The notes under the pieces: model-generated
What the model was told of the DNA's origin: nothing
The model's database searches: none
Seen by the model: the letters and a program-made list of their open reading frames with translations, nothing else
Source of the DNA: a bacterium HR29
GTDB taxonomy: Bacteria > Chloroflexota > Dehalococcoidia > Tepidiformales > Tepidiformaceae
Length of the DNA: 64,000 nt
Assembly: GCA_002898215.1 (NCBI GenBank)
Contig: BEIF01000001.1
Coordinates: 1,401,602-1,465,601 of the forward strand
Reading direction: 5' to 3'
Made by a program: the position numbers and the translations under genes
Shown: one piece after another, positions 1-64,000 of the stretch
Position numbering within the stretch: position 1 is the stretch's first letter
Layout: the number at the start of each line of letters is the position of its first letter

Positions 1-653
1 TAGGCGCGGATGTCGGTTGGCCGAGCGTGGGGGAAGCTGACCTTCCCGATCTGAGAGGGGTGCTGGAACTCCTCCCGGATCATGATGCGCACGTCGCCGC
101 TGGCCGCCACGAGCTTGGCGGAGTAGCGGTTTCCGCCGCGCATGAGCCGCGCGAGCCGAAGGCCGATGCGAGGCTCCACCATCCCGAGGTATTCGCCGGT
201 CGGGAGGTAAGCGTTGACGGCGTTCCCGGCCACGCGGAGCTCCACCGGGTCGCCCGCGTCCAGGAGATTGGCCTTGCTCCGGTCGACGGCGTGCAGGACG
301 GCGACGGCCGACTTGCCCGTCTCTTCGATGAACGCCCCGCGGGAGACCCGCGTTTGCAGCGTCGGTGATGCCTGGCTGGCCTCGAGCGAAGCGAGGCGGT
401 CGAGGTTCTTCTTGGCGATGATGTTCGCCGGGTCGAGCTCGAGCGCCCGAGCATACGCCGCCTTGGCCTCGGCAACGCGGCCGAGTTCGGAGAGAGCCTT
501 GCCGAGGCGGTTGTACCCTTCGGGGTCGTTTTCGAAGAGCCGGACGTACTCCTGATTGAGGCGCACGGCCTCCTCCCAGCGGCTTTCGATGGCAAGCTTG
601 ACCGCCTGCTCGGTGAGCTGCCGGCGCCGTCGCGCGCGTTCTTCGGGGGTCAT
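1..653 (-). CDS. TPR-repeat protein, C-terminus cut by window edge
   Basis: An open minus-strand frame of 217 codons runs off the left edge. The first ~75 residues are basic and then helical with TPR character (WEEAVRLNQEY, GKALSELGRVAEAKAAYARA, LELDPANIIAKKNL). After that comes a beta-rich region (SAVAVLHAVDRSKANLLDAG, PTGEYLGMVEPRIGLRLARL) that I do not recognise. A role as a scaffold or partner protein is inferred from the TPR unit only. ATG at 653 is used here; in-frame GTG at 680 and ATG at 704 are also open, and none has a clear Shine-Dalgarno, so the N-terminus is uncertain. It is divergent from the AI-2E permease gene. No signal peptide or membrane segment is visible. Confidence 0.7.
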   Translation of the reverse strand, partial: MTPEERARRRRQLTEQAVKLAIESRWEEAVRLNQEYVRLFENDPEGYNRLGKALSELGRVAEAKAAYARALELDPANIIAKKNLDRLASLEASQASPTLQTRVSRGAFIEETGKSAVAVLHAVDRSKANLLDAGDPVELRVAGNAVNAYLPTGEYLGMVEPRIGLRLARLMRGGNRYSAKLVAASGDVRIMIREEFQHPSQIGKVSFPHARPTDIRA

Positions 654-792
654 GGTTTCGGCCGATTGGGGGTTCGTCACCTCTTCACGTTCCGAGGGAA
701 GCATGGTGGGGCACGAAACCGGAGCGGTCTCGGGAACCGTCAGGATATCGGCCGCCGGGCTGTGGAGCAATGGTACGCGACGCCGCCGCGCG

Positions 793-821
793 TTGAGCGT
801 GTACCAGCTCGCGAGTAGGCT
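793..821 (+). promoter_or_regulatory. Sigma70-type promoter for the AI-2E permease gene
   Basis: TTGAGC at 793-798, a 17-bp spacer and TAGGCT at 816-821. The expected start point near 828 gives a ~22-nt leader that contains the Shine-Dalgarno GAGGGGAG just before the GTG at 851. Seen directly; not tested. Confidence 0.55.
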
Positions 822-850
822 TTCGGCCACACCGAACGATCGAGGGGAGC

Positions 851-1918
851 GTGGTTCGAATCGAGATCAGCGGCAGGGGACTACTCGCCGCCGCGGCCGT
901 AGGGGTGTCGCTCTGGGCACTCTGGCAGCTCTGGGGGCTCGTCCTGCTCGTCCTCGCAGCGCTCATCCTCATGACGGCGTTAGCCCCGGCCGTGAGCTGG
1001 CTCGAGGGCCGGGGTGTGCCGCGGGCTGCAGCCGTGCTGCTCCTCCTGTTCGGCATCCTCCTGGCTGTCGCGGGGATGTTCGCCACGATCGCTCCCGCCG
1101 TCTACGAGGAGGTACAGCAACTCCGCACGAACCTGCCGGAGTACGCCGTCGACGTCGAGCGGCTCGCAGCCGACCTGGGGTTCGACACCTCCGACTGGGA
1201 GCTGGAACGGCGGGCACGCGAAATCGACTGGACCGAACTGGTGAGCGGGCGGCTCGCTCTCACGTACGGGCAGCGGGTGGCCTACGCCCTCTTCTCCACC
1301 GTGACGGTGCTGGTGCTCACCGCCTACCTCCTGATGGACGCCCGCCGGCTGCGAGCGTTCGTGCTCCGTTTCGTCCCCGAACGCCGGCAGCCGGACGCAC
1401 AGCACTTCCTGAAAGAGCTCTCCCGGGTCGTAGGCGGCTACGTCCGGGGGCAGCTCGTCACCTCGGCGGTGATCGGCGCGTACACGACCATCGTCCTGGC
1501 GGCGGTCGGCGTCCCCAATCCGCTCGCGTTCGGGCTGTTGGCAGCCTTCGCCGACGTGATCCCGCTCGTCGGAGCGTTCATCGCCATCGTGCCGGCGACG
1601 CTGGCCGCCTTCCAGGAGTCGCCGACCCTCGCTGCCGTCGTCCTCGGCCTGCTGCTTGCGTACCAGCAGTTCGAGGACCGATACCTCGTACCGAAGGTGT
1701 ACAGCCGGACCCTCAACGTCCCTCCGCTCGTGGTGCTCCTCGCGGTGCTGGTCGGAGCAGAGCTCCTCGGGATCGCGGGGGTGCTCTTGGCGCTGCCGGC
1801 TGCCGCGGCGGGGCGCGTCGTGCTCGACTACTACTGGCCCCCGGCCCCCGAACCGACCCCAGGGCCGACTTCCGCGGAGGCCGAGCCGCCGGCGGAAGCC
1901 GCGCCCGAGCTGCGCTAG
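851..1918 (+). CDS. AI-2E family transporter (permease)
   Basis: A 355-residue polytopic membrane protein of the AI-2E exporter/PerM superfamily (PF01594). About eight hydrophobic segments are visible. The C-terminal half carries the family signature: DVIPLVGAFIAIVPATLAA, then QQFEDRYLVPKVYSR, then a G-rich segment (GAELLGIAGVLLALPAAAAG). The tail of ~25 residues is Pro/Glu/Ala-rich and cytosolic by inference. GTG at 851 is preceded by GAGGGGAGC, which decides the start. The substrate cannot be told from sequence: members export autoinducer-2, act in Na+/H+ exchange, or are uncharacterised. dapB begins 10 bp downstream, but its own -10 box overlaps this stop codon, so the two may be transcribed separately. 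Confidence 0.88.
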   Translation: MVRIEISGRGLLAAAAVGVSLWALWQLWGLVLLVLAALILMTALAPAVSWLEGRGVPRAAAVLLLLFGILLAVAGMFATIAPAVYEEVQQLRTNLPEYAVDVERLAADLGFDTSDWELERRAREIDWTELVSGRLALTYGQRVAYALFSTVTVLVLTAYLLMDARRLRAFVLRFVPERRQPDAQHFLKELSRVVGGYVRGQLVTSAVIGAYTTIVLAAVGVPNPLAFGLLAAFADVIPLVGAFIAIVPATLAAFQESPTLAAVVLGLLLAYQQFEDRYLVPKVYSRTLNVPPLVVLLAVLVGAELLGIAGVLLALPAAAAGRVVLDYYWPPAPEPTPGPTSAEAEPPAEAAPELR

Positions 1919-1921
1919 AAT
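1916..1921 (+). promoter_or_regulatory. -10 box for leaderless dapB transcription
   Basis: TAGAAT overlaps the TAG stop of the upstream gene and lies exactly 7 nt before the dapB GTG. No Shine-Dalgarno fits between. The geometry predicts an mRNA starting at or next to the start codon. The same arrangement recurs at other genes in the window. Confidence 0.5.
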
Positions 1922-1928
1922 CGCCGCC

Positions 1929-2711
1929 GTGGAACGCATCCGTGTCGCCGTTTCCGGCACTGGGAGGATGGGCCGCGAGTCGGCCCGGGCGGTCCGCTCC
2001 TCAGCCGATATGGAGCTGACCGGCTTTCTCGACGGACTCGCCACCGCGTCCGAGCTGGAGGGGCTGGCGGTGTACCGCTCCGCGGCCGACGGGCTCGCGG
2101 CGATGAACCCGGACGTTGTCATCGACTTCACGAACGCCGCTTGGACGCCGGTGCTCGCCGAGGCGGCGCTCGAGAAGGGGGTACGTCTCGTCATCGGGAC
2201 GACGGGCCTGGACCAGGCGTTCCTGGAGCGGCTGGGCCGCGACTGCGCCCGACGTCGCCTCGGCGCCGTGGTGGCGCCGAACTTCGCCCTCGGGGCCGTC
2301 CTGATGATGCACTTCGCGCGGCAGGCCGCGAAGTTCTTCGACTCCGCCGAGATCATCGAGCTCCACCACGACGGGAAGGCCGATGCCCCCAGCGGCACGG
2401 CGAAGGCGACAGCGGAGGGGATGGTGGCCGCCCGCGGCCGCCCCTTCGTGCGCAATGTGCCCGATCGCGAACCGCTTCCGGGCTCCCGCGGAGCGGAGCT
2501 GGGCGGTGTCACCATCCACGCTGTCCGCCTCCCGGGGCTCGTGGCCCATCAGGAGGTGATCTTCGGGGGCACGGGCCAGACCCTGACGATCCGGCACGAC
2601 TCGACCGGGCGCGATTCGTTCATGCCCGGAGTGCTGCTGGCGGTGCGTCGCGTGATGGAGCTCGACCGCCTGGTCGTGGGGCTCGAGGAGCTGTTGGGCC
2701 TGGCGAGCTGA
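1929..2711 (+). CDS. dapB: 4-hydroxy-tetrahydrodipicolinate reductase
   Basis: A 260-residue enzyme that reduces 4-hydroxy-tetrahydrodipicolinate to tetrahydrodipicolinate with NAD(P)H, in the lysine and diaminopimelate pathway. The N-terminal Rossmann loop GTGRMG is at residues 10-15. The family signature ELHHDGKADAPSGTA is near residues 145-160, with the catalytic His-His and the substrate-binding Lys. Length is normal for DapB. GTG 1929 is chosen because it begins the conserved beta strand (ERIRVAVSG) and has a leaderless-type -10 box 7 nt upstream. Other dap genes are not adjacent. It is convergent with gyrA across a 6-bp gap. Confidence 0.95.
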   Translation: MERIRVAVSGTGRMGRESARAVRSSADMELTGFLDGLATASELEGLAVYRSAADGLAAMNPDVVIDFTNAAWTPVLAEAALEKGVRLVIGTTGLDQAFLERLGRDCARRRLGAVVAPNFALGAVLMMHFARQAAKFFDSAEIIELHHDGKADAPSGTAKATAEGMVAARGRPFVRNVPDREPLPGSRGAELGGVTIHAVRLPGLVAHQEVIFGGTGQTLTIRHDSTGRDSFMPGVLLAVRRVMELDRLVVGLEELLGLAS

Positions 2712-2717
2712 GCGCCC

Positions 2718-5315
2718 CTACGCCCCCCGCCGGCCGTTCGCGCGAGCGCGGGCGTTCCGGCGACCGTTCCCTGCGGCCTCGCCCACGCTGATGACGGCGA
2801 TCGCGGCCACGGTGTCGTTTTCGCCCACCTGCATGATGCGCACGCCCTGTGTATCGCGGCCCTGGCGGCTGATGCTCGCGACGTCGGTGCGGATCACGAC
2901 GCCGTCCCTGGAGATGACGAGCAGCTCCTGACCTTCACGGACCAGCCGGCAAGCGGCGATCGGCCCGGTGCGGTCCGTCAGCCGGAGCGTCTTCACGCCC
3001 TGGCCGCCGCGGCCCTGGACCGGGTACTCCTCGACAGCCGTCCGCTTTCCCAATCCCCGGGCGGTGACGACGAGGAGGTCCTCGCCGTCCTCGATCGTTT
3101 CGGCGCCCACGACGTGCGCGCCGGGAGCGAGGCGCATGCCGCGCACGCCACCGCTCGTGCGGCTGGCCTCGCGCAGGTCGTCGATGCGGAAGCGGATGGC
3201 ATACCCGTTGCTCGACACGAGGAGGACATGCGTGTCATTGGTCGCAAGGCGGGCGGCGATGAGGGCGTCTTCTGACGGAGCGCCGCGTCCGTTCCCGTCT
3301 TCGGGACCGTCGAGGCGGAAGGCGATCTTCCCGTTGCGACGAACCTCCTCGAATTCGCGCAGGGGCGTCTTCTTCACGAGGCCGTTGCGCGTGACGAGCA
3401 GGAGGTAATCGCGCGAGTAGTCGCGCACGGCGAGCATCGTCGTGACGGATTCGTTCGGGTCGATATCGACGAGGTTCCGGATGGAGACGCCCTGGGCGTC
3501 GCGGCTGAGGTCGGGGACGTCGTAGGCGCGAACCTGGTACACCTTCCCCCGGTCGGTGAAGATGAGCAGGTTGTCGTGCGTGCGGCAGACCGTGAGCCGG
3601 AGGACGGCGTCCTCTTCGCGGATGGTGGTACCTCGCACCCCGACACCGCCCCGCCGCTGGCTCCGGAACCGGTCGAGGGCCATCCGCTTCACCTTGCCGG
3701 TTCGGCTGAGGGTGATGACGCACTCCTCGTCGGGGACGAGGTCCTCCTCACGGAACTCCTCGGGCTCGGCCTCCACGATCTCCGTGCGGCGCGGGTCGCC
3801 GTACTTCTTCTTCAGCTCCAGCACGTCTTCCTTGATGAGGAAGTCGATCTTCCTCGGATTGGCCAGGAGGTCCTCGAGGTAGGCGATCCGTTCGATGACT
3901 TCGCGGTACTCCTTCTCGAGGGTCTGGCGCTCGAGGGCGGCCAGACGACGGAGCTGCATGTCGAGGATGGCGTTGGCCTGGGCCTCGCTGAACGAGAAGG
4001 GGTTGGCCTCCCGCACCCGCACGCGCCGCTCGCGCGCCAACTCGAGGACGCGCTCCGGAAGCGGCGCCTTCCCCTGGAGGAGCTCCCTGGCGTGGGCCGC
4101 GGAGTCAGCGCCGCGAATGGTGGCGATGACGAGGTCGAGCATCTCGATGGCGCCCAGGAGGCCGGCCAGGATGTGCTCCCGCTCCCGTGCCTGCTGGAGC
4201 TGGAATTCGGAGCGGCGCCGGATGACTTCGCGGCGGTGGTCGATGAAGAGCTCGAGGGCGCGCTTCAAGCCGATGCGACGAGGAGCGCCATCGACGATCA
4301 CCATCATGTTGACGGCGAAGGTCGAGCGCAGGGCGGTGTGCTTGAAGAGGAAGTTGCGGACTTGTTCGGCCGAGCTCTCCCTCTTCAGTTCGATGACCAC
4401 CCGGATGCCCTCGCGGTCGCTCTCGTCGCGGATGTCGGTAATGCCGTCGAGCTTCTTCTCCCGGACGAGTTCGGCGATCCGCTCGATGAGCTGGGACTTC
4501 TTCACCTGGAACGGAAGTTCGGTGATGACGAGCTGCGTCCGCCCTCTGCCGGTGTCCTCGATCCGGGTGCGGGCGAGCATAGTGATGCGCCCGTGACCTT
4601 CGCCGTAGGCGAGGCGAACCTGCTCGCGGTCCTTTCCTACAAGGGCGATACCGGCGGTGGGGAAGTCCGGGCCCTTGACGACGGTGAGGAGGTCATCGAG
4701 CGTCGCCTCGGGGTTGTCGATGAGCATGGCGATGGCGTCGCAGAGCTCGCCGAGGTTATGTGGCGGGATCTTCGTGGCCATGCCCACGGCGATGCCGTCG
4801 GCGCCGTTGAGCAGCAGGTTCGGAATGCGCGCCGGCAGGACCACCGGCTCGCGGAACCGACCATCGTAGTTGTCCTGGAAGTCGACGGTGTTCTGGTCGA
4901 TATCGGCAAGGAGCTCTTCGGCGATGGGGGAGAGGCGGGCTTCCGTGTACCGCTGGGCCGCCGGCGCATCGCCATCGATCGAGCCGAAGTTCCCCTGCCC
5001 GTCGACCAGCGGATAACGCATTGAAAAGGGCTGGGCGAGGTGAACGAGTGCCTCGTAGACCGGGGCGTCGCCGTGCGGGTGGTAGCGCCCCATCACGTCG
5101 CCGACGATGCCCGCCGACTTCCGATACGGGGAGCCGGCGCGGGCTCCGCCATCGAACATGCCCCAGATGATTCGCCGCTGGACCGGCTTCAATCCGTCGC
5201 GCACGTCGGGGAGGGCGCGCGCGACGATTACGCTCATCGCATAGTCGAGATACGAGGAGCGCATCTCCGCTTCGATATCGACGATGCGCTCCCGGGAAGT
5301 AGGCTCGGTGGTCAT
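2718..5315 (-). CDS. gyrA: DNA gyrase subunit A
   Basis: An 865-residue type II topoisomerase breakage-reunion subunit, cytosolic, which partners GyrB to supercoil DNA. The N-terminal winged-helix/tower domain starts [20 protein letters not shown]. The catalytic tyrosine is in [10 protein letters not shown], near residue 123. Residues from ~510 form the six-bladed beta-pinwheel. Its GyrA-box reads QRRGGVG near residue 551, with Val where Lys/Arg is usual. The basic tail [15 protein letters not shown] is atypical. The quinolone pocket reads [12 protein letters not shown], so the usual Ser83 and Asp87 (E. coli numbering) are Ala and Glu. ATG 5315 is used; a GTG two codons upstream (5321) is also possible. 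A ParC identity is less likely because a GyrA-box is present. gyrB is not in the window. Confidence 0.95.
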
Positions 5316-5422
5316 CGGCACGCTCGTGAAATGCGAATATGGCTGAACAAATTCTACCGAATGGGGATGCGATTCGTCACCTCGAACGCTAATCGGTGAC
5401 GAACAACGGAAGGCGTGGGAGA

Positions 5423-5845
5423 ATGCGGGCGATGCCCGTCGTATTCATCAGGCTGCGCAGCGAAGACGAACCGTCCGGCGATGGCCCGGCGGGATTCCTC
5501 CTGCGCTGGGCGACCACGGCGGCGGCAGTGTGGGCCGCCGACTCCTTCGTCGACGGCTTCTCCCTGGGCGGCTGGCCTTCCACGCTAGCCGTATCGCTCC
5601 TCTTGGGGCTGCTGAACGCCTTCGTGCGGCCGGTGCTGGTGCTGCTCACCCTCCCGGCGACGGTCATGACGCTCGGGCTCTTCCTCGTCGTATTGAACGC
5701 CGGCCTCCTGGCAGCGGCGGTCGCAATCGCCGACCGGCTGGAGGGGGTTGACGCGCAACTCGACGGCTTCTGGCCCGCCGTGGGGGCAGCGCTCATCGTT
5801 TCGGTGGTGAGCTGGGCTCTGAGCGTACTCGTGAGGCGAGGCTGA
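5423..5845 (+). CDS. YvlD/phage-holin-4 family membrane protein
   Basis: A 140-residue integral membrane protein with about four hydrophobic segments, matching PF04020 (mycobacteriophage D29 holin-like / YvlD). The family core is visible as [20 protein letters not shown] followed by a hydrophobic stretch ending in [15 protein letters not shown]. Despite the name these chromosomal proteins are not phage lysis genes; YvlD homologues belong to envelope-stress loci, and the function is unknown here. The ATG at 5423 has GGGAGA just upstream; ATG 5432 and GTG 5396 are alternatives. No phage gene is nearby. It stands alone, divergent from gyrA. Confidence 0.8.
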
Positions 5846-5944
5846 GGGCGCGACGCTGTTTTACGGTCCGCAAATGGTTCGCGTACGATGCGAAACGCCG
5901 CCGACCCGATTCGGGCGGCGAGCACGCGAGGGAGGATGCCGCCC

Positions 5945-6985
5945 GTGAAGGTGCTCGAGGGCATCTACCAGCTCATTACCCCCTTTCCCCAGTACACGCT
6001 CGCCGAAGCGAAGCAGCTCCGCCGCGAGCTGGAAGAGCGGCCGCGAGTGACCAAAGGGCTTCCTTACGTGCTGCCGTACCTGATCAAGGGCGGGGGCGAA
6101 ACGATCCTCGTCGATTGCGGATGGAACACCGAGGAAGCCTACCGCGCCCTCGCCGAGGGTATGCGGGAGCACGGGAGCGCACCCGAAGAGGTCACCAAGC
6201 TGGTGGTCACGCACGTGCACCCCGACCACTACGGGATGGCGGGGCGGCTGAAGCAGGTCTCCGACTGCGAGGTTATCCTCCACGAGCGAGATGCCGAGGT
6301 CATCAAGGCGCGGTACATGGCCCCCCGTCACCTGACGGAAGAGATGGCGCGGTTCATGCGCCAACACGGAGTGCCGGAACTGAAGGCCCCGGCGATGTCG
6401 CAAGGCTCCTTGGGGATGTTGGGGCACGTGGCCCCCGTTCCCCCGGACCGAGCGGTCACCGGAGGAGAGGTCATCAAGGCCGGCGATTTCGAGTTCCAGA
6501 TCATCTGGACCCCCGGACACTCACCGGGACACATCTGCCTCTACGAGCCGAACCGAAAGGTGCTCTTCACCGGCGACCACATCCTGCCCACCATCACGCC
6601 GAACGTCTCCATCCACGCCCAGAACCAGGGGAACCCCCTCGGTGATTACATGCGCTCGCTCGAGGTGGTGCGGAAGTTGGACGTCGAGTACGTCCTGCCG
6701 GCACACGAGTTCGACACTCGGGAGCTGAAACGGCGTATCGAGGAAATCCACAACCACCATCTCGCCCGGCTGGAAGAGATGTACCGCTGTATCGACCGCG
6801 GCGGTTCCACGGCCTGGGAGGTGGCTTCGCGGGTGCAGTGGACGACCGGACGCCTCGATGAATTCGAGCCCTTCATGCAGCGAGCGGCCGTGGGCGAGAC
6901 GCTGGCCCACCTCGAATATTTGTTCGAGATGGGCCGCGTGGCAAAGGTGATGCGGGACGGCGTCCTCTACTGGCTCCCGGTCTAG
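5945..6985 (+). CDS. MBL-fold metallo-hydrolase
   Basis: A 346-residue metallo-beta-lactamase-fold hydrolase. The zinc motif THVHPDHYG (HxHxDH), a downstream His in TPGHSPGHICLYE, an Asp in FTGDHILPTI and a last His in VLPAHEFDT give a complete dinuclear metal site. The C-terminal ~100 residues are helical and probably a substrate or dimer domain. It resembles the glyoxalase-II/lactonase/LACTB2-like group, which cleaves thioesters or lactones; the exact substrate cannot be assigned. GTG 5945 is preferred over in-frame ATG 5936 and 5888 because GAGGGAGG (5927-5934) sits 10 nt before it. A TACGAT -10-like box is at 5884-5889. It is convergent with arsM. Confidence 0.85.
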   Translation: MKVLEGIYQLITPFPQYTLAEAKQLRRELEERPRVTKGLPYVLPYLIKGGGETILVDCGWNTEEAYRALAEGMREHGSAPEEVTKLVVTHVHPDHYGMAGRLKQVSDCEVILHERDAEVIKARYMAPRHLTEEMARFMRQHGVPELKAPAMSQGSLGMLGHVAPVPPDRAVTGGEVIKAGDFEFQIIWTPGHSPGHICLYEPNRKVLFTGDHILPTITPNVSIHAQNQGNPLGDYMRSLEVVRKLDVEYVLPAHEFDTRELKRRIEEIHNHHLARLEEMYRCIDRGGSTAWEVASRVQWTTGRLDEFEPFMQRAAVGETLAHLEYLFEMGRVAKVMRDGVLYWLPV

Positions 6986-7007
6986 GTGACCAGCCCGACA
7001 GGGACCC

Positions 7008-7835
7008 TCAACCGGGCTTGTAGGCGAGGAAGTTCGCCGAGGCGAGGCCGTCCTTCCCCGGATATTCGGTCCATGTCGACTGGATGCCGGCGAAGCCCGC
7101 TGCAGCGAGCTTGGCCCGGTACTCCGACTCGAGAAGCGCCCCCGCGATGCAGCCAGCCCAGGCTTCGAGGTCGCGGCGCACCTCCGACGGCGCCTCCCGC
7201 AGCCAGACGATGTCCGACACCTGCAGCCGCCCACCCGGCCGCAGCACCCGGAAGGCTTCGCGAAATACTCGGTCCTTGTCCGGGCTCAGGTTGATCACGC
7301 AGTTGGAGATGACGACATCCACCGAGGCGTCGGGGAAGGGCAGGTGCTCGATCTCGCCGAGACGGAACTCGACGTTGGAAGCACCAAGCCTCTGCGCGTT
7401 CTTGCGGGCCAAGGCCACCATCTCGGGCGTCATGTCGACGCCGTACACGCGACCCTCGGGCCCCACCCGCTTCGCGGCGAGGAAGCAATCGATGCCCGCG
7501 CCGGAGCCGAGGTCGAGCACGACCTCCCCGGCGCGTAGAGAGGCGATGGCGGTGGGATTTCCACAGCCGAACGACGCCGCGAGCACCTCGGCGGGGAGTC
7601 CGCTCAGGTCCGCGTCCTGGTAAAGGGAGGCGACGCGTTCGATGACCCCCTCCTGGGGCGCCTCGGGCGAGCAGCAATCGGCGGCGTTCCTCCGAGGCGC
7701 GGCCGTCGGCGCACAGCAGGAGTCGGCCGAGGCCACCGGGACGGGTTCGTCGTGGGCGAACCGCGCAGCGCGCGCTCCGTAGTGGGCCGCGACGGCGGCA
7801 CGGAGCTCCGCAGGGTCGTTCGGGACGGTGTCCAT
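7008..7835 (-). CDS. arsM: Arsenite S-adenosylmethionine methyltransferase
   Basis: A 275-residue SAM-dependent methyltransferase that methylates As(III), a detoxification and volatilisation step. The SAM-binding loop is [20 protein letters not shown]. Hallmarks of ArsM are the cysteines in [17 protein letters not shown] and WAGCIAGAL, matching the three As(III)-binding cysteines of the family. Two extra Cys-Cys pairs (DSCCAP, DCCSPEA) precede the fold and could help bind arsenite. ATG 7835 follows a GGAGG in the leader. It is divergent from arsR, and the shared palindrome at 7858-7882 suggests arsenite-inducible repression. No arsenite efflux pump (arsB/acr3) is nearby, so methylation may be the main route encoded here. 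Confidence 0.93.
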
Positions 7836-7857
7836 GGGCGCTGCCTCCGGAGCGGGT

Positions 7858-7882
7858 GTGGTTCGGAAATTTCCGAAACCAC
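7858..7882. promoter_or_regulatory. Probable ArsR operator between arsM and arsR
   Basis: A perfect 12-bp palindrome CGGAAATTTCCG (7864-7875) is flanked by GTGGTT on the left and AAACCAC on the right, which are complementary with one extra A. It lies at the -35 position of the arsR promoter, whose -10 TAGGAT is at 7900-7905, and 23 nt upstream of the arsM start. Binding there would block both divergent genes. Confidence 0.65.
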
Positions 7883-7928
7883 CCGGGGCCAGGGTACGGT
7901 AGGATGGGAGCATCGTCAAGAGGTCAGC

Positions 7929-8288
7929 ATGAAGGCCGTCGAGAGCTTCACTGCCGAGGAGGCCCGCGCAGGCACGATGCTCCGCGCGCTGGGGAGCCCG
8001 GCACGACTGCGGATCGTGCTCGAGCTCGTTCGGCGCCAGGAGTGCGTCACCAGCGACCTTTCGGACGTCTTGCCGCTCGCCCCGTCGACGATCTCCGAGC
8101 ACCTCAAGGTCCTCAAAGAGGCCGGCATCGTGGTCGGGAGCGTGGAGAACCCGTACTGCTACTGCCTCAACCCCGAGGCGCTGGCCTTTCTCCGCGAGTT
8201 CTTCGCTTCGATATGCGACGCTGCACAGGCGTGTCACTCCCAGAGCCCACGAGGCGGTGCCGAATGGCCATCCAACCCGACGACCTGA
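7929..8288 (+). CDS. arsR: ArsR/SmtB-family metalloregulator
   Basis: A 119-residue winged-helix repressor. The helix-turn-helix lies near residues 35-65 ([20 protein letters not shown]). The classical ELCVCDL As(III) site is not intact: only one Cys remains in QECVTSDL. Further cysteines occur in the wing and C-terminus ([15 protein letters not shown]), which suggests a relocated arsenite site, as known for some ArsR lineages. Divergent placement next to arsM and the palindrome on its -35 region support autoregulation and control of arsM. ATG 7929 starts the conserved reading; its 3' end overlaps the next gene by 25 bp. Confidence 0.9.
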
Positions 8289-8746
8289 CGCCCCTCGAGC
8301 AGGTCGTACTGGGGGTGCTCAGCCTTGGGCTGCCACCCTCCCGAGCCGCCGGCGACGACCGCTTCCGCGTCGACTACGTCTGCGCGGTCACCCACAGCCT
8401 CCGCACGAGGGGCCATCCTCGCGCCTTCCTGGATGCGGGCGGCGAGCGGGCGACGAAGGAGTTCCGGGAGGAGCTGGAGAACGCGGTCCGTTCGCTCACG
8501 GAGAAGGGACTGGTGGCCCAACAACCGCCCGGTCTGCCGGCTGCCCCGGGCGGCTTCGAACCGGGCCTGGCCGTCGACGTCGTCGAACCGGACATTCACC
8601 CCACGGTGCTGGACCGGTATCTGGGACAGCAGTGCATGGAGCTGCTGCTCCGCCATCCCGACGTGTACCCATTCCTGATGGAGCGGTATGCGAAGGCGGG
8701 CGAGGTATGGCGCCGCATCCGTGAGCGGCTCTCGCCGAACTGGTAG
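8264..8746 (+). CDS. Hypothetical protein downstream of arsR
   Basis: A 160-residue soluble protein that I do not recognise. It starts at ATG 8264 inside the 3' end of arsR (25-bp overlap), so it is probably co-transcribed and translationally coupled. It is mostly helical, with a charged C-terminus ([18 protein letters not shown]). One cysteine sits in YVCAVTHSL and one in QQCMELLL, and two histidines in [12 protein letters not shown] and LRHPDVYPF; these could bind metal but form no recognised motif. No membrane segment or signal peptide is visible. A role in arsenic or metal response is suggested only by position. Confidence 0.6.
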
Positions 8747-8815
8747 CCGGAGTCCGTGCCACGCGGCCCTCGGGAAGGCGTAGAATCTGCCCGACCCTTC
8801 GGCGGAGGGAGAGCC

Positions 8816-10231
8816 ATGGTCGAGGCGACGCTCTGGTTCGGCCGAGAGACCATCAGGGCGCGGCTTCCGGAGCGCACATACGTCGTCGGAGCGCGGCAGC
8901 CGGGTGAGGGCATCCGGCGGCAAACCCGGGACGAGCGACTCGCTGCCGTGCGCAACGCCCTCCTCCAGCCTCTCGACCGGCCGCGCCTTCGCGACCTGGT
9001 CCGCCCTGGAGCATCCGTCGTCATCGCCTTCGACGACCCGACGGTGCGGGGGAGCGGTGACGTCCGCGAACTCATCATCGAGGCCTGCCTAGAGGAGCTC
9101 GCCGCGGCCGGCGTCGACGAGCGTAACGTCCGGCTCATCTGCGCCAACGCGCTCCATCGCAAGTTCACCCACGAAGAGCTGGCGCACGTCATCGGGCGCG
9201 CGCTCGCCGACCGCTTCGCCGACCGCCTGGAGTGTCACGACGCGGAGGATTGGGACAACATCGTCTCGTACGGCCGAACGCCGGGCGGCCACTGGGTGGA
9301 CCTGAACCGGGCGGCGGCGGAGGCAGACCTCCTGGTTTACGTCAACGCCGGCTGTGTGCTCGGCTTCAGCGGAGGCTGGAAGTCCGTCGTCGTCGGGCTC
9401 TCCACCTGGCGGTCCATCAAGAGCACGCACCACCCCGACGGCATGTCCATGTCCATCGCCCACAACCGGATGCACGCGGTCTTCGAAGAGATGGCTGCCC
9501 AGCTGCCGGAGGGGCTTCAGCGCCGGATCTTCAAGGTGGAGACGGTGATGGATGGCGCCGAGGCGGTGGCCGGGGTGTGGGCCGGGAGCATCCCCGCCAC
9601 TCGGGCGGCGGCGCTGGCGTTCCTGGCGACGCGCAATCCGCCGCGGAGGGCAGCCGCGCCGGCGAAGGTCGATGTCGTCGCCTACGGAGTTGCCGATGCC
9701 AGCCCCTACGCCGTCTTCGCCCGGCCAAACCCGATTCTCACCCTCATCAGCTCGGGGCTCGGCTACCAGGGCGGATACATCGAAGCACTCGGCAAGCCGG
9801 GGTGCACGGTCATCATGGCGGCACCGGTCCGCGACGAGTGGGACACGGAGCACCACCCTTCCTATCCCGAGGTCTGGCGAAAGGTGCTTTCGGAGACCCG
9901 GGACGCCTACGAGATTGACCGGAGGTACGCCGAGGCGTTCGCCCAGCGGGCCGACTACATCGAACGGTACCGCTTCGGGGTCGCCTTCCACCCCGTGCAC
10001 GGGATCCTGGCCACCCAGCCGCTCAAACGACTCCGCCACGCCGGCCGGGTCATCGTCGCCGGGGCCGTCGACCCGGATGTTCCGCGGTACCTCGGTTTCG
10101 ACACGGCGGATAGCGTCGAGGACGCGGTCGCGATGGCGCAGCGAATCCACGGCGAAGAGTGCACCTTCGCAGTCATCGGCCCCGCGGGTGACGCGACGCT
10201 CGCGCCGCGCAGCGAACGTCTTCGTCCCTGA
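8816..10231 (+). CDS. LarA-like nickel-pincer family protein (DUF2088)
   Basis: A 471-residue homologue of lactate racemase LarA. LarA isomerises lactate using a nickel-pincer cofactor tethered to a lysine. Visible equivalents are the His108-type motif HRKFTHEEL, the lysine in GFSGGWKSVVVG (Lys184 position) and a His 16 residues later in STHHPDG (His200 position). The position of catalytic His174, ten residues before the lysine, is Gly here, so classical racemisation is doubtful. Other 2-hydroxyacid or sugar-acid substrates are possible. Cofactor-synthesis genes larB, larC and larE are not in the window. ATG 8816 has the Shine-Dalgarno GGCGGAGGGAG, and a TAGAAT -10 box is at 8781-8786. Confidence 0.8.
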   Translation: MVEATLWFGRETIRARLPERTYVVGARQPGEGIRRQTRDERLAAVRNALLQPLDRPRLRDLVRPGASVVIAFDDPTVRGSGDVRELIIEACLEELAAAGVDERNVRLICANALHRKFTHEELAHVIGRALADRFADRLECHDAEDWDNIVSYGRTPGGHWVDLNRAAAEADLLVYVNAGCVLGFSGGWKSVVVGLSTWRSIKSTHHPDGMSMSIAHNRMHAVFEEMAAQLPEGLQRRIFKVETVMDGAEAVAGVWAGSIPATRAAALAFLATRNPPRRAAAPAKVDVVAYGVADASPYAVFARPNPILTLISSGLGYQGGYIEALGKPGCTVIMAAPVRDEWDTEHHPSYPEVWRKVLSETRDAYEIDRRYAEAFAQRADYIERYRFGVAFHPVHGILATQPLKRLRHAGRVIVAGAVDPDVPRYLGFDTADSVEDAVAMAQRIHGEECTFAVIGPAGDATLAPRSERLRP

Positions 10232-10245
10232 GGCCGCGCGCGAAG

Positions 10246-10263
10246 GTTTTACGGACGTTTTAC
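10246..10263 (+). repeat. Tandem GTTTTAC direct repeat, 11-bp period
   Basis: GTTTTAC occurs at 10246-10252 and again at 10257-10263 in the intergenic stretch before the secreted-protein gene. Seven-bp repeats with 4-bp spacing are the layout of Pho boxes and other tandem-dimer sites. Which regulator binds is unknown. Confidence 0.35.
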
Positions 10264-10360
10264 TCCTTGTGGTTGGCGAGAGGGGCGCCGACCCCCTTCC
10301 CTTTCATGCGCGTACGGAACGCCGCTGGTACGCTCGTGCGCGAACGTAGGGAGGAACCCG

Positions 10361-10759
10361 ATGCCCAAGCTCCGTCCGAAGCTTGCCGCGATCGTCGTCT
10401 CGAGCCTCCTTTTGGCCGCCGTGCTCGGCGCCACCGCTGGCATCGCCGCCGCCGGGAGCAGGTCCACGCTCTACCCCGGGCTCAATCTCCTGGGCGGGCC
10501 GCTGTACGATAGCCTCCCGCCGCAGGATTACCTCGCCTGCCTCCCATCCGGTTCCTGGCGCGCGATCTACCTCTGGGACGCGGCGACGCAGACGTGGCAG
10601 CACTACTTCAACACGAGCCTCGGCATCCCCCCGTACGTCAACCGTACCGACCTCGGCGGCATCCAGCTCATTCCGCAGGCAGCTGGGCTCTGGATCATCA
10701 TGGTCCAGCAGGTGAACAACCCGAAGGTGAAGGATTTGGCCTCGGAGCCCTGCTCGTAG
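10361..10759 (+). CDS. Small secreted protein
   Basis: A 132-residue exported protein. The N-terminus has a basic start (MPKLRPK) and a ~20-residue hydrophobic core ending in GIAAAG, a Sec signal peptide with likely cleavage after AAA or AAG. The mature part begins SRSTLYPGLNLLGGPLYDS and is rich in Gly, Tyr and Trp (GSWRAIYLWDAATQTWQHYF), with a second half GIQLIPQAAGLWIIMVQQ. Such short repeats of aromatic beta strands resemble secreted proteins of unknown function in Chloroflexota. Two cysteines (ACLPSG, EPCS) may form a disulphide. ATG 10361 follows AGGGAGG. No known domain. Confidence 0.75.
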   Translation: MPKLRPKLAAIVVSSLLLAAVLGATAGIAAAGSRSTLYPGLNLLGGPLYDSLPPQDYLACLPSGSWRAIYLWDAATQTWQHYFNTSLGIPPYVNRTDLGGIQLIPQAAGLWIIMVQQVNNPKVKDLASEPCS

Positions 10760-10825
10760 CCGTCCCCCGCTGTCAGGGGTTCGCTCCGTAGAATGGCTTG
10801 CGGACCCCTCTGTAAAGGAGCAGCG

Positions 10826-11245
10826 ATGGCTGTGGTCGCCCGGCTCCGGCGGGCCCACCTGCAAGCGATGGTGGAGCACGCCCTCCGCGAAGCGCCGATC
10901 GAGTGCTGCGGCATGCTCGGCAAGCGGGACGGCATCATCGAGGCCGTGTACCCGGCGAAGAACGCCGAGGCGAGCCCCTTCCGCTTCAGCATCGACGCTC
11001 GCGAGCAGCGGCGCATCGAGGCGGAGATGGAGGCCGCAGGCCACGAGCTGGCCGGCTTCTACCACTCCCACACAGGCAGCGAGGCTCGCCCCAGCCCCAC
11101 GGACATCCGCATGATGGCCCCACTGTTCGGCCCACCGTACGTCCATTTCGTCGTCGGGGTGGCCGACCGGGAGCATCCGGTGGTGCGGGTGTTCACCATC
11201 GAGGGCGACCAGGCCTTCGAGCACGAATATGAACTGCTCGACTGA
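10826..11245 (+). CDS. JAMM/MPN+ zinc metallopeptidase
   Basis: A 139-residue JAB1/MPN+ domain protein (Mov34/MPN/PAD-1 superfamily, PF14464). The full JAMM signature is present: Glu in PIECCGML and FYHSHTGSEARPSPTD (HxHx7SxxD), which holds a catalytic zinc. Bacterial relatives cleave C-terminal extensions from ubiquitin-like sulphur carriers such as MoaD and ThiS, or from CysO (Mec). Here no sulphur-carrier gene is adjacent. ATG 10826 is supported by AAAGGAG at 10814-10820, and TAGAAT at 10789-10794 is a likely -10 box. The end overlaps folP by 17 bp, so translation may be coupled. Confidence 0.88.
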   Translation: MAVVARLRRAHLQAMVEHALREAPIECCGMLGKRDGIIEAVYPAKNAEASPFRFSIDAREQRRIEAEMEAAGHELAGFYHSHTGSEARPSPTDIRMMAPLFGPPYVHFVVGVADREHPVVRVFTIEGDQAFEHEYELLD

Positions 11246-12137
11246 GCCCGGCGGCGTCGCCGCATCCCCGCTCCCATCGGACCTCCTCCTTCGGCGCCGC
11301 TACCGCTCGCCGGAGTTGACCATCCGAGGCCGCCGCTTCGCGTGGGGCGAGCGGACGTACATCATGGCCATCATCAACGTGACGCCGGATTCCTTCAGCG
11401 GCGACGGCACCGGCGGCGACCCGGCCAAGGCCGCGGAGCTCGCCCGGCGCTTCGAAGCGGCAGGGGCCGACATCATCGACATCGGCGCCGAATCCTCCCG
11501 GCCTGGAGCCGAACCCCTCGCCGCAGAGGTGGAACTCGACCGACTGATGCCATCCCTCGTGGCGGTTCGCGCGGTGACGAACCTCCCCATCTCGGTCGAC
11601 ACGTACCACGCCACGACGGCTCGACGCGCACTGGAGGCCGGGGCCGACATGCTCAACGACATCTGGGGCCTCCGCTTCGACCCCGAGATGGCGCGAGTAG
11701 CAGCGGAAGCAGGCGTTCCCGTCGTGGCGATGCACAACCAGCGCGGACGCCCGTTCCACGAGCTGATCGCCGACATCGCCTGCGGGTTCGAGGCCAGTCT
11801 CGCCATCGCCGCGGACGCCGGTATCCCGCCCTCGCGGATCATCCTCGACCCCGGCTTCGGGTTCGGTTGGACCCCGGAGCAGAACCTCGAGATGGTCCGG
11901 CGGCTGCGGGAGCTGTGGCGATTCGACCTTCCGCTTCTTTTGGGGCCCTCGCGCAAATCGACCATCGGGCTGGTGCTCGATGCGCCCGTGGACCAGCGCT
12001 TGGAGGGCACGGCCGCCGTGGCCGCGCTCGCCATCGCCGGCGGGGTCGACATCCTGCGCGTCCACGACGTAGAGCAGGTGGTGAAGGTGGCCCGCATGGC
12101 CGACGCCGTGGTCCGCGGACGGTGGCGGGCGCAGTGA
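11229..12137 (+). CDS. folP: Dihydropteroate synthase
   Basis: A 302-residue TIM-barrel enzyme that condenses 6-hydroxymethyl-7,8-dihydropterin pyrophosphate with p-aminobenzoate in folate synthesis. Signatures: IMAIINVTPDSFSGDG (first loop), DIIDIGAESSRPGAEP (second loop) and LLGPSRKSTIG near the C-terminus. An N-terminal extension of ~35 residues precedes the barrel (RRRYRSPELTIRGRRFAWGE). The start at 11229 lies in the end of the JAMM gene; its stop overlaps folK as GTGA. folB is missing from this operon. Confidence 0.95.
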   Translation: MNCSTEPGGVAASPLPSDLLLRRRYRSPELTIRGRRFAWGERTYIMAIINVTPDSFSGDGTGGDPAKAAELARRFEAAGADIIDIGAESSRPGAEPLAAEVELDRLMPSLVAVRAVTNLPISVDTYHATTARRALEAGADMLNDIWGLRFDPEMARVAAEAGVPVVAMHNQRGRPFHELIADIACGFEASLAIAADAGIPPSRIILDPGFGFGWTPEQNLEMVRRLRELWRFDLPLLLGPSRKSTIGLVLDAPVDQRLEGTAAVAALAIAGGVDILRVHDVEQVVKVARMADAVVRGRWRAQ

Positions 12138-12655
12138 CGGCCGAGGTGGTGCTCGCCCTCGGGAGCAACCTCGGCGACCGCCTCGCGAACCTGCGCGCCG
12201 CGGTGGAGGCGCTGCAGCGCCGCGGCATCGAGATCACCGCCGCATCCTCGGTGTGGGAAACCGAGCCCGTCCCTCCGGGGCAGCCGACCTTCCTGAACGC
12301 GGTCGTGCGCGGGCGGTGCGCCCTCGACCCGCGCCACCTGCTCGTCCTCGCGAAGGAGATCGAACGCGCACTGGGACGCCGGCCCGGGCCGCGTTGGGGC
12401 CCGAGAGTCATCGACATCGACATCCTGTTCTACGGGAACGAACGGGTTTCCGAACCCGACCTGGAGATCCCACACCCCCGAATTACGGAGCGACCATTCG
12501 TGCTCCTGCCGTTGGCCGAGGTGTGGCCGGGGGAGCTGCCGGTGCTGGGGGCTGCTCCCGCCGAGTTCCTGGCGAGCCTCGATACGAGCGGCGCGGTCAA
12601 GCTCGTTGAGCCGCTGCTCCCGCCCGCTGCCGGCGCACCGAGCACAGCCGGATGA
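12134..12655 (+). CDS. folK: 2-amino-4-hydroxy-6-hydroxymethyldihydropteridine pyrophosphokinase
   Basis: A 173-residue HPPK that makes the pyrophosphorylated pterin used by FolP. The N-terminus VLALGSNLGDRLANLRAAV and the family signature RWGPRVIDIDILFYG are both clear, with two Asp ligands for Mg2+. GTG 12134 overlaps the folP stop (GTGA), so the two are coupled. The last ~25 residues (VEPLLPPAAGAPSTAG) are beyond the HPPK fold, and 59 bp of its 3' end overlap convergent holA. This is the normal pathway order of pterin activation and condensation. Confidence 0.94.
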   Translation: MTAEVVLALGSNLGDRLANLRAAVEALQRRGIEITAASSVWETEPVPPGQPTFLNAVVRGRCALDPRHLLVLAKEIERALGRRPGPRWGPRVIDIDILFYGNERVSEPDLEIPHPRITERPFVLLPLAEVWPGELPVLGAAPAEFLASLDTSGAVKLVEPLLPPAAGAPSTAG

Positions 12656-13679
12656 CCAGCAGTTCGAGGGCGAGGTCGGGGTCCACCTCGCCGAGCTTGA
12701 GCGACCGGTCGGCTTCCACGATGGCCTCATAGCAGGCCACGACCCCTTCACGACCGAGCTCCCTCGCCCGCCGGATGACCGCCTGCCGCAGCCGGGGATA
12801 CGGGCGGTTGACGGCCTTCCCGATGGCTTCCTCGTCGGCGCCCTCGTCCAGAAGGTCGAGGACGGTCACCAGGGTGCGGTAGCCGGAGGCGAGGAGAGCG
12901 AAGATGCCCTGTTCGCTTTCGCCGCTGCGCAGGAGGGCACGAAGGGTGCGCCCGGCGGCGGAGAGGTCCCCATCCATCACCGCATCGATGAACTCCCAGA
13001 CGGTGAACGCTCGACCGCTCCCGCAGAGGAGGTCGACGTCGTCGACCGTCACCTCCCGGCCCATGGCGTAGAGCGCCAGTTTCTCGAGCTCAGCCACGAT
13101 AGCCAACGAGTCGCCCTGGGTGACCGCCGCCAGGAGGAGGGCGGGATCGGTCTCCTTCGGGCGCCGCCACTCCTCGTCGGGCGGCAGCGGCCGGCGGGAG
13201 GGGCCGAAGAGGAAGCGGACGCCGCGGGCCGCCGCCTCCTCGCGGATGAAGCGCAGCAACTGCTCGCCTTTGAGCGCCGGATACTCTTCGACGAAGGCTC
13301 CCGGCACGGAGCGGAGGCGTTCGAGGAAGGGGTTGCGGCGGCCCTCGCCCTTTCCGACGAACACGAGGATGCTCGTCGGCGGACGGTCGGATTCCAGCCA
13401 GCGGAAGAATCCCTCCCACGGTTCCAGCGCCTTGGCGCCCCGGCCCTCGCCGCTGCCGGGCTCGAACCGGTCGAGAACGCCTTCGACGATGACCAGGCGG
13501 TGGGGCGCGAGGAATGGGACGGTGGCGGCCGATGCGAGGATGTCGGCCGGCGACGCCGAGGCGTCGAAGCGGGCCAGGTTCGAATCGAGCATGCCCGTGC
13601 CCCCATCCGCCATCGAACGCAGCTCCCGGAGTCGCCGGCGGATGGCAGCCTCGTTGGCGCCCACGAGCGCGAAGATCAT
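12597..13679 (-). CDS. holA: DNA polymerase III subunit delta
   Basis: A 360-residue clamp-loader subunit that opens the sliding clamp in the DnaX complex. The N-terminus MIFALVGANEAAIRRRL, the central segment GDSLAIVAELEKLALYA and the C-terminal helical domain FIDAVMDGDLSAAGRTLRAL match HolA (PF06144). Start ATG 13679 begins the first beta strand and overlaps the TGA of the S9 peptidase gene (ATGA). A longer upstream frame to 13757 is open but lies inside that gene. The C-terminus overlaps convergent folK by 59 bp. In this family the Walker motifs are degenerate, as seen here. Confidence 0.9.
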   Translation of the reverse strand: MIFALVGANEAAIRRRLRELRSMADGGTGMLDSNLARFDASASPADILASAATVPFLAPHRLVIVEGVLDRFEPGSGEGRGAKALEPWEGFFRWLESDRPPTSILVFVGKGEGRRNPFLERLRSVPGAFVEEYPALKGEQLLRFIREEAAARGVRFLFGPSRRPLPPDEEWRRPKETDPALLLAAVTQGDSLAIVAELEKLALYAMGREVTVDDVDLLCGSGRAFTVWEFIDAVMDGDLSAAGRTLRALLRSGESEQGIFALLASGYRTLVTVLDLLDEGADEEAIGKAVNRPYPRLRQAVIRRARELGREGVVACYEAIVEADRSLKLGEVDPDLALELLVIRLCSVRRQRAGAAAQRA

Positions 13680-15634
13680 TTCGGCTGCGTCCCTCCCGGC
13701 TCGGGCCCGCCGAGGTGGCGCTGGAACCACTCCAGCAGGCGGCGGTAGGCGTCGCACCGGTGGTCGGGGTAACCGACGCGGAGGAAGAGGTGGGACGCGT
13801 CGGGGTAGCGGGCGAACTCGACCTCACAGCCGGCCTTGAGGAGCGTGATGTACATCTGCTCGCCCTGGCCGATGGGGCACCGCTCGTCCGCCTCGCCGTG
13901 GATGATGAGGGTGGGCGTCTTCGCACGGTGGGCGAAGGTCGACGGCGAACGAGCCTCGTACCAGTCCCGCACCGCCCAGGGCGGACCACCCCACTGGATT
14001 TCGCCGAAGTGGTGGGCGATGTCGCTGGTGCCGTACATCGACTCCAGGTCGAAACAGGGGGCGCCGCAGACCGCGGCGGCGAAGCGGTCGCTCTGACTGA
14101 TGGCCCAAGCGGTCATGTACCCGCCATAGCTGTACCCCCAGATCCCGGTGCGGGCGGGGTCGGCGTACGGCCGTTGCAAGACGTGGTCGAGCACGGCCAT
14201 CAGGTCGAGGTAATCCTCGCCGCCCCAGTCGCGCAGCACCTTCAGGGTGAACTCCCGACCGTATGTCGAGGAGCCTCGGGGGTTCGCGTAGAGGACGAGG
14301 AAGCCGTTGGTGGCCAAAAGCTGCTGCCAGGGATTGAAGGCCCACCCGTAGTAGCCGTTGGGCCCGCCGTGGACGTCGAGCACGACGGGATAGCGCAAAG
14401 AGGGGTCGAAGTCGGGAGGGAAGAGGAGCCACGCTTCGATGGGGAGGCCAGCCCGCTCCACGACGAACCGCTCCCAGCGCGCCGGCGGCGTCTCCCGCAG
14501 GAGGGCGGAGTTCAGGTCGGTCAGGAAGCGCTGCTCGCCGGTCTGGCGGTCGCAGAGGAGCAGATCGCCCGTGCGTTCGAACGACGTGAACGATTGCACC
14601 ACCCAGCGGGCTGATGCGTCGGCCGAGAAGCCTGCAGCGAGCCCCTGGAAGCTCCGTTCCGTCGTGAGCTCTCCCGTCTCGACGTCGATGACGTAATGGC
14701 CGCTCGCGCCCGCGCGGATGGCGTGGAAGAGCACGCGGCGGCCATCGAGCCATACGGGCATGGAGGGGGCCTGCACCGTCGGGAAACCGGCATCCGGCAG
14801 AACGGGGAGGTCGTGGGTAACGCGGCGGACCTGGCCGGTCGCCCGGTCCCACACCCACACGTCGGCCTGCCACGTCTGCTCAATATCTCCCGTGTAGACG
14901 ATGCGGCCGCCGTCGAGGGACCAAGCCCACGTCCCGACGTTCCCCAGCTCGGGGCCCACGAGGGTGTACGCTCCGTCTTCGGCCTCGACGACAGCGAGCT
15001 GGGAGCACATCCCGTTCCGGTTCGTGACCTGGACGGCGAGGGCCTGGCCGTCGGGCGACCAGCGAGGGAAGTTGTGGTCCTGCAGGAGCGAAGTGAGGCG
15101 CCGCTCCTCGCCGGACTCCGCATCGACGATGAAGACGTGGTGCCTCAGGTCGCCCAGATAGCCGCGGTTGTCCTGCTTGTAATCGATGCGGCGCGTGACC
15201 CGCACCGGAGGGGGAGCGTCGGCAGGGCGTGAGGGGTCGTCATCCGGCGCCCACGGGCTGACGAGGGCCAACGTTCGGCCATCGGGAGACCACGTGAGGT
15301 CGACGATCGGACGCTTTCGCCGCACCAGCTCGCGCGCCTCCCCGCCATCGAGCGGGAGGAGGTAGACGGCCGGGTCGCCGCTCCGGTCGGAGACGAAGGC
15401 GAGGGTGTGACCGTCGGGAGAGAAGCGGGGAAGGGAATCGCGGGCCGCGGCGCGCGTGAGCTGGCGGAGCTCTCCCGTGGCCGTCTCGACCAGCCAGATA
15501 GTGGAGGTTCCGCGACGCTGGCCCGGGCGAGCCTCGCCCAGGACGAAGGCCACCCAGCGGCCGTCGGGCGAGATGACGGGGTCACCGGCGGCGCGCAGTT
15601 CGAAGACGAGGCGCTCGGGGGTGAGGGGCGCCAC
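13676..15634 (-). CDS. S9-family serine peptidase (acylaminoacyl-peptidase-like)
   Basis: A 652-residue prolyl-oligopeptidase-family enzyme. Residues 1-~390 form a WD/PD40-type beta-propeller with repeated WSPDG/FSPDG motifs (LPRFSPDGHTL, LTWSPDGRTL, PRWSPDGQAL). The C-terminal alpha/beta-hydrolase contains the triad: Ser in GYSYGGYM, Asp in IHGEADERCP and His in YPDASHLFLR. The oxyanion segment is VLDVHGGPNGYYG. There is no signal peptide, so it is cytosolic and probably trims oligopeptides or N-acylated peptides. GTG 15634 follows CGGAG. Its stop overlaps the holA start. Confidence 0.92.
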   Translation of the reverse strand: MAPLTPERLVFELRAAGDPVISPDGRWVAFVLGEARPGQRRGTSTIWLVETATGELRQLTRAAARDSLPRFSPDGHTLAFVSDRSGDPAVYLLPLDGGEARELVRRKRPIVDLTWSPDGRTLALVSPWAPDDDPSRPADAPPPVRVTRRIDYKQDNRGYLGDLRHHVFIVDAESGEERRLTSLLQDHNFPRWSPDGQALAVQVTNRNGMCSQLAVVEAEDGAYTLVGPELGNVGTWAWSLDGGRIVYTGDIEQTWQADVWVWDRATGQVRRVTHDLPVLPDAGFPTVQAPSMPVWLDGRRVLFHAIRAGASGHYVIDVETGELTTERSFQGLAAGFSADASARWVVQSFTSFERTGDLLLCDRQTGEQRFLTDLNSALLRETPPARWERFVVERAGLPIEAWLLFPPDFDPSLRYPVVLDVHGGPNGYYGWAFNPWQQLLATNGFLVLYANPRGSSTYGREFTLKVLRDWGGEDYLDLMAVLDHVLQRPYADPARTGIWGYSYGGYMTAWAISQSDRFAAAVCGAPCFDLESMYGTSDIAHHFGEIQWGGPPWAVRDWYEARSPSTFAHRAKTPTLIIHGEADERCPIGQGEQMYITLLKAGCEVEFARYPDASHLFLRVGYPDHRCDAYRRLLEWFQRHLGGPEPGGTQPK

Positions 15635-15740
15635 GGCGGGCTCCGAGATGGAGGCTAGCCGAAGTATACGGGAGGAGCGGCGAAGATTCGGGACATCTCT
15701 CCAGGGGATGCAGGGATTGCCCCGATGACGAACCGTCGCC

Positions 15741-15763
15741 CCGTGGAGAGACTTCCTCCACGG
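15741..15763 (-). terminator. Hairpin downstream of the HxlR gene
   Basis: CCGTGGA (15741-15747) pairs with TCCACGG (15757-15763) across a 9-nt loop, 22 nt after the hxlR stop. There is no U-tract, so termination is only possible. Confidence 0.35.
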
Positions 15764-15784
15764 CGTGCCGAGGGGGAGGACGCC

Positions 15785-16474
15785 TCAATGAGCGAGGAAA
15801 CAGGACTGGATTCTGGCGGCGAGCTCGGGGTCGCCTTCGAGTGTTCCGCAATCCTCGGGGGCTGCCTCACCGCGGAGGAAGCGGAAGAACCCCGTGGTGT
15901 CGGTCTTCAAGCGGACATCGGCCTGGCCGTTGGCGAAGCGGCTGGGACGGAGGTGACCATCGCGGATTTCGAACGTCCAGGTATTGCAGCCCTCGCAATC
16001 GGAGATCTCGATCACCATGGCCGCCTCCAGGTCCGCGGCACGCTCGGGCCGGAAGGTAAAGGTGGGCAGCACCCGCACGGCGAAATCGGTCGAGACGGTG
16101 CGCCCGACCTCGTGGAGCGGGAAGGGGCCGATGTGGGTACGAGCCCATTCGATGAGCGAAAGAAGGATGGGCCGAACGGCCCATCCTTTGGGGGTCAGAT
16201 GGTATTCGACGCGGGGAGGGAGTTCGCGAAAGTAGTGACGGACGACCAACCCTTCTGCTTCGAGACGCTTCAGCCGATTGGAAAGGATGTTGGGAGAGAG
16301 CCCCGGGGAGTTTTCCAGGATGTCCGAGTACCGCTTCAGCCCCGCCATCAGGTCTCGGAGGATGAGGAGCGTCCAGCGATCGCCGAGGACGTCGAGGGCA
16401 CGGGCGATGAGGCAGGGCTGGTCGTACGAACGGGCGCCGGGGGCGGGGTCCTCACGCTGGGCAGCCTGGGTCAT
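15785..16474 (-). CDS. HxlR-family regulator with SCP2-like C-terminal domain
   Basis: A 229-residue transcription factor. Residues 20-110 are the HxlR winged helix (CLIARALDVLGDRWTLLILR, then LKRYSDILENSPGLSPNILS and YHLTPKGWAV). Residues ~130-225 look like an SCP2/sterol-carrier-type domain (RPERAADLEAAMVIEI, TFEIRDGHLRPSRF, LKTDTTGFFRFLRGE), a fusion seen in Actinobacteria and Chloroflexota; it may bind a lipid ligand. A strong palindrome and promoter lie in the 185-bp gap toward the divergent zinc-ribbon gene. ATG 16474 has GGAGGGAGG upstream. Cysteines in CEGCNTW could add redox or metal sensing. Confidence 0.85.
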   Translation of the reverse strand: MTQAAQREDPAPGARSYDQPCLIARALDVLGDRWTLLILRDLMAGLKRYSDILENSPGLSPNILSNRLKRLEAEGLVVRHYFRELPPRVEYHLTPKGWAVRPILLSLIEWARTHIGPFPLHEVGRTVSTDFAVRVLPTFTFRPERAADLEAAMVIEISDCEGCNTWTFEIRDGHLRPSRFANGQADVRLKTDTTGFFRFLRGEAAPEDCGTLEGDPELAARIQSCFLAH

Positions 16475-16508
16475 CCGGGGCAGCCTCCCTCCGGAGCGGA
16501 AAGATTTT

Positions 16509-16594
16509 CGAAATGTAGCGCCGGGACTATTGACTTGATAGTCCCGCGTGCTAGACTACCCGTGGCAAAGCTACGAAATCCGTAGCGCCGGCAC
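16509..16594. repeat. Direct repeats flanking the HxlR-controlled promoter
   Basis: CGAAATGTAGCGCCGGGACT at 16509-16528 recurs as CGAAATCC followed by GTAGCGCCGGCACT at 16574-16594; only a 2-nt insertion and one base differ. The copies bracket the promoter, and the second forms the hairpin GCTACG (16570-16575)/CGTAGC (16581-16586) in the leader. Possible auxiliary operators. Confidence 0.5.
16523..16557 (+). promoter_or_regulatory. Promoter with overlapping HxlR-type operator
   Basis: -35 TTGACT (16530-16535), 16-bp spacer, -10 TAGACT (16552-16557). A perfect inverted repeat GGGACTAT (16523-16530) N7 ATAGTCCC (16538-16545) covers the -35 box. A dimeric regulator bound here would exclude RNA polymerase; the neighbouring HxlR protein is the obvious candidate. 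The promoter points to the 65-residue zinc-ribbon gene. Confidence 0.65.
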
Positions 16595-16659
16595 TTCACT
16601 CATGAAAGAGTCTATGCCTGGACACCCGGGCAGTCAATGAGAACGAGGAGGACGCAGCC

Positions 16660-16857
16660 ATGAACGAGACCGCAACGGCCACCATCGAGCGGGTCGAGGC
16701 GAAGCCGGACCACGTGCACCATTGGCGGATCGAGGAGCCGAACGGCGAAACGAGCCTGGGCGTGTGCAAGATCTGCGGCGCCACCCGGGCGTTCCGCAAC
16801 TGGCTCCCCGAGACGGACTACCTGACCTTCGAGGAGCGACGTCAGGCCGCCGCTTGA
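16660..16857 (+). CDS. Small His/Cys zinc-ribbon-like protein
   Basis: A 65-residue soluble protein. It contains HVHHWRIEEPNG and, 12 residues later, CKICGATRAFRNWL; the CxxC with upstream histidines suggests one zinc or iron site. I know no function. Similar short proteins occur in Chloroflexota and Actinobacteria as conserved hypotheticals. It has a strong Shine-Dalgarno (GAGGAGG), its own sigma70-type promoter with a palindrome on the -35 box, a ~95-nt leader with a hairpin, and a clean terminator after the stop. So it is a monocistronic, tightly regulated gene, probably controlled by the divergent HxlR protein. Confidence 0.75.
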   Translation: MNETATATIERVEAKPDHVHHWRIEEPNGETSLGVCKICGATRAFRNWLPETDYLTFEERRQAAA

Positions 16858-16903
16858 GTCGCCCGCTCCGCCCGGCATGGGACCCGAGGCCGGGCGTTCC
16901 CGA

Positions 16904-16943
16904 GCCCCGCCCTGGACCCCTCAGCAGGGCGGGGCATTTCTTT
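16904..16943 (+). terminator. Rho-independent terminator
   Basis: An 11-bp perfect stem GCCCCGCCCTG (16904-16914)/CAGGGCGGGGC (16925-16935), 10-nt loop, then ATTTCTTT. It ends the small zinc-ribbon transcript. Confidence 0.85.
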
Positions 16944-17036
16944 CGCACTCTCGATAACCCCTATCGAAAGAAGCCTTTTCCTTGGTGCGAAGGACTCCCT
17001 ATCATTCCCCCATCGTCTGTGGGGAGGGATTCCACC

Positions 17037-18782
17037 ATGGCGCAGGAGCCCGCCACGAAAGTGTGCTCGTGGGACAGCGAGCCTCATCCGGACATCAACC
17101 TCTGGACCACGGGGAACGTCGAGGAAGTCGTGCCGGGGGTGCCGAAGCCTTTCGTCGCCTCACTCTTCCAGCAGGTGGATTTCGACACCAGCCGCGAAGC
17201 CGTCCGTCGCTGGCGCTGCGACGACCTCCTCCGTGCGCAGCCACCCCCCACCGGGAACTGGCTCGGCATCTTCGCCGGACGCGGCGCGCTCAACCTCGCC
17301 TGGTTCAGCTTCGTGCTTGCCACGTTCCAGACGGGGGAGAGCTCCGCGGCACTCGAGCAGTACTTCAGCTCCGACCGTTCGTTCCTCTTCACCGGCGCGC
17401 TGGCCGATAGAGAGCGGGCCGCCCGAACACGAGCCCTCATGATGCGTTACGTCTGGCCGCGCTCGGCTGCGTCCATCGATCCCCTCAACCGGCGGGTGGC
17501 TGCCCTTCGCCAGGAGGTTGCATCGCTCGACCTCCGTTCGTTGCCTTCACGGCGGCTCTGGTCGCTCTTCGGCCGCGTGCGGGCACTCCACGCCCACATC
17601 CTCACCACCCATCTCACCATCAGCGGAGCAGCAGGCGAGATGGCCGGCGAGACCGGCCGGCTCCTCGCCGCCGAGCTCGGCGACCGCTTCCAGGAGGCGA
17701 TGGTGGCAGGGCTGACGATGGGCCTGGGCGACGTGGAGAGCGCCCAGCCTGGCTTCGAGCTGTGGCGCATCGGGCGCTATGTCGCCGCCACGCCCCGGCT
17801 GCGTGAGGACGTGGCGCGGATGTCGGCCGCCGAGATCCTCGAGCGGCTCCGCCAACCGCCGACCGAGGAGTGGCGCGAGCTGGCGGCCCGCTTCCGCCGC
17901 TTCATCGACCTCTACGGCTTCCGGGGCCAGAACGAGGCCGACCCGACCGTGCCCACCTGGGACGAAGACCAGACCTTCGTCGCCAGCGTCATCAAAACGG
18001 ACGCCGCCGCATCGGAGGACCAGGACCCCATCCGGCGGGCCGAGGAGGGCGTCGCGAACCGCAAGCGCCTCGAGGAGGAGCTGGCAGCGATGCTTCCGCG
18101 CACGCGACGGGCGCAGTTCCGCCTGCTCGCGACGCGGGCACAGTTCTTCGCCCGCACACGGGAGCGGTCGAAGGCCTGCTTCGTGAGGGCGATCCGCATC
18201 GCACGACCGCTCATCCTCGAGCTGGAGCGCCGCCTGGCCGAACGTGGCGTGGTCGAGAAACCCGAGGACATGGAGTTTCTGCTCTTCGAGGAAGTACAGG
18301 ACATCGCCTTGGGCAGGCCACAGGACGACTACCGCGCCGCCGTCCGCGCGCGCCGGGCCGAATGGGAGCGAATGCACCGGGTGCTCCCTCCGGAGGTGTT
18401 CGTCCCACCGCCGGAGGTCACGGAGATCGTGAAAGCGGAGGCGACCTCGAATGTCCTCCAAGGCCACGGCGTGAGCCCGGGCGTGGCGAGGGGAAGGGCG
18501 CGCGTGGTGCGGTCCGCGGCGGCCGCGGAGGAGACCGAGCTCCGGCCCGGCGAGGTGCTGGTCGCGCCGTTCACCGACGCCGCCTGGACGCCCCTCTTCA
18601 TCCCCGCGGCCGCCGTCGTCGTCGAGACCGGCGGCGTCCTCTCGCACGCCGCCACGGTGGCGCGCGAATACGGCATCCCCGCTGTGGTAGCGGTGAAGGG
18701 GGCAACCGAACTCATCCCCGAGGGAGCGCTCGTCACCGTCGACGGCGCCGCCGGAACGGTGACCATCGAGCCGGAGGGTTAA
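17037..18782 (+). CDS. RPH-like protein: PEP-utilizing swivel (phosphohistidine) domain without ATP-grasp domain
   Basis: A 581-residue cytosolic protein. The C-terminal ~85 residues are a PEP-utilizing enzyme mobile domain (PF00391): phosphoacceptor His 537 in GGVLSHAATVAREYGIP. The middle is helical and has IDLYGFRGQNEADPTVPTW, which corresponds to the FLxxYGHRGPxE signature of rifampicin phosphotransferase and PEP-synthase-like proteins. The N-terminal ATP-grasp domain that would phosphorylate the His is absent, and none is encoded nearby. It may act with a separate kinase or as a binding protein. ATG 17037 follows GGGGAGGG. The stop codon TAA shares the TTAA with convergent GH36. Confidence 0.78.
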   Translation: MAQEPATKVCSWDSEPHPDINLWTTGNVEEVVPGVPKPFVASLFQQVDFDTSREAVRRWRCDDLLRAQPPPTGNWLGIFAGRGALNLAWFSFVLATFQTGESSAALEQYFSSDRSFLFTGALADRERAARTRALMMRYVWPRSAASIDPLNRRVAALRQEVASLDLRSLPSRRLWSLFGRVRALHAHILTTHLTISGAAGEMAGETGRLLAAELGDRFQEAMVAGLTMGLGDVESAQPGFELWRIGRYVAATPRLREDVARMSAAEILERLRQPPTEEWRELAARFRRFIDLYGFRGQNEADPTVPTWDEDQTFVASVIKTDAAASEDQDPIRRAEEGVANRKRLEEELAAMLPRTRRAQFRLLATRAQFFARTRERSKACFVRAIRIARPLILELERRLAERGVVEKPEDMEFLLFEEVQDIALGRPQDDYRAAVRARRAEWERMHRVLPPEVFVPPPEVTEIVKAEATSNVLQGHGVSPGVARGRARVVRSAAAAEETELRPGEVLVAPFTDAAWTPLFIPAAAVVVETGGVLSHAATVAREYGIPAVVAVKGATELIPEGALVTVDGAAGTVTIEPEG

Positions 18783-20758
18783 TCGAACCAGAGCCGGCGC
18801 CGGGGAGGGACCTCGACCTCGAGCAGGCGGCCCCGCGATTCAATCGCCACCGTCCGGCTGCCGCCGCTCTCGTTCCGCACGCGCAGCCGACCGCTCACCT
18901 GCTCGTGCGCAAGCCGGGCAAAGGCGACGTGGCCGGTGTCGCCGACCACGCGAGGCGTCGCGCCCGGTGCCGCCGCCTGCCACAGGGCAGCGTCATGGGG
19001 CTCCAGGAGGACATCGCCCTTGCCCACCACCTCCCGCCGCAGTGGGTCGTAGGCGACTTCGCCCGGGGCGAGGATCTCTTCGGGCACGACCCAGGCCGGC
19101 TCGTCACCCCACTGAAACACGCCGACCAGTGAGCGGCCTTCACCGACCCGGGCGCGCCAGACTCGTGGTACGGGTGCGTCGGAGAGGTCGACGGGCCTCG
19201 CTGGCGAGCCGGTCGGCGGCATGAGAAAACGCACCAACTCCTCCCGGTCGCGTTCCAGGCAGGAGAGGTCGTCGCCGGCGGATGTGAGGCCCCCGACGAG
19301 CGCGATCGCCGCGACCTGCGCACGGAGTTCGGCGGGGCTCAGGCTGCTCCCGTGCCCGCGGACGACGAGGCTGTCCGGGTCGTTCCACCACCAACGTCGG
19401 TGCATCCAGCCGCGCAGCAGCGAGAGTTGGAGTGCGCGCTTCACCGAAGGTTCGGTGTCCTTCGACCAGCGGGCAGCCGTATCGGGTCCGACGCGCATCC
19501 CGTCGACGAGGCCGATCGCCGGGCCGAAGTGAGAGGTGCAGCCCAGGAGGAATGCCTCCTCGCCTGCAGCCTTCCGGATAATTTCGAAGGCGCGTCGGAG
19601 GTGGGAGAGCGCGGTGGTCCCGGCAGCATGGTAGCGAACCCGGTCGGCCGGAACGGCGGCGAAGGCGAGAGCGTCGAGTTTCAGGTACTGGTAGCCCCAT
19701 TCGTGCACGGCGGTGCGGACGACTGCGGCGAGCCACTCGGCACCGGCCGGGTTGGTGACGTCGAGCACGCCGCAGCGCCCCAGCCAGGTGTCGACACGGT
19801 AGAGCTCGCCGCTGGAGGTACGAAGCAGCATTTCGGAGCGTTCGCGAAAGAGGGTGGACTCCTCCGTCGCCACGAGGGGAGCCAGCCACAAGCCCGGAAC
19901 CTTGCCAGCCTCGCGGATGCGCCTGGCGACTTCGGCCATCCCCGAAGGGAACCTGCCGTTCGGGACCAGCCAGTCGCCGGTCGCCGATTGGTACCCGTCG
20001 TCGACCTGGATGACGTCGACGGGGAGACGCCGGCGCACGACGACCTCGAGGTTCGCGAGCACGGCCGCCTCGCTGACCTCGCCGTACAGCTCGTACCAGC
20101 TGCACCAGACCGTGGGCGCGCGTCCCGGTTGGCGCGCCCGAAGCCGAGCAGCGACCCGGTCGGCGTAACGCTCGGCCAGTTCCCAGCCGTCGTGGCCGGC
20201 GAGGACGAGGAGTTCGGGGAGGACGAGGCGCTCGCCCGGGGCCAGCGTCGTGCCCTCGAGGGGGATCGAGATGTGAAGGGAGCGGAGCCGGCGCTCCTCC
20301 GGGTCGAGGTCGACGGCGATGTCGGTGCAGAACCGCACGGGCTCGATGCTCCCGACGAGGAGGCACGGCGAGGGCTGCCCGGGCACGGAGAGGACAGCCA
20401 TTTCCCGCGAGACGTAGCGCACGCCTCCTTCCGCCGTCTTCCGGTACCGGCCGTCGAACCCCTCCTCCGGGGGCGTGGCGAACGCCCGGATGAGGGTGTC
20501 CATCTGCATGTACCGACCTTGAATCCAGTACCAACCGCCTACAGCGGGAAGGTCGAGCGGCGACGAGAGCTCGAGGCGCTGGAGCGCTATCGGCAGGAGG
20601 CCATCGTTACGGATTTCAGCCCGGATGGTGTCGCCCCCGCGCAGCTCCCAGGTGACGACCGCCGACGGCGTGGGCGGTTCGAGCCGAGGGGCAAGGCGGA
20701 GGTCCCACGGGAGGCGCGGCCCTTCGCCGAAGAGCGCCGCGATTTCGTCGCGCGTCAC
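18779..20758 (-). CDS. GH36-like alpha-galactosidase family protein
   Basis: A 659-residue glycoside hydrolase of clan GH-D. After a beta-sandwich N-terminal domain, the TIM barrel shows VWCSWYELYGE, DVIQVDDGYQ, YQYLKLDALAF (Asp nucleophile) and DGMRVGPDTAARW (probable acid/base Asp). WWWNDPDSLVVRGHG follows, then a C-terminal beta domain. This fits melibiase/alpha-galactosidase or a related alpha-glycosidase; no signal peptide, so it acts on cytosolic oligosaccharides or glycosides. GTG 20758 is 4 bp after the amidase stop, making it the last gene of SDR-amidase-GH36. A longer N-terminus lies inside the amidase and is unlikely. The substrate is uncertain because sugar transport genes are absent. 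Confidence 0.85.
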   Translation of the reverse strand: MTRDEIAALFGEGPRLPWDLRLAPRLEPPTPSAVVTWELRGGDTIRAEIRNDGLLPIALQRLELSSPLDLPAVGGWYWIQGRYMQMDTLIRAFATPPEEGFDGRYRKTAEGGVRYVSREMAVLSVPGQPSPCLLVGSIEPVRFCTDIAVDLDPEERRLRSLHISIPLEGTTLAPGERLVLPELLVLAGHDGWELAERYADRVAARLRARQPGRAPTVWCSWYELYGEVSEAAVLANLEVVVRRRLPVDVIQVDDGYQSATGDWLVPNGRFPSGMAEVARRIREAGKVPGLWLAPLVATEESTLFRERSEMLLRTSSGELYRVDTWLGRCGVLDVTNPAGAEWLAAVVRTAVHEWGYQYLKLDALAFAAVPADRVRYHAAGTTALSHLRRAFEIIRKAAGEEAFLLGCTSHFGPAIGLVDGMRVGPDTAARWSKDTEPSVKRALQLSLLRGWMHRRWWWNDPDSLVVRGHGSSLSPAELRAQVAAIALVGGLTSAGDDLSCLERDREELVRFLMPPTGSPARPVDLSDAPVPRVWRARVGEGRSLVGVFQWGDEPAWVVPEEILAPGEVAYDPLRREVVGKGDVLLEPHDAALWQAAAPGATPRVVGDTGHVAFARLAHEQVSGRLRVRNESGGSRTVAIESRGRLLEVEVPPRRRLWFD

Positions 20759-20762
20759 GGAT

Positions 20763-22205
20763 TCAGGATAGGCCCCCGGCTTCTTCGAGGGGACGCGGCT
20801 CGGGGGGTTGCCGTCGCCAGAGCCCGGTGGCCTCCTCGAAGAGCGCCGCCGCTTGGAGCAGGCGAAGCTCGGCCCTCGGAGGCGCGACAAGCTGCAGTCC
20901 GACCGGCAGCCCTTCGGGTGAAAACCCCGCCGGCACGGAGAGCGCAGGGCAACCGAGCACCGTGATCCGCGTGCAGGCGCGCATCCATTCGATGTAGCTG
21001 GTCATCGGGACCCCTGCGACCTGAGCAGGGAATTCGAGCTCGGCCGGGAACGGGAGCACCTGCGTGGCCGGGCAAGCGAGCAGGTCCCACCGCGAGAAGA
21101 AGCGCCGCGCCCGCTGCAGGAGGGTGCCCCAGGTCCGCCAGGCGGCCGCCACCTCCTCCCCCGTCTGGCGCCGCCCCACTTCGATGTTCCAGCGGACGGT
21201 TTCCTTCACCTGGTGAGGGTGTTCGTCGGCCAGGGGGCCGTAGGCGGCGGCCATGGCAAGCCCGCGGAACGTTTCGAAGACGTGGTCGGCGCCTTCCAGG
21301 TCGGGCTCGGCCTCCTCCACGGCGCAACCCAGCGTCTCGAAGGTACGGACCGCGGACTCGAGCACATCGAGGACGGGCCGTTCCACTGGCAGCCCGCCAA
21401 GAGTGGGGCTCCATGCGATACGGAGACCGCGAATTGCCCGCGGCGCGAAGTCCAAGAACGGAGCCGGGTCGCCGCCGAAGGCGAGCGGGTCGCGGGGATC
21501 GTCGCCCAGCATCACGCCGAAGAGGAGAGCGACATCGGCCACCGTCCTAGCCATGGGTCCGGTGACGGCCAGGGGTAGCCACGGCGTGGCGGCAGCGGCC
21601 TGCGGGACCCGGCCAGGTGTCGGGCGGAGGCCGACGACGTTGCAGAACGAGGCCGGATTCCTCAGCGACCCGCCCATGTCGGACCCGTCGGCGATCGGGA
21701 CCATCCCGCAAGCGAGCGCGGCCGCCGCGCCACCGCTGCTGCCACCGCTCGTCTTGCGGAGGTCGTACGGGTTCCGGGTCACGCCGAAGAGCCGGTTGAA
21801 CGTCTGGGAGCCGGCCCCGAATTCAGGGGTGTTCGTTTTCCCGATCGTGACCGCCCCTGCCGCCCGGATGCGAGCGATGGCGGGAGCGTCCTCGTCCGGG
21901 ACGAACTCGGCGAAAAGGGGCGACCCGTAGGTCGTCCGCATGCCTGCGGTCTCCGCCAGGTCTTTGTGGGCGACGGGGAGCCCGTGCAGCGGACCGACGG
22001 GCCCCTCCCGAAGGTAGCGGTCGTCGAGCTCCCGCGCGCGGCGCCGCGCACCCTCGGCATCGAGGGTCACGATGGCGTTCACGAGCGGATTCCACCGCTC
22101 GACGCAGGCGAGGTGCGCCTCCAGAACTTCGGATGCCGACACCTCGCCGCGTACGAGCAGCGCGGCGAGGGTGCGTGCAGGCAGGCGGCAGAGGTCGTTC
22201 GTCAC
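20763..22205 (-). CDS. Amidase signature-family hydrolase
   Basis: A 480-residue amidase (AS family). The Ser-cisSer-Lys triad is complete: Lys in GLPVAHKDLAE, cis-Ser and glycines in KTSGGSSGGAAAA, nucleophile Ser in ADGSDMGGSLRNPA. Likely a cytosolic C-N hydrolase for aliphatic or aryl amides; without GatB/GatC neighbours it is not GatA, and the motif spacing is that of free amidases. GTG 22205 overlaps the SDR stop (GTGA). Together with the SDR and GH36 it forms a coupled catabolic operon, but the compound is unknown. Confidence 0.9.
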   Translation of the reverse strand: MTNDLCRLPARTLAALLVRGEVSASEVLEAHLACVERWNPLVNAIVTLDAEGARRRARELDDRYLREGPVGPLHGLPVAHKDLAETAGMRTTYGSPLFAEFVPDEDAPAIARIRAAGAVTIGKTNTPEFGAGSQTFNRLFGVTRNPYDLRKTSGGSSGGAAAALACGMVPIADGSDMGGSLRNPASFCNVVGLRPTPGRVPQAAAATPWLPLAVTGPMARTVADVALLFGVMLGDDPRDPLAFGGDPAPFLDFAPRAIRGLRIAWSPTLGGLPVERPVLDVLESAVRTFETLGCAVEEAEPDLEGADHVFETFRGLAMAAAYGPLADEHPHQVKETVRWNIEVGRRQTGEEVAAAWRTWGTLLQRARRFFSRWDLLACPATQVLPFPAELEFPAQVAGVPMTSYIEWMRACTRITVLGCPALSVPAGFSPEGLPVGLQLVAPPRAELRLLQAAALFEEATGLWRRQPPEPRPLEEAGGLS

Positions 22206-23074
22206 CGTTCGTCGATGAGCGGTTGTTGGCGGGCCCGGCGCTCCATGGCAGCAGCCATGTGCCGCATGCGCTCCTGCATGACCTCCTCGTTCTGCTCGAT
22301 GCCGGACAGGGGCGGGGCATCGCGGAGGCCGCCGTCCATCAGGAGGTACGAGCCGGTCATGAAGTCAGCATCCGGGCTGCAGAGGAAGGCGATGAGGCCC
22401 GCGATGTCGGCGGGACGGCCGACGCGGCCCACCGGCGTCCGCTGTTCGAGGGCGCGCCGGATTGGCCCGCCTTCGTCGCCGGCAAGGCCATGGGCGAGGG
22501 GCGTGTCGATGACACCCGGGCCGATGGCGTTCACCGTGATGCCGAAGCGCCCGAGCTCCTGAGCCCAGCCGCGGACCATGATCGCCACGCCCGCTTTCGT
22601 GGCCGAATACCCCCACATCCCCGGGGCAACGTTGAGTGCGGCCAGGGACGAGATGCAGATGATCCGTCCGCCCTGGCCCAACCTGACCATGCGCTGGGCA
22701 GCCGCCTGCACCGTAAGGAAGACCCCCGTGAGGTTGATGTCCACCTGGTCCTGCCAGTCTTTGAGCTCCATGTCGAGGATGGAGCCCATCCGCCCGATCC
22801 CCGCGTTCGCGACGCAGATGTCCAGCCTGCCGAGCTCCTGTACGCAGCGGTCGGCAGCAGCCTGAATCTGCGGCTTGGAGGCAACGTTCGCCTTCACAGC
22901 GATGGCGCGTCGCCCGAATTCGCGGACGAGCGAGGCCGTCTCCTCCGCTCCCGGAAGGTCGATATCGACGACGCAGACGTCGGCCCCCTCGCGCGCCAGC
23001 CGCTCGGCCGTGCCACGCCCGATCCCCGAGCCCGCTCCCGTGATGAATGCGACTTTGCCGGACAGGTAGCTCAC
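22202..23074 (-). CDS. Short-chain dehydrogenase/reductase
   Basis: A 290-residue classical SDR. Cofactor loop TGAGSGIGRG; DIDLPGAEE (Asp after beta-2, pointing to NAD(H)); ANAGIGRMGS; catalytic Ser in CISSLAAL and YSATKAGV (YxxxK); the C-terminal FMTGSYLLMDGG. A further ~30-residue tail (QNEEVMQERMRHM) is unusual. It starts with GTG at 23074, first gene of the operon, 83 bp from the divergent acyl-CoA dehydrogenase. Oxidises or reduces an alcohol/ketone; the substrate is unknown. Confidence 0.92.
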   Translation of the reverse strand: MSYLSGKVAFITGAGSGIGRGTAERLAREGADVCVVDIDLPGAEETASLVREFGRRAIAVKANVASKPQIQAAADRCVQELGRLDICVANAGIGRMGSILDMELKDWQDQVDINLTGVFLTVQAAAQRMVRLGQGGRIICISSLAALNVAPGMWGYSATKAGVAIMVRGWAQELGRFGITVNAIGPGVIDTPLAHGLAGDEGGPIRRALEQRTPVGRVGRPADIAGLIAFLCSPDADFMTGSYLLMDGGLRDAPPLSGIEQNEEVMQERMRHMAAAMERRARQQPLIDER

Positions 23075-23145
23075 GACGTCCCCCCGTAACTTGGTGCGGG
23101 CGTAGTTTAGCGGAATGCGAAAGGAATCGAAGCGACGTCATCGCG

Positions 23146-23151
23146 TAGACT
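23146..23151 (+). promoter_or_regulatory. -10 box for leaderless acyl-CoA dehydrogenase mRNA
   Basis: TAGACT six nt before ATG 23158; no Shine-Dalgarno in the intervening GCGGCC. Confidence 0.45.
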
Positions 23152-23157
23152 GCGGCC

Positions 23158-24900
23158 ATGATGGACGTGCCTCCGAACTCCGCGATGCCCTCCACCCGAG
23201 GGCTGAACTTCTTCGAGGCGGACCCCAACCTCTCTGCGGTCCTCGCCCTTCGCGCCGGACCCGGGGAGGCCGAGCGAGCGCTTCCCGTCCTGCGGGAGCT
23301 GGGAGAGATAGCCGGAACCGAGCTCGACGAGCTTGCGACCATCGCCGACCGGAACCCTCCCGTGCTGGTCACGCACGACCGCGAAGGGCGCCGCGTCGAC
23401 GAAATCGTGTACCACCCTGCCTACCGGCGCATGCAGGAGCTGGGGTTCTGCCGCTTCGGGTTCGCGGCGATGTCCCACCGCCCGGGGGTCCTCGGTTGGC
23501 CGGGCACGGTGCCTCACGTGGTGAAGTACGCCCTCTCGTACGTGTTCGTGCAGGCGGAGTTCGGGCTCTTCTGCCCCATCTCCATGACCGATTCGGCAGC
23601 GCGGGTGCTCCGCCTCTTCGGACCCGATGAGCTCCGAGCGCGATACCTGCCCGGGCTCACCAGCACCTCGATGGAGACGCTGCTCCAGTCCGCCCAGCTC
23701 ATTACCGAGCGCACGGGCGGGAGCGACGTTGGGGCGAGCGAATGCGAGGCCCGCCCTGCCGATGGGTACTGGGAGATCTGGGGCGAAAAGTGGTTCTGCT
23801 CGAACGCCGGCGCCGACGTGCATCTCGTGCTCGCGCGCCCGCCGGGTGCGCCACGGGGCACCAGGGGGCTCGGACTCTTCCTGGTGCCGAAGCTCCTCCC
23901 CGACGGCTCCCGGAACCGGTACGTCATCCGCCGGTTGAAGGAGAAGCTCGGCAGCCGTTCGATGCCGACCGGCGAGTACGAATTCCACGGCGCCGTCGGA
24001 TACGTGGTCGGGCAGCTCGACCGCGGATTCCACCAGATGGCCGAGATGATCAACGTCTCCCGGCTCTCGAACGGGATGCGTGCCGCTGCGCTGATGCGCC
24101 GGGCGCTCCTCGAGGCGGCGGTGCACACGAAGGGACGTTCGGCGTTCGGACGGGCCCTGGCGGACCTGCCGCTGGTGCGGGAGCAGCTCCTCGAGCTTGT
24201 CCTGGACGCCGAATCGGCCATCAGCATCGTCCTGTACGCTGCGGCAGCGCTCGACGCGGCCGACGGGGGCTCGGAAGGCCATCAGCGGGTAGTGCGCATC
24301 CTCACACCGCTCATCAAGTACGCCGTCTGCCGGCAGGCGCGGAGCGCGGCGGGGCTTTCGATGAACCTTCGGGGAGGGAACGGCTACATCGAGGAGTGGC
24401 CGAACGCCCGCCTGCTCCGCGATGCCTACCTGGGGAGCATCTGGGAGGGGGCCGAGAACGTCGTGGCGCTCGACGTCGCGCGGGCCGCGCGGAAGGAGGC
24501 GGCACACGAGGCGCTCTTGGCCGATTTGGAGGGGCGGCTGGCGCGCGCCACCGACCCGGTCGTATCCGAGGACGCAGCGGCGGTTCTCCGCGAGCTCGCG
24601 TCCGTTCGCGAGGGGTTCGCGCGGTTCCTCGACGCCTGGGACGACGAAACCGAGGCACGAATCACCGCCTGGTGCGACCGCTTGGCGGCGGTGACGTGCG
24701 CGGCGCTCTTGGCCGAAGAGGCCGACGCCGAAGCCCGGCAGGGGCGCGGATACCGGAAGGCGGCCGTCGCGCGGGCGTACCGCCTCCGGCGCGCCGAGCG
24801 CCGGGACCCCCTCGGCTGGCGCACGCCGCCGGCGTCGGTGCTGCGCGCCATCCTCGACGGCGCGCAGCTCGATGCCCGGGCGCTCGCGGCGATCTCGTAG
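23158..24900 (+). CDS. AidB-like acyl-CoA dehydrogenase
   Basis: A 580-residue flavoprotein of the acyl-CoA dehydrogenase fold, AidB/isovaleryl-type long form. Visible: AQLITERTGGSDVGASE (flavin/substrate loop), GGNGYIEEWPNARLLRDA and SIWEGAENVVALDV, where the Glu matches the family's catalytic or structural position in IWEGSGN. A C-terminal ~130-residue helical extension is typical of AidB. AidB proteins bind DNA in E. coli, but the C-terminal DNA-binding basic patch is not obvious here, so a metabolic role is equally possible. ATG 23158 (or 23161) sits 6 nt after a -10 box. It is followed by an FAH hydrolase. Confidence 0.88.
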   Translation: MMDVPPNSAMPSTRGLNFFEADPNLSAVLALRAGPGEAERALPVLRELGEIAGTELDELATIADRNPPVLVTHDREGRRVDEIVYHPAYRRMQELGFCRFGFAAMSHRPGVLGWPGTVPHVVKYALSYVFVQAEFGLFCPISMTDSAARVLRLFGPDELRARYLPGLTSTSMETLLQSAQLITERTGGSDVGASECEARPADGYWEIWGEKWFCSNAGADVHLVLARPPGAPRGTRGLGLFLVPKLLPDGSRNRYVIRRLKEKLGSRSMPTGEYEFHGAVGYVVGQLDRGFHQMAEMINVSRLSNGMRAAALMRRALLEAAVHTKGRSAFGRALADLPLVREQLLELVLDAESAISIVLYAAAALDAADGGSEGHQRVVRILTPLIKYAVCRQARSAAGLSMNLRGGNGYIEEWPNARLLRDAYLGSIWEGAENVVALDVARAARKEAAHEALLADLEGRLARATDPVVSEDAAAVLRELASVREGFARFLDAWDDETEARITAWCDRLAAVTCAALLAEEADAEARQGRGYRKAAVARAYRLRRAERRDPLGWRTPPASVLRAILDGAQLDARALAAIS

Positions 24901-24915
24901 CCAGAAGGAGAGGAC

Positions 24916-25683
24916 GTGTCTATGGCCCTGTACGTTCGGTTTCGCCGGCCTGACGGGACGACTGGAGCCGGGCTCCTGGAAGGCGACCGTATCCGCGTCA
25001 TCGAAGAACCCTTCTGGGAGCGGACCGTGCCCACCGGCGAGGTCCTCGACACTGCCGAGGTCTCCCTGTTGCCTCCCTGCCAGCCTCGCTCCATCGTCTG
25101 CGTGGGGCTGAACTACGCGAGCCACCTCGGGGGACGCCCGGCGCCGAACCCGCCCACACTCTTCTTCAAGCCCCTGTCGAGCATCGCCGGTCCCGGGGAC
25201 CCGATCGTCCTGCCCGCGGGCGCTGGGCGGGTCGACCCCGAAGGCGAGGTCGTGGTCGTCATCGGCCGCCGGTTGAAGCGGGCGAACCGTGAGGACGCGC
25301 TGGCGGGCATCTTCGGCTACACGGCCGGTAACGACGTGTCGGCTCGGGAATGGCAACGGGCCGACGGGCAGTGGTGGCGGGCGAAGGGCGCCGACACCTT
25401 CGGCGTGTTCGGGCCGGCAATCGCGACCGGGCTCCGCCACGACGACATCGAGGTGGTCACGCGTATCGACGGGCGGGAGGTGCAGCGCGGAAACACGCGC
25501 GAGCTCATCCTCGACATCCCAGCCATCGTCGTCTACGTCTCGGCGGTGATGACCCTCGTCCCCGGGGACATCATCTACACAGGGACGCCCGGCGAGCCTC
25601 AGCCTGTGGCCCCCGGACAGGTCGTCGAGGTGGAGATCCCCGGCGTGGGCGTGCTCCGCAATCCCGTAACTGCCGAGGAATGA
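24916..25683 (+). CDS. Fumarylacetoacetate hydrolase-family protein
   Basis: A 255-residue FAH-superfamily enzyme (PF01557). The divalent metal site is visible as Glu-x-Glu in VDPEGEVVVVIG and the Asp in YTAGNDVSAREWQ. The N-terminus has SIVCVGLNYASHLGG, and GDIIYTGTPGEPQPVAPGQ lies near the C-terminus. Relatives hydrolyse C-C bonds in acylpyruvates, 2-hydroxyhepta-2,4-diene-1,7-dioate or oxaloacetate. The preceding acyl-CoA dehydrogenase (15-bp gap) suggests co-transcription in degradation of an aromatic or branched acid. GTG 24916 or ATG 24922 can serve; AAGGAGAGG precedes both. Confidence 0.9.
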   Translation: MSMALYVRFRRPDGTTGAGLLEGDRIRVIEEPFWERTVPTGEVLDTAEVSLLPPCQPRSIVCVGLNYASHLGGRPAPNPPTLFFKPLSSIAGPGDPIVLPAGAGRVDPEGEVVVVIGRRLKRANREDALAGIFGYTAGNDVSAREWQRADGQWWRAKGADTFGVFGPAIATGLRHDDIEVVTRIDGREVQRGNTRELILDIPAIVVYVSAVMTLVPGDIIYTGTPGEPQPVAPGQVVEVEIPGVGVLRNPVTAEE

Positions 25684-25719
25684 GCTCCCGCACGACGGCC
25701 GCACACACAGAGGGTGCGC

Positions 25720-25725
25720 TACCAT
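25720..25725 (+). promoter_or_regulatory. -10-like box for leaderless small membrane protein gene
   Basis: TACCAT lies 6 nt before ATG 25732; no Shine-Dalgarno. Confidence 0.35.
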
Positions 25726-25731
25726 CGGACC

Positions 25732-25926
25732 ATGGCACGACGCGACGACGGTGACTTCGACCTGGGGCCCGACGAGCGCGACCTGGACCTGATGGACGGC
25801 AGCTGGGAGCAACAGTACTACTCCGGTCAGCTCCGACAGCGCGACTGGCAGGCGATCCTCCTGGGTCTTGCCCTGCTCGCGCTGCTGGCGATGATCCTGC
25901 CCCTCGTCATGGTGTTCCTGCGGTGA
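25732..25926 (+). CDS. Small single-pass membrane protein
   Basis: A 64-residue protein. The first ~40 residues are acidic and polar (DDGDFDLGPDERDLDLMDG, then QQYYSG). Residues 42-63 are a single hydrophobic helix (AILLGLALLALLAMILPLV), so it is tail-anchored with a cytosolic N-terminus by inference. The function is unknown. It overlaps the start of the next gene by 4 bp (GTGA), giving a two-gene transcript with the degenerate SDR. Confidence 0.65.
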   Translation: MARRDDGDFDLGPDERDLDLMDGSWEQQYYSGQLRQRDWQAILLGLALLALLAMILPLVMVFLR

Positions 25927-26543
25927 GCGGCGAGAGAGGAGCGCTGGCGCTGGTGGGGCGAGGCACGCCGCTGGACCGAGCGGTCGCGGTATGGTGGGCG
26001 GAACGGCACGGTCCGCTCGCCCTTGCCACCATCGACCCGACGTCGGAACAGGAGTACGCCCTTGCGTCCATCGCCAACGAAGCGTGGGCCATCGGTCGGC
26101 CGCAGGTTGTGGAGCGCATCGATGCGGCCCACGCGGCCAGCATCACCGCCTTCGCCTCGGAGGTGTTCGACCGCTTCGGGACGTGTGCCGTCCTGGTAGT
26201 GAACGCAGGCCAGCGGTCGGAGGCGCCGCTGGTAGAGCTCTCCGCGGACGAGTGGGCGGCCGTGCTGCGAACGAACCTCACCGTGCCGTTCCTCGCGCTC
26301 CAGGCATTCGGGCGGCTGATGCTGCGGGAAGGGCGCGGCGTGGCCGCAGCGATCCTGCCACCCCTCGACAGCGGCGATGCGGCGATGGCCGCGGCACGCG
26401 CGGGCCTCATCGAAGTCGTGCGGCGGATGGACGAGGCATGGGGCGAACAGGGCGTTCGCGTCATTGCGGTCGAAGCCGCCGATCCCGAGGCGCTGGTCGC
26501 GGTCCTCGCCGATGCCCTCGAACGGACAGCGAAGGGTTCTTAG
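25923..26543 (+). CDS. Degenerate SDR-fold protein lacking the catalytic Tyr-Lys pair
   Basis: A 206-residue Rossmann-fold protein. ALALVGRGTPLDRAVAVWWA, VLVVNAGQRSEAPLVE and LRTNLTVPFLALQ align with SDR segments (cofactor loop, NAG, helix alpha-5). The glycine-rich loop is GRGTP instead of GxxxGIG, and where YxxxK should be there is DAAMAAARAGLIEV with neither Tyr nor Lys. It is therefore probably a non-enzymatic ligand- or nucleotide-binding relative. GTG 25923 couples to the small membrane protein. Its stop overlaps the large DUF2325-type gene (TTAG). Confidence 0.7.
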   Translation: MSGERGALALVGRGTPLDRAVAVWWAERHGPLALATIDPTSEQEYALASIANEAWAIGRPQVVERIDAAHAASITAFASEVFDRFGTCAVLVVNAGQRSEAPLVELSADEWAAVLRTNLTVPFLALQAFGRLMLREGRGVAAAILPPLDSGDAAMAAARAGLIEVVRRMDEAWGEQGVRVIAVEAADPEALVAVLADALERTAKGS

Positions 26544-29209
26544 GGGCCTGGCTGGGCGGCAAGCCGATCCACCTCCCGCAGGAGCCCGGTGACCCCGTTG
26601 GCGTTGACGAGCACGCACCGGTCCCCCGCGGCCGTCCGCGCCCGTTCGGTGGCGGCGTGGCTGATGTAGGGGACGATGACGAGGACGTGGTCGCAGGCGC
26701 CAGCCGCGGCCTGGGGCAACTGATTTCCGTCTTTCGCCTCGTCCGGTCCGAGCCACTGCACCTCGTGCCCACGCGCTTCGAGCTGCGGCAGAGCATGCCG
26801 CCGGACGCGCTGGTGTCCCCCTACGACGAGGAGACGCAAGCGGCGAGGCGGTGGGGCATCGGCGGGTGGTTCGACCGCAGGAAGAGGGATCTCCGGAAGC
26901 GCGAGGCCGTCTCCGAAGCGCTCGCGGAGTTCACGCCAGAGGAAGAGCACTTCGCCGGCGAGCTCTGGCGGAGGCTGCCCCTGGAGGTTGGCTTGCAGTG
27001 GTGCCAGCACCGTCGCGACCTGGTCCGGCGTGTCGACGGTGTCGAGCATGGCCGTGGCGTACTCGATCGAGGCGAGCACGCGGATGCTCCGATGGCCCTT
27101 GTTGCACCACTCCGCGAGCCATGCGCGGACAGCCTCCGGTTCCCAAGCCGCCTGCGCGTGTCGGAGCAGCCGGAGGAAGGCCTCGCGGCCCTTGTCACGA
27201 TTGCCGGCCGCTTCGGCGAGGGCCGCCTGGTACAGTCGCTCCCGAGCTTCACGGCTGCTGGGGATCTCGTTCCGGTCTTCCACCAGCGCGGCAAGGCGGT
27301 TGAGACCCGCCCCGTCACTCTCGGCCTTCGCCAGCTCGAGAAGACCGTCGAGGGTGTCGCCTTCCGGCAGCCCGAAGGCCTCGATTCGTGCCCCGAGGAC
27401 GCCGTGCTCCGAGAGCGCCCGCCCCCACGCTTGGGAGCCCACCAGCGCCATCTCCTGGAGATAGGCATCGAGCGACTCCTCGCCCACGGTGCGGGCTTTG
27501 ACCCGGCGGATGAGCTCCGACGCGAGACCGGGGTACTGGTCGGGAGCGGGCGCTCCCTGGGAGAGAACCGCAGGGCGGAAGACGGCGAGGAACTCGGCGA
27601 GCGCGCGCCGTTCGTCGTCATGTGGGACAGCACGAAGGAGCCGCCGGCGGAGGTTCATGTCCGCCAGCTCCTGGTCAAGCGCGGCCACCAGCGCGAGCGC
27701 CGCGACCCCCGCTGCCGGACGGTCGGCGGCCGGCAAGGAATCGACCAGTTGCACCAGAGCGCCCGCTGCCTCTCCCAGATGGGCACGTTGGCCCGGAGGA
27801 GCGGCAGGCCACCAGTCGCGTACCTCGGCCAGAGCGGCTGCTCCGGCGAGCCAGCACGCCGCGCCGAGCAGCGCTGCCCTCCGAACCTGGGGCGGTGCGC
27901 CGCTTCGGACGATGGTCAACAGACCAACGAGCGAGCTGCCGTCGGGCCCGGGGGCCACGGAGAGAGCCTCCGCCAAGCGCTTGAGGGCCTCCAGGTCCGG
28001 AGCCTCGGCGACGATCCAGTGCCAGTGCCGGGAAGCGGCCGCGTCGGCGAGCCCGGCCCGATGTTCCGGCCCGAGACCCGGACCCTCGAGCGCGGTTGCG
28101 AGGGCTGCGCCCGCCGACTCGATGTCCCCCGCCTCCGCGGCCAGTGCGTTGGCCAGGAGCGCCGATGCGGCTCTCGCCACCGTCTCGCGGCGCGCGTTGG
28201 CGATGCTTCGCGGAAGTGCAACGCCGCTGGTAGCTTCGAGCCAGCGAAGCGAGCGTTCCCAGTCGCCCGCGTTCGCAGCCGCGTACGCCTCGAGAGCACG
28301 CCAGGTCGGGGAAGGTTCGATGGCCAATTGCCGGGCGATTTCCTCGAGCGCACTCCTCGGGTCCGTGCGGCAGAGGTCGAGGAGCTCTTCCGGGCGGCGG
28401 GAGGCGGGAGCGGCAGGCGCGCCGGACGCGACATCGCGGGCCCCGGGTATCGCCGCGACCTCCCGGAGTGCGCTCAGCCCGTGCTCGAGCCGTTCGAGCC
28501 CGTCCGCGATGCGGCGCTCGAGCCGCTCCAGCCGCTCGCCGATTTTCCTGTAGGCCTCAGCGAGCTCCGTCGCGCGCTCCTCGGTCCTGCGGCTCGCCTC
28601 GAGCAGTTGCCGGCTCGCTGCCTCGAGTTCGGACCACGTCGCGGGAGACGGGGCGCGCACGCCGACCGGGGGCTGCTCGGCGGGGGCCGGCCACGCTGCC
28701 ATGCCGGCCGGCCCTTCTCCGGCGTTGATGTAGGCGAAGGCGACCATCGCCACGTGCAGGCGAGTGTCCGGATAGACCCATGCCCGTAGCTCCGGGTCCC
28801 ACCGGTAGCCGGGTATGCGCTTCGCTTGGTCGCGGTCCTCGAAATGGCAGAAAACGAGGATCTGCCCATCCTGGACCCTGACGGTGTGCGGCTGCCCTCG
28901 CGGACAGCGGTGCGCCTCCGCTTCGCGAATGCGGCGTTCGACCTCTTCCTGGACATCCGGGGATTCGTACTCGATGGCAGCCCCGTCGACGAGCCTACGA
29001 AGAGCGGGAACCACGGTGCCCGCAAAGCGCTGGGGAATGATCACCGCTCCGCCGTCTCCGGCGTAGGGCAGGGCGCGTTGGAATTCCGCCAGGAGGCCGG
29101 CAGTCTCTTCGTCCGGCGTCCCGAGGGAGATTCGCAGGAGGTCGAAGCTCCCCGATTCGCGCTCAACCCTCAGCCGGATTCGATTCGGAGGCGAGGGAGG
29201 GCGGGACAT
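26540..29209 (-). CDS. Large multidomain protein with C-terminal DUF2325-like domain
   Basis: An 889-residue cytosolic protein of unknown function. Residues ~100-160 contain FCHFEDRDQAKRIPGYRWDP and AWVYPDTRLHV, a pattern like the HARP-type/small DNA-binding motif GxRWDPExxxW. Residues ~185-250 are a predicted coiled coil (SRRTEERATELAEAYRKIGE). Residues 260-780 are Ala/Leu-rich helices that look like TPR/HEAT repeats. Residues ~795-885 resemble DUF2325 (PF10087): RRLRLLVVGGHQRVRRHALP, VLVIVPYISHAATERART. The order suggests a scaffold with a nucleic-acid or ligand-sensing end. Single gene, leaderless-type promoter. I cannot assign a function. Confidence 0.6.
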   Translation of the reverse strand: MSRPPSPPNRIRLRVERESGSFDLLRISLGTPDEETAGLLAEFQRALPYAGDGGAVIIPQRFAGTVVPALRRLVDGAAIEYESPDVQEEVERRIREAEAHRCPRGQPHTVRVQDGQILVFCHFEDRDQAKRIPGYRWDPELRAWVYPDTRLHVAMVAFAYINAGEGPAGMAAWPAPAEQPPVGVRAPSPATWSELEAASRQLLEASRRTEERATELAEAYRKIGERLERLERRIADGLERLEHGLSALREVAAIPGARDVASGAPAAPASRRPEELLDLCRTDPRSALEEIARQLAIEPSPTWRALEAYAAANAGDWERSLRWLEATSGVALPRSIANARRETVARAASALLANALAAEAGDIESAGAALATALEGPGLGPEHRAGLADAAASRHWHWIVAEAPDLEALKRLAEALSVAPGPDGSSLVGLLTIVRSGAPPQVRRAALLGAACWLAGAAALAEVRDWWPAAPPGQRAHLGEAAGALVQLVDSLPAADRPAAGVAALALVAALDQELADMNLRRRLLRAVPHDDERRALAEFLAVFRPAVLSQGAPAPDQYPGLASELIRRVKARTVGEESLDAYLQEMALVGSQAWGRALSEHGVLGARIEAFGLPEGDTLDGLLELAKAESDGAGLNRLAALVEDRNEIPSSREARERLYQAALAEAAGNRDKGREAFLRLLRHAQAAWEPEAVRAWLAEWCNKGHRSIRVLASIEYATAMLDTVDTPDQVATVLAPLQANLQGQPPPELAGEVLFLWRELRERFGDGLALPEIPLPAVEPPADAPPPRRLRLLVVGGHQRVRRHALPQLEARGHEVQWLGPDEAKDGNQLPQAAAGACDHVLVIVPYISHAATERARTAAGDRCVLVNANGVTGLLREVDRLAAQPGP

Positions 29210-29215
29210 GGCGGA

Positions 29216-29221
29216 AGGATA
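29216..29221 (-). promoter_or_regulatory. -10 box for leaderless DUF2325-type gene
   Basis: On the minus strand TATCCT lies 6 nt before ATG 29209 with no Shine-Dalgarno. Confidence 0.4.
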
Positions 29222-29269
29222 CCCCGTCGTGCCCCGCCCCCGGAATATCCGACCCCTTCCGTTCCTCCG

Positions 29270-30079
29270 TCAGTTCCCACGCGCAGGCGTAGGTGTGGAG
29301 AAGAACCCACCGAAGTCGCTCACGGGATATGGCGGCTCGAACAGGGAGTCGGGCACGTCGGTGCCGTACTCCTCCAATTCGAGGGTGTACTGCTCGCCTT
29401 CGACGGTGCCCTCGACGTAGGTGAGGACCGGCTGCTCCTTCCCGAGGCAGAAGAGACCTTCGAACTGTTGAGAGACGGCGCGATAGCAGTCGGAGTCGAT
29501 CCCTCCGACCTTCCGGCTGCCGGCCTCTTCGACCTTCACATCGGGGTCTTGCAGAACCAGCTCGCTCACGTCGCCGAGGGCGAGGAGTTCGCTCACGTCC
29601 ACGTTGGCCGTATCGCTTTCGCCCTTCAGGCACATCCCTTGAGTGTCCGCCTTGAAGCAGAGGTAGGTATCGGTGCCGTCGTCGATGACGGTGAACCCCG
29701 CGAAGGCGCCGCCGAGCATATCGGAATCCGGGGCTCCCTCGAGGTCCATCCGGAAGAGTAGCTTCGGCGGCTTCTGGGCCAGCTCGAAGCTCCCCTTGAT
29801 CTCCTGCCCCTCGAACGACCCCCGCAAGGCATAGCGCATGCGGAGCGTCCGCTCACGTTGTTCGGAGACGCGGGCCCGCAGCTCTTCGACCGCGCTCGCC
29901 CCATCGCCCCTCTCGCTTGTCGGAGTCCGGCCGGCCGGCGTGGTCCCTGCGGGCGTGCCATCGCCGCCGGGCTGCGTAACTCCGCCGTTACCGGTCTCGC
30001 CGTCATCGCCGCCGCAAGCCGCAAGCGTGAGGAGGGCGAGGACGGCACCAGCCCACAGCAGCAAGGTTCTCCGTGCCAT
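29270..30079 (-). CDS. Lipoprotein of unknown function
   Basis: A 269-residue lipoprotein. The N-terminus has two Arg, a hydrophobic stretch and lipobox LTLAAC, so Cys 19 or so is the lipidated residue. A Gly/Thr/Pro-rich linker (NGGVTQPGGDGTPAGTTP) follows. The mature domain contains RMRYALRGSFEGQEIKGSFE and FRMDLEG, beta-rich strands like the LolA/LprG/DUF6612 type. Two Cys pairs (TYLCFKADTQGMCLKGE and DSDCYRAV/GLFCLG) may be disulphides. ATG 30079 or 30082 with GGAGG upstream. Function is probably envelope-associated lipid binding or sensing; uncertain. Confidence 0.75.
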   Translation of the reverse strand: MARRTLLLWAGAVLALLTLAACGGDDGETGNGGVTQPGGDGTPAGTTPAGRTPTSERGDGASAVEELRARVSEQRERTLRMRYALRGSFEGQEIKGSFELAQKPPKLLFRMDLEGAPDSDMLGGAFAGFTVIDDGTDTYLCFKADTQGMCLKGESDTANVDVSELLALGDVSELVLQDPDVKVEEAGSRKVGGIDSDCYRAVSQQFEGLFCLGKEQPVLTYVEGTVEGEQYTLELEEYGTDVPDSLFEPPYPVSDFGGFFSTPTPARGN

Positions 30080-30169
30080 CATTTGTCCTCCGGAATTCGT
30101 CTGCGCCGTGCAGGAGGCGCCCACCTACCTTCGCCCCTTCCGGACGGGCGTGCAAGGGCCTCGTGTGAC

Positions 30170-30197
30170 TTGTTCGAACGGTCCTACCGAGTAGGCT
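30170..30197 (+). promoter_or_regulatory. Promoter for mgtE
   Basis: TTGTTC (30170-30175), 16-bp spacer, TAGGCT (30192-30197), leaving a leader of ~55 nt before GTG 30260. Confidence 0.5.
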
Positions 30198-30259
30198 GAA
30201 AGCGGCGGAGATGCGTACGACGGTCATCTGCCAGCGCCAGTCCCTCGCAGGAGCCAGCG

Positions 30260-31612
30260 GTGGCCGAGGAGATCACGGCCCTGGGCCTCGTCGAGGATGT
30301 GCGGAAGCTGCTCGCCGCTGGCGAGTGGCAGAAGGCCGTTGCGCTCACCGCTTCACTCCACCCCGCTGACCTTGCCGAGCTCGTCCTCGACCTAGAGGAA
30401 GACGAGCGGCGGGCACTTCTGGAACACCTCCCCAGCGACCTCGTCGGGCAGCTGTTCGAGCACTACGAGACGGACGAGGACATCGACGCCCTCATCCGCG
30501 CCGTGGGCATCGACCGGCTGCCGACGGTGTTGGCGGATGTGGCCGACGACGTCGCGGCCGACGTCATCCAGCGACTCGACCCGGACGACCAGATTTCGGT
30601 ACTCGCGCGCCTCGACCGGGAGGAGGTGACCGAGCTGCTCCGGTACTCGGAGAGCTCTGTCGGCGGGATCATGAGCCGCGGCTTCATCGCCCTCAACGAG
30701 GGCATCACGGTCCAGCAAGCCATCGACTACCTCCGCGTCCTCCGTCCGCCGGCCGACCGGGTCTACTACGTCTACGTGGTCGATAGTCAGGGGAAGCTCG
30801 TCGGGGCGGTGAGCATCCGCGACCTCATCGTTGCCTCGCCGCGGACGAAGCTCGCCGAGATCGCCCGGCGCGACGTCCACGCCTTGACCACCGATGTCGA
30901 CCAGGAGGAGGCTGCGCGCACGCTCCAGCGGTACGACCTCCTCGCCCTCCCGGTCGTCGACGAGGACGGGAAGCTCGTCGGCGTCATCACCGTCGACGAC
31001 GTGATCGACGTCCTCCAGGAGGAAGCGACGGAGGACATGTACCGCCTCGCCGGCCTCTCGGAGCAGGAGAGCGTGTTGGCCCCTGTGGGGCGTTCGATCC
31101 GGCGGCGGATGCCCTGGCTATTGGTGAACTTGGCGACGGCCTTTCTCGCCGCTCTCACGGTCGCCCCCTTCGAACACACCATCGGAAGGGCGGCGCTGCT
31201 GGCAGCCTTTATGCCCATCATCGCGGGGCACGCTGGCAACACCGGCACCCAGGCGGTGACGCTGGTGGTCCGCGGGCTGGCCATCGGAGAGGTGAAGCTG
31301 AGCGACGTTTTCACCATCGTGCGAAAGGAGCTCGCCTTCGGCTTCGTCCACGGGGTCGTCGCCGGAGGTGTGACGGCAATCCTCGCTTTCGTGCTCTCGT
31401 TCAACCCCTGGATGGCGCTGGTCGTGTGGGCGGCGCTGCTGGGGAACGTGATGGTCGCGGGGCTGGCGGGCGCCCTCATCCCCCTGGGAATTCGGAAGCT
31501 CGGCTTCGACCCGGCGGTGGCCAGCGCCATCTGGCTCACCACCTTCACCGACATTCTCGGATTCCTGATGCTCCTCGGGTTGGGGACACTCCTGCTGGAC
31601 CGGCTCGCCTAG
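30260..31612 (+). CDS. mgtE: Magnesium transporter MgtE
   Basis: A 450-residue Mg2+ channel. Residues 1-125 are the MgtE N superhelical domain (HPADLAELVLDLEEDERR); 130-255 hold two CBS domains (GGIMSRGFIALNEG, LLALPVVDEDGKLVGVITVD); five C-terminal helices contain the selectivity signature PIIAGHAGNTGTQA. Cytosolic domains gate the pore when Mg2+ is bound. GTG 30260 sits after CAGGAG. No Mg2+ riboswitch is visible in the ~55-nt leader. Convergent with tRNA-His. Confidence 0.95.
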   Translation: MAEEITALGLVEDVRKLLAAGEWQKAVALTASLHPADLAELVLDLEEDERRALLEHLPSDLVGQLFEHYETDEDIDALIRAVGIDRLPTVLADVADDVAADVIQRLDPDDQISVLARLDREEVTELLRYSESSVGGIMSRGFIALNEGITVQQAIDYLRVLRPPADRVYYVYVVDSQGKLVGAVSIRDLIVASPRTKLAEIARRDVHALTTDVDQEEAARTLQRYDLLALPVVDEDGKLVGVITVDDVIDVLQEEATEDMYRLAGLSEQESVLAPVGRSIRRRMPWLLVNLATAFLAALTVAPFEHTIGRAALLAAFMPIIAGHAGNTGTQAVTLVVRGLAIGEVKLSDVFTIVRKELAFGFVHGVVAGGVTAILAFVLSFNPWMALVVWAALLGNVMVAGLAGALIPLGIRKLGFDPAVASAIWLTTFTDILGFLMLLGLGTLLLDRLA

Positions 31613-31630
31613 CGGAGAGGAGAGAACGAC

Positions 31631-31707
31631 TGGGGCGAGCGGAGGGATTCGAACCCTCGATCTTCTGGGCCACAACCAGACGCGTTGACCACTACGCTAC
31701 GCCCGCC
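31631..31707 (-). tRNA. tRNA-His (GTG)
   Basis: Cloverleaf on the minus strand: 5' G(-1) at 31707 pairs with C73 at 31634, the hallmark of tRNA-His; acceptor GCGGGCG/CGCTCGC; anticodon loop TTGTGGC (anticodon GTG) in stem TCTGG/CCAGA; T arm GAGGG TTCGAAT CCCTC. CCA is encoded (31631-31633). Confidence 0.97.
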
Positions 31708-31771
31708 GCGCAGCACTTCCATCGTAGCCGGCGGCCGCCCAAGGGGCCACGGCACGCGTGCCTGCCTCCCG

Positions 31772-32437
31772 TCAGTACTTCGAGACGTTCGTCTCCTCCA
31801 TCTGTCCTGTGACCGTGTAGATGATGCGCTCGCAGATGTTCGTGCAGCGGTCGGCGATGCGCTCGAAGTTGTGCGAGGCCCAGATGAGGTAGGTGTTCCG
31901 TTGGATGGTCGATGGGTCGGCGATCATCGCCTTGAAGGCCTCTTCGTAGACACGGTCCTGCAGCCGGTCCACTTCGTCGTCCGCTTCGCAGATGCGACGG
32001 GCCGCCTCGACGTCACGCTCGATGTACGCCTTGAGGGTGTCGCGGAGCATCGCGACGGCGCGGTCTGCCATGGCGGGCAGGAGGCCGAGGCGGCGTGGGG
32101 GCGGCTCCGGGCCCATCATGAGGTTGATCTTCGCCACGCCCTCCGCGTGGTCGGCGATGCGCTCGAGGTCGGTGACGATGTAGAGGACGCTGACCAGGTC
32201 GCGGATGTCGGTCGCCATGGGTTGCTGGGTGGCGATCACGAAGATGCAGCGCTCCTCGATTTCGAACCGTTTGGCATTTATCAGCTTGTCCTCCTCGATG
32301 ATGCGGCGGGACCACTCGAGGTCGCCGTCGCGGAGGGCCTCCATCGCCTCGACGATCGCCTTTTCGGCCATGGAGCCGAGGAAGAGAACCGCGTCGTGCA
32401 GCTCGCGGAGTTCCCTGTCGAAGAGTGCGCGTGTCAC
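31772..32437 (-). CDS. phoU: Phosphate-uptake regulator PhoU
   Basis: A 221-residue PhoU with two three-helix repeats (MTRALFDRELRELHDAV ... SVLYIVTDLERIADHAEGVA and the second repeat with IWASHNFERIADRCTNICER). The ERIAD motifs hold metal clusters and mediate contact with PstB and the sensor kinase. It is the last gene of pstSCAB-phoU, 21 bp after pstB. GTG 32437 follows AAGGGA. Confidence 0.93.
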   Translation of the reverse strand: MTRALFDRELRELHDAVLFLGSMAEKAIVEAMEALRDGDLEWSRRIIEEDKLINAKRFEIEERCIFVIATQQPMATDIRDLVSVLYIVTDLERIADHAEGVAKINLMMGPEPPPRRLGLLPAMADRAVAMLRDTLKAYIERDVEAARRICEADDEVDRLQDRVYEEAFKAMIADPSTIQRNTYLIWASHNFERIADRCTNICERIIYTVTGQMEETNVSKY

Positions 32438-32458
32438 CGGTGTCCCTTTCCCTTACGG

Positions 32459-33313
32459 TCAGCCGAAGCGGCCGCGGATGTAGTCCTCAGTCCGGCGGTC
32501 CTTCGGGTGGGTGAACAGCTCCTGCGTCGGCGCGTATTCGATGAGCTGGCCGGGAGTCCGCTCGTCGGTGAGAAGGAACGCCGTATAATCCGAGACCCTC
32601 GCAGCTTGCTGCATATTATGCGTCACGATGACGATCGTGTACTGCTCGGCGAGCTCCCGCATGAGGTCTTCGATCTTGAGGGTTGCGATGGGGTCGAGCG
32701 CCGAGCACGGCTCGTCCATCAGGATGACGTCGGGGTCGTTGGCGAGCGCCCGGGCGATGCAGAGGCGCTGCTGTTGACCACCGGAGAGGGCGAGCCCCGA
32801 CTTCTTGAGGTCGTCCTTGACCTCGTCCCAGAGGGCGGCACGGCGGAGGCAGCGCTCCACCAGTTCGTCGAGGTTTCCGCGGTAGCCATTGACGCGGGCA
32901 CCGAAGGCCACGTTCTCGTAGATCGATTTGGGGAAGGGATTCGGCTTCTGGAACACCATCCCGATGCGCCGTCGCACCTCGACGGGGTCCACGTTCTTGG
33001 CGTAGATGTCCACGCCGTGGTACCGCACCGTTCCCTCGATACGCACCCCAGGGATGAGGTCGTTCATGCGGTTGAAGCAGCGGAGGAGGGTCGATTTACC
33101 GCAGCCGGATGGGCCGATGAGGGCGGTCACCCGGTTCTTGGGGATGGCGAGGCTCACGTTCGTGAGCGCGCGCTTCTTCCCATACCAAAGGCTCAGGTTG
33201 ACCGCTTCGAGAGCGATCTCCTCCTTCGGCCGGAAGCGGGCAGCAGGCTGGGGATGCTCCGCGGCCTCGGGAGCGGGGTGAGGAGCGGGAGCACGAATGC
33301 CGAGTTCGGTCAC
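32459..33313 (-). CDS. pstB: Phosphate ABC transporter ATPase
   Basis: A 284-residue ATP-binding subunit of the Pst high-affinity phosphate importer. Walker [11 protein letters not shown]-loop [16 protein letters not shown], signature [15 protein letters not shown], Walker [16 protein letters not shown]-loop THNMQQ. An N-terminal Ala/Pro extension ([20 protein letters not shown]) of ~30 residues is unusual but low complexity. GTG 33313 follows GAGGAGG, so the longer frame to 33346 is not used. Confidence 0.95.
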
Positions 33314-33347
33314 GGAACACGCCTCCTCTCGCCGGGCGATGGTCACA

Positions 33348-34241
33348 TCAGTACCGCCGACGCATCAGTTCGCGGATGAGGATCGCACCGCTGTTCATGA
33401 GCAGGAGGATGCCGAGCAGGACCACGATGCCTGCAGCCGCGACATGCTGGAAATCCGCTTGGGCGCGCGACGTCCAGTTGAAGATCTGGATCGGCAGGAC
33501 GGTGAAGCGGTCGAGCGGGCCTTGGGGCGTGAAGGGCACGTAGGTGAGGGCACCGATGGTGATGAGGGGGGCGCTCTCGCCGATGGCCCGGGAGGCCGCC
33601 AGGATGTTGCCGGTCAGGATGCCCGGCAGGGCGTAGGGCAGCAAGTGGTGGCGAATCGTCTGCCAGCGAGTCGCACCCAGAGCGTAGGAGGCATCGCGGA
33701 TGCTCGGGGGCACGGAACGGAGCGCCTCTTGCGTGGCGACCACGATGATGGGCAGGACGAGCAGCGCCAGCGTGAGCGCCCCGGCCAGCACACTCCGCCC
33801 CAGCTCCATCCAGCGCACGAAGACCTGGAGGCCGAGGAGCCCGTAAATGATCGACGGCACCGAGGCGAGGTTGGCGATGTTGATCTGGATGAAGCCCTTC
33901 AGCCACCCCTCGGGGGCGTACTCCTCCAGGTAGATGGCCGCCATCACGCCGATGGGGAGGGAGAAGAGGAGTGTGAAGGCCATCACCCAGGCGGTGCCGT
34001 AGATGGCCGCTTTGGCGCCGGCCCGCTCCGGGAATCGGGAGTCGAAGGAGGTGATGAACTGCCAATCGAGCCAGCCCACCGCCTTGAGCCCGGTCTCGAT
34101 GAGCAGCCAAGCGAGCATGGCCAGCCCGATTGCGATGGCAACCAAGCCGATCCCGGTGGCGACGGCGTTGTAGGCGCGACGGATCCCGAGGCGAGGACGG
34201 TACGCCTGCGTGCGCTCCAGTCGGCCCAAGCCTGCAGCCAT
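33348..34241 (-). CDS. pstA: Phosphate ABC transporter permease PstA
   Basis: A 297-residue inner-membrane permease with six helices. The EAA-type loop [20 protein letters not shown] is in the usual place, preceded by [18 protein letters not shown]. Start ATG 34241 overlaps nothing: pstC ends 1 bp away. It pairs with PstC to form the channel and is driven by PstB. Typical length for the family. Confidence 0.94.
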
Positions 34242-34242
34242 C

Positions 34243-35175
34243 TCAGTCGTACTCCTGGCGGAAGCGTCGGACGAGCACGTAGCTCGCGATGTTGAGGACG
34301 AAGGTGAGCGCGAAGAGCGTGGAGCCGACGGCGAAGAGCGTGCGGTACGAGAGGGAGCCGTAAGGCGTGTCGCCCAGTGACACCTGCACGATGTAGGTGG
34401 TCATGGTCATGATGGGAACCGTCGGGTCGAGCGTGAACCGGGGGTTCTGTCCGGCAGCGATGGCAACGATCATCGTCTCGCCGACCGCACGCGAAAACCC
34501 GAGGATAACCGCCGCGGCGATGCCCGAGAGCGCAGCAGGCATCACCACGCGGAAGGCGACCTCCGCCCGGTTGGCGCCGAGCCCGTAACCGGCCTCCCGA
34601 AGCGACTGCGGAACGGCCGACATCGCATCCTCGCTCAGCGACGCGACCGTCGGCAGGATCATGATCCCCATCACGATGCCCGCCGACAGACCGTTGAAGA
34701 GGCTCAGGTCGATGAAGTGGCGCAAAAAGGGTGTGACGACGGTCAGCGCGAAGTAGCCGTAGACGACGGTGGGGATGCCCGCAAGAACCTCGAGCGCCGG
34801 CTTGAGGAAGGCGCGCAGGCGAGGGTGCGCGAACTCGCTGAGAAAGACCGCCGCGAGCAGCCCCAACGGCACCGCAACCAACAGGGCGATGACGGACGTG
34901 AGGAACGTCGCGGTCACCAGGGGCCAGATGCCGAACTTCTTCACGGAGAAGAGCGGCGTCCACTCCGTCTCCGTCACGAACTCGACGATGGAGACGTCAC
35001 GGAAGAAGGCGATGGTTTCGCCGATGAGCGAAAGGATGATGCCCGCGGTGGTGATGGCGCCGACCGCAGCGGCGAGGAACATCACCGCTGCGACGGCGCC
35101 CTCCTTCAGCTGGCGCGACCGCTTGTAGCCGAGCTGCTCCGGGGTGAACGGGCTCGTGCGGCCGTCCAGCGTCAC
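34243..35175 (-). CDS. pstC: Phosphate ABC transporter permease PstC
   Basis: A 310-residue permease. EAA loop [20 protein letters not shown], and [20 protein letters not shown] near the fourth helix. GTG 35175 sits 9 nt after GAGGAGG; a TTG at 35184 overlaps that Shine-Dalgarno and is not preferred. The ~20-residue hydrophilic N-terminus ([20 protein letters not shown]) is cytosolic. Gap to pstS is 15 bp. Confidence 0.94.
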
Positions 35176-35190
35176 CTTTCGCAACCTCCT

Positions 35191-36240
35191 CTACCGCGCC
35201 TGTAGGTAGCGGTCGAGCGTAGCGCCCACTTCCGGTCCGTTGGGGAAGAGGGTACCCAGCACCCGCTGCTCGAACCGCTGGAGCACGGCCTCGTAGATCT
35301 CGTCGGGAAGGGGCACGTAGCCGACCTCCGGCGTAGGGATGAGCTCCGTGAACTCCTTCGAAAGGTAGAACCGGATGAACGCCTGAACCTCGGGTCGTTC
35401 GGCCGCCTCCTTCCGGACGTAGATGAAGATGGGGCGGGAGAGCGGCTGGTAGGTGCCCTTCCGGATGCTCTCCTCCGAAGGCTCCACGCAGTTGCCGTCC
35501 CCGTTGTCGATGGCAACCGCCTTCACCTTGCCGGCGTTCTCGACGACGTAGGCGTAGCCGAGGTAGCCAAGGGCATTCCGATCGCCCGAGACGCCCGTGA
35601 TGGTGACGTTATCGTCTTCGGTCGCCTGGTAGTCGCCACGGCTGGCCTTCTCTTTCCCATTAATCGCCTGCGTGAAGTAGTCGAAGGTACCCGAATCGGT
35701 GCCGGCCCCGAACAGGACGAGCGGGCGGTCAGGGAAGCTGGGGCGGACCTGATTCCACCGCGTCACCTTCCCCTGGGATTCGGGGGACCAGATCGTCCTC
35801 AGCTCCTGAACCGTCAGGCACTGGGCCCAGTCGTTGTCGGGATGCACGATGACCGACAGACCGTCGTACGCGACCGGAAGCTCGATGAACTCGATGCCGT
35901 TCTTCGCGCACACCTCCCGCTCGGCCGGATCGATGGGGCGGGAGGCGTTCTGGATGTCGGTTTCGCCGGCGCAGAACTTCTTGAAGCCGCCGCCCGTACC
36001 AGAGATGCCGACGGAGATGCGGACGTTCGGCGCCTTGGCGCGGAACTCCTCCGCCGCCGCCGCCGTCACGGGGTACACGGTGGAGGAGCCGTCGGCGATG
36101 ATTTCGCCTGCCAGGTCTCGGAGGTTGTCGGTCGTAGGGGCTTCGTCGTCACCGCCACAAGCCGCGACGGCGACGAGCGCAACGGGGAGAAGGGCAGCAA
36201 GGACGAGGCGCAGCATGGAGCGGTTCCGGATGGGTATCAT
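35191..36240 (-). CDS. pstS: Phosphate-binding lipoprotein PstS
   Basis: A 349-residue phosphate-binding protein of the Pst importer, anchored outside the membrane. Lipobox LVAVAAC with Cys near residue 26 after a basic start ([12 protein letters not shown]). Binding motifs: [44 protein letters not shown] 36240 is used; an in-frame ATG at 36216 ([10 protein letters not shown]) also fits a signal peptide. The leader contains a large inverted repeat (36248-36311). First gene of pstSCAB-phoU; divergent from a PhoB/PhoR-type system. Confidence 0.94.
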
Positions 36241-36247
36241 AGCGAGT

Positions 36248-36311
36248 ACGTTCTCCCTACTTCTCGGGGTGGTGTGTGTGCCGGACACGGCCCCGAGGGT
36301 AGGGAGAACGT
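36248..36311. repeat. Large imperfect inverted repeat upstream of pstS
   Basis: ACGTTCTCCCTAC (36248-36260) pairs perfectly with GTAGGGAGAACGT (36299-36311). Inside, CTCGGGG (36263-36269) pairs with CCCCGAG (36291-36297), with only a TT/G bulge between, leaving a 21-nt loop. It can act as a long palindromic DNA site or as an RNA hairpin in the pstS leader. A GTTAAC lies just outside (36312-36317). Confidence 0.7.
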
Positions 36312-36462
36312 GTTAACAAGCGTCGATCTCCCCCGGCCGACGTGGATGGCGGGAGTTTTTACGCGCAATTTGCCCCTCGTCGGTGAAGTCGGGCCGGCCA
36401 GCGCCGAAACTGAAGGCGCAGCGGTCGGATGACGGCCCCGCCCGCCGATTCACCCCTCCAGA

Positions 36463-36519
36463 GCCGAGGGCTCCCCTCCCGCCATGAAGGACCCCGCTGG
36501 CGGGAGGGGAGCCCTCGGC
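36463..36519. repeat. Perfect 22-bp inverted repeat before the response-regulator gene
   Basis: The 22-nt arm at 36463-36484 is the exact reverse complement of 36498-36519, with a 13-nt loop (36485-36497). It ends 11 nt before the nearest possible start (36531), and no separate Shine-Dalgarno is visible after it; the only purine-rich stretch GGGAGGGGAG is inside the right arm. It could hide the ribosome site, attenuate transcription, or be a dimer operator. Confidence 0.75.
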
Positions 36520-36539
36520 GCATACTGCGAATGGCGCCT

Positions 36540-37223
36540 ATGGCACAGAAGATTCTCGTGGTCGACGACGAGGCGAATATCCGCGAACTCGCCGCCCTCT
36601 ACCTCGAGAAGGAGGGCTTCCAGGTCGAAGCCGCCATCGACGGGGAGGACGCGCTCGCCCGCTTCGAAGCATCGCCCCCGGCGCTCGTCATCCTCGACCT
36701 CATGCTCCCCCGGCTCGACGGATTCGAGGTTTGCCGTCGCATCCGCAAGGTATCCGATGTACCGATCCTGATGCTCACGGCGCGCAGCGAGGACGTCGAC
36801 AAGATCGTGGGGCTGGAGCTAGGTGCCGACGACTACCTCACCAAGCCGTTCAATCCCAGGGAGATGGTCGCCCGCGTGAAAGCCATCCTGCGGCGGGCGG
36901 ACGGGCGAACGCGCTCCGCCCGCCAGGTGTTGCAGGTGGCCAACCTCACGCTCGACAAAGCCCGGCGCGAGGTGTACGTGGAGGGTGAACCCATCCAGCT
37001 GCGAACGAAGGAGTTCGACCTCCTCGCGGCGTTCATGGAGAACGAGGGGATCGTTCTGACGCGCGAGCAGCTGTTGGAGAGCGTTTGGGGGTACGACTAT
37101 CCCGGTGAGACCCGGACCGTAGACGTGCACGTCCAACACTTGAGGCAGAAGCTGGCACGGGCGAAGGTTCAGATCGAGACGCTGCGGGGCGTGGGCTACA
37201 AACTCGTGCCGAGCGAGGAGTAG
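36540..37223 (+). CDS. OmpR/PhoB-family response regulator
   Basis: A 227-residue two-component regulator. Receiver: KILVVDDEANIREL, phosphoacceptor Asp in LVILDLMLPRLDG, Lys in DDYLTKPFNP. Output: winged helix with TKEFDLLAAFMENEGIVLTR and GYDYPGETRTVDVHVQHLRQ. Its position facing pstS, next to a PhoR-like kinase, suggests the PhoB/PhoP role of phosphate-starvation regulator (inference). ATG 36540 (MAQKIL) is preferred; ATG 36531 adds MAP. The kinase gene starts 21 bp after the stop. Confidence 0.9.
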   Translation: MAQKILVVDDEANIRELAALYLEKEGFQVEAAIDGEDALARFEASPPALVILDLMLPRLDGFEVCRRIRKVSDVPILMLTARSEDVDKIVGLELGADDYLTKPFNPREMVARVKAILRRADGRTRSARQVLQVANLTLDKARREVYVEGEPIQLRTKEFDLLAAFMENEGIVLTREQLLESVWGYDYPGETRTVDVHVQHLRQKLARAKVQIETLRGVGYKLVPSEE

Positions 37224-37244
37224 CTCCGCCCCGGAGAGGGCGCC

Positions 37245-38744
37245 ATGGGCAGCCTGCAGCTCCGCCTCTTCCTGACGTACTTCGCGGTCATCGCGGTGAC
37301 GCTGGGGCTGGCGGCGCTCAGCCTCTTCCTCCTGCTGGGCGGATACCGCGACTCCATCACCTACGCCAACCTGAGTGACTTGGCGCCGGTGCTGGAGCAG
37401 CAGATCGCCGCGGAGGCACGGAGCCTGGCCGAGGCGCCGGACACCGCCGACGGCATCCCCCCAGGGTCGAGGCTGCTCCTCTTCGTGCGGTCGCTCATCG
37501 GCGATGGCTCCGTCAGCCCGGGGGACACCTCCCTGGCAGTTGTCGACGCTGAGGGACGAATCCTCCCCAGCGGGTGGGCGAGTGGCATCCCGCTGGACGG
37601 GGGACGCATCGAGCCTGCCCCTTCGGCGGCGAGCCTTCGCCGCTGCACGCTCAGGCTGCCGGAGGGGCCAGCCCTCCTCTGCGTCGCCGTGCCCCTGAGC
37701 GAACCGACACGCGCGGCGTTCGCCGAGGCCGGGGGCGTAGCCCTCGTGGTGGCGAAGCCGGCTGCGGGGCTCGGCGACGTCCTGGGAGACCTGATGCCGC
37801 GGCTGCTCTTTTCCGGTCTCATCGGTGTGGCGGCAGCGCTCGTTCTCGGGTTCCTCCTCGCCCAGAGCGTCGCCGCGCCATTGCGGAACATCGCCAGGGC
37901 AGCGCGCAACGTCGCCCGAGGGAACTACCAGCAGCGCGTACCGGCGACCGGGCCCGCCGAGGTGCGGGATCTGGCCGCGAACTTCAACCGAATGACGGAG
38001 GAGGTGCAACGCTCCCAACAGACCCTGCGGGAGTTCCTGGCCAACATCTCGCACGAGCTGAAGACCCCCCTCACGTCGATCCGAGGCTTCAGCGAGGCGG
38101 TCCTGGACGGGACCATCGACGACGAGCAGGGCGTCCGCCGGTCGGCGCGGATCATCCGCGACGAGTCCGAACGCGTGCTGCGCCTGGTCGAGGAGCTGTT
38201 GGACCTCTCCCGTATCGAGAGCGGTCAGGTTGCGATGCGGCAGGAACCGGTCGACCTGCGGGAGCTGTTCGCGCACGTTGCCGAAGTGTTCGCCTTGCGC
38301 AGCGAGGAGCTGGGAGTCCAGCTCATCGTCGATGCCCAGCACGAGCGACTGGTGCGCGGCGACGTGGACCGCATCGAACAGGTGCTGAACAACCTCCTCG
38401 ACAACGCCTTCAGGCACACTCCGCGGGGCGGGCTCATCCGCATCGCCTCCAAAGATGTGGGCAGCGACGCCGTGCAGGTCTCGGTGAGCGACACGGGTTG
38501 GGGGATTCCGGCCGACGAGGTGCCCCACCTCTTCGAGCGCTTCTACCGGGCACGGAGCCAGTTCGCGACCAACGGCAAAGGGCACGGCCTCGGGCTCGCC
38601 ATCTGCCGGGAGATCGTGCGGGCCCACGGGGGCGATATCTGGGCCACGAGCGAGGAAGGCCGCGGCACCACCTTCGTGTTCACGCTGCCCAGCGCGGACC
38701 GAGCAGCTCGCAGAGACGGCGCTCGATCGTCTCCCGGGCGCTGA
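37245..38744 (+). CDS. PhoR-like sensor histidine kinase
   Basis: A 499-residue membrane kinase. TM1 residues 7-32 ([20 protein letters not shown]); extracellular region ~33-180 with a Cys pair (RRCTLRL, LLCVAVP); TM2 ~188-215; HAMP ~210-265 ([20 protein letters not shown]). H-box [20 protein letters not shown]-box [14 protein letters not shown]1 [11 protein letters not shown]-box LFERFYR, G2 [14 protein letters not shown] 37245 with GGAGAGGG before it. Likely senses phosphate status with PhoU/Pst. The last 65 bp overlap the convergent kinase-like gene. Confidence 0.92.
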
Positions 38745-39639
38745 AAAACGCGCCCCAGCCTCCCACTCCCGCCATGACGATGGCGAGCTTGAAGAGCCCG
38801 AGGGCTTCGAAGTAGGCGAGGTCCGGGAGCCGCACGCCGGTGACGTCCTCGTAGGCGCGCGAGAGCGGGGTGACGCCGGGAACCGGCGGCGGGGCGAAGA
38901 AGACGGTCTGGAGTGCGGCGTAGAACCCGAGGTCGGAACGTGGGTCGCCCAAGGCTGCGAGCTCCCAGTCGACCACCGCGGCGACCTCCTCCCCGCGGAG
39001 GATGAAGTTGCCCGGGTTCGGGTCGCCGTGGAGCAGCCCAAGGCGCAAGTCGGAGGGCCTTTCCCGGCGGAGCGTTTCGCCCAAAGCGACGAGGAGCGGA
39101 TGCCCTTCGAGTCCGCGGGCCGCGGCCCGGATACGCCAGCCGGCTAGGTCGCAGGCCAGGGGGTCGCGCCCGGCGGCCTCGGGCACGAGGAAGGCGAGGC
39201 CCGCGCGCTCCCAGTCAAGGGCGTGAATGGCGGCGAGCTGGGCGGCAATGGCGCGGAGCTCGGAGCCCTCGGCGGGGTACCAGAACGCCGGCAACGAGCG
39301 CCCTTCGACCCGAAGCATGAGGAAGAACGGCGCCTCGATTCCTTCGCAGCGGGCAGCGGCCCACAGCGGCCGGGGCACGGGGACCCCCGCGCGGTCCAGC
39401 GCCCGCAGTACGCGGTGCTCACGGAGCACGTCGTAGGGCGCAAGGAGACCGTACTCGCGCTGCAGGCGCAGCACACAGGCGAGGTCACAGGCCGCGCCCG
39501 CGCACTCGATGTGGAGGTCGACGGCCCAGGTGGCGTTGCTGGCTCCACGGGGCAGGGCGCGAAAGGCGACAACACGGACGGCTTCCGCCGCGGGCAGCCG
39601 TTCGTGCAGGAACGCCTCGAGGGCGCTCGCCAGCCTCAT
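38680..39639 (-). CDS. APH-family small-molecule kinase A
   Basis: A 319-residue phosphotransferase of the aminoglycoside/choline kinase superfamily (PF01636). Catalytic loop RLGLLHGDPNPGNFIL with HxDxxxxN, followed by VVDWELAALGDPRSDLGFY (DFG-like metal site). N-terminal lobe: LPRGASNATWAVDL and VLRLQREYGLLAPYDVLREH. ATG 39639 overlaps the stop of kinase B (ATGA). With kinase B and the divergent NDP-forming synthetase subunit, this is probably a hydroxy-acyl-CoA or choline-like kinase, not drug resistance. The 3' end overlaps the sensor kinase gene by 65 bp. Confidence 0.85.
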   Translation of the reverse strand: MRLASALEAFLHERLPAAEAVRVVAFRALPRGASNATWAVDLHIECAGAACDLACVLRLQREYGLLAPYDVLREHRVLRALDRAGVPVPRPLWAAARCEGIEAPFFLMLRVEGRSLPAFWYPAEGSELRAIAAQLAAIHALDWERAGLAFLVPEAAGRDPLACDLAGWRIRAAARGLEGHPLLVALGETLRRERPSDLRLGLLHGDPNPGNFILRGEEVAAVVDWELAALGDPRSDLGFYAALQTVFFAPPPVPGVTPLSRAYEDVTGVRLPDLAYFEALGLFKLAIVMAGVGGWGAFFSARETIERRLCELLGPRWAA

Positions 39640-40571
39640 GCGCCGACCTCTTCGAGGGCGCGTGCCAGAGCCTCGGCAACCTGATGGCGGGTATACCACG
39701 GCTCCCCGCCGGTGAACATCACCCAGCCTCGATGGATCACCGCGAGCTGCCAAAACCAGAAGGCGCGGAACCACTCGAGCCCCCGAAGGCTTCGCCCGAG
39801 CACCGCTTCGTAGCGGCGCACGAAGGGCGTCGACCGCGGCTCCATCCACGGCTGGCCCTTCAGGTGGGCGAGCGCCAGGAGCTGGCCGACGTCGAGGCGG
39901 GGATCGGAGATGGCGGCCTGCTCCCAATCGACCACCGCGACAACCCGCCCGGCACGGAAGAGGTAGTTGTAGACATTGATGTCGCCCTGGCAGAGGGCGA
40001 GCGTGCCGTCCTCGGGAACGCGCCGGGCGAGCGTCGCGAAGCCCGCCGCGATCTCCGGGTCGGCAGCGCAACCCCACGATGCCGCACGGCTCCGGACCGC
40101 CTCCAGAGCGGCACGGACGGCGGCCTCCGCGGTCGGATGGACAGCGAGGAAGGAGAGACCCGCGCCTCGCCAGTCGAGCGTGTGGATGCGGACGACCATC
40201 TCCACGTAGGCGCCGAAGTCGGCCTCCGCCCCTGCCACGCCCATGTGCGGGGCATCGACCCACTCGAGGACGGCGAAGGGTGCGCCGAGCGGTTCGGCCG
40301 AGGCGACGGTGAACAGCACCTCGGGGACGGGGATCGGCGTGCCGCGAAGGGCCGCCACTATTTGGGCCTCCCGGAGCACGTCGTACGGTTCGAAGATGCC
40401 GCGCTGGCGTTGAAGCCGTAGAGCCACGGCCCTGCGGGGAGCACGCGCAAGCTCGACCCGGAAGGTAAGGTTCGAAGCTCCACCTTCGACCGGGCGGAGG
40501 CTCACCACTTCGGCTTCGGGCCAGCCTCCCCCGCTCCGGAGCCACCGCTCGAACCGGGTCGCAACTTCCAC
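39636..40571 (-). CDS. APH-family small-molecule kinase B
   Basis: A 311-residue paralogue of kinase A and the first gene of the pair. The catalytic loop reads ALCQGDINVYNYLFRAGR: Asp and Asn are present but the usual His before Gly-Asp is Gln. VVDWEQAAISDPRLDVGQL gives the metal site. VEGGASNLTFRVEL is the N-lobe glycine loop region. GTG 40571 is chosen because CATAAT lies 6 nt before it with no Shine-Dalgarno; a longer frame to 40721 is open but runs through the divergent gene. Its stop couples to kinase A. Confidence 0.82.
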   Translation of the reverse strand: MEVATRFERWLRSGGGWPEAEVVSLRPVEGGASNLTFRVELARAPRRAVALRLQRQRGIFEPYDVLREAQIVAALRGTPIPVPEVLFTVASAEPLGAPFAVLEWVDAPHMGVAGAEADFGAYVEMVVRIHTLDWRGAGLSFLAVHPTAEAAVRAALEAVRSRAASWGCAADPEIAAGFATLARRVPEDGTLALCQGDINVYNYLFRAGRVVAVVDWEQAAISDPRLDVGQLLALAHLKGQPWMEPRSTPFVRRYEAVLGRSLRGLEWFRAFWFWQLAVIHRGWVMFTGGEPWYTRHQVAEALARALEEVGA

Positions 40572-40640
40572 GGGGCGATTATGGCAGGTCGGGACCGTCC
40601 GGCTACGGAGCGCCCCCGCTCCGTGGGTATACTTCGCCCG
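40572..40640. promoter_or_regulatory. Divergent leaderless promoters with central palindrome
   Basis: Minus strand: CATAAT (40578-40583) 6 nt before GTG 40571. Plus strand: TATACT (40628-40633) 7 nt before ATG 40641. Between them ACGGAGCG (40605-40612)/CGCTCCGT (40617-40624), a perfect 8-bp inverted repeat at the plus-strand -35 region, probably an operator for both. Confidence 0.6.
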
Positions 40641-42011
40641 ATGAGCGCCTACGACCGGCTGCGTCCCCTGCTCGAACCGCGCGTGGTGGCCGTCGTGGGC
40701 GTGTCGCGACAGGGAAAGCAAGGGGCGGTGTTCCTCCAGGGACTGCTCGACCCGGGCTTCCGCGGTGAGGTCTACGTCGTCAACCCGGGCGCGACGGAGA
40801 TCATGGGTGTACCGTCGTATCCCTCCGTCTCGGCGCTGCCGAAACGGCCCGACCTGGCGATTCTCGTGCTGCCGGCCGAGCCGGCGATCGCCGTGGTTCG
40901 CGAATGCGCCGAGCTCGGCGTTCCCGGCGTCGCCATGTTTACGGCGGGGTTCAACGAGCTTGGCACATCCGAAGGGGAGGAGCGCGCACGCCGGCTCATC
41001 CAGGCTTCCGCCGGCCGGGTCCGCATCATCGGTCCCAACTGCATGGGGGCGTACAACCCCCGGGTAGGCATCGCGATGTTCGGCGGCATGCCGGCGTTGC
41101 CGGGGCCTGTGGGGCTCATCTCCCAGTCAGGCTCGCTGGTGCAGTTCATCGTGACAGCGCTTGCCGAGCGCGGGCTCGGCTTCTCGAAGGCCGTGAGCAT
41201 CGGCAACCAGCTCGACCTCACGGCGGCCGATTTCCTGGAAGCGTTCGCCGAGGACCCGGAGACTGGCGTCATCGCCGCCTACCTCGAGGGGGTTCCCGAC
41301 GCGCGGCGCTTCGCCGGCGTCCTCCGGACGGTGGCGGCGTGCAAGCCGGTCATCCTCTGGAAGGCGGGGCGGGCGGCCGCCGGGGCGCGGGCGGCGCGCT
41401 CCCACACCGGACAGCTGGCGGGCGAGTTCCGAATCTGGCAGGGGTTGGCGCGGCAGGCGGGCGCGGTGCTGGTGCGGGACATCGAAGAGCTCACGGACAC
41501 GGTGGTGGCTGCGGCAGCCCTCGGTGGAGCACCGGCCAGCGGGAGGCAGGTCGCCATCGTGACGGGCCCCGGCGGGCCCGCGGTGAGCGCGAGCGACGCC
41601 TGCGAGGAGGCGGGGCTGGCGCTAGCCGAGCTCGCCCCGTCGACGCAGGAGGCGCTGAGGCGCGTCGTGGCAGCCGCCGGGACGAGCGTCCGAAACCCGG
41701 TGGACGTGGGGATGGTCCTTCAGGGGGCGACGGCGGTGTACGGCGAAGCCCTCCGGATCGCCCTTGCGGACTCCTCGGTCGATGCGGCGCTCGTCATCGG
41801 GGGCGACCGGAGCGACCCGGCAGCCTTCGCCGAGATGCTCATCGACGCGAGGCAGCGGAGCGGAAAGCCGGTCCTGTACGCGGTCGGGGGACGATTCTTC
41901 GGAGGCGAGGAGCACCTCAGGAGGCTGGCCGAAGGAGGCGTGGCAACCGCCCCCACCGCCGAGAGAGCGCTGCGGGCCTACGCGCGCCTGGTAGCCGCTC
42001 GGGCGAGCTAG
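40641..42011 (+). CDS. NDP-forming acyl-CoA synthetase alpha-type subunit
   Basis: A 456-residue protein with a CoA-binding Rossmann domain (VVAVVGVSRQGKQGAVFLQG), a first ligase-CoA domain (GLISQSGSLVQF, SIGNQLDLTAADFLE) and a second with the His motif AARSHTGQLAG, the phosphohistidine region of ADP-forming acetyl-CoA synthetases. The ATP-grasp beta domain is not fused, nor encoded next to it. It activates or releases acyl-CoA with ATP synthesis if a beta subunit exists elsewhere. ATG 40641 appears leaderless. The TAG shares CTAG with convergent hspR. Confidence 0.88.
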   Translation: MSAYDRLRPLLEPRVVAVVGVSRQGKQGAVFLQGLLDPGFRGEVYVVNPGATEIMGVPSYPSVSALPKRPDLAILVLPAEPAIAVVRECAELGVPGVAMFTAGFNELGTSEGEERARRLIQASAGRVRIIGPNCMGAYNPRVGIAMFGGMPALPGPVGLISQSGSLVQFIVTALAERGLGFSKAVSIGNQLDLTAADFLEAFAEDPETGVIAAYLEGVPDARRFAGVLRTVAACKPVILWKAGRAAAGARAARSHTGQLAGEFRIWQGLARQAGAVLVRDIEELTDTVVAAAALGGAPASGRQVAIVTGPGGPAVSASDACEEAGLALAELAPSTQEALRRVVAAAGTSVRNPVDVGMVLQGATAVYGEALRIALADSSVDAALVIGGDRSDPAAFAEMLIDARQRSGKPVLYAVGGRFFGGEEHLRRLAEGGVATAPTAERALRAYARLVAARAS

Positions 42012-42409
42012 CCGGCGGACTCGGCGGCCTCGGGAGCGTCCACCACTTCATCGAAGGGGACGGGGAGCCGGTGCGCGCGGAGCCGCTCGAGTTCCGCTCG
42101 CAACCGTTCGATCTCCCGCTGCATCTCCCGCATCTGGTCGCGCATGCGGAGGATGATGTCGACGCCGGCGAGGTTCACGCCGAGCTGGTCGATCAGGCGC
42201 TGGGCCTCGCGGATGCGTTGGATATCCGCATTGGAGTACATGCGGATGTTGCCGGCCGTGCGCTTCGGGGTGACGAGCCCGGCCCGCTCGTAGTACCGAA
42301 GGGTCTGTTGGTGCATGCCCACGAGTCGGGCCGCGATGGAGATGACGTAGCAGGGCTCGTCGTCGGGAACTGTTTCGTCGAATTCGTATCGTCGCCGAGA
42401 ACGGGGCAT
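42008..42409 (-). CDS. hspR: MerR-family heat-shock repressor HspR
   Basis: A 133-residue regulator. N-terminal MerR HTH: YVISIAARLVGMHQQTLRYY and ERAGLVTPKRTAGNIRMYS; a coiled coil (MREMQREIERLRAELERLRA) for dimerisation; a short acidic tail. The HspR type is supported by the adjacent dnaJ, 20 bp upstream in the same direction, and divergent hsp20. HspR usually represses with DnaK as corepressor; dnaK and grpE are not in the window. The classic HAIR site (CTTGAGT-N7-ACTCAAG) is not seen. Confidence 0.88.
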   Translation of the reverse strand: MPRSRRRYEFDETVPDDEPCYVISIAARLVGMHQQTLRYYERAGLVTPKRTAGNIRMYSNADIQRIREAQRLIDQLGVNLAGVDIILRMRDQMREMQREIERLRAELERLRAHRLPVPFDEVVDAPEAAESAG

Positions 42410-42429
42410 CGGCAGTGGCCTCCTTTCCC

Positions 42430-43452
42430 TCAGACCGCGGCACCGCTCCGGGCGCGGGCGCGCAGCCGTTCGAGGAGTTCGCGCTCCTCGGGCGTCAGGT
42501 GGTCGGGAAGCTTCACACGCACCTTGGCGTACAGGTCGCCCCGCCGGCCGGGCGAGCCGAGGACAGGCATCCCTTTTCCGGCGAGACGGAACTGTTGGCC
42601 GTTCTGCGTCAACGGCGGGATCTTCAGCAGCACGCGGCCGTCGATGGTCCGCACCGGTACTTCGCCGCCAAGGATGGCGTCGAGGTAGGGAACTTCGACT
42701 TCGGTGTAGAGGTCATCGCCGCGGCGCTCGAACAGCGAATGCGGCAACACGGTGACCAGGAGGTAGAGGTCTCCCGGCGATCCGCCGGCGATGCCAGCCT
42801 GGCCCTCGCCGGCGACGCGGACGCGCGACCCGGTCCGAACGCCGGGCGGAATCTTCACCTCGAGCCGCTTCGTCCGACGGGAGGTGCCGGTGCCACCGCA
42901 GGCCGTGCAGAAGGCATCGCGCTCGACGCCGCGGCCACCGCAGACACGGCAGGGCTCGGTGGTATCGAGCTGAATGGTACGGGTGGTGCCGTGGAAGGCC
43001 TCCTCGAGGGTGACCTCCACCGGGGTTTCGATGTCCTGACCGCGGCGCGGGGTGGCCGTGCGCCGGCCGCCCCGCTCCCGCCGGAAGAGGGTGTCGAAGA
43101 TGGAGCCAAAATCGGAGAAGCCGCCGAGGTCGCCGAACTCGAATTCGAACCCGGGAGCCTCGCCCGTCCGGAACCAGTGGGCTCCGCCGGCCTGCTGCTG
43201 ACGGCGCTGCATCTCCTCGATCTGGTCGGCGTACTGCCACTGGTCGCCGTACTTGTCGTACTTGGCTCGCTTCTCCGGGTCGGATAGAACCTCGTAGGCG
43301 GCGTTGATCTCCTTGAAGCGCTCTTCGGCCTCCGGGTTACCCGGGTTGACGTCGGGATGGTATCGACGGGCAAGGCGGCGGTAGGCCGCCTTGATCTCCT
43401 TCTCCGACGCCGTTCGAGGAACGCCGAGGATCTCGTAGTAGTCCTTGGCCAT
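42430..43452 (-). CDS. dnaJ: DnaJ-family Hsp40 with one zinc centre
   Basis: A 340-residue co-chaperone. J-domain: [20 protein letters not shown] with HPD in [11 protein letters not shown]; Gly/Phe region ([17 protein letters not shown]); only two CxxCxGxG repeats ([16 protein letters not shown]) instead of four; then C-terminal beta domains ([20 protein letters not shown]) and [11 protein letters not shown]. Intermediate between DnaJ and CbpA. ATG 43452 with GGTGAG before it. Heat-shock operon with hspR. Confidence 0.92.
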
Positions 43453-43470
43453 GTCGCGCTCACCATACCA

Positions 43471-43490
43471 GGAGCTCAGGCGGGAGCTCA
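43471..43490. repeat. GGAGCTCA direct repeat upstream of dnaJ
   Basis: GGAGCTCA at 43471-43478 and 43483-43490, 12-bp period, each containing the palindrome GAGCTC. It lies in the dnaJ-hsp20 divergent region and may be a regulator site. Confidence 0.35.
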
Positions 43491-43536
43491 ACCATGGCCC
43501 CCGTGAACAACTTAGCTAATGTCATTATCAACTCTC

Positions 43537-43565
43537 TTGACGCCGCGGTGAAGGCTCGCTATCCT
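43537..43565 (+). promoter_or_regulatory. Sigma70 promoter for hsp20
   Basis: TTGACG (43537-43542), 17 bp, TATCCT (43560-43565). TCAA-N5-TTGA overlaps the -35 box and may be part of a heat-shock operator. No sigma-32-type or CIRCE sequence is visible. Confidence 0.65.
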
Positions 43566-43585
43566 TCGTGGCGGAAGGAAACCCG

Positions 43586-43596
43586 AAGGAGGTGAT
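43586..43596 (+). promoter_or_regulatory. Perfect anti-SD match before hsp20
   Basis: AAGGAGGTGAT is an exact match to the expected 16S rRNA 3' end complement; the GGAGG core is 10 nt from ATG 43603. This is the strongest Shine-Dalgarno in the window and implies high translation. Confidence 0.7.
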
Positions 43597-43602
43597 GGGA
43601 AG

Positions 43603-44091
43603 ATGGCCACGACCCTCACGCGCTGGGATCCGTTCGCCGAGCTCGGCACGCTGCGGCAGATGATGGACCGCATGTTCGAGAACTTCACCCGTATGCCGCT
43701 CTGGCGGCCGAGCGAGGACGGCCTCGAGGTTGCCACCCTGCCGGTCGATGTCATCGAGACGAAGGACGCCTACTTGGTGAAGGCGGCTGTGCCGGGCGTC
43801 GACCCGAAGGACGTGCACATCGAGGTCGATGAGGACGTGCTCACCATCCGCGGCGAGTTCGCCAAGGAGGCGGAGCACGAAGAGCAGAACGTCATCCGCC
43901 GCGAGCTGCAGTACGGCGCCTTCCAGCGCTCGCTCCGCCTGCCGCCGACGGTGGACGTGGAGCGGGCCGAGGCGAAGTTTGAGCACGGCATGCTCCACAT
44001 CCGCTTGCCGAAGAAGCCCGAGGCCCGCACCCGGACTATCCGCATCACGCCGGTGGTGGAAGGCGAGCACAAGAACGGCGCCCAGAGCTGA
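43603..44091 (+). CDS. Small heat-shock protein Hsp20
   Basis: A 162-residue alpha-crystallin protein, a holdase for unfolding proteins. N-terminal WDPFAELGTLRQMMDRMFEN; alpha-crystallin domain ~45-140 (YLVKAAVPGVDPKDVHIEVD, FQRSLRLPPTVDVERAEAKF, HGMLHIRLPKKP); C-terminal IRI motif in TRTIRITP anchors oligomers. ATG 43603 with an excellent Shine-Dalgarno. Own promoter and terminator: monocistronic. Divergent from dnaJ-hspR, so likely HspR-controlled. Confidence 0.95.
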   Translation: MATTLTRWDPFAELGTLRQMMDRMFENFTRMPLWRPSEDGLEVATLPVDVIETKDAYLVKAAVPGVDPKDVHIEVDEDVLTIRGEFAKEAEHEEQNVIRRELQYGAFQRSLRLPPTVDVERAEAKFEHGMLHIRLPKKPEARTRTIRITPVVEGEHKNGAQS

Positions 44092-44114
44092 GGCAGCCTC
44101 TCCCGATGCCAATT

Positions 44115-44151
44115 GAGGGCGGCAGCGAGGCGACTGCCGCCCTCTTTCCTT
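44115..44151 (+). terminator. Rho-independent terminator of hsp20
   Basis: GAGGGCGGCAG (44115-44125)/CTGCCGCCCTC (44134-44144), perfect 11-bp stem, 8-nt loop, then TTTCCTT. Confidence 0.88.
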
Positions 44152-44231
44152 CCCCACGGCGATGCCCGCGATTCCGTTGCAGGACGGGCGACGGAGTAGT
44201 TTCCTGTTCGCAGAGGGGAGCGTAGCATCGA

Positions 44232-44423
44232 GTGATCGAACTTCAGGCCATCGGCATGCGGACGGCAAACTACATCTTCGCCGTGACCTCCCTCGTCCTC
44301 GGCGTGCTCCTCATCCTCTTCATGCTCACCCAGACGACGAGTTGGAACATCGGCTTCGCCATCGGCATCGTGCTGGTGTTCAACGGGGTCGTCCGGCTGT
44401 GGTTTGCGCGCGATGATCGGTAG
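44232..44423 (+). CDS. Small two-helix membrane protein
   Basis: A 63-residue hydrophobic protein with two transmembrane helices (YIFAVTSLVLGVLLILFML and IGFAIGIVLVFNGVVRLWFA) separated by a short polar turn, ending RDDR. GTG 44232 is the longest start; ATG 44256 (MRTANYIF) is equally likely. A TAGCAT -10-like box is at 44223-44228. It overlaps the next gene by 11 bp, so the two may be coupled. The function is unknown. Confidence 0.6.
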   Translation: MIELQAIGMRTANYIFAVTSLVLGVLLILFMLTQTTSWNIGFAIGIVLVFNGVVRLWFARDDR

Positions 44424-44928
44424 AGGGTTCCTGCAGCCGGAACGCGGAACCGTTGGCGCGGTAGTGCAGCTACCAAGGAAGCTGCTGGTCCCTGTAGTGG
44501 AATCGGTGGCCAGCCTCGAAGCGCTTGCAGTTGCGTGTGCGATCGCCAGGGCTCAGCGGGGGACCTCGGTCCACGTCGTCCACGTCATCGAAGTGCTCCG
44601 TTCGCTGCCGCTCACAGCCGAGATGGAGACGGAGGCTCAGCACGGGGAGCAGGTGCTGCGGCGGGCAGCGGACCTCGCCAGCCAGCTCGAATGTCGCGTC
44701 ACCACCGAACTCCTCCAGGCGCGCGATGCCGGCGTCGCCATCGTCGAAGAGGCGGAGCGGATCGGCGCCGATGCCATCGTCCTGGCCGTCGGCTACAAGC
44801 GACTCATCGGGGAGTTCCAAACGGGGCGGACGGTCGATTACGTGTTCCGTCACGCACCATGCCAGGTGTGGCTCATCCGGCGCGAGCTGCCGAAGGAGCG
44901 GCGCCCTGGACCACGGAGCGAACCATGA
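44413..44928 (+). CDS. Universal stress protein (UspA family)
   Basis: A 171-residue cytosolic protein with a UspA domain: KLLVPVVESVASLEALAVAC, EVLRSLPLTAEMETEAQ, AIVEEAERIGADAIVLAVGY and VDYVFRHAPCQVWLIRRE. The canonical ATP loop G2xG9xG(S/T) is replaced by GYKRLIGEFQTGRTVDY, close to consensus. First 20 residues are extra; GTG at 44464 is an alternative start. Upstream of the two TrkA genes, consistent with a K+/stress transport cluster, but the role is inferred. Confidence 0.85.
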   Translation: MIGRGFLQPERGTVGAVVQLPRKLLVPVVESVASLEALAVACAIARAQRGTSVHVVHVIEVLRSLPLTAEMETEAQHGEQVLRRAADLASQLECRVTTELLQARDAGVAIVEEAERIGADAIVLAVGYKRLIGEFQTGRTVDYVFRHAPCQVWLIRRELPKERRPGPRSEP

Positions 44929-44944
44929 GGGAGGTGCGGCTGCG

Positions 44945-45364
44945 GTGAAGGTCGTCATCATGGGGTGTGGACGGCTCGGCGCCCGCCTTGCCGCCACACT
45001 CGACCAGAACGGGCACGAGGTCACGATCCTCGACGTGAACAGCGCAGCCTTCCGCAGGCTGCCGCCAACCTTCAGAGGGACGAGGGCCGTCGGGAACGGC
45101 ATGGACGCCGAGACACTCGAGCGGGTCGGGATCCGAGAGGCACAGGCGTTCATCGCCGTGACCCAGGGCGACAACCGGAACTACTTCGCCAGCCAGCTCG
45201 CGCGGGAGGTCTTCCGGGTTCCCCGCGTCCTTTGCCGCATCTACGATCCCCAGCGGGCCGAACTCTTCCGCGAGCTCGGCATCGAAACGTATAGCCCCAC
45301 AAGCGTCGGCGCGGACATCCTGGTAGGGATGCTCCTCGCCGAGCGGCCCCCTCGGAGCTCGTAG
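44945..45364 (+). CDS. TrkA-N (RCK) domain protein 1
   Basis: A 139-residue K+ channel/transporter regulatory subunit with one RCK-N Rossmann domain: VVIMGCGRLGARLAATLD (GxGxxG), ILDVNSAAFRRL and FIAVTQGDNRNYFASQLA. No RCK-C domain. It directly abuts a second TrkA gene (zero-bp gap), so the two probably form a heteromeric gating ring. No TrkH/KtrB partner is in the window. GTG 44945 follows GAGGGAGG. Confidence 0.9.
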   Translation: MKVVIMGCGRLGARLAATLDQNGHEVTILDVNSAAFRRLPPTFRGTRAVGNGMDAETLERVGIREAQAFIAVTQGDNRNYFASQLAREVFRVPRVLCRIYDPQRAELFRELGIETYSPTSVGADILVGMLLAERPPRSS

Positions 45365-46039
45365 ATGTACATCATCATCGCCGGCGGAGGAAAGGTCGGG
45401 TACTACCTAGCGGAGGAGCTCCTCCGCTCCAACAACGAGGTCCTCGTCATCGAGTCCGACGCGCAACGGGCGGCCTTCCTCTCCGAGGCGCTTTCGGCCG
45501 ATGTCCTCCACGGGGACGCGTGCGAAGTCGCGACCCTCGACGCGGCCGGCATCTCCCGCGCCGACTTGGTTGCCGCCGTGACCGGCGACGACGAGGACAA
45601 CCTCGTCATCTGCGAGATCGCGCGCCTCCGGAACGTCCCCCGCACCATCGCTCGGGTGAACAACCCCCGGAACGAAGAGCTCTTCAAGCGACGCGGCATC
45701 GAGACCACCGTCTCCGCCACGCAGGCCATCCTCGCTCAGATCGAGCAGGAGCTTCCCACCGCCGACGTTATCCCGCTCCTGCAGCTGCAGAGCGGCCTCG
45801 AGCTGGTGGAGCTGCGCCTCCCCGACACGTCGCCGGTCGTCGGCCGTTCGGTTCGGGAGGTGCTCCTGCCGCCCGAGTCGCTCATCTGTCTCGTCGTCGA
45901 CCCCGGGGGCGTTCCCCGCATCCCGAGCGGTGACACCCGCCTCCACGCCGGCGACGCGCTGGTGGTGGTGACGCGCCGCGAGGCGCTCGAAATGCTGCGC
46001 GAGGCCGTAGTCGGCACGGCACATGGGTTGGACACATGA
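45365..46039 (+). CDS. TrkA (RCK-N plus RCK-C) protein 2
   Basis: A 224-residue Trk/Ktr regulatory protein. RCK-N: YIIIAGGGKVGYYLAEELLR, VIESDAQRAAFLSE, AVTGDDEDNLVICEIARLR. RCK-C at ~140-215 (LVELRLPDTSPVVGRSVREV). Starts immediately after TrkA-1 and its stop overlaps pheA as ATGA. It binds NAD(H)/ATP and gates K+ uptake. Confidence 0.92.
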   Translation: MYIIIAGGGKVGYYLAEELLRSNNEVLVIESDAQRAAFLSEALSADVLHGDACEVATLDAAGISRADLVAAVTGDDEDNLVICEIARLRNVPRTIARVNNPRNEELFKRRGIETTVSATQAILAQIEQELPTADVIPLLQLQSGLELVELRLPDTSPVVGRSVREVLLPPESLICLVVDPGGVPRIPSGDTRLHAGDALVVVTRREALEMLREAVVGTAHGLDT

Positions 46040-46869
46040 GCGGCGCGAAGCGGGTGGCGTATCTCGGTCCCCCGGGCACATTCGGCGAGGAGGCGGCGCT
46101 CCGCTACGCCCCGGAGAGCGAACTCCTGCCGTTCCCGTCGCACGCCGCGGTGGCGGCGGCGGTGGAGTCGGGCATGGCCGACGTGGGCGTGGTCGCGATC
46201 GAAAACTCCCTCAACGGCTCCGTCGCCGAGACACTCGACATCCTGATCCACGATACGACTCTGCAAATCATCGACGAGCTCCTCCTGCCCATCGTCCACA
46301 ACCTCGTGGTGAAGCCGGGCACCCGGGCGGATCGAATTCGGGTCATCTACTCCCACCCCCAGGCGCTGGGGCAGTGCCGGCAGTTCCTCGAACGCTGCTT
46401 CCCCAACGCCCAGCTCGAGGCCGCACTCTCCACCGCTCACGCCGTCGAGCTCGCCCTCAAGCACGACCACGATGCGGCAGCCATCGCGACGGTCCGCGCC
46501 GCTGAGCTGGCGGGCGCGGAAGTGCTCGCCCGGTCGATTCAGGACGCCCGCAACAACGTCACCCGCTTCGTGGTCTTGGGGACCGAGCGGCGTCCGCCCA
46601 CGGGCTTCGACCGCACCTCGATCGCCTTCACCTTCGCCGATGACCGCCCCGGCCTCCTCGCCAGCGTGCTGAACGAGTTCGCCGCGCGGTCCATTAACTG
46701 CACGAAGCTGGAGAGCCGACCCACCAAGGCGGTGTTCGGCGAGTACGTCTTCCTCATCGACTTCGAGGGGCACCAGGACGACCCGCCCTGTCGGGATGTC
46801 CTCGATGCGATCCGGCCGAAGTGCGCGATGCTGAAGGTCTTCGGGAGCTACCCCCGCTGGCGCGGCTGA
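46036..46869 (+). CDS. pheA: Prephenate dehydratase
   Basis: A 277-residue PDT + ACT protein converting prephenate to phenylpyruvate in phenylalanine synthesis. AYLGPPGTFGEEAALRYA, VVAIENSLNGSVAET, and the catalytic TRF in DARNNVTRFVVLG. ACT domain from ~195 (DRPGLLASVLNEFAARS, KLESRPTK) binds Phe for feedback inhibition. No fused chorismate mutase. ATG 46036 overlaps TrkA-2 stop. Confidence 0.95.
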   Translation: MSGAKRVAYLGPPGTFGEEAALRYAPESELLPFPSHAAVAAAVESGMADVGVVAIENSLNGSVAETLDILIHDTTLQIIDELLLPIVHNLVVKPGTRADRIRVIYSHPQALGQCRQFLERCFPNAQLEAALSTAHAVELALKHDHDAAAIATVRAAELAGAEVLARSIQDARNNVTRFVVLGTERRPPTGFDRTSIAFTFADDRPGLLASVLNEFAARSINCTKLESRPTKAVFGEYVFLIDFEGHQDDPPCRDVLDAIRPKCAMLKVFGSYPRWRG

Positions 46870-46876
46870 ACCCCGC

Positions 46877-47332
46877 TCAGAACGTGAAGAAGTCCGGCCA
46901 AGACTCGCAGGTCACGGAGTCGAAGCCAGGGCCGCCGTAGCAAACGTCGTAACCTGCGCCCCCGTTGATCGTGTCGGCCCCGGGCCCACCGAGAATGACG
47001 TCGTCCCCGCCGTCACCCCTCAGGTTGTCGTTCCCGCCGCCGCCCACGATGCAGTCCGACCCGCCGCCACCGGCGATGGAATCGGCGGTTGGCCCGCCGA
47101 GGATGAGATCGTTCGCGTTGCTTCCGTTGACCGTTCCGGAGCCCACGATCAGGTTCGTCACCATGATTCCGGCGCACTGGGCCGGCTTCAGGTCGTTCGG
47201 GGTAACGGCGAACTGGGAGAGCGAGGCCCGCGAACCGGCGACGGTGGAATTCGCGGCGCTGCCTGCCACGGCCACGAACCCCGCGAAGGCGAACCCGAGC
47301 CAGCCCGTGGCCCGAGCCAGCCGCACCCTCAC
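46877..47332 (-). CDS. Secreted RTX-like glycine-aspartate repeat protein
   Basis: A 151-residue exported protein. N-terminal signal core (RATGWLGFAFAGFVAVAGSA) is followed by NSTVAGSRAS, which resembles the N-terminal motif of the two SipW-type proteins encoded upstream. Residues ~75-140 hold RTX-like Ca2+ repeats: GGGGSDCIVGGGGNDNLRGD, GGDDVILGGPGADTINGG, GYDVCYGGPGFD. Ends in a short hydrophobic tail WPDFFTF. GTG 47332 overlaps the DUF5305-like stop (GTGA). Probably a Ca2+-binding surface or matrix protein cut by the SipW-type peptidase. Confidence 0.78.
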   Translation of the reverse strand: MRVRLARATGWLGFAFAGFVAVAGSAANSTVAGSRASLSQFAVTPNDLKPAQCAGIMVTNLIVGSGTVNGSNANDLILGGPTADSIAGGGGSDCIVGGGGNDNLRGDGGDDVILGGPGADTINGGAGYDVCYGGPGFDSVTCESWPDFFTF

Positions 47333-48384
47333 GCCGCGCGCCCTTTCTGTCCACGTTCGAGCCGCACCGCCGGCGCGACTTGGAAGCGGTAGAGGTCGAG
47401 GCCATCGGCCACCGCATACCACGCGGCCCGTCCCTCGGATGCACAGAGGATAACCGTCCCGAGCTGGTCGGCGATGCGCGCGAGGTCGTCGAAGGAGAAC
47501 ACGTCGATGACCCTCGTGGCCGGACCGAGGGGCAGTTCGCGGACGGCCACGAGCCGCTCCCGGTGGCGCGCGGTGAGCGGGAAGGCGTCGCCTCGCCGCC
47601 GCCGGGCCGCCGCAGCCGACACGGCGCCCACCACCACCAGCCCGAGCCCGGCGAGCGCGCCACCGACGGTGCGAGCGAGGGGCACCGGAACGTCCCAGGC
47701 GAAGACCCGGAAGCCGTTCGTCACCGTTCGCACGCTCTCGAACATCCGCTGCACCGATGGCTGGAACGGGTCGGCGTCGCCCTGCGGCCACTGCAACACG
47801 AGCTGGAAGGGGTCGAGCGCGAACCTCATCGAAGCCGTGTAGGTGTCTTCGAAGGGTTTGCCCGCGAGCGTCCCCCGCAGCGTGACACGCTCCTCGAAGG
47901 TGAGGGAGTACTCTCGCGACCGGACTCCGGTGCTCGTTTCCAGCGCGTCGATGAGGCGCTGCACGTCGGCGAGCACGAGAACGCGCTCGAGGCTGGCCTT
48001 CCCGCCGGCAAGCGGCTGGGGGGACCCGAGGGGGATCTCGCGCCGCCAGCCGTACTCGTTGCCCACGATCGCGACCAAGGCCGCTTCGCCCTCGACCGCG
48101 GCCTTGGCCGCCGAGCGGAACTCGTAGCCGGCGCGAACGGTTACCGAGTCGGAGAGGGCGCGGAAGACGGGCTCGCCCGGCCGCGGCTCGCTCCCGTCGT
48201 AGACGAGGCCTTCCGGCGCCGTCGCCGAATAGGCGAAGGAGGCTGCGTGCTCGTAGGGCGTGAACTCGGTCGCGTTGCGAGTCGGGGGATGGGCGAATCC
48301 CGCGGCGGCGAGGGCGAATCCGCCCAGGAGAAGGACCGCGCCCACGAGCAGCGCATCCTGCCACTTCTGCCACAGGGCTGTCAT
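47329..48384 (-). CDS. DUF5305-like membrane protein
   Basis: A 351-residue protein with one N-terminal transmembrane helix (LLVGAVLLLGGFALAAAGFA), a long extracellular beta region (FAYSATAPEGLVYDG, YEFRSAAKAAVEGEAALVAI, GWRREIPLGSPQPLAGG, TFEERVTLRGTLAGKPFEDT), a second TM (AGLGLVVVGAVSAAAARRRR) and a ~90-residue cytosolic tail. The topology and motifs match DUF5305 proteins, which sit with SipW-type signal peptidases and TasA/CalY-like secreted proteins in archaea and Chloroflexota. ATG 48384 overlaps the peptidase stop (ATGA). Confidence 0.68.
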   Translation of the reverse strand: MTALWQKWQDALLVGAVLLLGGFALAAAGFAHPPTRNATEFTPYEHAASFAYSATAPEGLVYDGSEPRPGEPVFRALSDSVTVRAGYEFRSAAKAAVEGEAALVAIVGNEYGWRREIPLGSPQPLAGGKASLERVLVLADVQRLIDALETSTGVRSREYSLTFEERVTLRGTLAGKPFEDTYTASMRFALDPFQLVLQWPQGDADPFQPSVQRMFESVRTVTNGFRVFAWDVPVPLARTVGGALAGLGLVVVGAVSAAAARRRRGDAFPLTARHRERLVAVRELPLGPATRVIDVFSFDDLARIADQLGTVILCASEGRAAWYAVADGLDLYRFQVAPAVRLERGQKGRAA

Positions 48385-48908
48385 CGGTTTCCTCCGGAAT
48401 CGAGAATGGCCGCGGCGAGCGCCGCCGACGGCCGTCGGCGGCGGCGCGGCGCGGCCGCCGCCGGCCACAAGGCGCCCGCCGCGGCCAGGGCGGTGAGGGC
48501 GGCGAAGGGGACGGGCTGCCGGAGCGCAAGCAACCAGCGGCCGACGCTGGGGACATGGAACCAGAGCCGGCCTGCTAACTCCGCCTGCACCGGCTGGTAC
48601 CCGTCGGTGAAGTCGTTGTTGTCGCCGCGGAAGACGAACCGCTCCCCCTCGCGGCCGATGATGCGGTGGACGACGAGCCCGACCTCCGGGTGGCGGTACG
48701 CGGCCACGTCGCCAACGCGGTATTCCGGGGTCTCCCGCGTCACCACCAGGTCTCCGGCCGAAAAGGTCGGCTCCATGGAGTTCCCGCGGATGACGACGTA
48801 CCCCACGGCGCCGCCGAACTGCGCCGGCGCGAAGACGGCCCAGGCCGCCAGTCCGCCGACGATAGCGGCTGCGGCGGCGAACGTGCGAAGCAGCACTCCT
48901 CCCCACAT
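48381..48908 (-). CDS. SipW-like type I signal peptidase (Ser-His type)
   Basis: A 175-residue S26B membrane peptidase. Catalytic Ser in VIRGNSMEPTFSAGDL; general base region VGLVVHRIIGREGERFVF has His instead of the bacterial Lys, as in ER/archaeal and SipW enzymes; RGDNNDFTDG is the box D/E. TM helices at residues ~5-30 and ~130-150, the second followed by a basic tail. ATG 48908 has GGAGGAG upstream. Dedicated to the small secreted proteins in this locus by inference. Confidence 0.9.
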   Translation of the reverse strand: MWGGVLLRTFAAAAAIVGGLAAWAVFAPAQFGGAVGYVVIRGNSMEPTFSAGDLVVTRETPEYRVGDVAAYRHPEVGLVVHRIIGREGERFVFRGDNNDFTDGYQPVQAELAGRLWFHVPSVGRWLLALRQPVPFAALTALAAAGALWPAAAAPRRRRRPSAALAAAILDSGGNR

Positions 48909-49047
48909 CGCTGCGCACTCCTCCCAGAGGCGGCGGCCCCGCGCTCCGGCTTCTCGCTGGTAAGTTCGGCCGGTGGATGGCGCGTAACAGGGTGGACCGC
49001 CACTGTTCCGCACCTTTCACCGTTGCTCCCCCGAACTGGCGCTCCGG

Positions 49048-49162
49048 GGCCGGAGGCGGCCGCCGTCCACTGCGGCCCGCCTCCGGCCGGCGGTCAGCGC
49101 CAGGACGGCGAAGCGGCAACCGTGGCGCAACCGAAGGCGGGCCGGTCGGTGACCGGCCCGCC
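49048..49162. terminator. Two strong hairpins between TasA-like gene 1 and the signal peptidase gene
   Basis: Hairpin 1: GGCCGGAGGCGG (49048-49059)/CCGCCTCCGGCC (49077-49088). Hairpin 2: GGCGGGCCGGTC (49136-49147)/GACCGGCCCGCC (49151-49162) with a 3-nt loop. Both are perfect 12-bp stems without U-tracts. They may lower expression of the peptidase relative to the upstream secreted protein. Confidence 0.6.
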
Positions 49163-49190
49163 TCTACGGTGGGTTGGCGGGAGCCGCGCG

Positions 49191-49553
49191 TCAGTCAGCC
49201 GCCACGACGCGGAGGCTCGTCACAGGCAGAACCGGGACATCCGGCGAAAAGTCGCACGACCAGTTGTTTCCGCCCGTGTTCGTGCAGCTGGTCCAGCTCG
49301 AGCCGTTATCAACCGAGGCGTAGACATCCCCGGCCGTAGCATCGAGCGTGAAGCTGACGCTGTCGATGTTGGCAGGGTTCGCCGCGGCGAGGTTGTAATT
49401 GATGTTCGAAACGGTGTAGCCGCTCACGGTACCGGAGCCGTCGCCGGCGCGAGAGCCTGGGACCGTGTTGCTGGCCGCGAAGCCGAAGGCCGCCACGGCC
49501 AGCGCTGCGATGATGGCGACTGCGAGCAGCCGCCGGGTGCGGGAACGGACCAT
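49191..49553 (-). CDS. SipW-type small secreted protein 1 (TasA/CalY-like)
   Basis: A 120-residue secreted protein. Basic start (MVRSRTRRL), hydrophobic core LAVAIIAALAVAAFGFAAS, then NTVPGSRAGDGSGTVSGYTV. The mature part is beta-rich: NINYNLAAANPANIDSVSFT, DATAGDVYASVDNGSSWTSC, one disulphide pair (TSCTNTGGNNWSCD) and end LRVVAAD. It belongs to the group of SipW-processed fibre or matrix proteins such as TasA/CalY by signal type, not by clear full-length homology. GGAGG precedes ATG 49553 by 7 nt. Confidence 0.78.
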   Translation of the reverse strand: MVRSRTRRLLAVAIIAALAVAAFGFAASNTVPGSRAGDGSGTVSGYTVSNINYNLAAANPANIDSVSFTLDATAGDVYASVDNGSSWTSCTNTGGNNWSCDFSPDVPVLPVTSLRVVAAD

Positions 49554-49843
49554 ACTCACTCCTCCGTGTGTCGTCCGGCGGGAGCCCTCCCCGCCGTGGG
49601 ATTCGCCGGGCCCCGTTCGGGGCTCCTATGCGAAAGCAACGACCGAGAAACACGCGAGGGAAGAGGTGCAGGTGATCGGTCACCGAGTTGTCACCCGACC
49701 AACGCCCCACAGCCCCCAAGTCCCGTGCGCGGCTGCCGTTTGGGTTCGGCCGACGGCCTCAGGGTTGACCCTCACGGCGGGGCTCTTCGTCCCCGACGAA
49801 CGCGGCGCGTCGGTGCCGCCCCGACCCTCCGGCGGGGCCGGCC
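49554..49843. other. 290-bp spacer between the two small secreted protein genes
   Basis: No gene is supported here. On the minus strand it is a long leader of secreted protein 1; it holds a short GC hairpin GCCCCGAACGGGGC. A riboswitch could not be recognised. Confidence 0.4.
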
Positions 49844-50194
49844 TCAATTGGTAGCCACGATGCGGAGCGAGTCGGCCAGTGCGACCGGAAAGCCGCCCAG
49901 CGGGCAGACCCATTCCCCACCCGATGGCGAACACGGAAACCACGAAAGCCCGCCATCGGGCGAGCAGGCGACGTCGCCCGCCGGCCCATCGAGTTGGAAG
50001 CGCACGGAAGCGAAGAGAGCGGGATTGCCCGGGACAGGCTCCCAGCGGACCTGAGAGACGGTGTACCCGGAGACCCCGGCGCTTCCGTCGCCCGCGCGTG
50101 ACTGGGGGACGACGTTGCAGGCCGCTGTTCCGCCGGAAACGGCCGCGACGACGGCAAGGATGAGCAGCGCCGGCGCCCCCACGGAGGCCCGCAT
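49844..50194 (-). CDS. SipW-type small secreted protein 2 (paralogue)
   Basis: A 116-residue paralogue of the previous protein. Signal core LLILAVVAAVSGGTAAC, then NVVPQSRAGDGSAGVSGYTV (20 residues; the same motif as SRAGDGSGTVSGYTV). Mature strands VSQVRWEPVPGNPALFASVR, LDGPAGDVACSPDGGLSWFP and CPLGGFPVALADSLRIVATN follow in the same order. A Cys just before the cleavage region could be lipidated, unlike protein 1. ATG 50194; first gene of the locus. Confidence 0.75.
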   Translation of the reverse strand: MRASVGAPALLILAVVAAVSGGTAACNVVPQSRAGDGSAGVSGYTVSQVRWEPVPGNPALFASVRFQLDGPAGDVACSPDGGLSWFPCSPSGGEWVCPLGGFPVALADSLRIVATN

Positions 50195-50286
50195 ACCGGT
50201 TCCGTCCTCACCTTTCTACACGACGGCCGACGGCTGGGGGAACAGGGGAGCTTGCGACGGCGTGTCGAAGCCGCCACGATCGAGGC

Positions 50287-50598
50287 ATGCAGGCGGAGAT
50301 CTACCGGGAGATCGCACGGGCCCTCGAGCGCGGTGAACCGCTGGCGCTCGCCACCGTCGCTCGCACGCGCGGCTCCACGCCGCGGAAGACCGGCGCGAAG
50401 ATGGTGGTCCGCGCCGACGGCTCCTTCTTCGGGACGATCGGTGGGGGCTGCGGCGAGGCGGAAGTGTGGCAAGCGGCGATGGACGTCCTTCAGGACGGTA
50501 AGCCGCGCATCGTCACCGTCGACCTGACGGAGCCCACGAGCGGCGAAGACAAGATCTGTGGCGGCGTGATGGACGTCTTCGTCGAGCGGATCGGCTAG
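50287..50598 (+). CDS. XdhC/CoxI N-terminal domain protein
   Basis: A 103-residue cytosolic protein matching only the XdhC_CoxI domain (PF02625): LATVARTRGSTPRKTGAKMV, FFGTIGGGCGEAEVW, KICGGVMDVFVERI. Full XdhC has an additional ~150-residue Rossmann domain. Such proteins help insert sulphurated molybdenum cofactor into xanthine dehydrogenase or CO dehydrogenase-like enzymes; none is in the window. A CACGAT box six nt before ATG 50287 may be a weak leaderless promoter. Confidence 0.85.
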   Translation: MQAEIYREIARALERGEPLALATVARTRGSTPRKTGAKMVVRADGSFFGTIGGGCGEAEVWQAAMDVLQDGKPRIVTVDLTEPTSGEDKICGGVMDVFVERIG

Positions 50599-50608
50599 GG
50601 GGCAGGCG

Positions 50609-51328
50609 TCATTCCTCGACTGGTGGGCCGAGCGGGCGCACCTGCTCCAATCGCAGCCGCTCTTCGAGGGCCTCGCCTTCGAGCTTCCGGAGCTCCGCCA
50701 GTCGCGCCTCGCGCTCCTCGCGTTGCTCCCGCTCCTCGGGAGTTTCGACGACGAGACCGCCCTGTTCGTCGGTGCGGAACGTGACCTCCATCGGGCTGCC
50801 GAGCACACCGTAGCGGCTTCCACCGAGGTACACGAGGGGCGAGTGCTCGAGGCTCTCAAGCCTCCAAGTCTGCACGTACGCCTCGTCGAGCGCCTGGACG
50901 CGGAGGACCCGGCCCACGTAGAGGTCGTGGTCGCCGAAGCGCGTCACGGACTCGAGGCCGCATTCGATCCAGGCGAGGCAGCCCTCGATGAGAGGCGCAT
51001 CGACCCGCTGAGCCCGGAAGACGGTGAGACGGGCTGCCTCGATCTTGTTCGTCTCGATGCCCGTGATGCTGCCGAGGAAGGCGACCTGCTTGGCGAGCGA
51101 TGGACCCGGGATGTTGAGCGCGAACTCCTCGCTGTGCCGGGCCATGAGGCCGGTGAGCCGGTCGGGGTGGAGGACGCACCCCACGAGGGGAGGCTGGACG
51201 GAGAGGGGCACCGTCCAAGCGACTGGCGCGGCATTCGCCATGCCGCGCCACGCCACCGTCATGATGACCACGGGTCCGGGCTGGAGAAGCCGGCGCGCGT
51301 CCGCCTCGTCGCAGAGACGGCGGACCAT
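50609..51328 (-). CDS. Flavin reductase-like FMN-binding protein
   Basis: A 239-residue flavin-reductase split-barrel protein (PF01613): GPVVIMTVAWRGMANAAPVA, PLVGCVLHPDRLTGLMARH, EFALNIPGPSLAKQVAFLGS, DHDLYVGRVLRVQALDE. C-terminal ~50 residues are charged and helical (EEREQREEREARLAELRKLE), an extension outside the fold. It likely reduces or binds FMN for a partner oxygenase. GGAGG precedes ATG 51328. Confidence 0.88.
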   Translation of the reverse strand: MVRRLCDEADARRLLQPGPVVIMTVAWRGMANAAPVAWTVPLSVQPPLVGCVLHPDRLTGLMARHSEEFALNIPGPSLAKQVAFLGSITGIETNKIEAARLTVFRAQRVDAPLIEGCLAWIECGLESVTRFGDHDLYVGRVLRVQALDEAYVQTWRLESLEHSPLVYLGGSRYGVLGSPMEVTFRTDEQGGLVVETPEEREQREEREARLAELRKLEGEALEERLRLEQVRPLGPPVEE

Positions 51329-51345
51329 AGCACCGTCCTCCGGGG

Positions 51346-51723
51346 TCAGGATTGACCGTTCCGGTGCGCTCGCCGCCAGCGAAGGTACTGCCAGTAGGCG
51401 AGAAGCTCGGGGAGGTCCTCGGGATGGCGCTCCAGCTCTTCGATGAGGCTGGCAATTTCGCTATCCCGGACGTACAGCATCTCCCCGTCTTCGCCGAGGA
51501 AGTAGTGGAGCGGGCGATTCAGGATGCGGGCGACGTTGAGCAGCATGTCGATGCCGACCGACCGCTGGCCCGCCTCGTAGAGGCTGATGGCGCTTTGCGT
51601 GGTGTTCAGCAGCTGGGCCAGCTGGCCCTGGCTCATCCCCGCGTCCCGCCGAGCCTGGCGAATCCGCTGTCCCAGCATCGCGGAGACCGGTGGCTTTCCG
51701 CCTTCGACGTAGGCTTTGCTCAT
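51346..51723 (-). CDS. XRE-family transcriptional regulator
   Basis: A 125-residue HTH_3 protein. LGQRIRQARRDAGMSQGQLA, QLLNTTQSAISLYEAGQRSV (recognition helix) and LLNVARILNRPLHYFLGED. The C-terminal 45 residues (LIEELERHPEDLPELLAYWQ) likely dimerise. ATG 51723 (MSKAYVEGGK) preferred; 51738 is an alternative. Targets unknown. Confidence 0.9.
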   Translation of the reverse strand: MSKAYVEGGKPPVSAMLGQRIRQARRDAGMSQGQLAQLLNTTQSAISLYEAGQRSVGIDMLLNVARILNRPLHYFLGEDGEMLYVRDSEIASLIEELERHPEDLPELLAYWQYLRWRRAHRNGQS

Positions 51724-51889
51724 CCTTCTTCTCTCCATTCCTTCCTCAGTATCCGGCGTTGCCGGTGGTGCGTGATGGCCAGGATGCACTCGCCCGTATG
51801 GGATTGTGAAATGCCTCGCCGGTAGTGTCCAGCCGCTCGGCCCCGGCGAACGGTGTGCGCACCCAGAATAGTTGGGGCACGCCGAAACG

Positions 51890-52621
51890 TCATCGTCCGA
51901 GCGCGAGCCGCAGCGCCAGCGGCTCGGGGAGTCCCGCCGCCCGAATCCGTCGCTGCGCTTCGCTCACGGGATACGCCGCTCGCCGCAACTCGAACCACCC
52001 CTCGGAGAGGTCGAGGAGGGCGTAGGCGGCCCGTGGGTCTCCGTCACGTGGCTGGCCCACGGAACCAGGGTTGAGACACGCCCGCCCCGTCGACGGCAGC
52101 CGCAACCGCTCGCCCGCCTTCGGCCAGAGAGCCTCGATTTCGCCGCCACGCTCGACGAGGAGGAGCGGCACGTGCGTGTGACCGACGATCGAGAGGCCCG
52201 TGGTCTGGAGCGCGAAGTGCGCCCGGGCCGCTTCGGCAGTGAAGAGGTACTCCCACAAGGGTTCGCGGAGAGTGCCGTGGCAGAGCGTGACGCCGTGCTC
52301 CCGGCGCACCTCCGGGAGGGATTCCAGCCACGCCCGGCTTTCGGGGCCGAGCACCGAGGCCGTCCAGCGAGCGGCTTCGGCTGCAAGCGGATTGAACGAC
52401 TCGGTGCCGACACGGCCGAGTGCGGCGGCATCGTGGTTTCCCAGCACGGCCGACGCTCCCGCCTTCCGCAGGAGCTCGACGACGGCGTTCGGGTCCGCGC
52501 CGTACCCCACGATGTCGCCCAGGACCCACACGCTTTCGACCCCGCTCCCCTCCGCGTCAGCGAGGACCGCCTCGAGGGCGGGGAGGTTGGCGTGGATGTC
52601 GGAGAGGAGGAGCACTCGCAT
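51890..52621 (-). CDS. Calcineurin-like metallophosphoesterase
   Basis: A 243-residue MPP-family phosphodiesterase (YfcE/MJ0936 class) with all metal motifs: LLLSDIHANLPAL, VLGDIVGYGADP, VLGNHDAAAL, LCHGTLREP, VGHTHVPLLL and LNPGSVGQPRDG. Acts on phosphodiesters of unknown identity. ATG 52621; the minus-strand upstream sequence has no good Shine-Dalgarno. Divergent from tsaE. Confidence 0.93.
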   Translation of the reverse strand: MRVLLLSDIHANLPALEAVLADAEGSGVESVWVLGDIVGYGADPNAVVELLRKAGASAVLGNHDAAALGRVGTESFNPLAAEAARWTASVLGPESRAWLESLPEVRREHGVTLCHGTLREPLWEYLFTAEAARAHFALQTTGLSIVGHTHVPLLLVERGGEIEALWPKAGERLRLPSTGRACLNPGSVGQPRDGDPRAAYALLDLSEGWFELRRAAYPVSEAQRRIRAAGLPEPLALRLALGR

Positions 52622-52668
52622 CTGCGTTCACGGTAGCAGCCCCGGCTGGGACGGAGGCGACGCCTTGC

Positions 52669-52674
52669 TATGCT
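52669..52674 (+). promoter_or_regulatory. -10 box for leaderless tsaE
   Basis: TATGCT six nt before GTG 52681, no Shine-Dalgarno. Confidence 0.5.
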
Positions 52675-52680
52675 GACTTC

Positions 52681-53160
52681 GTGAACTCGGTCATCGGGAC
52701 GAGCGAGTTCCTCACGCGGAGCGAGGAGGAGACTCGCGCCCTCGGCGAACGGCTGGGGCGCTTCCTCCGTAGGGGCGACGTGGTGTTGTTGAGCGGCGAC
52801 CTCGGCACCGGGAAGACGTGCTTCACGCAGGGCATTGCACGCGGCCTGGGCGTCTCCGTCCCGGTGAACAGTCCATCGTTCCTCATCATGAACGAGTACC
52901 AGGGCCGGGAGCGGCTCTTCCACGTGGACCTCTACCGCATCGAGGATGTGGAGGAGCTGGACGAGCTGGGCCTATGGGATTACGCAGAGCGCGGCGTACT
53001 CGTCATCGAATGGCCCGAACGGGGCGCCGACATCCTCCCTGGCGACGGCCTCATCGTCGAGCTCCGCTACGGCGACCGGGAGCGGGAGCGTCGCTTCACC
53101 TTCGTCCCGCGGGGTGAGCGGGGCCGGGAGCTTGCTGCGGGCATCGCGGGCGCACCATGA
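52681..53160 (+). CDS. tsaE: tRNA threonylcarbamoyladenosine ATPase TsaE
   Basis: A 159-residue ATPase of the t6A tRNA modification complex. Walker A VLLSGDLGTGKTCFTQGIA; NSPSFLIMNEYQ; LFHVDLYRIEDVEELDELGL; VIEWPERGADILP. GTG 52681, leaderless-type promoter. It overlaps tsaB (ATGA), so TsaE and TsaB are produced together; tsaD is elsewhere. Confidence 0.94.
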   Translation: MNSVIGTSEFLTRSEEETRALGERLGRFLRRGDVVLLSGDLGTGKTCFTQGIARGLGVSVPVNSPSFLIMNEYQGRERLFHVDLYRIEDVEELDELGLWDYAERGVLVIEWPERGADILPGDGLIVELRYGDRERERRFTFVPRGERGRELAAGIAGAP

Positions 53161-53789
53161 CCACCCTGCTCGTCATCGACACGGCGTCGGAGGAGCTGGG
53201 CGTCGCGCTCGTGCCCGCGATAGGGAAGCCTTCGGTGCGGACCGCCGCCGGCGGAACGAACCACAGCCGCCTCCTCATCCCCCTGGTCGATGCGCTCGTG
53301 CGCGAGGCAGGAAGCCGAGCCGACGGCATCGTGGTCATCACCGGGCCGGGAAGCTACGCCGGCATCCGGGTCGGAATCGCGACCGCCGGCGGCTTGGCGC
53401 TCGGCTGGGGCGTTCCGCTCTCGGGGGTCCCGACGTTGCGAGCGGCGGCGGCGGCGGGCGTGGTGGGGCGGTTCGCCGCCATCCATCCTGCCGGGCGGGG
53501 AGAGTGGGCGGTGCAGCTCTTCGACGGTGTGGAACCCGTCGGCCCGCTCTACCCCGCGAGGCGGGAGGAGCTTCCCTCGCTGCCCCTGGCCGGCGAAGGC
53601 GCCGGGGCGCTCGGCGGCGCGGAGGTCGGGGTGGCGGAGCGCCTCGTGGCCGCTGCGCGACTCGTACGGGATGGGCTCGCGGGAACGGCCGAGGCCGTCT
53701 ATCTTCGTGAACCGCACGTCACCCTCTCGCGGGCGCGTTGGCGCCGCGAACGCGCGCCCGAAACTTTCCCCAAGGAGGAGCCGCCTTGA
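53157..53789 (+). CDS. tsaB: t6A synthesis protein TsaB
   Basis: A 210-residue ASKHA-fold partner of TsaD. LLVIDTASEELGVALV, NHSRLLIPLVDALVREAG and IVVITGPGSYAGIRVGIATA are family motifs. The middle contains AIHPAGRGEWAVQLFD. ATG 53157; the stop overlaps ndk as TTGA. The C-terminus is a little longer than usual and Pro/Glu-rich (ERAPETFPKEEPP). Confidence 0.92.
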   Translation: MTTLLVIDTASEELGVALVPAIGKPSVRTAAGGTNHSRLLIPLVDALVREAGSRADGIVVITGPGSYAGIRVGIATAGGLALGWGVPLSGVPTLRAAAAAGVVGRFAAIHPAGRGEWAVQLFDGVEPVGPLYPARREELPSLPLAGEGAGALGGAEVGVAERLVAAARLVRDGLAGTAEAVYLREPHVTLSRARWRRERAPETFPKEEPP

Positions 53790-54244
53790 CGAAGACGGAA
53801 CGGACACTGGTGCTGGTGAAGCCCGACGCCATGCAGCGCGGGCTCGCGGGCGAGATTCTGCGCCGCATCGAGCAGCGCGGACTCCGGCTCGTGGGCCTGA
53901 AACTGCTGCGCATCGACGAGGCGCTCGCCCGGCGTCACTACGCCGAGCATGAGGGGAAGCCGTTCTTCCCCGGTCTCATCTCCTACATCACCAGCGCACC
54001 CGTGGTAGCGGCCGTCTTCGAAGGACCGGAGGCCGTGCGGGCGGTCCGCGCGACCGTCGGCGCCACGAACCCCATCGAGGCTGCGCCCGGAAGCATCCGC
54101 GCCGATTTCGGGCTCGAGAAGGGGCGGAACTTGGTCCACGCGAGCGACAGCCCGGAGAGCGGGGAACGGGAGGTCGCGCTCTTCTTCCGGCCGGACGAGC
54201 TCGTGAGCTGGGAGCGGGACGTCGACCGCTGGATCACGGAGTAG
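53786..54244 (+). CDS. ndk: Nucleoside diphosphate kinase
   Basis: A 152-residue NDP kinase balancing NTP pools. ERTLVLVKPDAMQRGLAGEI, PFFPGLISYITSAP and the catalytic His in KGRNLVHASDSPESGEREV. TTG 53786 is used: AAGGAGGAG lies 6-7 nt before it and the TTGA overlaps the tsaB stop. A longer frame to 53738 lies inside tsaB and is unlikely. Confidence 0.95.
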   Translation: MTKTERTLVLVKPDAMQRGLAGEILRRIEQRGLRLVGLKLLRIDEALARRHYAEHEGKPFFPGLISYITSAPVVAAVFEGPEAVRAVRATVGATNPIEAAPGSIRADFGLEKGRNLVHASDSPESGEREVALFFRPDELVSWERDVDRWITE

Positions 54245-54254
54245 CGGCCCGACC

Positions 54255-54779
54255 GTGAACCCCGACGAGGTGCGGTTCTGCCCGCGCTGCGGAGCGCCGA
54301 CGGCGCCGAGAGCGGCCGGCGGCCGCGAGAGGCCGGTGTGCACGGTCTGTGGCCAGGCCGTCTACGGCGGCCCCGCCGTCGGTGTGGCGGTCATCGTGCA
54401 GGATGCCGACGGGAAGGTGCTCCTGGGGCGGCGCGCTCGGGGGCGCTACGCGGGCCGCTGGTGTATCCCCTGTGGGTATGTCGAATGGGGCGAGGAGGTG
54501 CGAGCCGCCGCCGCGCGCGAGTTCGCCGAAGAGACCGGGCTCGAGGTCGAAGTCGGCGAGGTCGCCGCCGTGCACTCGAACTTCCACGACCCCGACCGGT
54601 TGAGCGTCGGGATCTGGTTCCGGGGCCGGGTCGTTCGGGGCGCGCCGGCACCCCGCGACGGCGAGCTTTCGGCGCTCGGCTACTTCGACCCGGCCAACCC
54701 GCCGACGCTGGCGTTCCCCACCGACGGCATCGTGCTCGGAATGCTAGCCGAAGAGCTGCGCCGGAAGAGCGGCCAGTAG
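54255..54779 (+). CDS. Nudix hydrolase with N-terminal zinc ribbon
   Basis: A 174-residue Nudix enzyme. RFCPRCGAPTAP and RPVCTVCGQAVYGG give a four-Cys zinc ribbon; the Nudix box is GYVEWGEEVRAAAAREFAEE followed by TGLEV. Similar to NADH pyrophosphatase NudC or YjaD-type proteins, but shorter. GTG 54255 follows ndk by 10 bp, so same transcript. 3' end overlaps convergent sodX by 100 bp. Confidence 0.9.
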   Translation: MNPDEVRFCPRCGAPTAPRAAGGRERPVCTVCGQAVYGGPAVGVAVIVQDADGKVLLGRRARGRYAGRWCIPCGYVEWGEEVRAAAAREFAEETGLEVEVGEVAAVHSNFHDPDRLSVGIWFRGRVVRGAPAPRDGELSALGYFDPANPPTLAFPTDGIVLGMLAEELRRKSGQ

Positions 54780-55132
54780 CGGAACACCACCCGCCCTTCG
54801 AGGTGGTCGAGCGGAACGGGGCCGAAGGCTCGGCTGTCGGTGCTCGCGGCGCCATTGTCTCCCTCGAGCCAGACCATCCCGTGGAGGTCGACGCGGGCGA
54901 CCCGCTTCACGAGCAGGCGCTCCCCATCCCGGGGGTCGCGAGCGACGACGATATCGCCCCGTCTTGGAACGCGGCCGTGGTAGGCGAAGCGGTCGACGAG
55001 GACGAAGTCGCCGGGGCGGAGCGTGGGGACCATGCTCTCCCCGGCGACCTCGAACCGTTCGAAACGGCGAGCCCACCAGGCCAGCCCTGCGACGATTCCC
55101 AGACCGCCGAGACCGAGGAGTGATCGTCGCAT
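54680..55132 (-). CDS. sodX: Ni-superoxide dismutase maturation protease (SodX-like)
   Basis: A 150-residue S26-type membrane peptidase. One N-terminal TM (RRSLLGLGGLGIVAGLAWWA), catalytic Ser in VAGESMVPTLRPGDFVLV, Lys in GERLLVKRVARV, and WLEGDNGAASTDSRAFGPVP. This pattern matches the nickel-SOD maturation proteases. It lies 40 bp downstream of sodN in the same direction. The tail from residue ~125 (SSSASIPSTMPSVGNASVGG) has no counterpart and overlaps the Nudix gene. It removes the SodN propeptide to expose His1. Confidence 0.88.
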   Translation of the reverse strand: MRRSLLGLGGLGIVAGLAWWARRFERFEVAGESMVPTLRPGDFVLVDRFAYHGRVPRRGDIVVARDPRDGERLLVKRVARVDLHGMVWLEGDNGAASTDSRAFGPVPLDHLEGRVVFRYWPLFRRSSSASIPSTMPSVGNASVGGLAGSK

Positions 55133-55172
55133 GGGATGGCACCTCCCGCCAGCCGCCGGAGCGGCCAGCTAT

Positions 55173-55619
55173 CTACGGGTTCGCGAGGTAGAAGGGAACG
55201 TCACTGCGCCCCTTGGTCGCCCAGAAGATGTCGTGGATCTCCTTGATGGCGTCGAGCAGCGCCTGGCCGTTGGCCGGGTCGTTCTCGTGCTTGTTCTTCG
55301 AGCAGAGCTTCGCTGCTTTCCAGAAGAGGTCGTGGAGCTGCGGATACTTCTCGAGGTGTTCGGGCTTGAAGTAATCGTGCCAGAGGATGTCCAGCTCGCG
55401 CTTGCAGATCTCCGCCTGCTGCTCCTTGATGAGGATGAAGCGTGCCCGGGTATGCTCGCTCGCCGGGTCACCAGCAGGCAGGGCCGCGATCTTCTTCTCC
55501 ATGGAGAGCACCGCCTCAGCGGCGATCCGCGCCGCGGCAGGGTCGTAGACCCCACAGGGGCCATCGCAGTGGGCACGGACCACCCGCGCCGGCCGGAGAA
55601 GGCGTTGCAGTGCCTTCAT
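55173..55619 (-). CDS. sodN: Nickel superoxide dismutase
   Basis: A 148-residue enzyme that dismutates superoxide. The nickel hook HCDGPCGVYDP begins at residue 17, preceded by the propeptide MKALQRLLRPARVVRA. The rest is a four-helix bundle (HTRARFILIKEQQAEICKRE, IKEIHDIFWATKGRSD). The hexamer is formed in the cytosol. ATG 55619 with AAAGGAG 5 nt upstream. A TATACT -10 box is at 55689-55694 on the minus strand. Confidence 0.96.
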   Translation of the reverse strand: MKALQRLLRPARVVRAHCDGPCGVYDPAAARIAAEAVLSMEKKIAALPAGDPASEHTRARFILIKEQQAEICKRELDILWHDYFKPEHLEKYPQLHDLFWKAAKLCSKNKHENDPANGQALLDAIKEIHDIFWATKGRSDVPFYLANP

Positions 55620-55688
55620 CGTCACTCCTTTCGTTCACGGTATCGGCTCCAGGGCGTTCAACTGCGCATCGACCGCCCTCGCCTTTCG

Positions 55689-55751
55689 AGTATAGCCCCC
55701 GCCCGTTCGCGGCGCTCCCACCTCGCCCGGCACCGAACGGTCTTTCGTTCG
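55689..55751. promoter_or_regulatory. sodN promoter element and palindrome before lvaA-like gene
   Basis: Minus strand TATACT (55689-55694) is the likely sodN -10 box. CGAACG (55734-55739)-N6-CGTTCG (55746-55751) is an inverted repeat just upstream of a TAGGAT -10 box (55766-55771) of the kinase gene and may be its operator. Confidence 0.45.
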
Positions 55752-55799
55752 AGCCGAAGAATCGCTAGGATACCCGCGCAGCAACGGGAGGGAGGCGGC

Positions 55800-56834
55800 A
55801 TGCCCGAAGAGACTCGCCGGGTGGTGCCCATCGCCGTCCGCCGCGCGCTCGGGGCCGACGCGGAATGTGGCGAGCCGAGGCTGCTGGCCGGCGGGGCGAT
55901 GCACGACTCGTGGGCGGTGACCGCTCGCTGCGGCGGCCGCGACGAAGACCTCGTCGTCCGGGTGAGCCCGGCAGGCCGGGCGGACCACGAGAAGACCCAG
56001 CGCGAGTTCGTGGTGCTTCGCGCGGCGCGGGAGCACGGCGTCGCTTGTCCCCGTCCCATCGCCTGGGGCGTGTGCGAATCGGGCGAGGATTTCCTGGTGA
56101 TGACCCGCATGCCCGGCGACACGAACCCCCGCCAGCTCGTCGCCTCGCCCGAATACGCCCGCGCACGCGAGGCGATCGTTCCCCAGCTGGCGGAGAACCT
56201 GGCACGCATCCACGCCATTCCGCTGGCGGCCATCGCCGAGGCCCCGAACATGCGCGCGCCGGCGCCGGGCGAGGACCCCCTGGTCGCGCTCCGCCGCCAG
56301 ACAGAAGCGGAGTACCGGCAGCTGATGCTCGACCCGCACCCGGCAATCGAGTGGGCCTTCCGGTGGCTCGACCGGCAGCTCGCTGCCATGCCGGCACCGA
56401 AGTCCGAGCCGTGCGTCGTCCACGGCGACTTCCGCATCGGGAACATCATGTACGACGGGGAAGGGCTGACGGCGATCCTCGACTGGGAAGGGACGCACCT
56501 CGGGGCCCCGGAAGAGGACATCGCCTGGTTCTGTACGCGCGTGTGGCGATTCAGCCGCCCCGACCTGCCGGCAGGCGGCCTCGCCTCCCGCGACGCCTGG
56601 GTAGCAGCGTACGAACGGGCCAGCGGCCGTACGGTGGACCGGGCGCGGCTCCTCGCCTGGGAAGTGCTCCAGAACATCCGTTGGGCGGTCATCACCTTCA
56701 TGCAGGCGCGTGCGCACCTGGACGGACACACCGTCAGCCACGAGCTGGCTGCGATCGGTCGCCGGACCGCCGAAACGGAGTTGGAGATCCTCAGGCTGAC
56801 GGGAGTGGTCGAGGAGGCCCGCCGTGCAGGATAG
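55800..56834 (+). CDS. LvaA-like 4-hydroxyacyl-CoA kinase (APH fold)
   Basis: A 344-residue kinase. N-lobe LLAGGAMHDSWAVTARCGG, VVRVSPAGRADHEKTQREF; catalytic loop EPCVVHGDFRIGNIMYDGEG and LDWEGTHLGAPEEDIAWF. Its order before a DUF6285 protein and an acyl-CoA dehydrogenase matches lvaABC of Pseudomonas, where LvaA phosphorylates the 4-hydroxyl of an acyl-CoA. Mammalian ACAD10/11 fuse the same activities. ATG 55800 has GGGAGGGAGG. Drug resistance is unlikely. Confidence 0.82.
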   Translation: MPEETRRVVPIAVRRALGADAECGEPRLLAGGAMHDSWAVTARCGGRDEDLVVRVSPAGRADHEKTQREFVVLRAAREHGVACPRPIAWGVCESGEDFLVMTRMPGDTNPRQLVASPEYARAREAIVPQLAENLARIHAIPLAAIAEAPNMRAPAPGEDPLVALRRQTEAEYRQLMLDPHPAIEWAFRWLDRQLAAMPAPKSEPCVVHGDFRIGNIMYDGEGLTAILDWEGTHLGAPEEDIAWFCTRVWRFSRPDLPAGGLASRDAWVAAYERASGRTVDRARLLAWEVLQNIRWAVITFMQARAHLDGHTVSHELAAIGRRTAETELEILRLTGVVEEARRAG

Positions 56835-57225
56835 GCCGACCGCTGCGGAGCTCCTCGATGCCCTGGCCGGGTTCTTCCGGGAGCGCGCCCAGCACGCACG
56901 CGACCGCTGGGAACGGTTCCAGTTCCTGGTCGCCGCCAATTCGCTCGCCATCCTCAAGCGGGAGGCCGAGCTGGAGGAGGACGCCATCCTGGCGGAGTGG
57001 GAGCGGCTCGACTCCCTCCTCGGTCCGGAGCCGCTCCCGTTGCGCCATCGGGACCGCGTTGCCCGCCTTCGTGAGCGGAACGCCGAGCTCTGCGAGGCGA
57101 TCCGTGCGGGAAGCTTCGATGGCGAGCGGGAGGGGGAACTGAAGCGCCACCTTTACCTGACCGTGCGCGACAAAGTGCGCATCGCCAGCCCCGACGAGCT
57201 GGGCGAGGAAGAAACCAGCGGGTAG
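56824..57225 (+). CDS. DUF6285 / LvaB-like protein
   Basis: A 133-residue helical protein: DRPTAAELLDALAGFFRERA, RFQFLVAANSLAILKREAEL, RVARLRERNAELCEAIRAG and LKRHLYLTVRDKVRIASPDE. It fits LvaB, a small subunit that stabilises and activates the LvaA kinase. GTG 56824 lies 11 bp inside the kinase gene. Confidence 0.8.
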   Translation: MQDRPTAAELLDALAGFFRERAQHARDRWERFQFLVAANSLAILKREAELEEDAILAEWERLDSLLGPEPLPLRHRDRVARLRERNAELCEAIRAGSFDGEREGELKRHLYLTVRDKVRIASPDELGEEETSG

Positions 57226-57247
57226 CAACCCCCAAAGGAGTGCGGGC

Positions 57248-58501
57248 ATGGACTTCGATATCCCAGAGGACATCCAACAGCTGTTGCGGGAGCTCGACGA
57301 GTTCATCGAGGCGGAGATCAAGCCTCTGGAACAGCAAGACGACAACATCCGCTTCTTCGACCACCGCCGGGAATGGGCGCGCACCGATTGGGAGAACGGG
57401 GGCGTGCCACGGAAGGAGTGGGAGGAGCTCCTCGCCGAGATGCGCCGCCGAGCCGACCGGGCCGGGTTCTACCGGTACTCGTTGCCGAAGGAGTACGGCG
57501 GACGTGATGGGACCAACCTGGGGATGGCCATCATTCGGGAACACCTTGCCCGGAAGGGGCTCGGCCTCCACAACGACCTGCAGAACGAGTCATCGGTGGT
57601 GGGAAATTTCCCAACGTTCTGGATGTTCTACCACTACGGCACCGAGCAGCAGAAGCGGGAGTTTCTGGAGGACATCATCACGGGGAAGAAGCGGGTGGCG
57701 TTCGGACTCACGGAGCCGAACCACGGGTCCGACGCCACCTGGCTGGAGACGCGCGCCGTACGCGACGGGGACGAGTGGGTCATCAACGGCACGAAGCGCT
57801 TCAACAGCGGCATGCATAACGCGACGCACGACCTCGTCTTCGCGCGGACCAGCGGCGACGAAGGGAAGGCACAGGGTATCACCTGCTTCATCGTCCCCAC
57901 CGACGCTCCGGGCGTGAAGGTCGAGTTCCACTGGTGGACCTTCAACATGCCGACGGACCACGCCGAGGTCACCTTCACCGACGTCCGCGTCCCGAACGAC
58001 GCGATCCTGGGGCGAGAGGGGGAAGGCCTGGCCCTGGCCAACGTCTTCGTGCACGAGAACCGCATCCGGCAGGCGGCGTCGAGCCTGGGGGCGGCCCAGT
58101 ACTGCATCGACCAATCGGTTGAGTACGCCAAGAAGCGGGTGACGTTCGGCGAGCCGCTGGCGAGGCGCCAGGCGATCCAATGGCCGCTGGTCGAGCTCCA
58201 GACGGAGGCGGAGATGCTCCGACAGCTCATCCGACGGACAGCCTGGGAGCTCGACCGGAAGCATCACCTGGAGGTGAGCCACCTGGTGGCGATGTGCAAC
58301 TACCGCGCGAACCGGCTCGCCTGCGAGGCGGCCGACCGCGCCATCCAAGTGCACGGGGGGATCGGCTACACGCGGCACCTGCCGTTCGAGCACATCTACC
58401 GTCACCATCGGCGGTACCGGATTACCGAGGGCTCGGAGGAGATCCAGATGCGGCGCATCGCCCAAGTGATGTTCGGGTTCGGGCGGCCGCGGGAGCGGTG
58501 A
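57248..58501 (+). CDS. Acyl-CoA dehydrogenase, LvaC/ACAD11-like
   Basis: A 417-residue FAD enzyme: N-terminal FIEAEIKPLEQQ; YSLPKEYGGRDGTNLGM; FGLTEPNHGSDATWLETRA; INGTKRFNSGMHNATHDLV; VHGGIGYTRHLPFEHIYRHH; RYRITEGSEEIQMRRIAQVM (catalytic Glu in TEGSEEI). In the lva pathway LvaC removes the 4-phosphate and rearranges the acyl-CoA toward 3-hydroxyacyl-CoA. ATG 57248 after AAAGGAG. Followed by a terminator. Confidence 0.88.
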   Translation: MDFDIPEDIQQLLRELDEFIEAEIKPLEQQDDNIRFFDHRREWARTDWENGGVPRKEWEELLAEMRRRADRAGFYRYSLPKEYGGRDGTNLGMAIIREHLARKGLGLHNDLQNESSVVGNFPTFWMFYHYGTEQQKREFLEDIITGKKRVAFGLTEPNHGSDATWLETRAVRDGDEWVINGTKRFNSGMHNATHDLVFARTSGDEGKAQGITCFIVPTDAPGVKVEFHWWTFNMPTDHAEVTFTDVRVPNDAILGREGEGLALANVFVHENRIRQAASSLGAAQYCIDQSVEYAKKRVTFGEPLARRQAIQWPLVELQTEAEMLRQLIRRTAWELDRKHHLEVSHLVAMCNYRANRLACEAADRAIQVHGGIGYTRHLPFEHIYRHHRRYRITEGSEEIQMRRIAQVMFGFGRPRER

Positions 58502-58505
58502 CGGC

Positions 58506-58530
58506 GGGGGGCGGTGGCGGACCGCCCCCC
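58506..58530. terminator. Bidirectional hairpin between convergent genes
   Basis: GGGGGGCGG (58506-58514)/CCGCCCCCC (58522-58530), 7-nt loop, then TCATTCC. Ends the kinase-DUF6285-dehydrogenase transcript and may serve the DUF4352 gene from the other side. Confidence 0.6.
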
Positions 58531-58553
58531 TCATTCCGCCGGTGGGGTCAGGA

Positions 58554-59207
58554 CTACCGGAGCGAGAACCAGCCAATCACAGGCGAAACGAGGCCGTCTT
58601 TCACGCGCAGCGCGAGGCTCTCGACCTCGTCTGTCGGAACGGACCAGCACAAGTTCCCTGTGATCTCCCCACCTTTCATGAGCTCCTTCCAGGTATCCAG
58701 CTCGGAAGGAATAACTCCGCACCACTCCTCGTACGTCGTATATTCGACTCGCCGGTCGCCGAAGAGCGAGAACGAGAGATCGAACGCCGGTATCGCCGTC
58801 TCATCTTCGCCCTCATACTGCAGCGTTAGCCTGACGATGAGGTACTGACGACCGGGTGGCGGCGGCGTGTTGAACATGTTTTCGGCCAGCACCATCTGCG
58901 TGGCGTCGGGGATCACGTCCTCCACTCTGACGATCCAATCGCGCAGCCGCACCGCCGCCCCGCGCGGAGCCGGATTCTCGCGGCTCGACCCCAAGCTCCC
59001 GCTCGCTGGCGGCGTCGTCGGACTCGCGCTGCTGGTCTCATCGGTTCGCGTTGCTACGCTCGCGCCCGTATCGACAGCAGTGGGCATGGACACGATCTCT
59101 GGTTCGTCGTCGCCGAGCGAGGCGATGGCGGCCGCCACCACGACCACCAAGAGGATGGCCGCCGCGACGCCGAAGCAACCGAAGAAGCCACCCTTGAACG
59201 CTTTCAC
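58554..59207 (-). CDS. Membrane-anchored DUF4352-like protein
   Basis: A 217-residue protein. The N-terminal helix (GVAAAILLVVVVAAAIASLG) is a signal anchor; a Ser/Thr/Pro linker follows (SVATRTDETSSASPTTPPAS). The globular part has VRLRDWIVRVEDVIPDATQM, GRQYLIVRLTLQYEGEDETA and VEYTTYEEWCGVIPSELDTW, ITGNLCWSVPTDEVESLALR, consistent with a DUF4352 immunoglobulin-like domain; cysteines in WCGV and NLCW may form a disulphide. GTG 59207 with AAGGAG. Function unknown; probably envelope. Confidence 0.78.
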   Translation of the reverse strand: MKAFKGGFFGCFGVAAAILLVVVVAAAIASLGDDEPEIVSMPTAVDTGASVATRTDETSSASPTTPPASGSLGSSRENPAPRGAAVRLRDWIVRVEDVIPDATQMVLAENMFNTPPPPGRQYLIVRLTLQYEGEDETAIPAFDLSFSLFGDRRVEYTTYEEWCGVIPSELDTWKELMKGGEITGNLCWSVPTDEVESLALRVKDGLVSPVIGWFSLR

Positions 59208-59349
59208 GCCCTCATCTCCTTCCTTGCGTGACCTCGCCGGCCAGGAGCCGACGCTGATGCCATCCTCGACCCGCGTCGCGTCATCCACGGTCGCGACGAG
59301 GCCCGATGCGACGACGAAGCCGACTGTTTTCGATACCTGCTCGAAATGG

Positions 59350-59442
59350 CGAACCCCCGGAGCACACGCTCCGGGGGCAGCCGGAAGGAGGGTGGAGTGC
59401 CTGACGGCCAGTTGCCGGAGCAGCTTCGCGCGCCGACAACTG
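59350..59442 (-). ncRNA. Candidate small RNA or structured leader
   Basis: Starts about 8 nt after the minus-strand promoter. 5' hairpin AGTTGTCGG (59441-59433)/CCGGCAACT (59418-59410) has 9 pairs (one G-U). A C/U-rich single-stranded stretch CACCCTCCTTCCGG contains CCTCC, complementary to Shine-Dalgarno. It ends in GCTCCGGGGG (59368-59377) paired with CCCCCGGAGC (59354-59363) over a 4-nt loop. The following TTCGCCATTTCG is only a weak U-tract, so it may read into the DUF4352 gene instead. Confidence 0.45.
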
Positions 59443-59448
59443 AGACTA

Positions 59449-59477
59449 AGTATCAACACTGCCAGGGCGGGTGTCAA
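59449..59477 (-). promoter_or_regulatory. Strong sigma70 promoter, minus strand
   Basis: Consensus -35 TTGACA (59477-59472), 17-bp spacer, GATACT (59454-59449). Best -35 in the window. Confidence 0.7.
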
Positions 59478-59846
59478 CGGCAGGCGTCGAAGGACCCCGC
59501 GGCAGGCCGGTCGGTGCCCCTCAGGGGCCCTCGAAGCACTGACGGACGCCTCGGCGATTCCGCCCGGATACCGCCATCGCGTGAGCACCCGCTCTCCGCA
59601 ACGCCGAGGAGAGGACCGACTGCACAGGGGCGGCCATGGGCGACGGCCGGGCGCGCAGCGAGGGGTGCGTGGCCACGGAAGTTCGAGGTCCTCCACCACC
59701 TTGAACCGGGCTTGCGGGTCTGCGGCGGCGTGGTGCCGCGCCCGCCACGACCGCGGTGGCGCGGGCGGGTTACCACCACCGAGCGAGCGCGCCCCCACCC
59801 GTGAGGCCCTTAGGGCTTCCGCTGGCCGAGGCGGGACGTGGAGGCG
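59478..59846. other. Intergenic stretch without a supported gene
   Basis: Open frames exist on both strands but have poor composition for genes (Arg/Pro/Ser-rich shadows, no start signals). A short hairpin GGCCCTTAGGGC is near 59803-59819. No RNase P, SRP RNA or tmRNA signature was found. Confidence 0.45.
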
Positions 59847-59852
59847 TACGCT
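59847..59852 (+). promoter_or_regulatory. -10 box for tRNA-Lys
   Basis: TACGCT six nt upstream of the mature tRNA 5' end (59859), implying a very short or absent 5' leader. Confidence 0.4.
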
Positions 59853-59858
59853 GGTGGC

Positions 59859-59930
59859 GGGCCCGTAGCTCAGCGGTAGAGCAGTGGACTTTTAATCCAT
59901 TGGTCGTGGGTTCGAATCCCACCGGGCCCA
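59859..59930 (+). tRNA. tRNA-Lys (TTT)
   Basis: Acceptor GGGCCCG/CGGGCCC with A73; D arm GCTC/GAGC; anticodon stem GTGGA/TCCAT with loop CTTTTAA (anticodon TTT); T arm GTGGG TTCGAAT CCCAC. CCA is not encoded. Confidence 0.97.
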
Positions 59931-59964
59931 ACGCACGGCGCGACGGGCCTCACGATTCCCGTGG

Positions 59965-59970
59965 TAAGCT
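59965..59970 (+). promoter_or_regulatory. -10 box for leaderless PAC2-family gene
   Basis: TAAGCT six nt before GTG 59977. Confidence 0.4.
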
Positions 59971-59976
59971 CGGGCC

Positions 59977-60849
59977 GTGGCCGACGCTCTCAGGCTCGAT
60001 TCGCTGCCCGAACTGCGTAGCCCGGTGGCCGTCGTCGCCTTCGCCGGCTGGAACGACGCGGCCAGCGCGGCCACCAACGCCGCCCGCTTCCTTGCCCGCC
60101 GGCTCGGTGCCCGCCGCTTCGCCTCCATCGACCCCGAGCCGTTCACCGACTTCCGTTCGACCCGACCGACCGTCCGCCTCAACGCCTTCGGCGAACGGGA
60201 GATCGTCTGGCCGCAGACCGACTTCCTCTATGCTCGCAACCCCACCGGGCCTCACGACGTCGTGGTCGGTATCGGCGTGGAGCCGGACCTCCGCTGGCGA
60301 ACCTACAGCGGGATCGTCGTCGAACTCCTGAGGCGTCTCGGGGTCACCCTCTTCGTTTCGCTCGGAGCGCTGCTGGCCGACGTCCCTCACACGAGGCCGG
60401 TGAGGGTGACGGGCACGGCCCCCGACCCCGAAACGGCAGCACGCCTCGGTCTCACCGTCTCGCGCTACGAGGGCCCCACGGGCATCGTCGGGGTCCTGAC
60501 CGACGCGGTGCGGCGGGCTGGTATTCCGGCCATGAGCCTCTGGGCGAACGTCCCGCACTACATCACCACGGCCCAAAACCCGCCTGCGACCGTGGCGCTC
60601 CTCCAGCGGCTGCAGGAGCCACTCGGCCTCACCTTCGACCTCACGGAGCTGGAGAAGGCCGGCGATCGGTTCGTGCGCGACGTGAACGCGGCCATCGCCG
60701 CGAACCCCGAGATCCAGGCCTACGTGCGACAGTTGGAGGCGGATGCGGACCAGGCCGCGACCGAGGAGCCGTCGCTGCCGCCGGCGAAGGAACTCCTCCT
60801 CGACATCGAGGAGTTCCTCCGCCGGCAGCGGGGCGAGCGCGACGGCTGA
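59977..60849 (+). CDS. PAC2-family (proteasome assembly chaperone-like) protein
   Basis: A 290-residue PF09754 protein: PVAVVAFAGWNDAASAATNA, DFRSTRPTVRLNAFGEREIV, VVVGIGVEPDLRWRTYSGIV, DVPHTRPVRVTG, ANVPHYITTAQNPPATVALL. The C-terminal ~50 residues carry an acidic helix and a basic end (LRRQRGERDG). Actinobacterial PAC2 proteins occur with proteasome genes, but a role in bacteria is not settled. GTG 59977 with leaderless-type promoter. Confidence 0.85.
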   Translation: MADALRLDSLPELRSPVAVVAFAGWNDAASAATNAARFLARRLGARRFASIDPEPFTDFRSTRPTVRLNAFGEREIVWPQTDFLYARNPTGPHDVVVGIGVEPDLRWRTYSGIVVELLRRLGVTLFVSLGALLADVPHTRPVRVTGTAPDPETAARLGLTVSRYEGPTGIVGVLTDAVRRAGIPAMSLWANVPHYITTAQNPPATVALLQRLQEPLGLTFDLTELEKAGDRFVRDVNAAIAANPEIQAYVRQLEADADQAATEEPSLPPAKELLLDIEEFLRRQRGERDG

Positions 60850-60891
60850 CCGCGCGGCGAGCGACAGCGCAGCGGCGGAGCGCCGCACGCG

Positions 60892-61413
60892 CTAGATGCC
60901 GAACTTCATCCCTAGCGCGCCCTTGATGAGGTTGATCTCCCCCAGGTGCATGAAACCGTGCGTCATCACCACCTGGCGGAGCACCTTCCCCCGGCTCATC
61001 TCACCCAACGGGCGGATGAGCTGTACCTCGTCGAGTTCCTCGAGCGGAACGTTCTTGATGTATTCGATCGCGGCGGCGCCGACCTCCCGGCCGTACTCGC
61101 AGAGGAGGCCCGGGTCGGTGATGGTGAGCGCGCGGGCGTCCTCGATGCTCATCCCAGTCCCCTGCTCTACCTTCGGAAGGCCCAGCCGGTCGCAGTACCC
61201 CTTCTCGAGCCAGATGGTTGGCTTTCGGTTCTGCAGGACGAAGTTGACGATGTTGTCCGTCGTGCGCCAGACATGCCACGCCGAGAATCCGATGCTGGTG
61301 GTGTTCCCCGGTGGGAGCCAGTTCACCTGCTCCGGGGTCAATCCCTCCAGGGCCTGCAGCATCCAATCGTTGAGCTGCTGCACGCCGTCGACGAGCATCT
61401 CGCGAACGTCCAC
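60892..61413 (-). CDS. DinB-family protein
   Basis: A 173-residue four-helix-bundle DinB/YfiT-like protein. Metal ligands would be His in FSAWHVWRTTDNIVNF and the pair in MTHGFMHLGEINLIKG. The role is unknown; relatives are thiol transferases or damage-induced proteins. GTG 61413 after GAGGAGGG. A tail of GALGMKFGI. Confidence 0.85.
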   Translation of the reverse strand: MDVREMLVDGVQQLNDWMLQALEGLTPEQVNWLPPGNTTSIGFSAWHVWRTTDNIVNFVLQNRKPTIWLEKGYCDRLGLPKVEQGTGMSIEDARALTITDPGLLCEYGREVGAAAIEYIKNVPLEELDEVQLIRPLGEMSRGKVLRQVVMTHGFMHLGEINLIKGALGMKFGI

Positions 61414-61457
61414 GAAGCCCTCCTCATGCGTTGCAATTCGAAACGTTCCGGCGCAGT

Positions 61458-62414
61458 CTAGGGCGACGTGGCCGCTCGCGCCAGATTCCGCCGGTCGGCG
61501 TGACGCACCAGGGCGTAGAGTGCGGCGATAGTCGGCGTGTCGACACCGAGCTCCCGGGCTCGCCGCAGGGGCGCGCCGAGAATGGCCTCAACCTCGAGGG
61601 GCCGCCCCTCCAGGTAATCGATGAGCATGTTGGTTCTGTAGTCGGCGATGACGCGTGTCTGGGCGAACATCCGTTCCACCACGAGCTGCGGGTCGAGCCG
61701 GTGCGGCTCGCCGTGGGCGGCAAGGTCTGCGTTCGCCACGGCAACGACCTCGCGCATCGCCCGCTCGGCGACGTCCGCGAGCGCATCGTCCTCGAGGACG
61801 GTGCGCGTCCCGACGCCCCCGGCGGCCACGCTCAGGCCGTTGAAGGGTACGTTCCAGCAGAGCTTCTCCCAACGGGCGAAGCGGAGGCTCGGCGCGACGA
61901 GAGCCTCGAGCCCGGCTCCTTGGAGGAGGTCCGCGAACTCCTGCGCCGCGAGAGTGTCGCCGGCGACGTGGCCCACGGTCACACGTCCGTAGGCGATGTG
62001 GTGCACGACCCCTGGTTCGCCACGGTTCACGCCGACGAAGGCCATGGCTCCCAGCACGCGTTCGGTGCCGAAGCGAGCGACGAACGGGTCTTCCACGCCG
62101 AAGCCGTTCATCAACACCACCAGGCGGGTATCCGGGCCGACGGCGGGAGCGCAGAGGTCGGGCGCGACATCCAAGGCCGTCGCCTTCAGCGAACAGATGA
62201 CCCAATCGGCTCGCCCTGCCTCGGACGCGTCGGCAACCGCACGGGCTTGTTCGAGGCGGAAGCTGCCTTCCGGGCTCTCGACGAGCAACCCCCGCTCCCG
62301 GAGCGCGGCCCGATCGCGCCGGGCGACGAAAACGACTTCGTGGCCCGCGCGTTGCAACCGCGCACCGTAGAAGAGACCGACAGCCCCCGAACCGACGACG
62401 ACAATCCGGGCCAC
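61458..62414 (-). CDS. Ketopantoate reductase-family dehydrogenase
   Basis: A 318-residue ApbA/PanE fold enzyme: IVVVGSGAVGLFYGARLQRA (NADP loop), WVICSLKATALD, LVVLMNGFGVED, RFARWEKLCWNVPFNGLSV (catalytic Lys), DYLEGRPLEVEAILGAPLRR. It would reduce 2-dehydropantoate in CoA synthesis, but paralogues with other 2-oxoacid substrates exist and panB/C/D are absent here. GTG 62414 has a leaderless-type promoter. Confidence 0.88.
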   Translation of the reverse strand: MARIVVVGSGAVGLFYGARLQRAGHEVVFVARRDRAALRERGLLVESPEGSFRLEQARAVADASEAGRADWVICSLKATALDVAPDLCAPAVGPDTRLVVLMNGFGVEDPFVARFGTERVLGAMAFVGVNRGEPGVVHHIAYGRVTVGHVAGDTLAAQEFADLLQGAGLEALVAPSLRFARWEKLCWNVPFNGLSVAAGGVGTRTVLEDDALADVAERAMREVVAVANADLAAHGEPHRLDPQLVVERMFAQTRVIADYRTNMLIDYLEGRPLEVEAILGAPLRRARELGVDTPTIAALYALVRHADRRNLARAATSP

Positions 62415-62420
62415 GGCGGG

Positions 62421-62426
62421 AGCATA
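62421..62426 (-). promoter_or_regulatory. -10 box for leaderless reductase gene
   Basis: On the minus strand TATGCT six nt before GTG 62414. Confidence 0.45.
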
Positions 62427-62515
62427 GCGAAGGGCGCGCTGGGGCGGTAGCGTGCGCGGATTGACGGGGACGAACGGCCGTGGGAGGATTGTAAAGGTTT
62501 AGTGAGGGATAGGAG

Positions 62516-63184
62516 ATGTCGGAGGGCGAATCGACACCTGCGTGGCTCACGCTCGGGGCGGCAAGCCGCCTTCTCGGCGTGAGCGAATCGACGATCCGGC
62601 GCTGGGCGGACAGCGGTGAGATCCGCTCCTTTCGGACTGCGGGCGGCCACCGGCGCGTGGCGGCGGAGGACATCCGGGCGATCATCGAACAGGGCGGACA
62701 ACGGGGCGGCAGCGGAGCGGAGCGGATCGGTTCGCTGGCGCTGGCACGGGTTCGGCGCCGGCTGGCGCGGACGCGAGGGACGCCGCTCATGGCCCACCTC
62801 CAATCTCTGGACGAGGAGTCGCGGGAGCGTCTCCGGCTGCTGGGGCGCCAGCTCGTGGACCTCTTCGCCCGCTGCATCGCCAGCGGAGCCCGACACGAGC
62901 GGTACGCCGAGGATGCCCGAGCGATCGGGAGGGAGTACGGGCGCGTGCTCGCCCAGGCAGGCGTCGGAATCGGCACGGCGGTCTCGATCTTCAACCGTTT
63001 GCGGCGCTCGCTGGAGGAAACGGCCTCGCAGACCGCGAGCGAGGCGCGCCTGCCGGCGGAGCGGGCCGTGGAAGCCATCGAGCACGTGCTCGAACTGGCC
63101 GACGTCGTGCTGGAGGGGATGGCCGACCTCTACGAATCCCTGATGCCGGTTCAGGCCGGGTCGGCGAGGTCGCGGAACCCGTAG
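62516..63184 (+). CDS. Excisionase/MerR-type HTH regulator with helical C-terminal domain
   Basis: A 222-residue transcription regulator. N-terminal HTH_17: WLTLGAASRLLGVSESTIRR, GEIRSFRTAGGHRRVAAEDI. Residues ~90-215 are helical (SLDEESRERLRLLGRQLVDL, YGRVLAQAGVGIGTAVSIFN, RLRRSLEETA), similar to RsbR N-terminal or bacteriorhodopsin-sensor-like histidine regions. ATG 62516 with ATAGGAG. Ends overlapping the convergent partial gene by 34 bp. Confidence 0.8.
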   Translation: MSEGESTPAWLTLGAASRLLGVSESTIRRWADSGEIRSFRTAGGHRRVAAEDIRAIIEQGGQRGGSGAERIGSLALARVRRRLARTRGTPLMAHLQSLDEESRERLRLLGRQLVDLFARCIASGARHERYAEDARAIGREYGRVLAQAGVGIGTAVSIFNRLRRSLEETASQTASEARLPAERAVEAIEHVLELADVVLEGMADLYESLMPVQAGSARSRNP

Positions 63185-64000
63185 CGGGCGTGCGGACCGA
63201 CCACCAATGTTTCGAAGACGCCGATGCCGTCGCGTCCGCCCCAGTGGGCCCGAACGATGGTCTGCACGTGGGGATGTGCCAGCGGCTGCTCCTCCGCGAT
63301 GACGAACTCGACGCCGTCGACGGCGTCGACGCCCACCCACATCCCATGTCCCCACTCCGGGTCGCCGTATCCGAGGCCGCGCATGAGGAACTGACCGATC
63401 GCCTCGACCTCGATCGTCTCGGGGTCGCGGCCGGGAGGGGTGAGGACGATCGTGGCCCTCTCCAGGTGGCGCGTCCCCTTCCTGAACGAGATCCGATGCT
63501 CCACGGCGCAGTGAACGACGGCCGCCTCGGGGAGCGGGGAGAGGATGGCGCCACTTTCGTGCCATCGCGAGCCGTCGGCCGTCTCCGACACCGTGGAGAG
63601 GGTGCAGCGGTCGTCGAAATTGAGCGGCGCCCAATTCCAGAAGAACTGCGGTGGTTCCGGAGAGGGAGCCCCTCGCGCCTCCCGCCTCCCCACTGGCCTG
63701 ATACCCCAGGAGTGGTCCCGGCTGCCCCACCAGCGTTCAGGCCGTACCTCGAATCTGCGGCCGTCCACGACGAACCACCCCTCCCACGTGCCGTGCTGGG
63801 TGTAGCGCGTGTAGTCCATCACCACCGCGCCGACGTGGTTCTGGCGGAAGAAGTGCGGCTCTTCGAAAGGCACCGCCCTTCCCTCGAAGACGAGGTCGGC
63901 GGCGAGGCCCCAACGGTTCTCGCCGACGACGAGGCGGAGGCGGCGCAGCGGGTCCAACACCTCGACAGCGATGGGACCGACCCGCGCGGCCAGCCGGTCC
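63151..64000 (-). CDS. AttH/hydroxyneurosporene-synthase-like protein, N-terminus cut by window edge
   Basis: Open frame of 283 codons runs off the right edge without a start. FFRQNHVGAVVMDYTRYTQH, GTWEGWFVVDGRRFEV, RWWGSRDHSWGIRP and WNWAPLNFDDRCTLSTVSET point to the lipocalin-like AttH/CrtC/DUF7065 fold seen in many Actinobacteria and Proteobacteria, where it is often near lipid or steroid catabolism. His-rich segments (HPHVQTIVRAHWGG) could be active-site. The exact function is unknown. Confidence 0.65.
   Translation of the reverse strand, partial: DRLAARVGPIAVEVLDPLRRLRLVVGENRWGLAADLVFEGRAVPFEEPHFFRQNHVGAVVMDYTRYTQHGTWEGWFVVDGRRFEVRPERWWGSRDHSWGIRPVGRREARGAPSPEPPQFFWNWAPLNFDDRCTLSTVSETADGSRWHESGAILSPLPEAAVVHCAVEHRISFRKGTRHLERATIVLTPPGRDPETIEVEAIGQFLMRGLGYGDPEWGHGMWVGVDAVDGVEFVIAEEQPLAHPHVQTIVRAHWGGRDGIGVFETLVVGPHARYGFRDLADPA

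Follow-up and report, generated by a model that had tools for sequence, protein, structure and literature searches.

A family of large Dehalococcoidia proteins that combine HARP-like N-terminal units, a TPR-like solenoid and a C-terminal DUF2325 domain

The window analyzed here, by which we mean the whole stretch of 64,000 nucleotides from the heat-loving Chloroflexota bacterium HR29, encodes on its minus strand a large protein with no visible catalytic domain, and the question raised by the locus is what such a protein is and what it might do. The stretch 26540-29209 (minus strand) is a single open frame of 889 codons that starts with ATG. Judged from sequence comparisons, it is a real gene because full-length homologues exist in related genomes: a protein search of 61 related genomes identified twelve, about 900-950 aa in length and all from the same GTDB family, which align with the window protein end to end at 24-28% identity (E 1e-18 to 6e-33). 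With the window genome counted, full-length members are present in 13 of the 37 genomes of one Dehalococcoidia family, and the named members include Tepidiforma flava (NZ_CP115149) and several Dehalococcoidia MAGs. One further genome of the same GTDB family (G030) gave a weak partial match only, with an in-frame stop. A deeper relative with the same architecture was recovered from another Dehalococcoidia family (G058) by a profile search of 343 Dehalococcoidia genomes, and a 400-genome search of the phylum added no further full-length members. The dN/dS values between relatives were 0.24-0.46, from which we conclude that the protein is under purifying selection, which is not strong. A long antisense ORF (25991-28789, plus strand) was rejected as a gene, being a shadow of the high GC content. 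The features of the protein, with the basis of each in brackets, are the following:

26540..29209, minus strand: 889-aa protein with a HARP-like tandem, coiled coil, TPR-like solenoid and DUF2325 (open reading frame and homologues)
28967..29182, minus strand: degenerate first HARP-like unit, residues 10-81 (AlphaFold model and alignment)
28715..28909, minus strand: second HARP-like/DUF5710-like unit, residues 101-165, with GYRWDPELRAWVYP (profile, alignment and model)
28457..28636, minus strand: single 60-residue helix, predicted coiled coil, residues 192-251 (model and heptad test)
26906..28393, minus strand: TPR-like alpha-solenoid, residues 273-768, variable (model and fold matches)
26555..26839, minus strand: DUF2325 Rossmann-like domain, residues 791-885, the most conserved part (Pfam, model and alignment)
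26657..26659, minus strand: codon of His851 (alignment)

A first-pass annotation of this DNA had proposed the order N-terminal region, coiled coil, helical repeat and DUF2325, and that order was confirmed by both profile and model comparisons, the full-length AlphaFold model of the window protein being of moderate confidence (pLDDT 77.4, pTM 0.57). Whole-protein profile searches placed the protein in no family of known function, an outcome on which its novelty had been made to depend: Pfam identified DUF2325 and nothing else significant, NCBIfam gave no match, the PADLOC models gave none up to E 1, and a search of the PDB by sequence yielded no relative. The combination of HARP-like units, solenoid and DUF2325 was not found described in the available portions of the literature mentioning DUF2325. 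The protein family is so far undescribed, and all of its domains are of known or recognisable kinds.

The N-terminal region of the relatives consists of two tandem units of about 60 residues each, both with a PG-x-RW...W core, and in the window protein the GYRWDPELRAWVYP motif is the core of the beta-beta-alpha-beta-beta-alpha unit formed by residues 101-165. A profile built on unit 2 picked up unit 1 in every relative (E 6e-10 to 5e-4, per 1000 sequences), and therefore both units are repeats of one domain. Unit 1 of the window protein, which is without the PGxRW motif that relatives keep, was unrecognisable to the same profile (E 65). In the full-length model it has strands at residues 10-17 and 23-29, a helix at 34-46, a strand at 56-59 and a helix at 60-73, and residues 10-81 are a degenerate remnant of the relatives' first unit. 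The tandem of Tepidiforma flava was modelled by AlphaFold with high scores (pLDDT 95.8, pTM 0.89) and contains the beta-beta-alpha-beta-beta-alpha arrangement twice. When the tandem was compared by Foldseek with a viral library, a comparison of HARP-like folds made with predicted models, the strongest match was an unnamed phage protein (E 5.3e-7) and the second strongest was a Bacillus phage 'HepA-related protein' (E 1.3e-5, prob 1.00), and lower down came several SF2 helicases together with one DUF5710 protein and one protein of 73 residues that is annotated as SMARCAL1-like (TMt 0.59, E 0.48). In a fold search of the PDB the damage-recognition domain of archaeal XPB was the top match of each unit (Z 5.0-5.3; 1.9-2.4 A over 54-55 residues at 7-14% identity; 2fwr, Z 5.3, 1.9 A over 55 residues) and MutS domain I ranked below it, and Z-scores below 8 in this search, including those of about 5 for the XPB domain, may reflect a common arrangement or chance. 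The XPB domain takes its name from its similarity to the mismatch-recognition domain of MutS (PMC3353954). In archaeal XPB the domain is followed by an SF2 helicase/ATPase, whereas the window protein has neither.

At the level of sequence the closest profile resemblance of the unit is to DUF5710 (PF18974), with an E-value of 8e-4 in the best family member, which is below the Pfam cut-off; in the window family the unit occurs as a tandem. The unit-2 profile also matched, at their N-termini, a Dehalococcoidia tyrosine recombinase (E 5e-11, per 1000 sequences) and a small coiled-coil protein (E 3e-9). Pfam HARP (PF07443) gave sub-threshold values (E 0.06-0.12) for that recombinase unit and the N-terminus of G058 only, the latter being the one family match listed for it at E 1, and across Chloroflexota its two matches were likewise sub-threshold and both in short ORFs. 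The alignment of the unit to a HARP set by hhalign was not significant (P 0.083), nor was the sequence link to the HARP of SMARCAL1, whose structure (PDB 4O66) was not recovered by profile. This entry, located by an approximate HARP query, is missing from the listed fold matches, and this is no counter-evidence. Since the models match and the direct HARP profile comparison is not significant, the name 'HARP-like', which the first-pass annotation had given to the motif, holds for fold and motif, and membership in Pfam HARP is unproven. The HARP of SMARCAL1 and the phage 'HepA-related' proteins likewise contain tandem small alpha/beta units with a P-x-x-R/Y-W/D...W motif. Unlike SMARCAL1, the window protein has no helicase domain and is not fused to an SNF2-type annealing helicase.

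Of the earlier coiled-coil call, a single predicted helix at residues 192-251 stood, but its heptad pattern is only modestly above that of shuffled sequences (125 of 5000). The 'long helical repeat' can be specified as a TPR-like alpha-solenoid: residues 273-768 are all helical in the model, their fold matches were to TPR and HAT superhelices (Z up to 10.3, with high rmsd), and weak Pfam matches to TPR (E about 0.003) were present in some family members. The C-terminal domain was correctly recognised as DUF2325 (PF10087). Its Pfam span in the whole protein is 793-878 (E 2.7e-6, 27.9 bits), the domain alone scores E 9.5e-8 and 32.6-33 bits against a gathering cut-off of 33.6, and all 14 family members (14/14) matched, one relative above the cut-off at 40.6 bits. 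In the full-length model it adopts a Rossmann-like fold at about 792-885. The VGG start, in which G797 and G798 are invariant, and the conserved histidine after the third strand are both present, and this histidine, His851, is invariant in the family and was found in every other DUF2325 sequence compared. Along the family, conservation is highest in DUF2325 and lowest in the solenoid and coiled coil. The same DUF2325, with VGG start and conserved histidine, makes up Cj1384 of Campylobacter jejuni, but that protein is small (104 aa), stand-alone and has 7 cysteines, whereas the DUF2325 of the window protein forms the C-terminal tenth of a large protein. Some relatives have a cysteine beside the conserved histidine (CISH/CIGH), which neither the window copy nor the Tepidiforma proteins share.

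The neighbours of the window gene are metabolic and transport genes: on one side an SDR, an FAA hydrolase, an AidB-type acyl-CoA dehydrogenase, a second SDR and an amidase, and on the other a lipoprotein-like ORF, MgtE, tRNA-His, PhoU and the Pst transporter. No partner or DNA-repair gene is visible beside it, in agreement with the earlier observation that no partner is adjacent; Rfam matched only tRNA-His near the gene and nothing in the relatives' loci tested, and no mobile-element signs or defence island were seen at the locus. As such, the suggestion of a candidate new system holds in that the protein family is undescribed, whereas a multi-gene system is not visible and the setting is one of housekeeping genes both here and in the relatives. 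In 10 of the 12 relatives leuC is located directly downstream on the same strand at a distance of about 65-110 nt, with a -10-like sequence, identified by eye, between the two genes in several of them, and among the genes upstream are those for a CAP-domain protein and for further proteins that are probably exported. Genomes without the gene can retain the block around it. One of them (G007) has the flanking sequences of its congener G027 uninterrupted, with ATGCGCTGA standing between them, the coding sequence being absent almost exactly from start to stop. Genome G017 likewise has no copy. In the window genome leuC still adjoins the upstream genes and the gene itself is 1.4 Mb away. These clean empty sites and the 1.4-Mb separation led us to conclude that the gene is dispensable and has moved. 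Mobile cargo was rejected, as no match to the family was found in the plasmids, phages and viral contigs searched. Among eight genes of the locus the window-family gene is the fastest or near-fastest evolving; in most intergenus pairs LeuC is 84-87% identical, versus 30-38% for the window-family protein.

The architecture of the protein is well supported, and the family is conserved, dispensable and fast evolving. With regard to function, we tentatively favor a DNA-associated scaffold and sensor that may serve genome maintenance or defence, and we hold this to be somewhat short of probable. HARP in the annealing helicase SMARCAL1 binds DNA of irregular structure, and by analogy the HARP-like units would bind irregular DNA, that is, junctions, transitions between single and double strands, or lesions; the XPB damage-recognition domain, itself a proposed binder of irregular DNA, may provide a second model for them. 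The long helix at residues 192-251 could pair two copies of the protein as a dimer, the solenoid could recruit a partner protein encoded elsewhere in the genome, and DUF2325 may bind a small ligand or a metal, or signal, around the invariant His851. The protein would in this way couple the recognition of abnormal DNA to a response, whether repair, replication restart or defence. HARP-like DNA-structure units, which are best known from SMARCAL1, here head a bacterial scaffold that ends in DUF2325.

An anti-phage protein, acting as a single gene or dependent on a partner, is a reading that we think unlikely yet worth weighing, in which the HARP-like units would sense foreign or replicating DNA, the solenoid would recognise a phage or host component and DUF2325 would be a signalling module in common with the Dpd- and CRISPR-linked proteins. 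The fast evolution, patchy distribution and clean empty sites of the family are consistent with such a role, as is a variable solenoid beside a conserved DUF2325, and other proteins of TPR-DUF2325 type directly follow DpdJ-DpdK in 4/4 Dpd loci with context, while a stand-alone DUF2325 is found near the cas1-cas2 genes of a type III-A CRISPR locus. However, the gene occupies a fixed housekeeping site by leuC in 10/12 relatives with no defence island, signs of mobility and matches to plasmids, phages or viral contigs were lacking, PADLOC gave no match, the Dpd-linked proteins belong to a separate clade with homology over DUF2325 only, and the Dpd system was not found in the window genome, by tests that were weak. 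The hint of defence in the first-pass annotation has indirect backing from the other TPR-DUF2325 proteins of Dpd clusters, whose clade is separate from the window family. We consider it quite improbable that DUF2325 is the working part of a redox, metal or oxidative-stress sensor to which the rest of the protein would be an adaptor, a reading drawn by analogy with Cj1384. One report gives cj1384c as the gene most induced, 352-fold, by a bactericidal dose of light/ROS, and as PerR-regulated and located in the katA cluster (PMC9426514), and another lists DUF2325 among the possible secondary cargoes of encapsulins in anammox bacteria (PMC6934571). The many cysteines of Cj1384 and the one beside the conserved histidine are nonetheless missing from the window protein, and no gene of oxidative stress is a neighbour, either here or in the relatives.

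That the gene is decaying or near neutral and persists by chance is very improbable: the low identity, the degenerate unit 1 of the window protein and the partial G030 copy with its in-frame stop would fit, but dN/dS is 0.24-0.46, residues are conserved throughout and frames of near 900 codons are kept in 13 genomes. A role in leucine biosynthesis (leuC, leuD, leuB) as a local regulator or partner, which the same-strand position upstream of leuC in 10/12 relatives might suggest, is hardly credible, given -10-like sequences between the two genes in several relatives (by eye), genomes that lack the gene but have LeuC and the same block upstream of it, and a leuC that is 1.4 Mb off in the window genome. 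Partnership in a leuC operon was rejected on the intergenic -10-like sequences, the distance between the two genes in the window genome and the clean empty sites elsewhere.

The Dpd- and CRISPR-linked DUF2325 domains form one group (support 0.97) that is separate from the window family, and homology between the family and the Dpd-linked proteins is provable over DUF2325 only (hhalign 96.3%, E 1.8e-9); they therefore provide a lead on the domain, not proof for the window protein. Membership of the window protein in a Dpd system was rejected, there being no dpd genes around its gene. The genome-wide tests were weak: the DpdE model gave partial SNF2-type matches only in the window genome, as in all controls, and the DpdH model matched neither the window genome nor any control. 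It is doubtful, though conceivable, that DUF2325 is a general signalling or ligand module of DNA-surveillance and DNA-defence proteins, of which the window family would be a one-protein version whose tandem HARP-like units recognise abnormal or foreign DNA, the TPR-DUF2325 protein an uncatalogued Dpd component and the CRISPR-linked DUF2325 a third use. The position after DpdJ-DpdK in two phyla gives this widespread and unexplained domain a testable setting, and its role, if worked out in either setting, would inform the annotation of many bacterial genomes.

The Dpd clusters are anti-phage gene clusters for 7-deazapurine DNA modification and restriction. Their islands have been described as dpdA-C together with a restriction operon, dpdD-dpdK (PMC11888242). 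In one Chloroflexota genome (G676) the cluster runs DpdJ, DpdK, a 752-aa TPR-DUF2325 protein, DpdE, DpdF, DpdG and DpdH, and the order DpdJ-DpdK-TPR-DUF2325 is repeated in two further genomes (G562 and G355) and on a Scytonema plasmid that carries DpdA as well, so that the four loci span Chloroflexota and Cyanobacteriota. PADLOC has no model for this Dpd-linked protein. The Scytonema protein (NIES4073_01370) resembles the window family in having a long TPR-type helical region that ends in DUF2325, but unlike the window protein it has no recognised HARP-like motif and stands in operon-like order with DpdJ-DpdK. In both G676 and Scytonema the DpdK frame shares a few bases with that of the TPR-DUF2325 protein. 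In Pseudanabaena, a stand-alone DUF2325 protein is encoded two genes after cas1-cas2 in the type III-A CRISPR locus.

The family gene (window 26540-29209, minus strand, and its homologues) has a clean empty site in G007 when this genome is compared with its congener G027, which carries the gene. The missing segment matches the coding sequence almost exactly, start codon through stop codon (ATGCGCTGA), and the flanks on both sides are 84-90% identical between the two genomes. A non-coding stretch of ~107 bp was 83% identical between species, against ~70-78% for coding regions there; it has no match in Rfam and lies close to a divergent gene for a probably exported protein (L, locus from another genome or plasmid):

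L100:9080-9701 (G007) versus L023:1-3152 (G027), empty site
L025:8336-8442 and L100:9351-9457, non-coding stretch

In Dpd (7-deazapurine DNA modification/restriction) clusters of Chloroflexota and one cyanobacterium, DpdJ and DpdK are followed directly by a TPR-DUF2325 protein, for which PADLOC has no model and which is possibly an uncatalogued Dpd component:

L075:7652-9907, G676
L138:8954-11170, G562
L139:1-1834, G355
L106:14001-16187, Scytonema plasmid AP018264

Further large proteins, of 1535, 770, 248 and 207 aa, lie beyond in the G676 cluster (L076) and suggest a second, partly duplicated module; by BLAST the longest of them is DpdJ-like. The DUF2325 domains of the Dpd-linked proteins cluster with a stand-alone protein encoded two genes after cas1-cas2 in a type III-A CRISPR locus:

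L107:11989-12336, DUF2325 protein, 115 aa, Pseudanabaena galeata plasmid pPg_04

Three genes from the 26540-29209 gene is an acyl-CoA dehydrogenase of adaptive-response type, which is probably unrelated since such enzymes are common in fatty-acid/aromatic gene groups:

window 23158-24900, plus strand, acyl-CoA dehydrogenase with AidB N-terminal domain

In two Dehalococcoidia genomes a tyrosine recombinase has the HARP-like unit as its N-terminus; in both, an in-frame stop closes the open frame and the catalytic part follows immediately, in unchanged frame:

L060:1255-1737, G246
L061:1414-1896, G254

Follow-up and report, generated by a model that had tools for sequence, protein, structure and literature searches.

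A promoter and two hairpins upstream of a DUF4352 gene in bacterium HR29 are best read as the start of a long 5′ leader

Upstream of a DUF4352 gene in the genome of bacterium HR29, a consensus-like promoter is followed by two hairpins flanking a C/U-rich stretch that could pair with Shine-Dalgarno (SD) sequences. The question raised by this locus is whether the promoter drives a separate small RNA that blocks ribosome-binding sites in trans, or whether it starts the mRNA of the gene itself. An earlier reading of the sequence alone (the sequence-only reading) had described a candidate small RNA and named a DUF4352 leader as the alternative. Both were followed through the window, which is the whole 64,000-nucleotide stretch of DNA that was analysed, through the rest of the genome and through related genomes. 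The coordinates of the features are collected in Table 1.

Table 1. Features predicted at the DUF4352 locus, in window coordinates.
Feature	Position	Strand	Basis
Sigma-70-type promoter, TTGACA-N17-GATACT	59449-59477	minus	Motif scan, window and genome counts
Inferred transcription start, 6-7 nt past the -10 hexamer	59442-59443	minus	Inference from promoter position
Hairpin 1, outer stem of 10 pairs, one of them G-U	59409-59442	minus	Folding
C/U-rich stretch CTCCACCCTCCTTCC, including CTCCTTCC (59390-59383), which complements the DUF4352 SD perfectly	59383-59397	minus	Folding
Hairpin 2, 10 Watson-Crick pairs and a closing G-U pair, GUGU loop, not followed by a U-tract	59353-59378	minus	Folding
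Predicted 5′ leader of the DUF4352 mRNA, about 236 nt	59208-59443	minus	Promoter position, gene arrangement, folding
SD of DUF4352, GGAAGGAG, strong	59216-59223	minus	Sequence, gene calling
DUF4352 (PF11611) gene, 217 aa, GTG start	58554-59207	minus	Open reading frame, profile match (E 4.3e-7), codon model

The TTGACA-N17-GATACT promoter of the sequence-only reading is present and lies on the minus strand, which that reading had not named, with the -35 hexamer at 59477-59472, a spacer of 17 nt and the -10 hexamer at 59454-59449. Nowhere else in the 64-kb window does a site match the consensus at 10 or more of 12 positions; in 15 runs of random sequence matched for dinucleotide composition, the mean was 0.33 such sites. 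A genome-wide count gave two sites for the stricter motif TTGACA-16/18-NATACT and none for its reversed form; for the relaxed motif TTGACA-16/18-NANNNT it gave 30, and 8 for the reversed-motif control. The genome is about 90% coding (coding density 0.75-0.96 across sampled stretches), and 28 of the 30 relaxed-motif sites lie in mostly noncoding DNA (at most 23% coding). A same-strand gene is called next at 29 of the 30; at the other (locus L053), a short same-strand open reading frame with an SD comes next, a short gene known to have been missed by our calls, which were made with a custom codon-usage script and no standard gene finder. As the TTGACA-type motif marks gene starts in this genome, a leader is the default reading of the DNA that follows it. 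Judged from sequence, it is credible that the site at 59477-59449 is a real housekeeping sigma-70-type promoter, and by the same sequence-level measure the locus has the promoter of its own that is looked for in a trans-acting, SD-blocking small RNA.

DUF4352 is a single gene with no same-strand neighbor upstream. A tRNA-Lys gene (59859-59930, plus strand) and a PAC2 gene (59977-60849, plus strand) diverge from it on the upstream side, and on its other flank lies a convergent acyl-CoA dehydrogenase gene, so that DUF4352 needs a promoter of its own. No other sigma-70-like site with at least 9 of 12 matches was found on either strand in 58000-61000, and the reported structure sits between the promoter and this same-strand gene. 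As DUF4352 is the first gene downstream, the neighbors are divergent and the start codon lies about 236 nt past the predicted start of transcription, the region is best read as a 5′ leader, and we consider it probable that the promoter and hairpins together form the leader of the DUF4352 mRNA. What the sequence-only reading had offered as an alternative is, with these neighbors, a strong SD ahead of a GTG codon and no competing promoter, the best supported account of the locus. A leader of this length is long for the 30-promoter set, in which most leaders are shorter than 110 nt. An extended DUF4352 reading frame running through the leader was also considered and rejected; the frame is open to 59798, but the codon model together with an SD bonus sets the start at 59207. 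The translated protein has, by eye, a hydrophobic segment near its N-terminus and is probably membrane-anchored. Taken as a model, the housekeeping sigma-70-type promoter on the minus strand would start the DUF4352 mRNA, and the reported hairpins would form the first part of a predicted transcript that reads through hairpin 2 into the rest of the leader.

Folding placed a hairpin at the predicted start, as had been claimed, with 10 outer pairs in place of the nine given earlier. The second 10-bp hairpin was recovered with Watson-Crick arms at 59377-59368 and 59363-59354 and a closing G-U pair in addition. The CCTCC said to lie in a C/U-rich single-stranded region is found at 59391-59387, inside the stretch 59397-59383; in a fold of the first 94 nt, this stretch is mainly, not entirely, unpaired.

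When the full leader is folded (237 nt), CUCCUUCC (59390-59383) pairs with the DUF4352 SD at probabilities of 0.98-1.0 with both hairpins retained, and this pairing is unchanged when 60 nt of coding sequence are added to the fold. With the leader intact, the SD has a mean unpaired probability of 0.003, and this value changes non-monotonically as the 5′ end is cut back, to 0.026 after removal of 30 nt, 0.61 after 64 nt, 0.27 after 70 nt and 0.63-0.65 after 95 and 120 nt. Among shuffled leaders, 3 of 300 reached an SD unpaired probability of 0.01 or below. A complement to the SD of at least 8 nt arises by chance in 151 of 3000 random leaders (about 5%), and a longer one exists at another gene among the 66 genes of the window. 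Ranked by occlusion of the core SD, DUF4352 is 10th of 170 genes, and it is 3rd of the 23 genes with mostly noncoding upstream DNA, five of which have values of 0.01 or below. Under other SD windows, it ranks 13th of 66 (fixed window) and 65th of 219 (automatic 8-mer choice). In-silico occlusion of the SD is common in this GC-rich genome and by itself cannot establish regulation. The pairing of the linker with its own SD in the folded leader suggests action in cis rather than in trans, makes the gene's own mRNA the most parsimonious partner for the anti-SD stretch, and gives what looks like a trans-acting anti-SD motif a simpler cis explanation.

If the leader folds as modelled, hairpins 1 and 2 would persist while the C/U-rich linker pairs with the SD 160 nt downstream, which would close the ribosome-binding site and keep translation of DUF4352 low unless the leader were opened. 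That this pairing is used for control is a tentative proposal, and a somewhat doubtful one. Its more specific form, an undescribed cis RNA switch (responding to a ligand, a protein or temperature) in which the anti-SD stretch between the hairpins locks the ribosome-binding site of a membrane-protein gene, appears quite improbable. Were the leader to regulate, it would provide a first handle on how a DUF4352 protein is controlled in this lineage. No report of the regulation of a DUF4352 leader was found in the literature at the level of titles and abstract openings, which is no proof of absence.

Long leaders of known function occur in the same genome. Rfam scans of 12 of the 30 promoter loci, together with a scan of the DUF4352 leader within the window, identified an FMN riboswitch (RF00050) in a 199-nt leader (L060, at 1538-1667) and a c-di-AMP riboswitch (RF00379) with a U6 terminator in a 252-nt leader (L061, at 1574-1706). 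These loci lie about 9 kb before and about 8 kb after the window, both behind TTGACA promoters. No Rfam family was found in the leaders of L063 (363 nt) and L043 (477 nt), at about 1530-2030, where TTGACA promoters are present too. The DUF4352 leader resembles the two riboswitch leaders in being long, structured and behind the same type of promoter; unlike them, it has no Rfam aptamer that would suggest a ligand, and its hairpin 2 is followed by no U-tract, in contrast to the clear terminator of the c-di-AMP leader. The 30-site promoter survey, in which two sites lead into known riboswitches, can serve as a list of likely leaders.

In order to place the leader among related genomes, DNA, covariance-model and protein searches were combined. 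The leader has no second copy in its own genome. Among 61 relatives (own genome included), its DNA matched only the own genome and one other (G006), and the latter match was set aside since it lies inside a reading frame that we take to be M20-type peptidase or amidohydrolase-like. Among 393 genomes of the class (own included), six matched, the other five only over short stretches of 24-47 nt; of the four beyond G006, three fall in called coding sequence and were discarded, and the fourth (L136) lies at 923-963, outside the sole called gene of that locus. A blastn search of the leader region against 66 loci (own four excluded) gave a best E of 0.22 besides the G006 match. A covariance model covering both hairpins, for which a single sequence was supplied twice, matched 11 of 38 family genomes at E of at most 1 (own included), with a best other E of 0.029 and weaker matches in G006 (E 0.58) and G027 (E 0.94). 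Eight of these matches were checked at their loci and rejected, six being in called genes and two (L125 and L126) in uncalled DNA; a 9-of-12 promoter was found just upstream of none of the eight. In all, no credible homologue of the leader was found by DNA (393 genomes) or by covariance model (38 genomes), own counted in both, and as the 38 family genomes include no other genome of the same genus, these leader comparisons reach beyond the genus only. At a relaxed Rfam threshold, the leader gave only sub-threshold matches on the opposite strand (E 0.93 and 9.4).

The DUF4352 protein has relatives in 6 of the 38 family genomes (own included) at a best identity of 35%, the two best matches, both in G005, having a gene context that differs from the own locus; no relatives were found in GTDB r220. 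The PAC2 neighbor is present in 37 of the 38, and among the named relatives of its protein are MAGs that carry the labels Dehalococcoidia (58%) and Anaerolinea (61%), which points to the Chloroflexota. Among 30 loci (own counted), tRNA-Lys lies directly upstream of PAC2 in the own locus only, and one other has tRNA-Lys downstream.

The structure of the leader has to be weighed against chance. The same transcript could carry a long leader whose folding arises without any regulatory role, as expected of noncoding DNA at about 71% GC, and we regard this as a serious possibility that falls short of being probable. It is favored by the 88 of 3352 noncoding 94-nt segments of the genome (overlapping, both strands) that fold as stably or better, by the frequency of SD occlusion in this genome and by the lack of a homologue in the searches above. 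Against this, the 94-nt fold (-53.3 kcal/mol) has a z of -4.5 relative to the leader's own shuffles, none of 200 shuffles being equally stable, and over the first 110 nt the DUF4352 leader is the most stable (-59.9) of the 30 promoters compared. Hairpins of at least 8 bp are uncommon in 5′ noncoding zones, with seven in 14,710 bases of such zones in a 304-kb sample, the leader's own counted.

Two further accounts assign hairpin 2 a role in ending transcription. One is a separate small RNA, about 90 nt long, that would stop there and use its C/U-rich stretch to block ribosome-binding sites on other mRNAs, and the promoter and the two hairpins with their C/U-rich linker have the shape of such an RNA. 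Hairpin 2 also resembles the GC hairpins found directly past stop codons in this genome, several of which have no U-tract. In the 304-kb sample, GC-rich perfect hairpins number 12 in 7322 bases of 3′ zone past stop codons (1.64/kb) and 78 in 274,596 bases of coding DNA (0.28/kb); as hairpins are enriched past stops and the U-tails of gene-end hairpins are weak in several cases, hairpin 2 could in principle act as a transcript end. However, its tail, TTCGCCATTTCG, is no U-tract, in a genome that has a U6 terminator in its c-di-AMP leader, and a terminator scan of 58000-61000 found none. The element is single-copy and has no Rfam match at the gathering cut-off, and in folds of the full leader, with and without 60 nt of coding sequence, its linker pairs strongly with its own mRNA; no other SD pairing of high probability came out of these folds. 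A separate trans-acting small RNA is unlikely on this evidence; the resemblance noted in the sequence-only reading holds for the shape and is not borne out by a U-tract, a further copy or an Rfam family. In an attenuator, hairpin 2 would be the terminator and GCUCCGG of hairpin 1 would pair with CCGGAGC of hairpin 2 as the antiterminator. The 7-nt direct repeat GCUCCGG, present in hairpin 1 and again in the 3′ arm of hairpin 2, has an attenuator-like layout, but the antiterminator fold (-35.8) lies 17.5 kcal/mol above the two-hairpin fold (-53.3), by which pairing through this repeat was ruled out. In addition, every partial transcript folded, from 36 to 96 nt, has hairpin 1 in its minimum-energy structure, and the U-tract is again missing, which makes attenuation highly improbable.

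The shape that prompted the small RNA reading has a known counterpart in the CU-rich sRNAs of the LhrC type, which include Listeria LhrC, S. aureus RsaE and others; as published, LhrC is multicopy and has three CU-rich motifs and a terminator structure (PMC4132741). The DUF4352 leader shares with the type, as described there, two hairpins flanking a C/U-rich single-stranded stretch able to pair with SDs, and differs from LhrC in having one copy, one main motif and no U-tract, and in that the best pairing found for it is in cis, with its own mRNA (PMC4132741).

Other hairpins and stable folds were noted elsewhere in the genome. Among the noncoding 94-nt folds of the sample, the most stable (-73.6) lies at window positions 49021-49163, where a 13-bp hairpin (49135-49163) stands directly past the end of the gene 49191-49553. 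The 733-nt gap at 49554-50286 is the longest in the window without a called gene. At locus L044, an 11-bp palindromic hairpin, GACTTAGTGTATCGAGTACACTAAGTC, begins about 2 nt past the predicted transcript start and could be an operator.

Finally, the strongest SD occlusion among the 170 genes belongs to a phosphate-binding-protein-type gene (PF12849) at 35191-36240, which we take to be PstS-like and which adjoins a divergent response-regulator gene. Its SD lies within a hairpin in the upstream region 36248-36311 (minus strand); the hairpin has a perfect arm of 13 bp, ACGTTCTCCCTAC, which spans 36311-36299. This hairpin is a better candidate for SD control, or for an operator dyad, than the DUF4352 leader. 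Between the PstS-like and response-regulator genes, at about 36420-36530, there is also a very stable long inverted repeat, in which 94-nt segments reach -63.6 kcal/mol.
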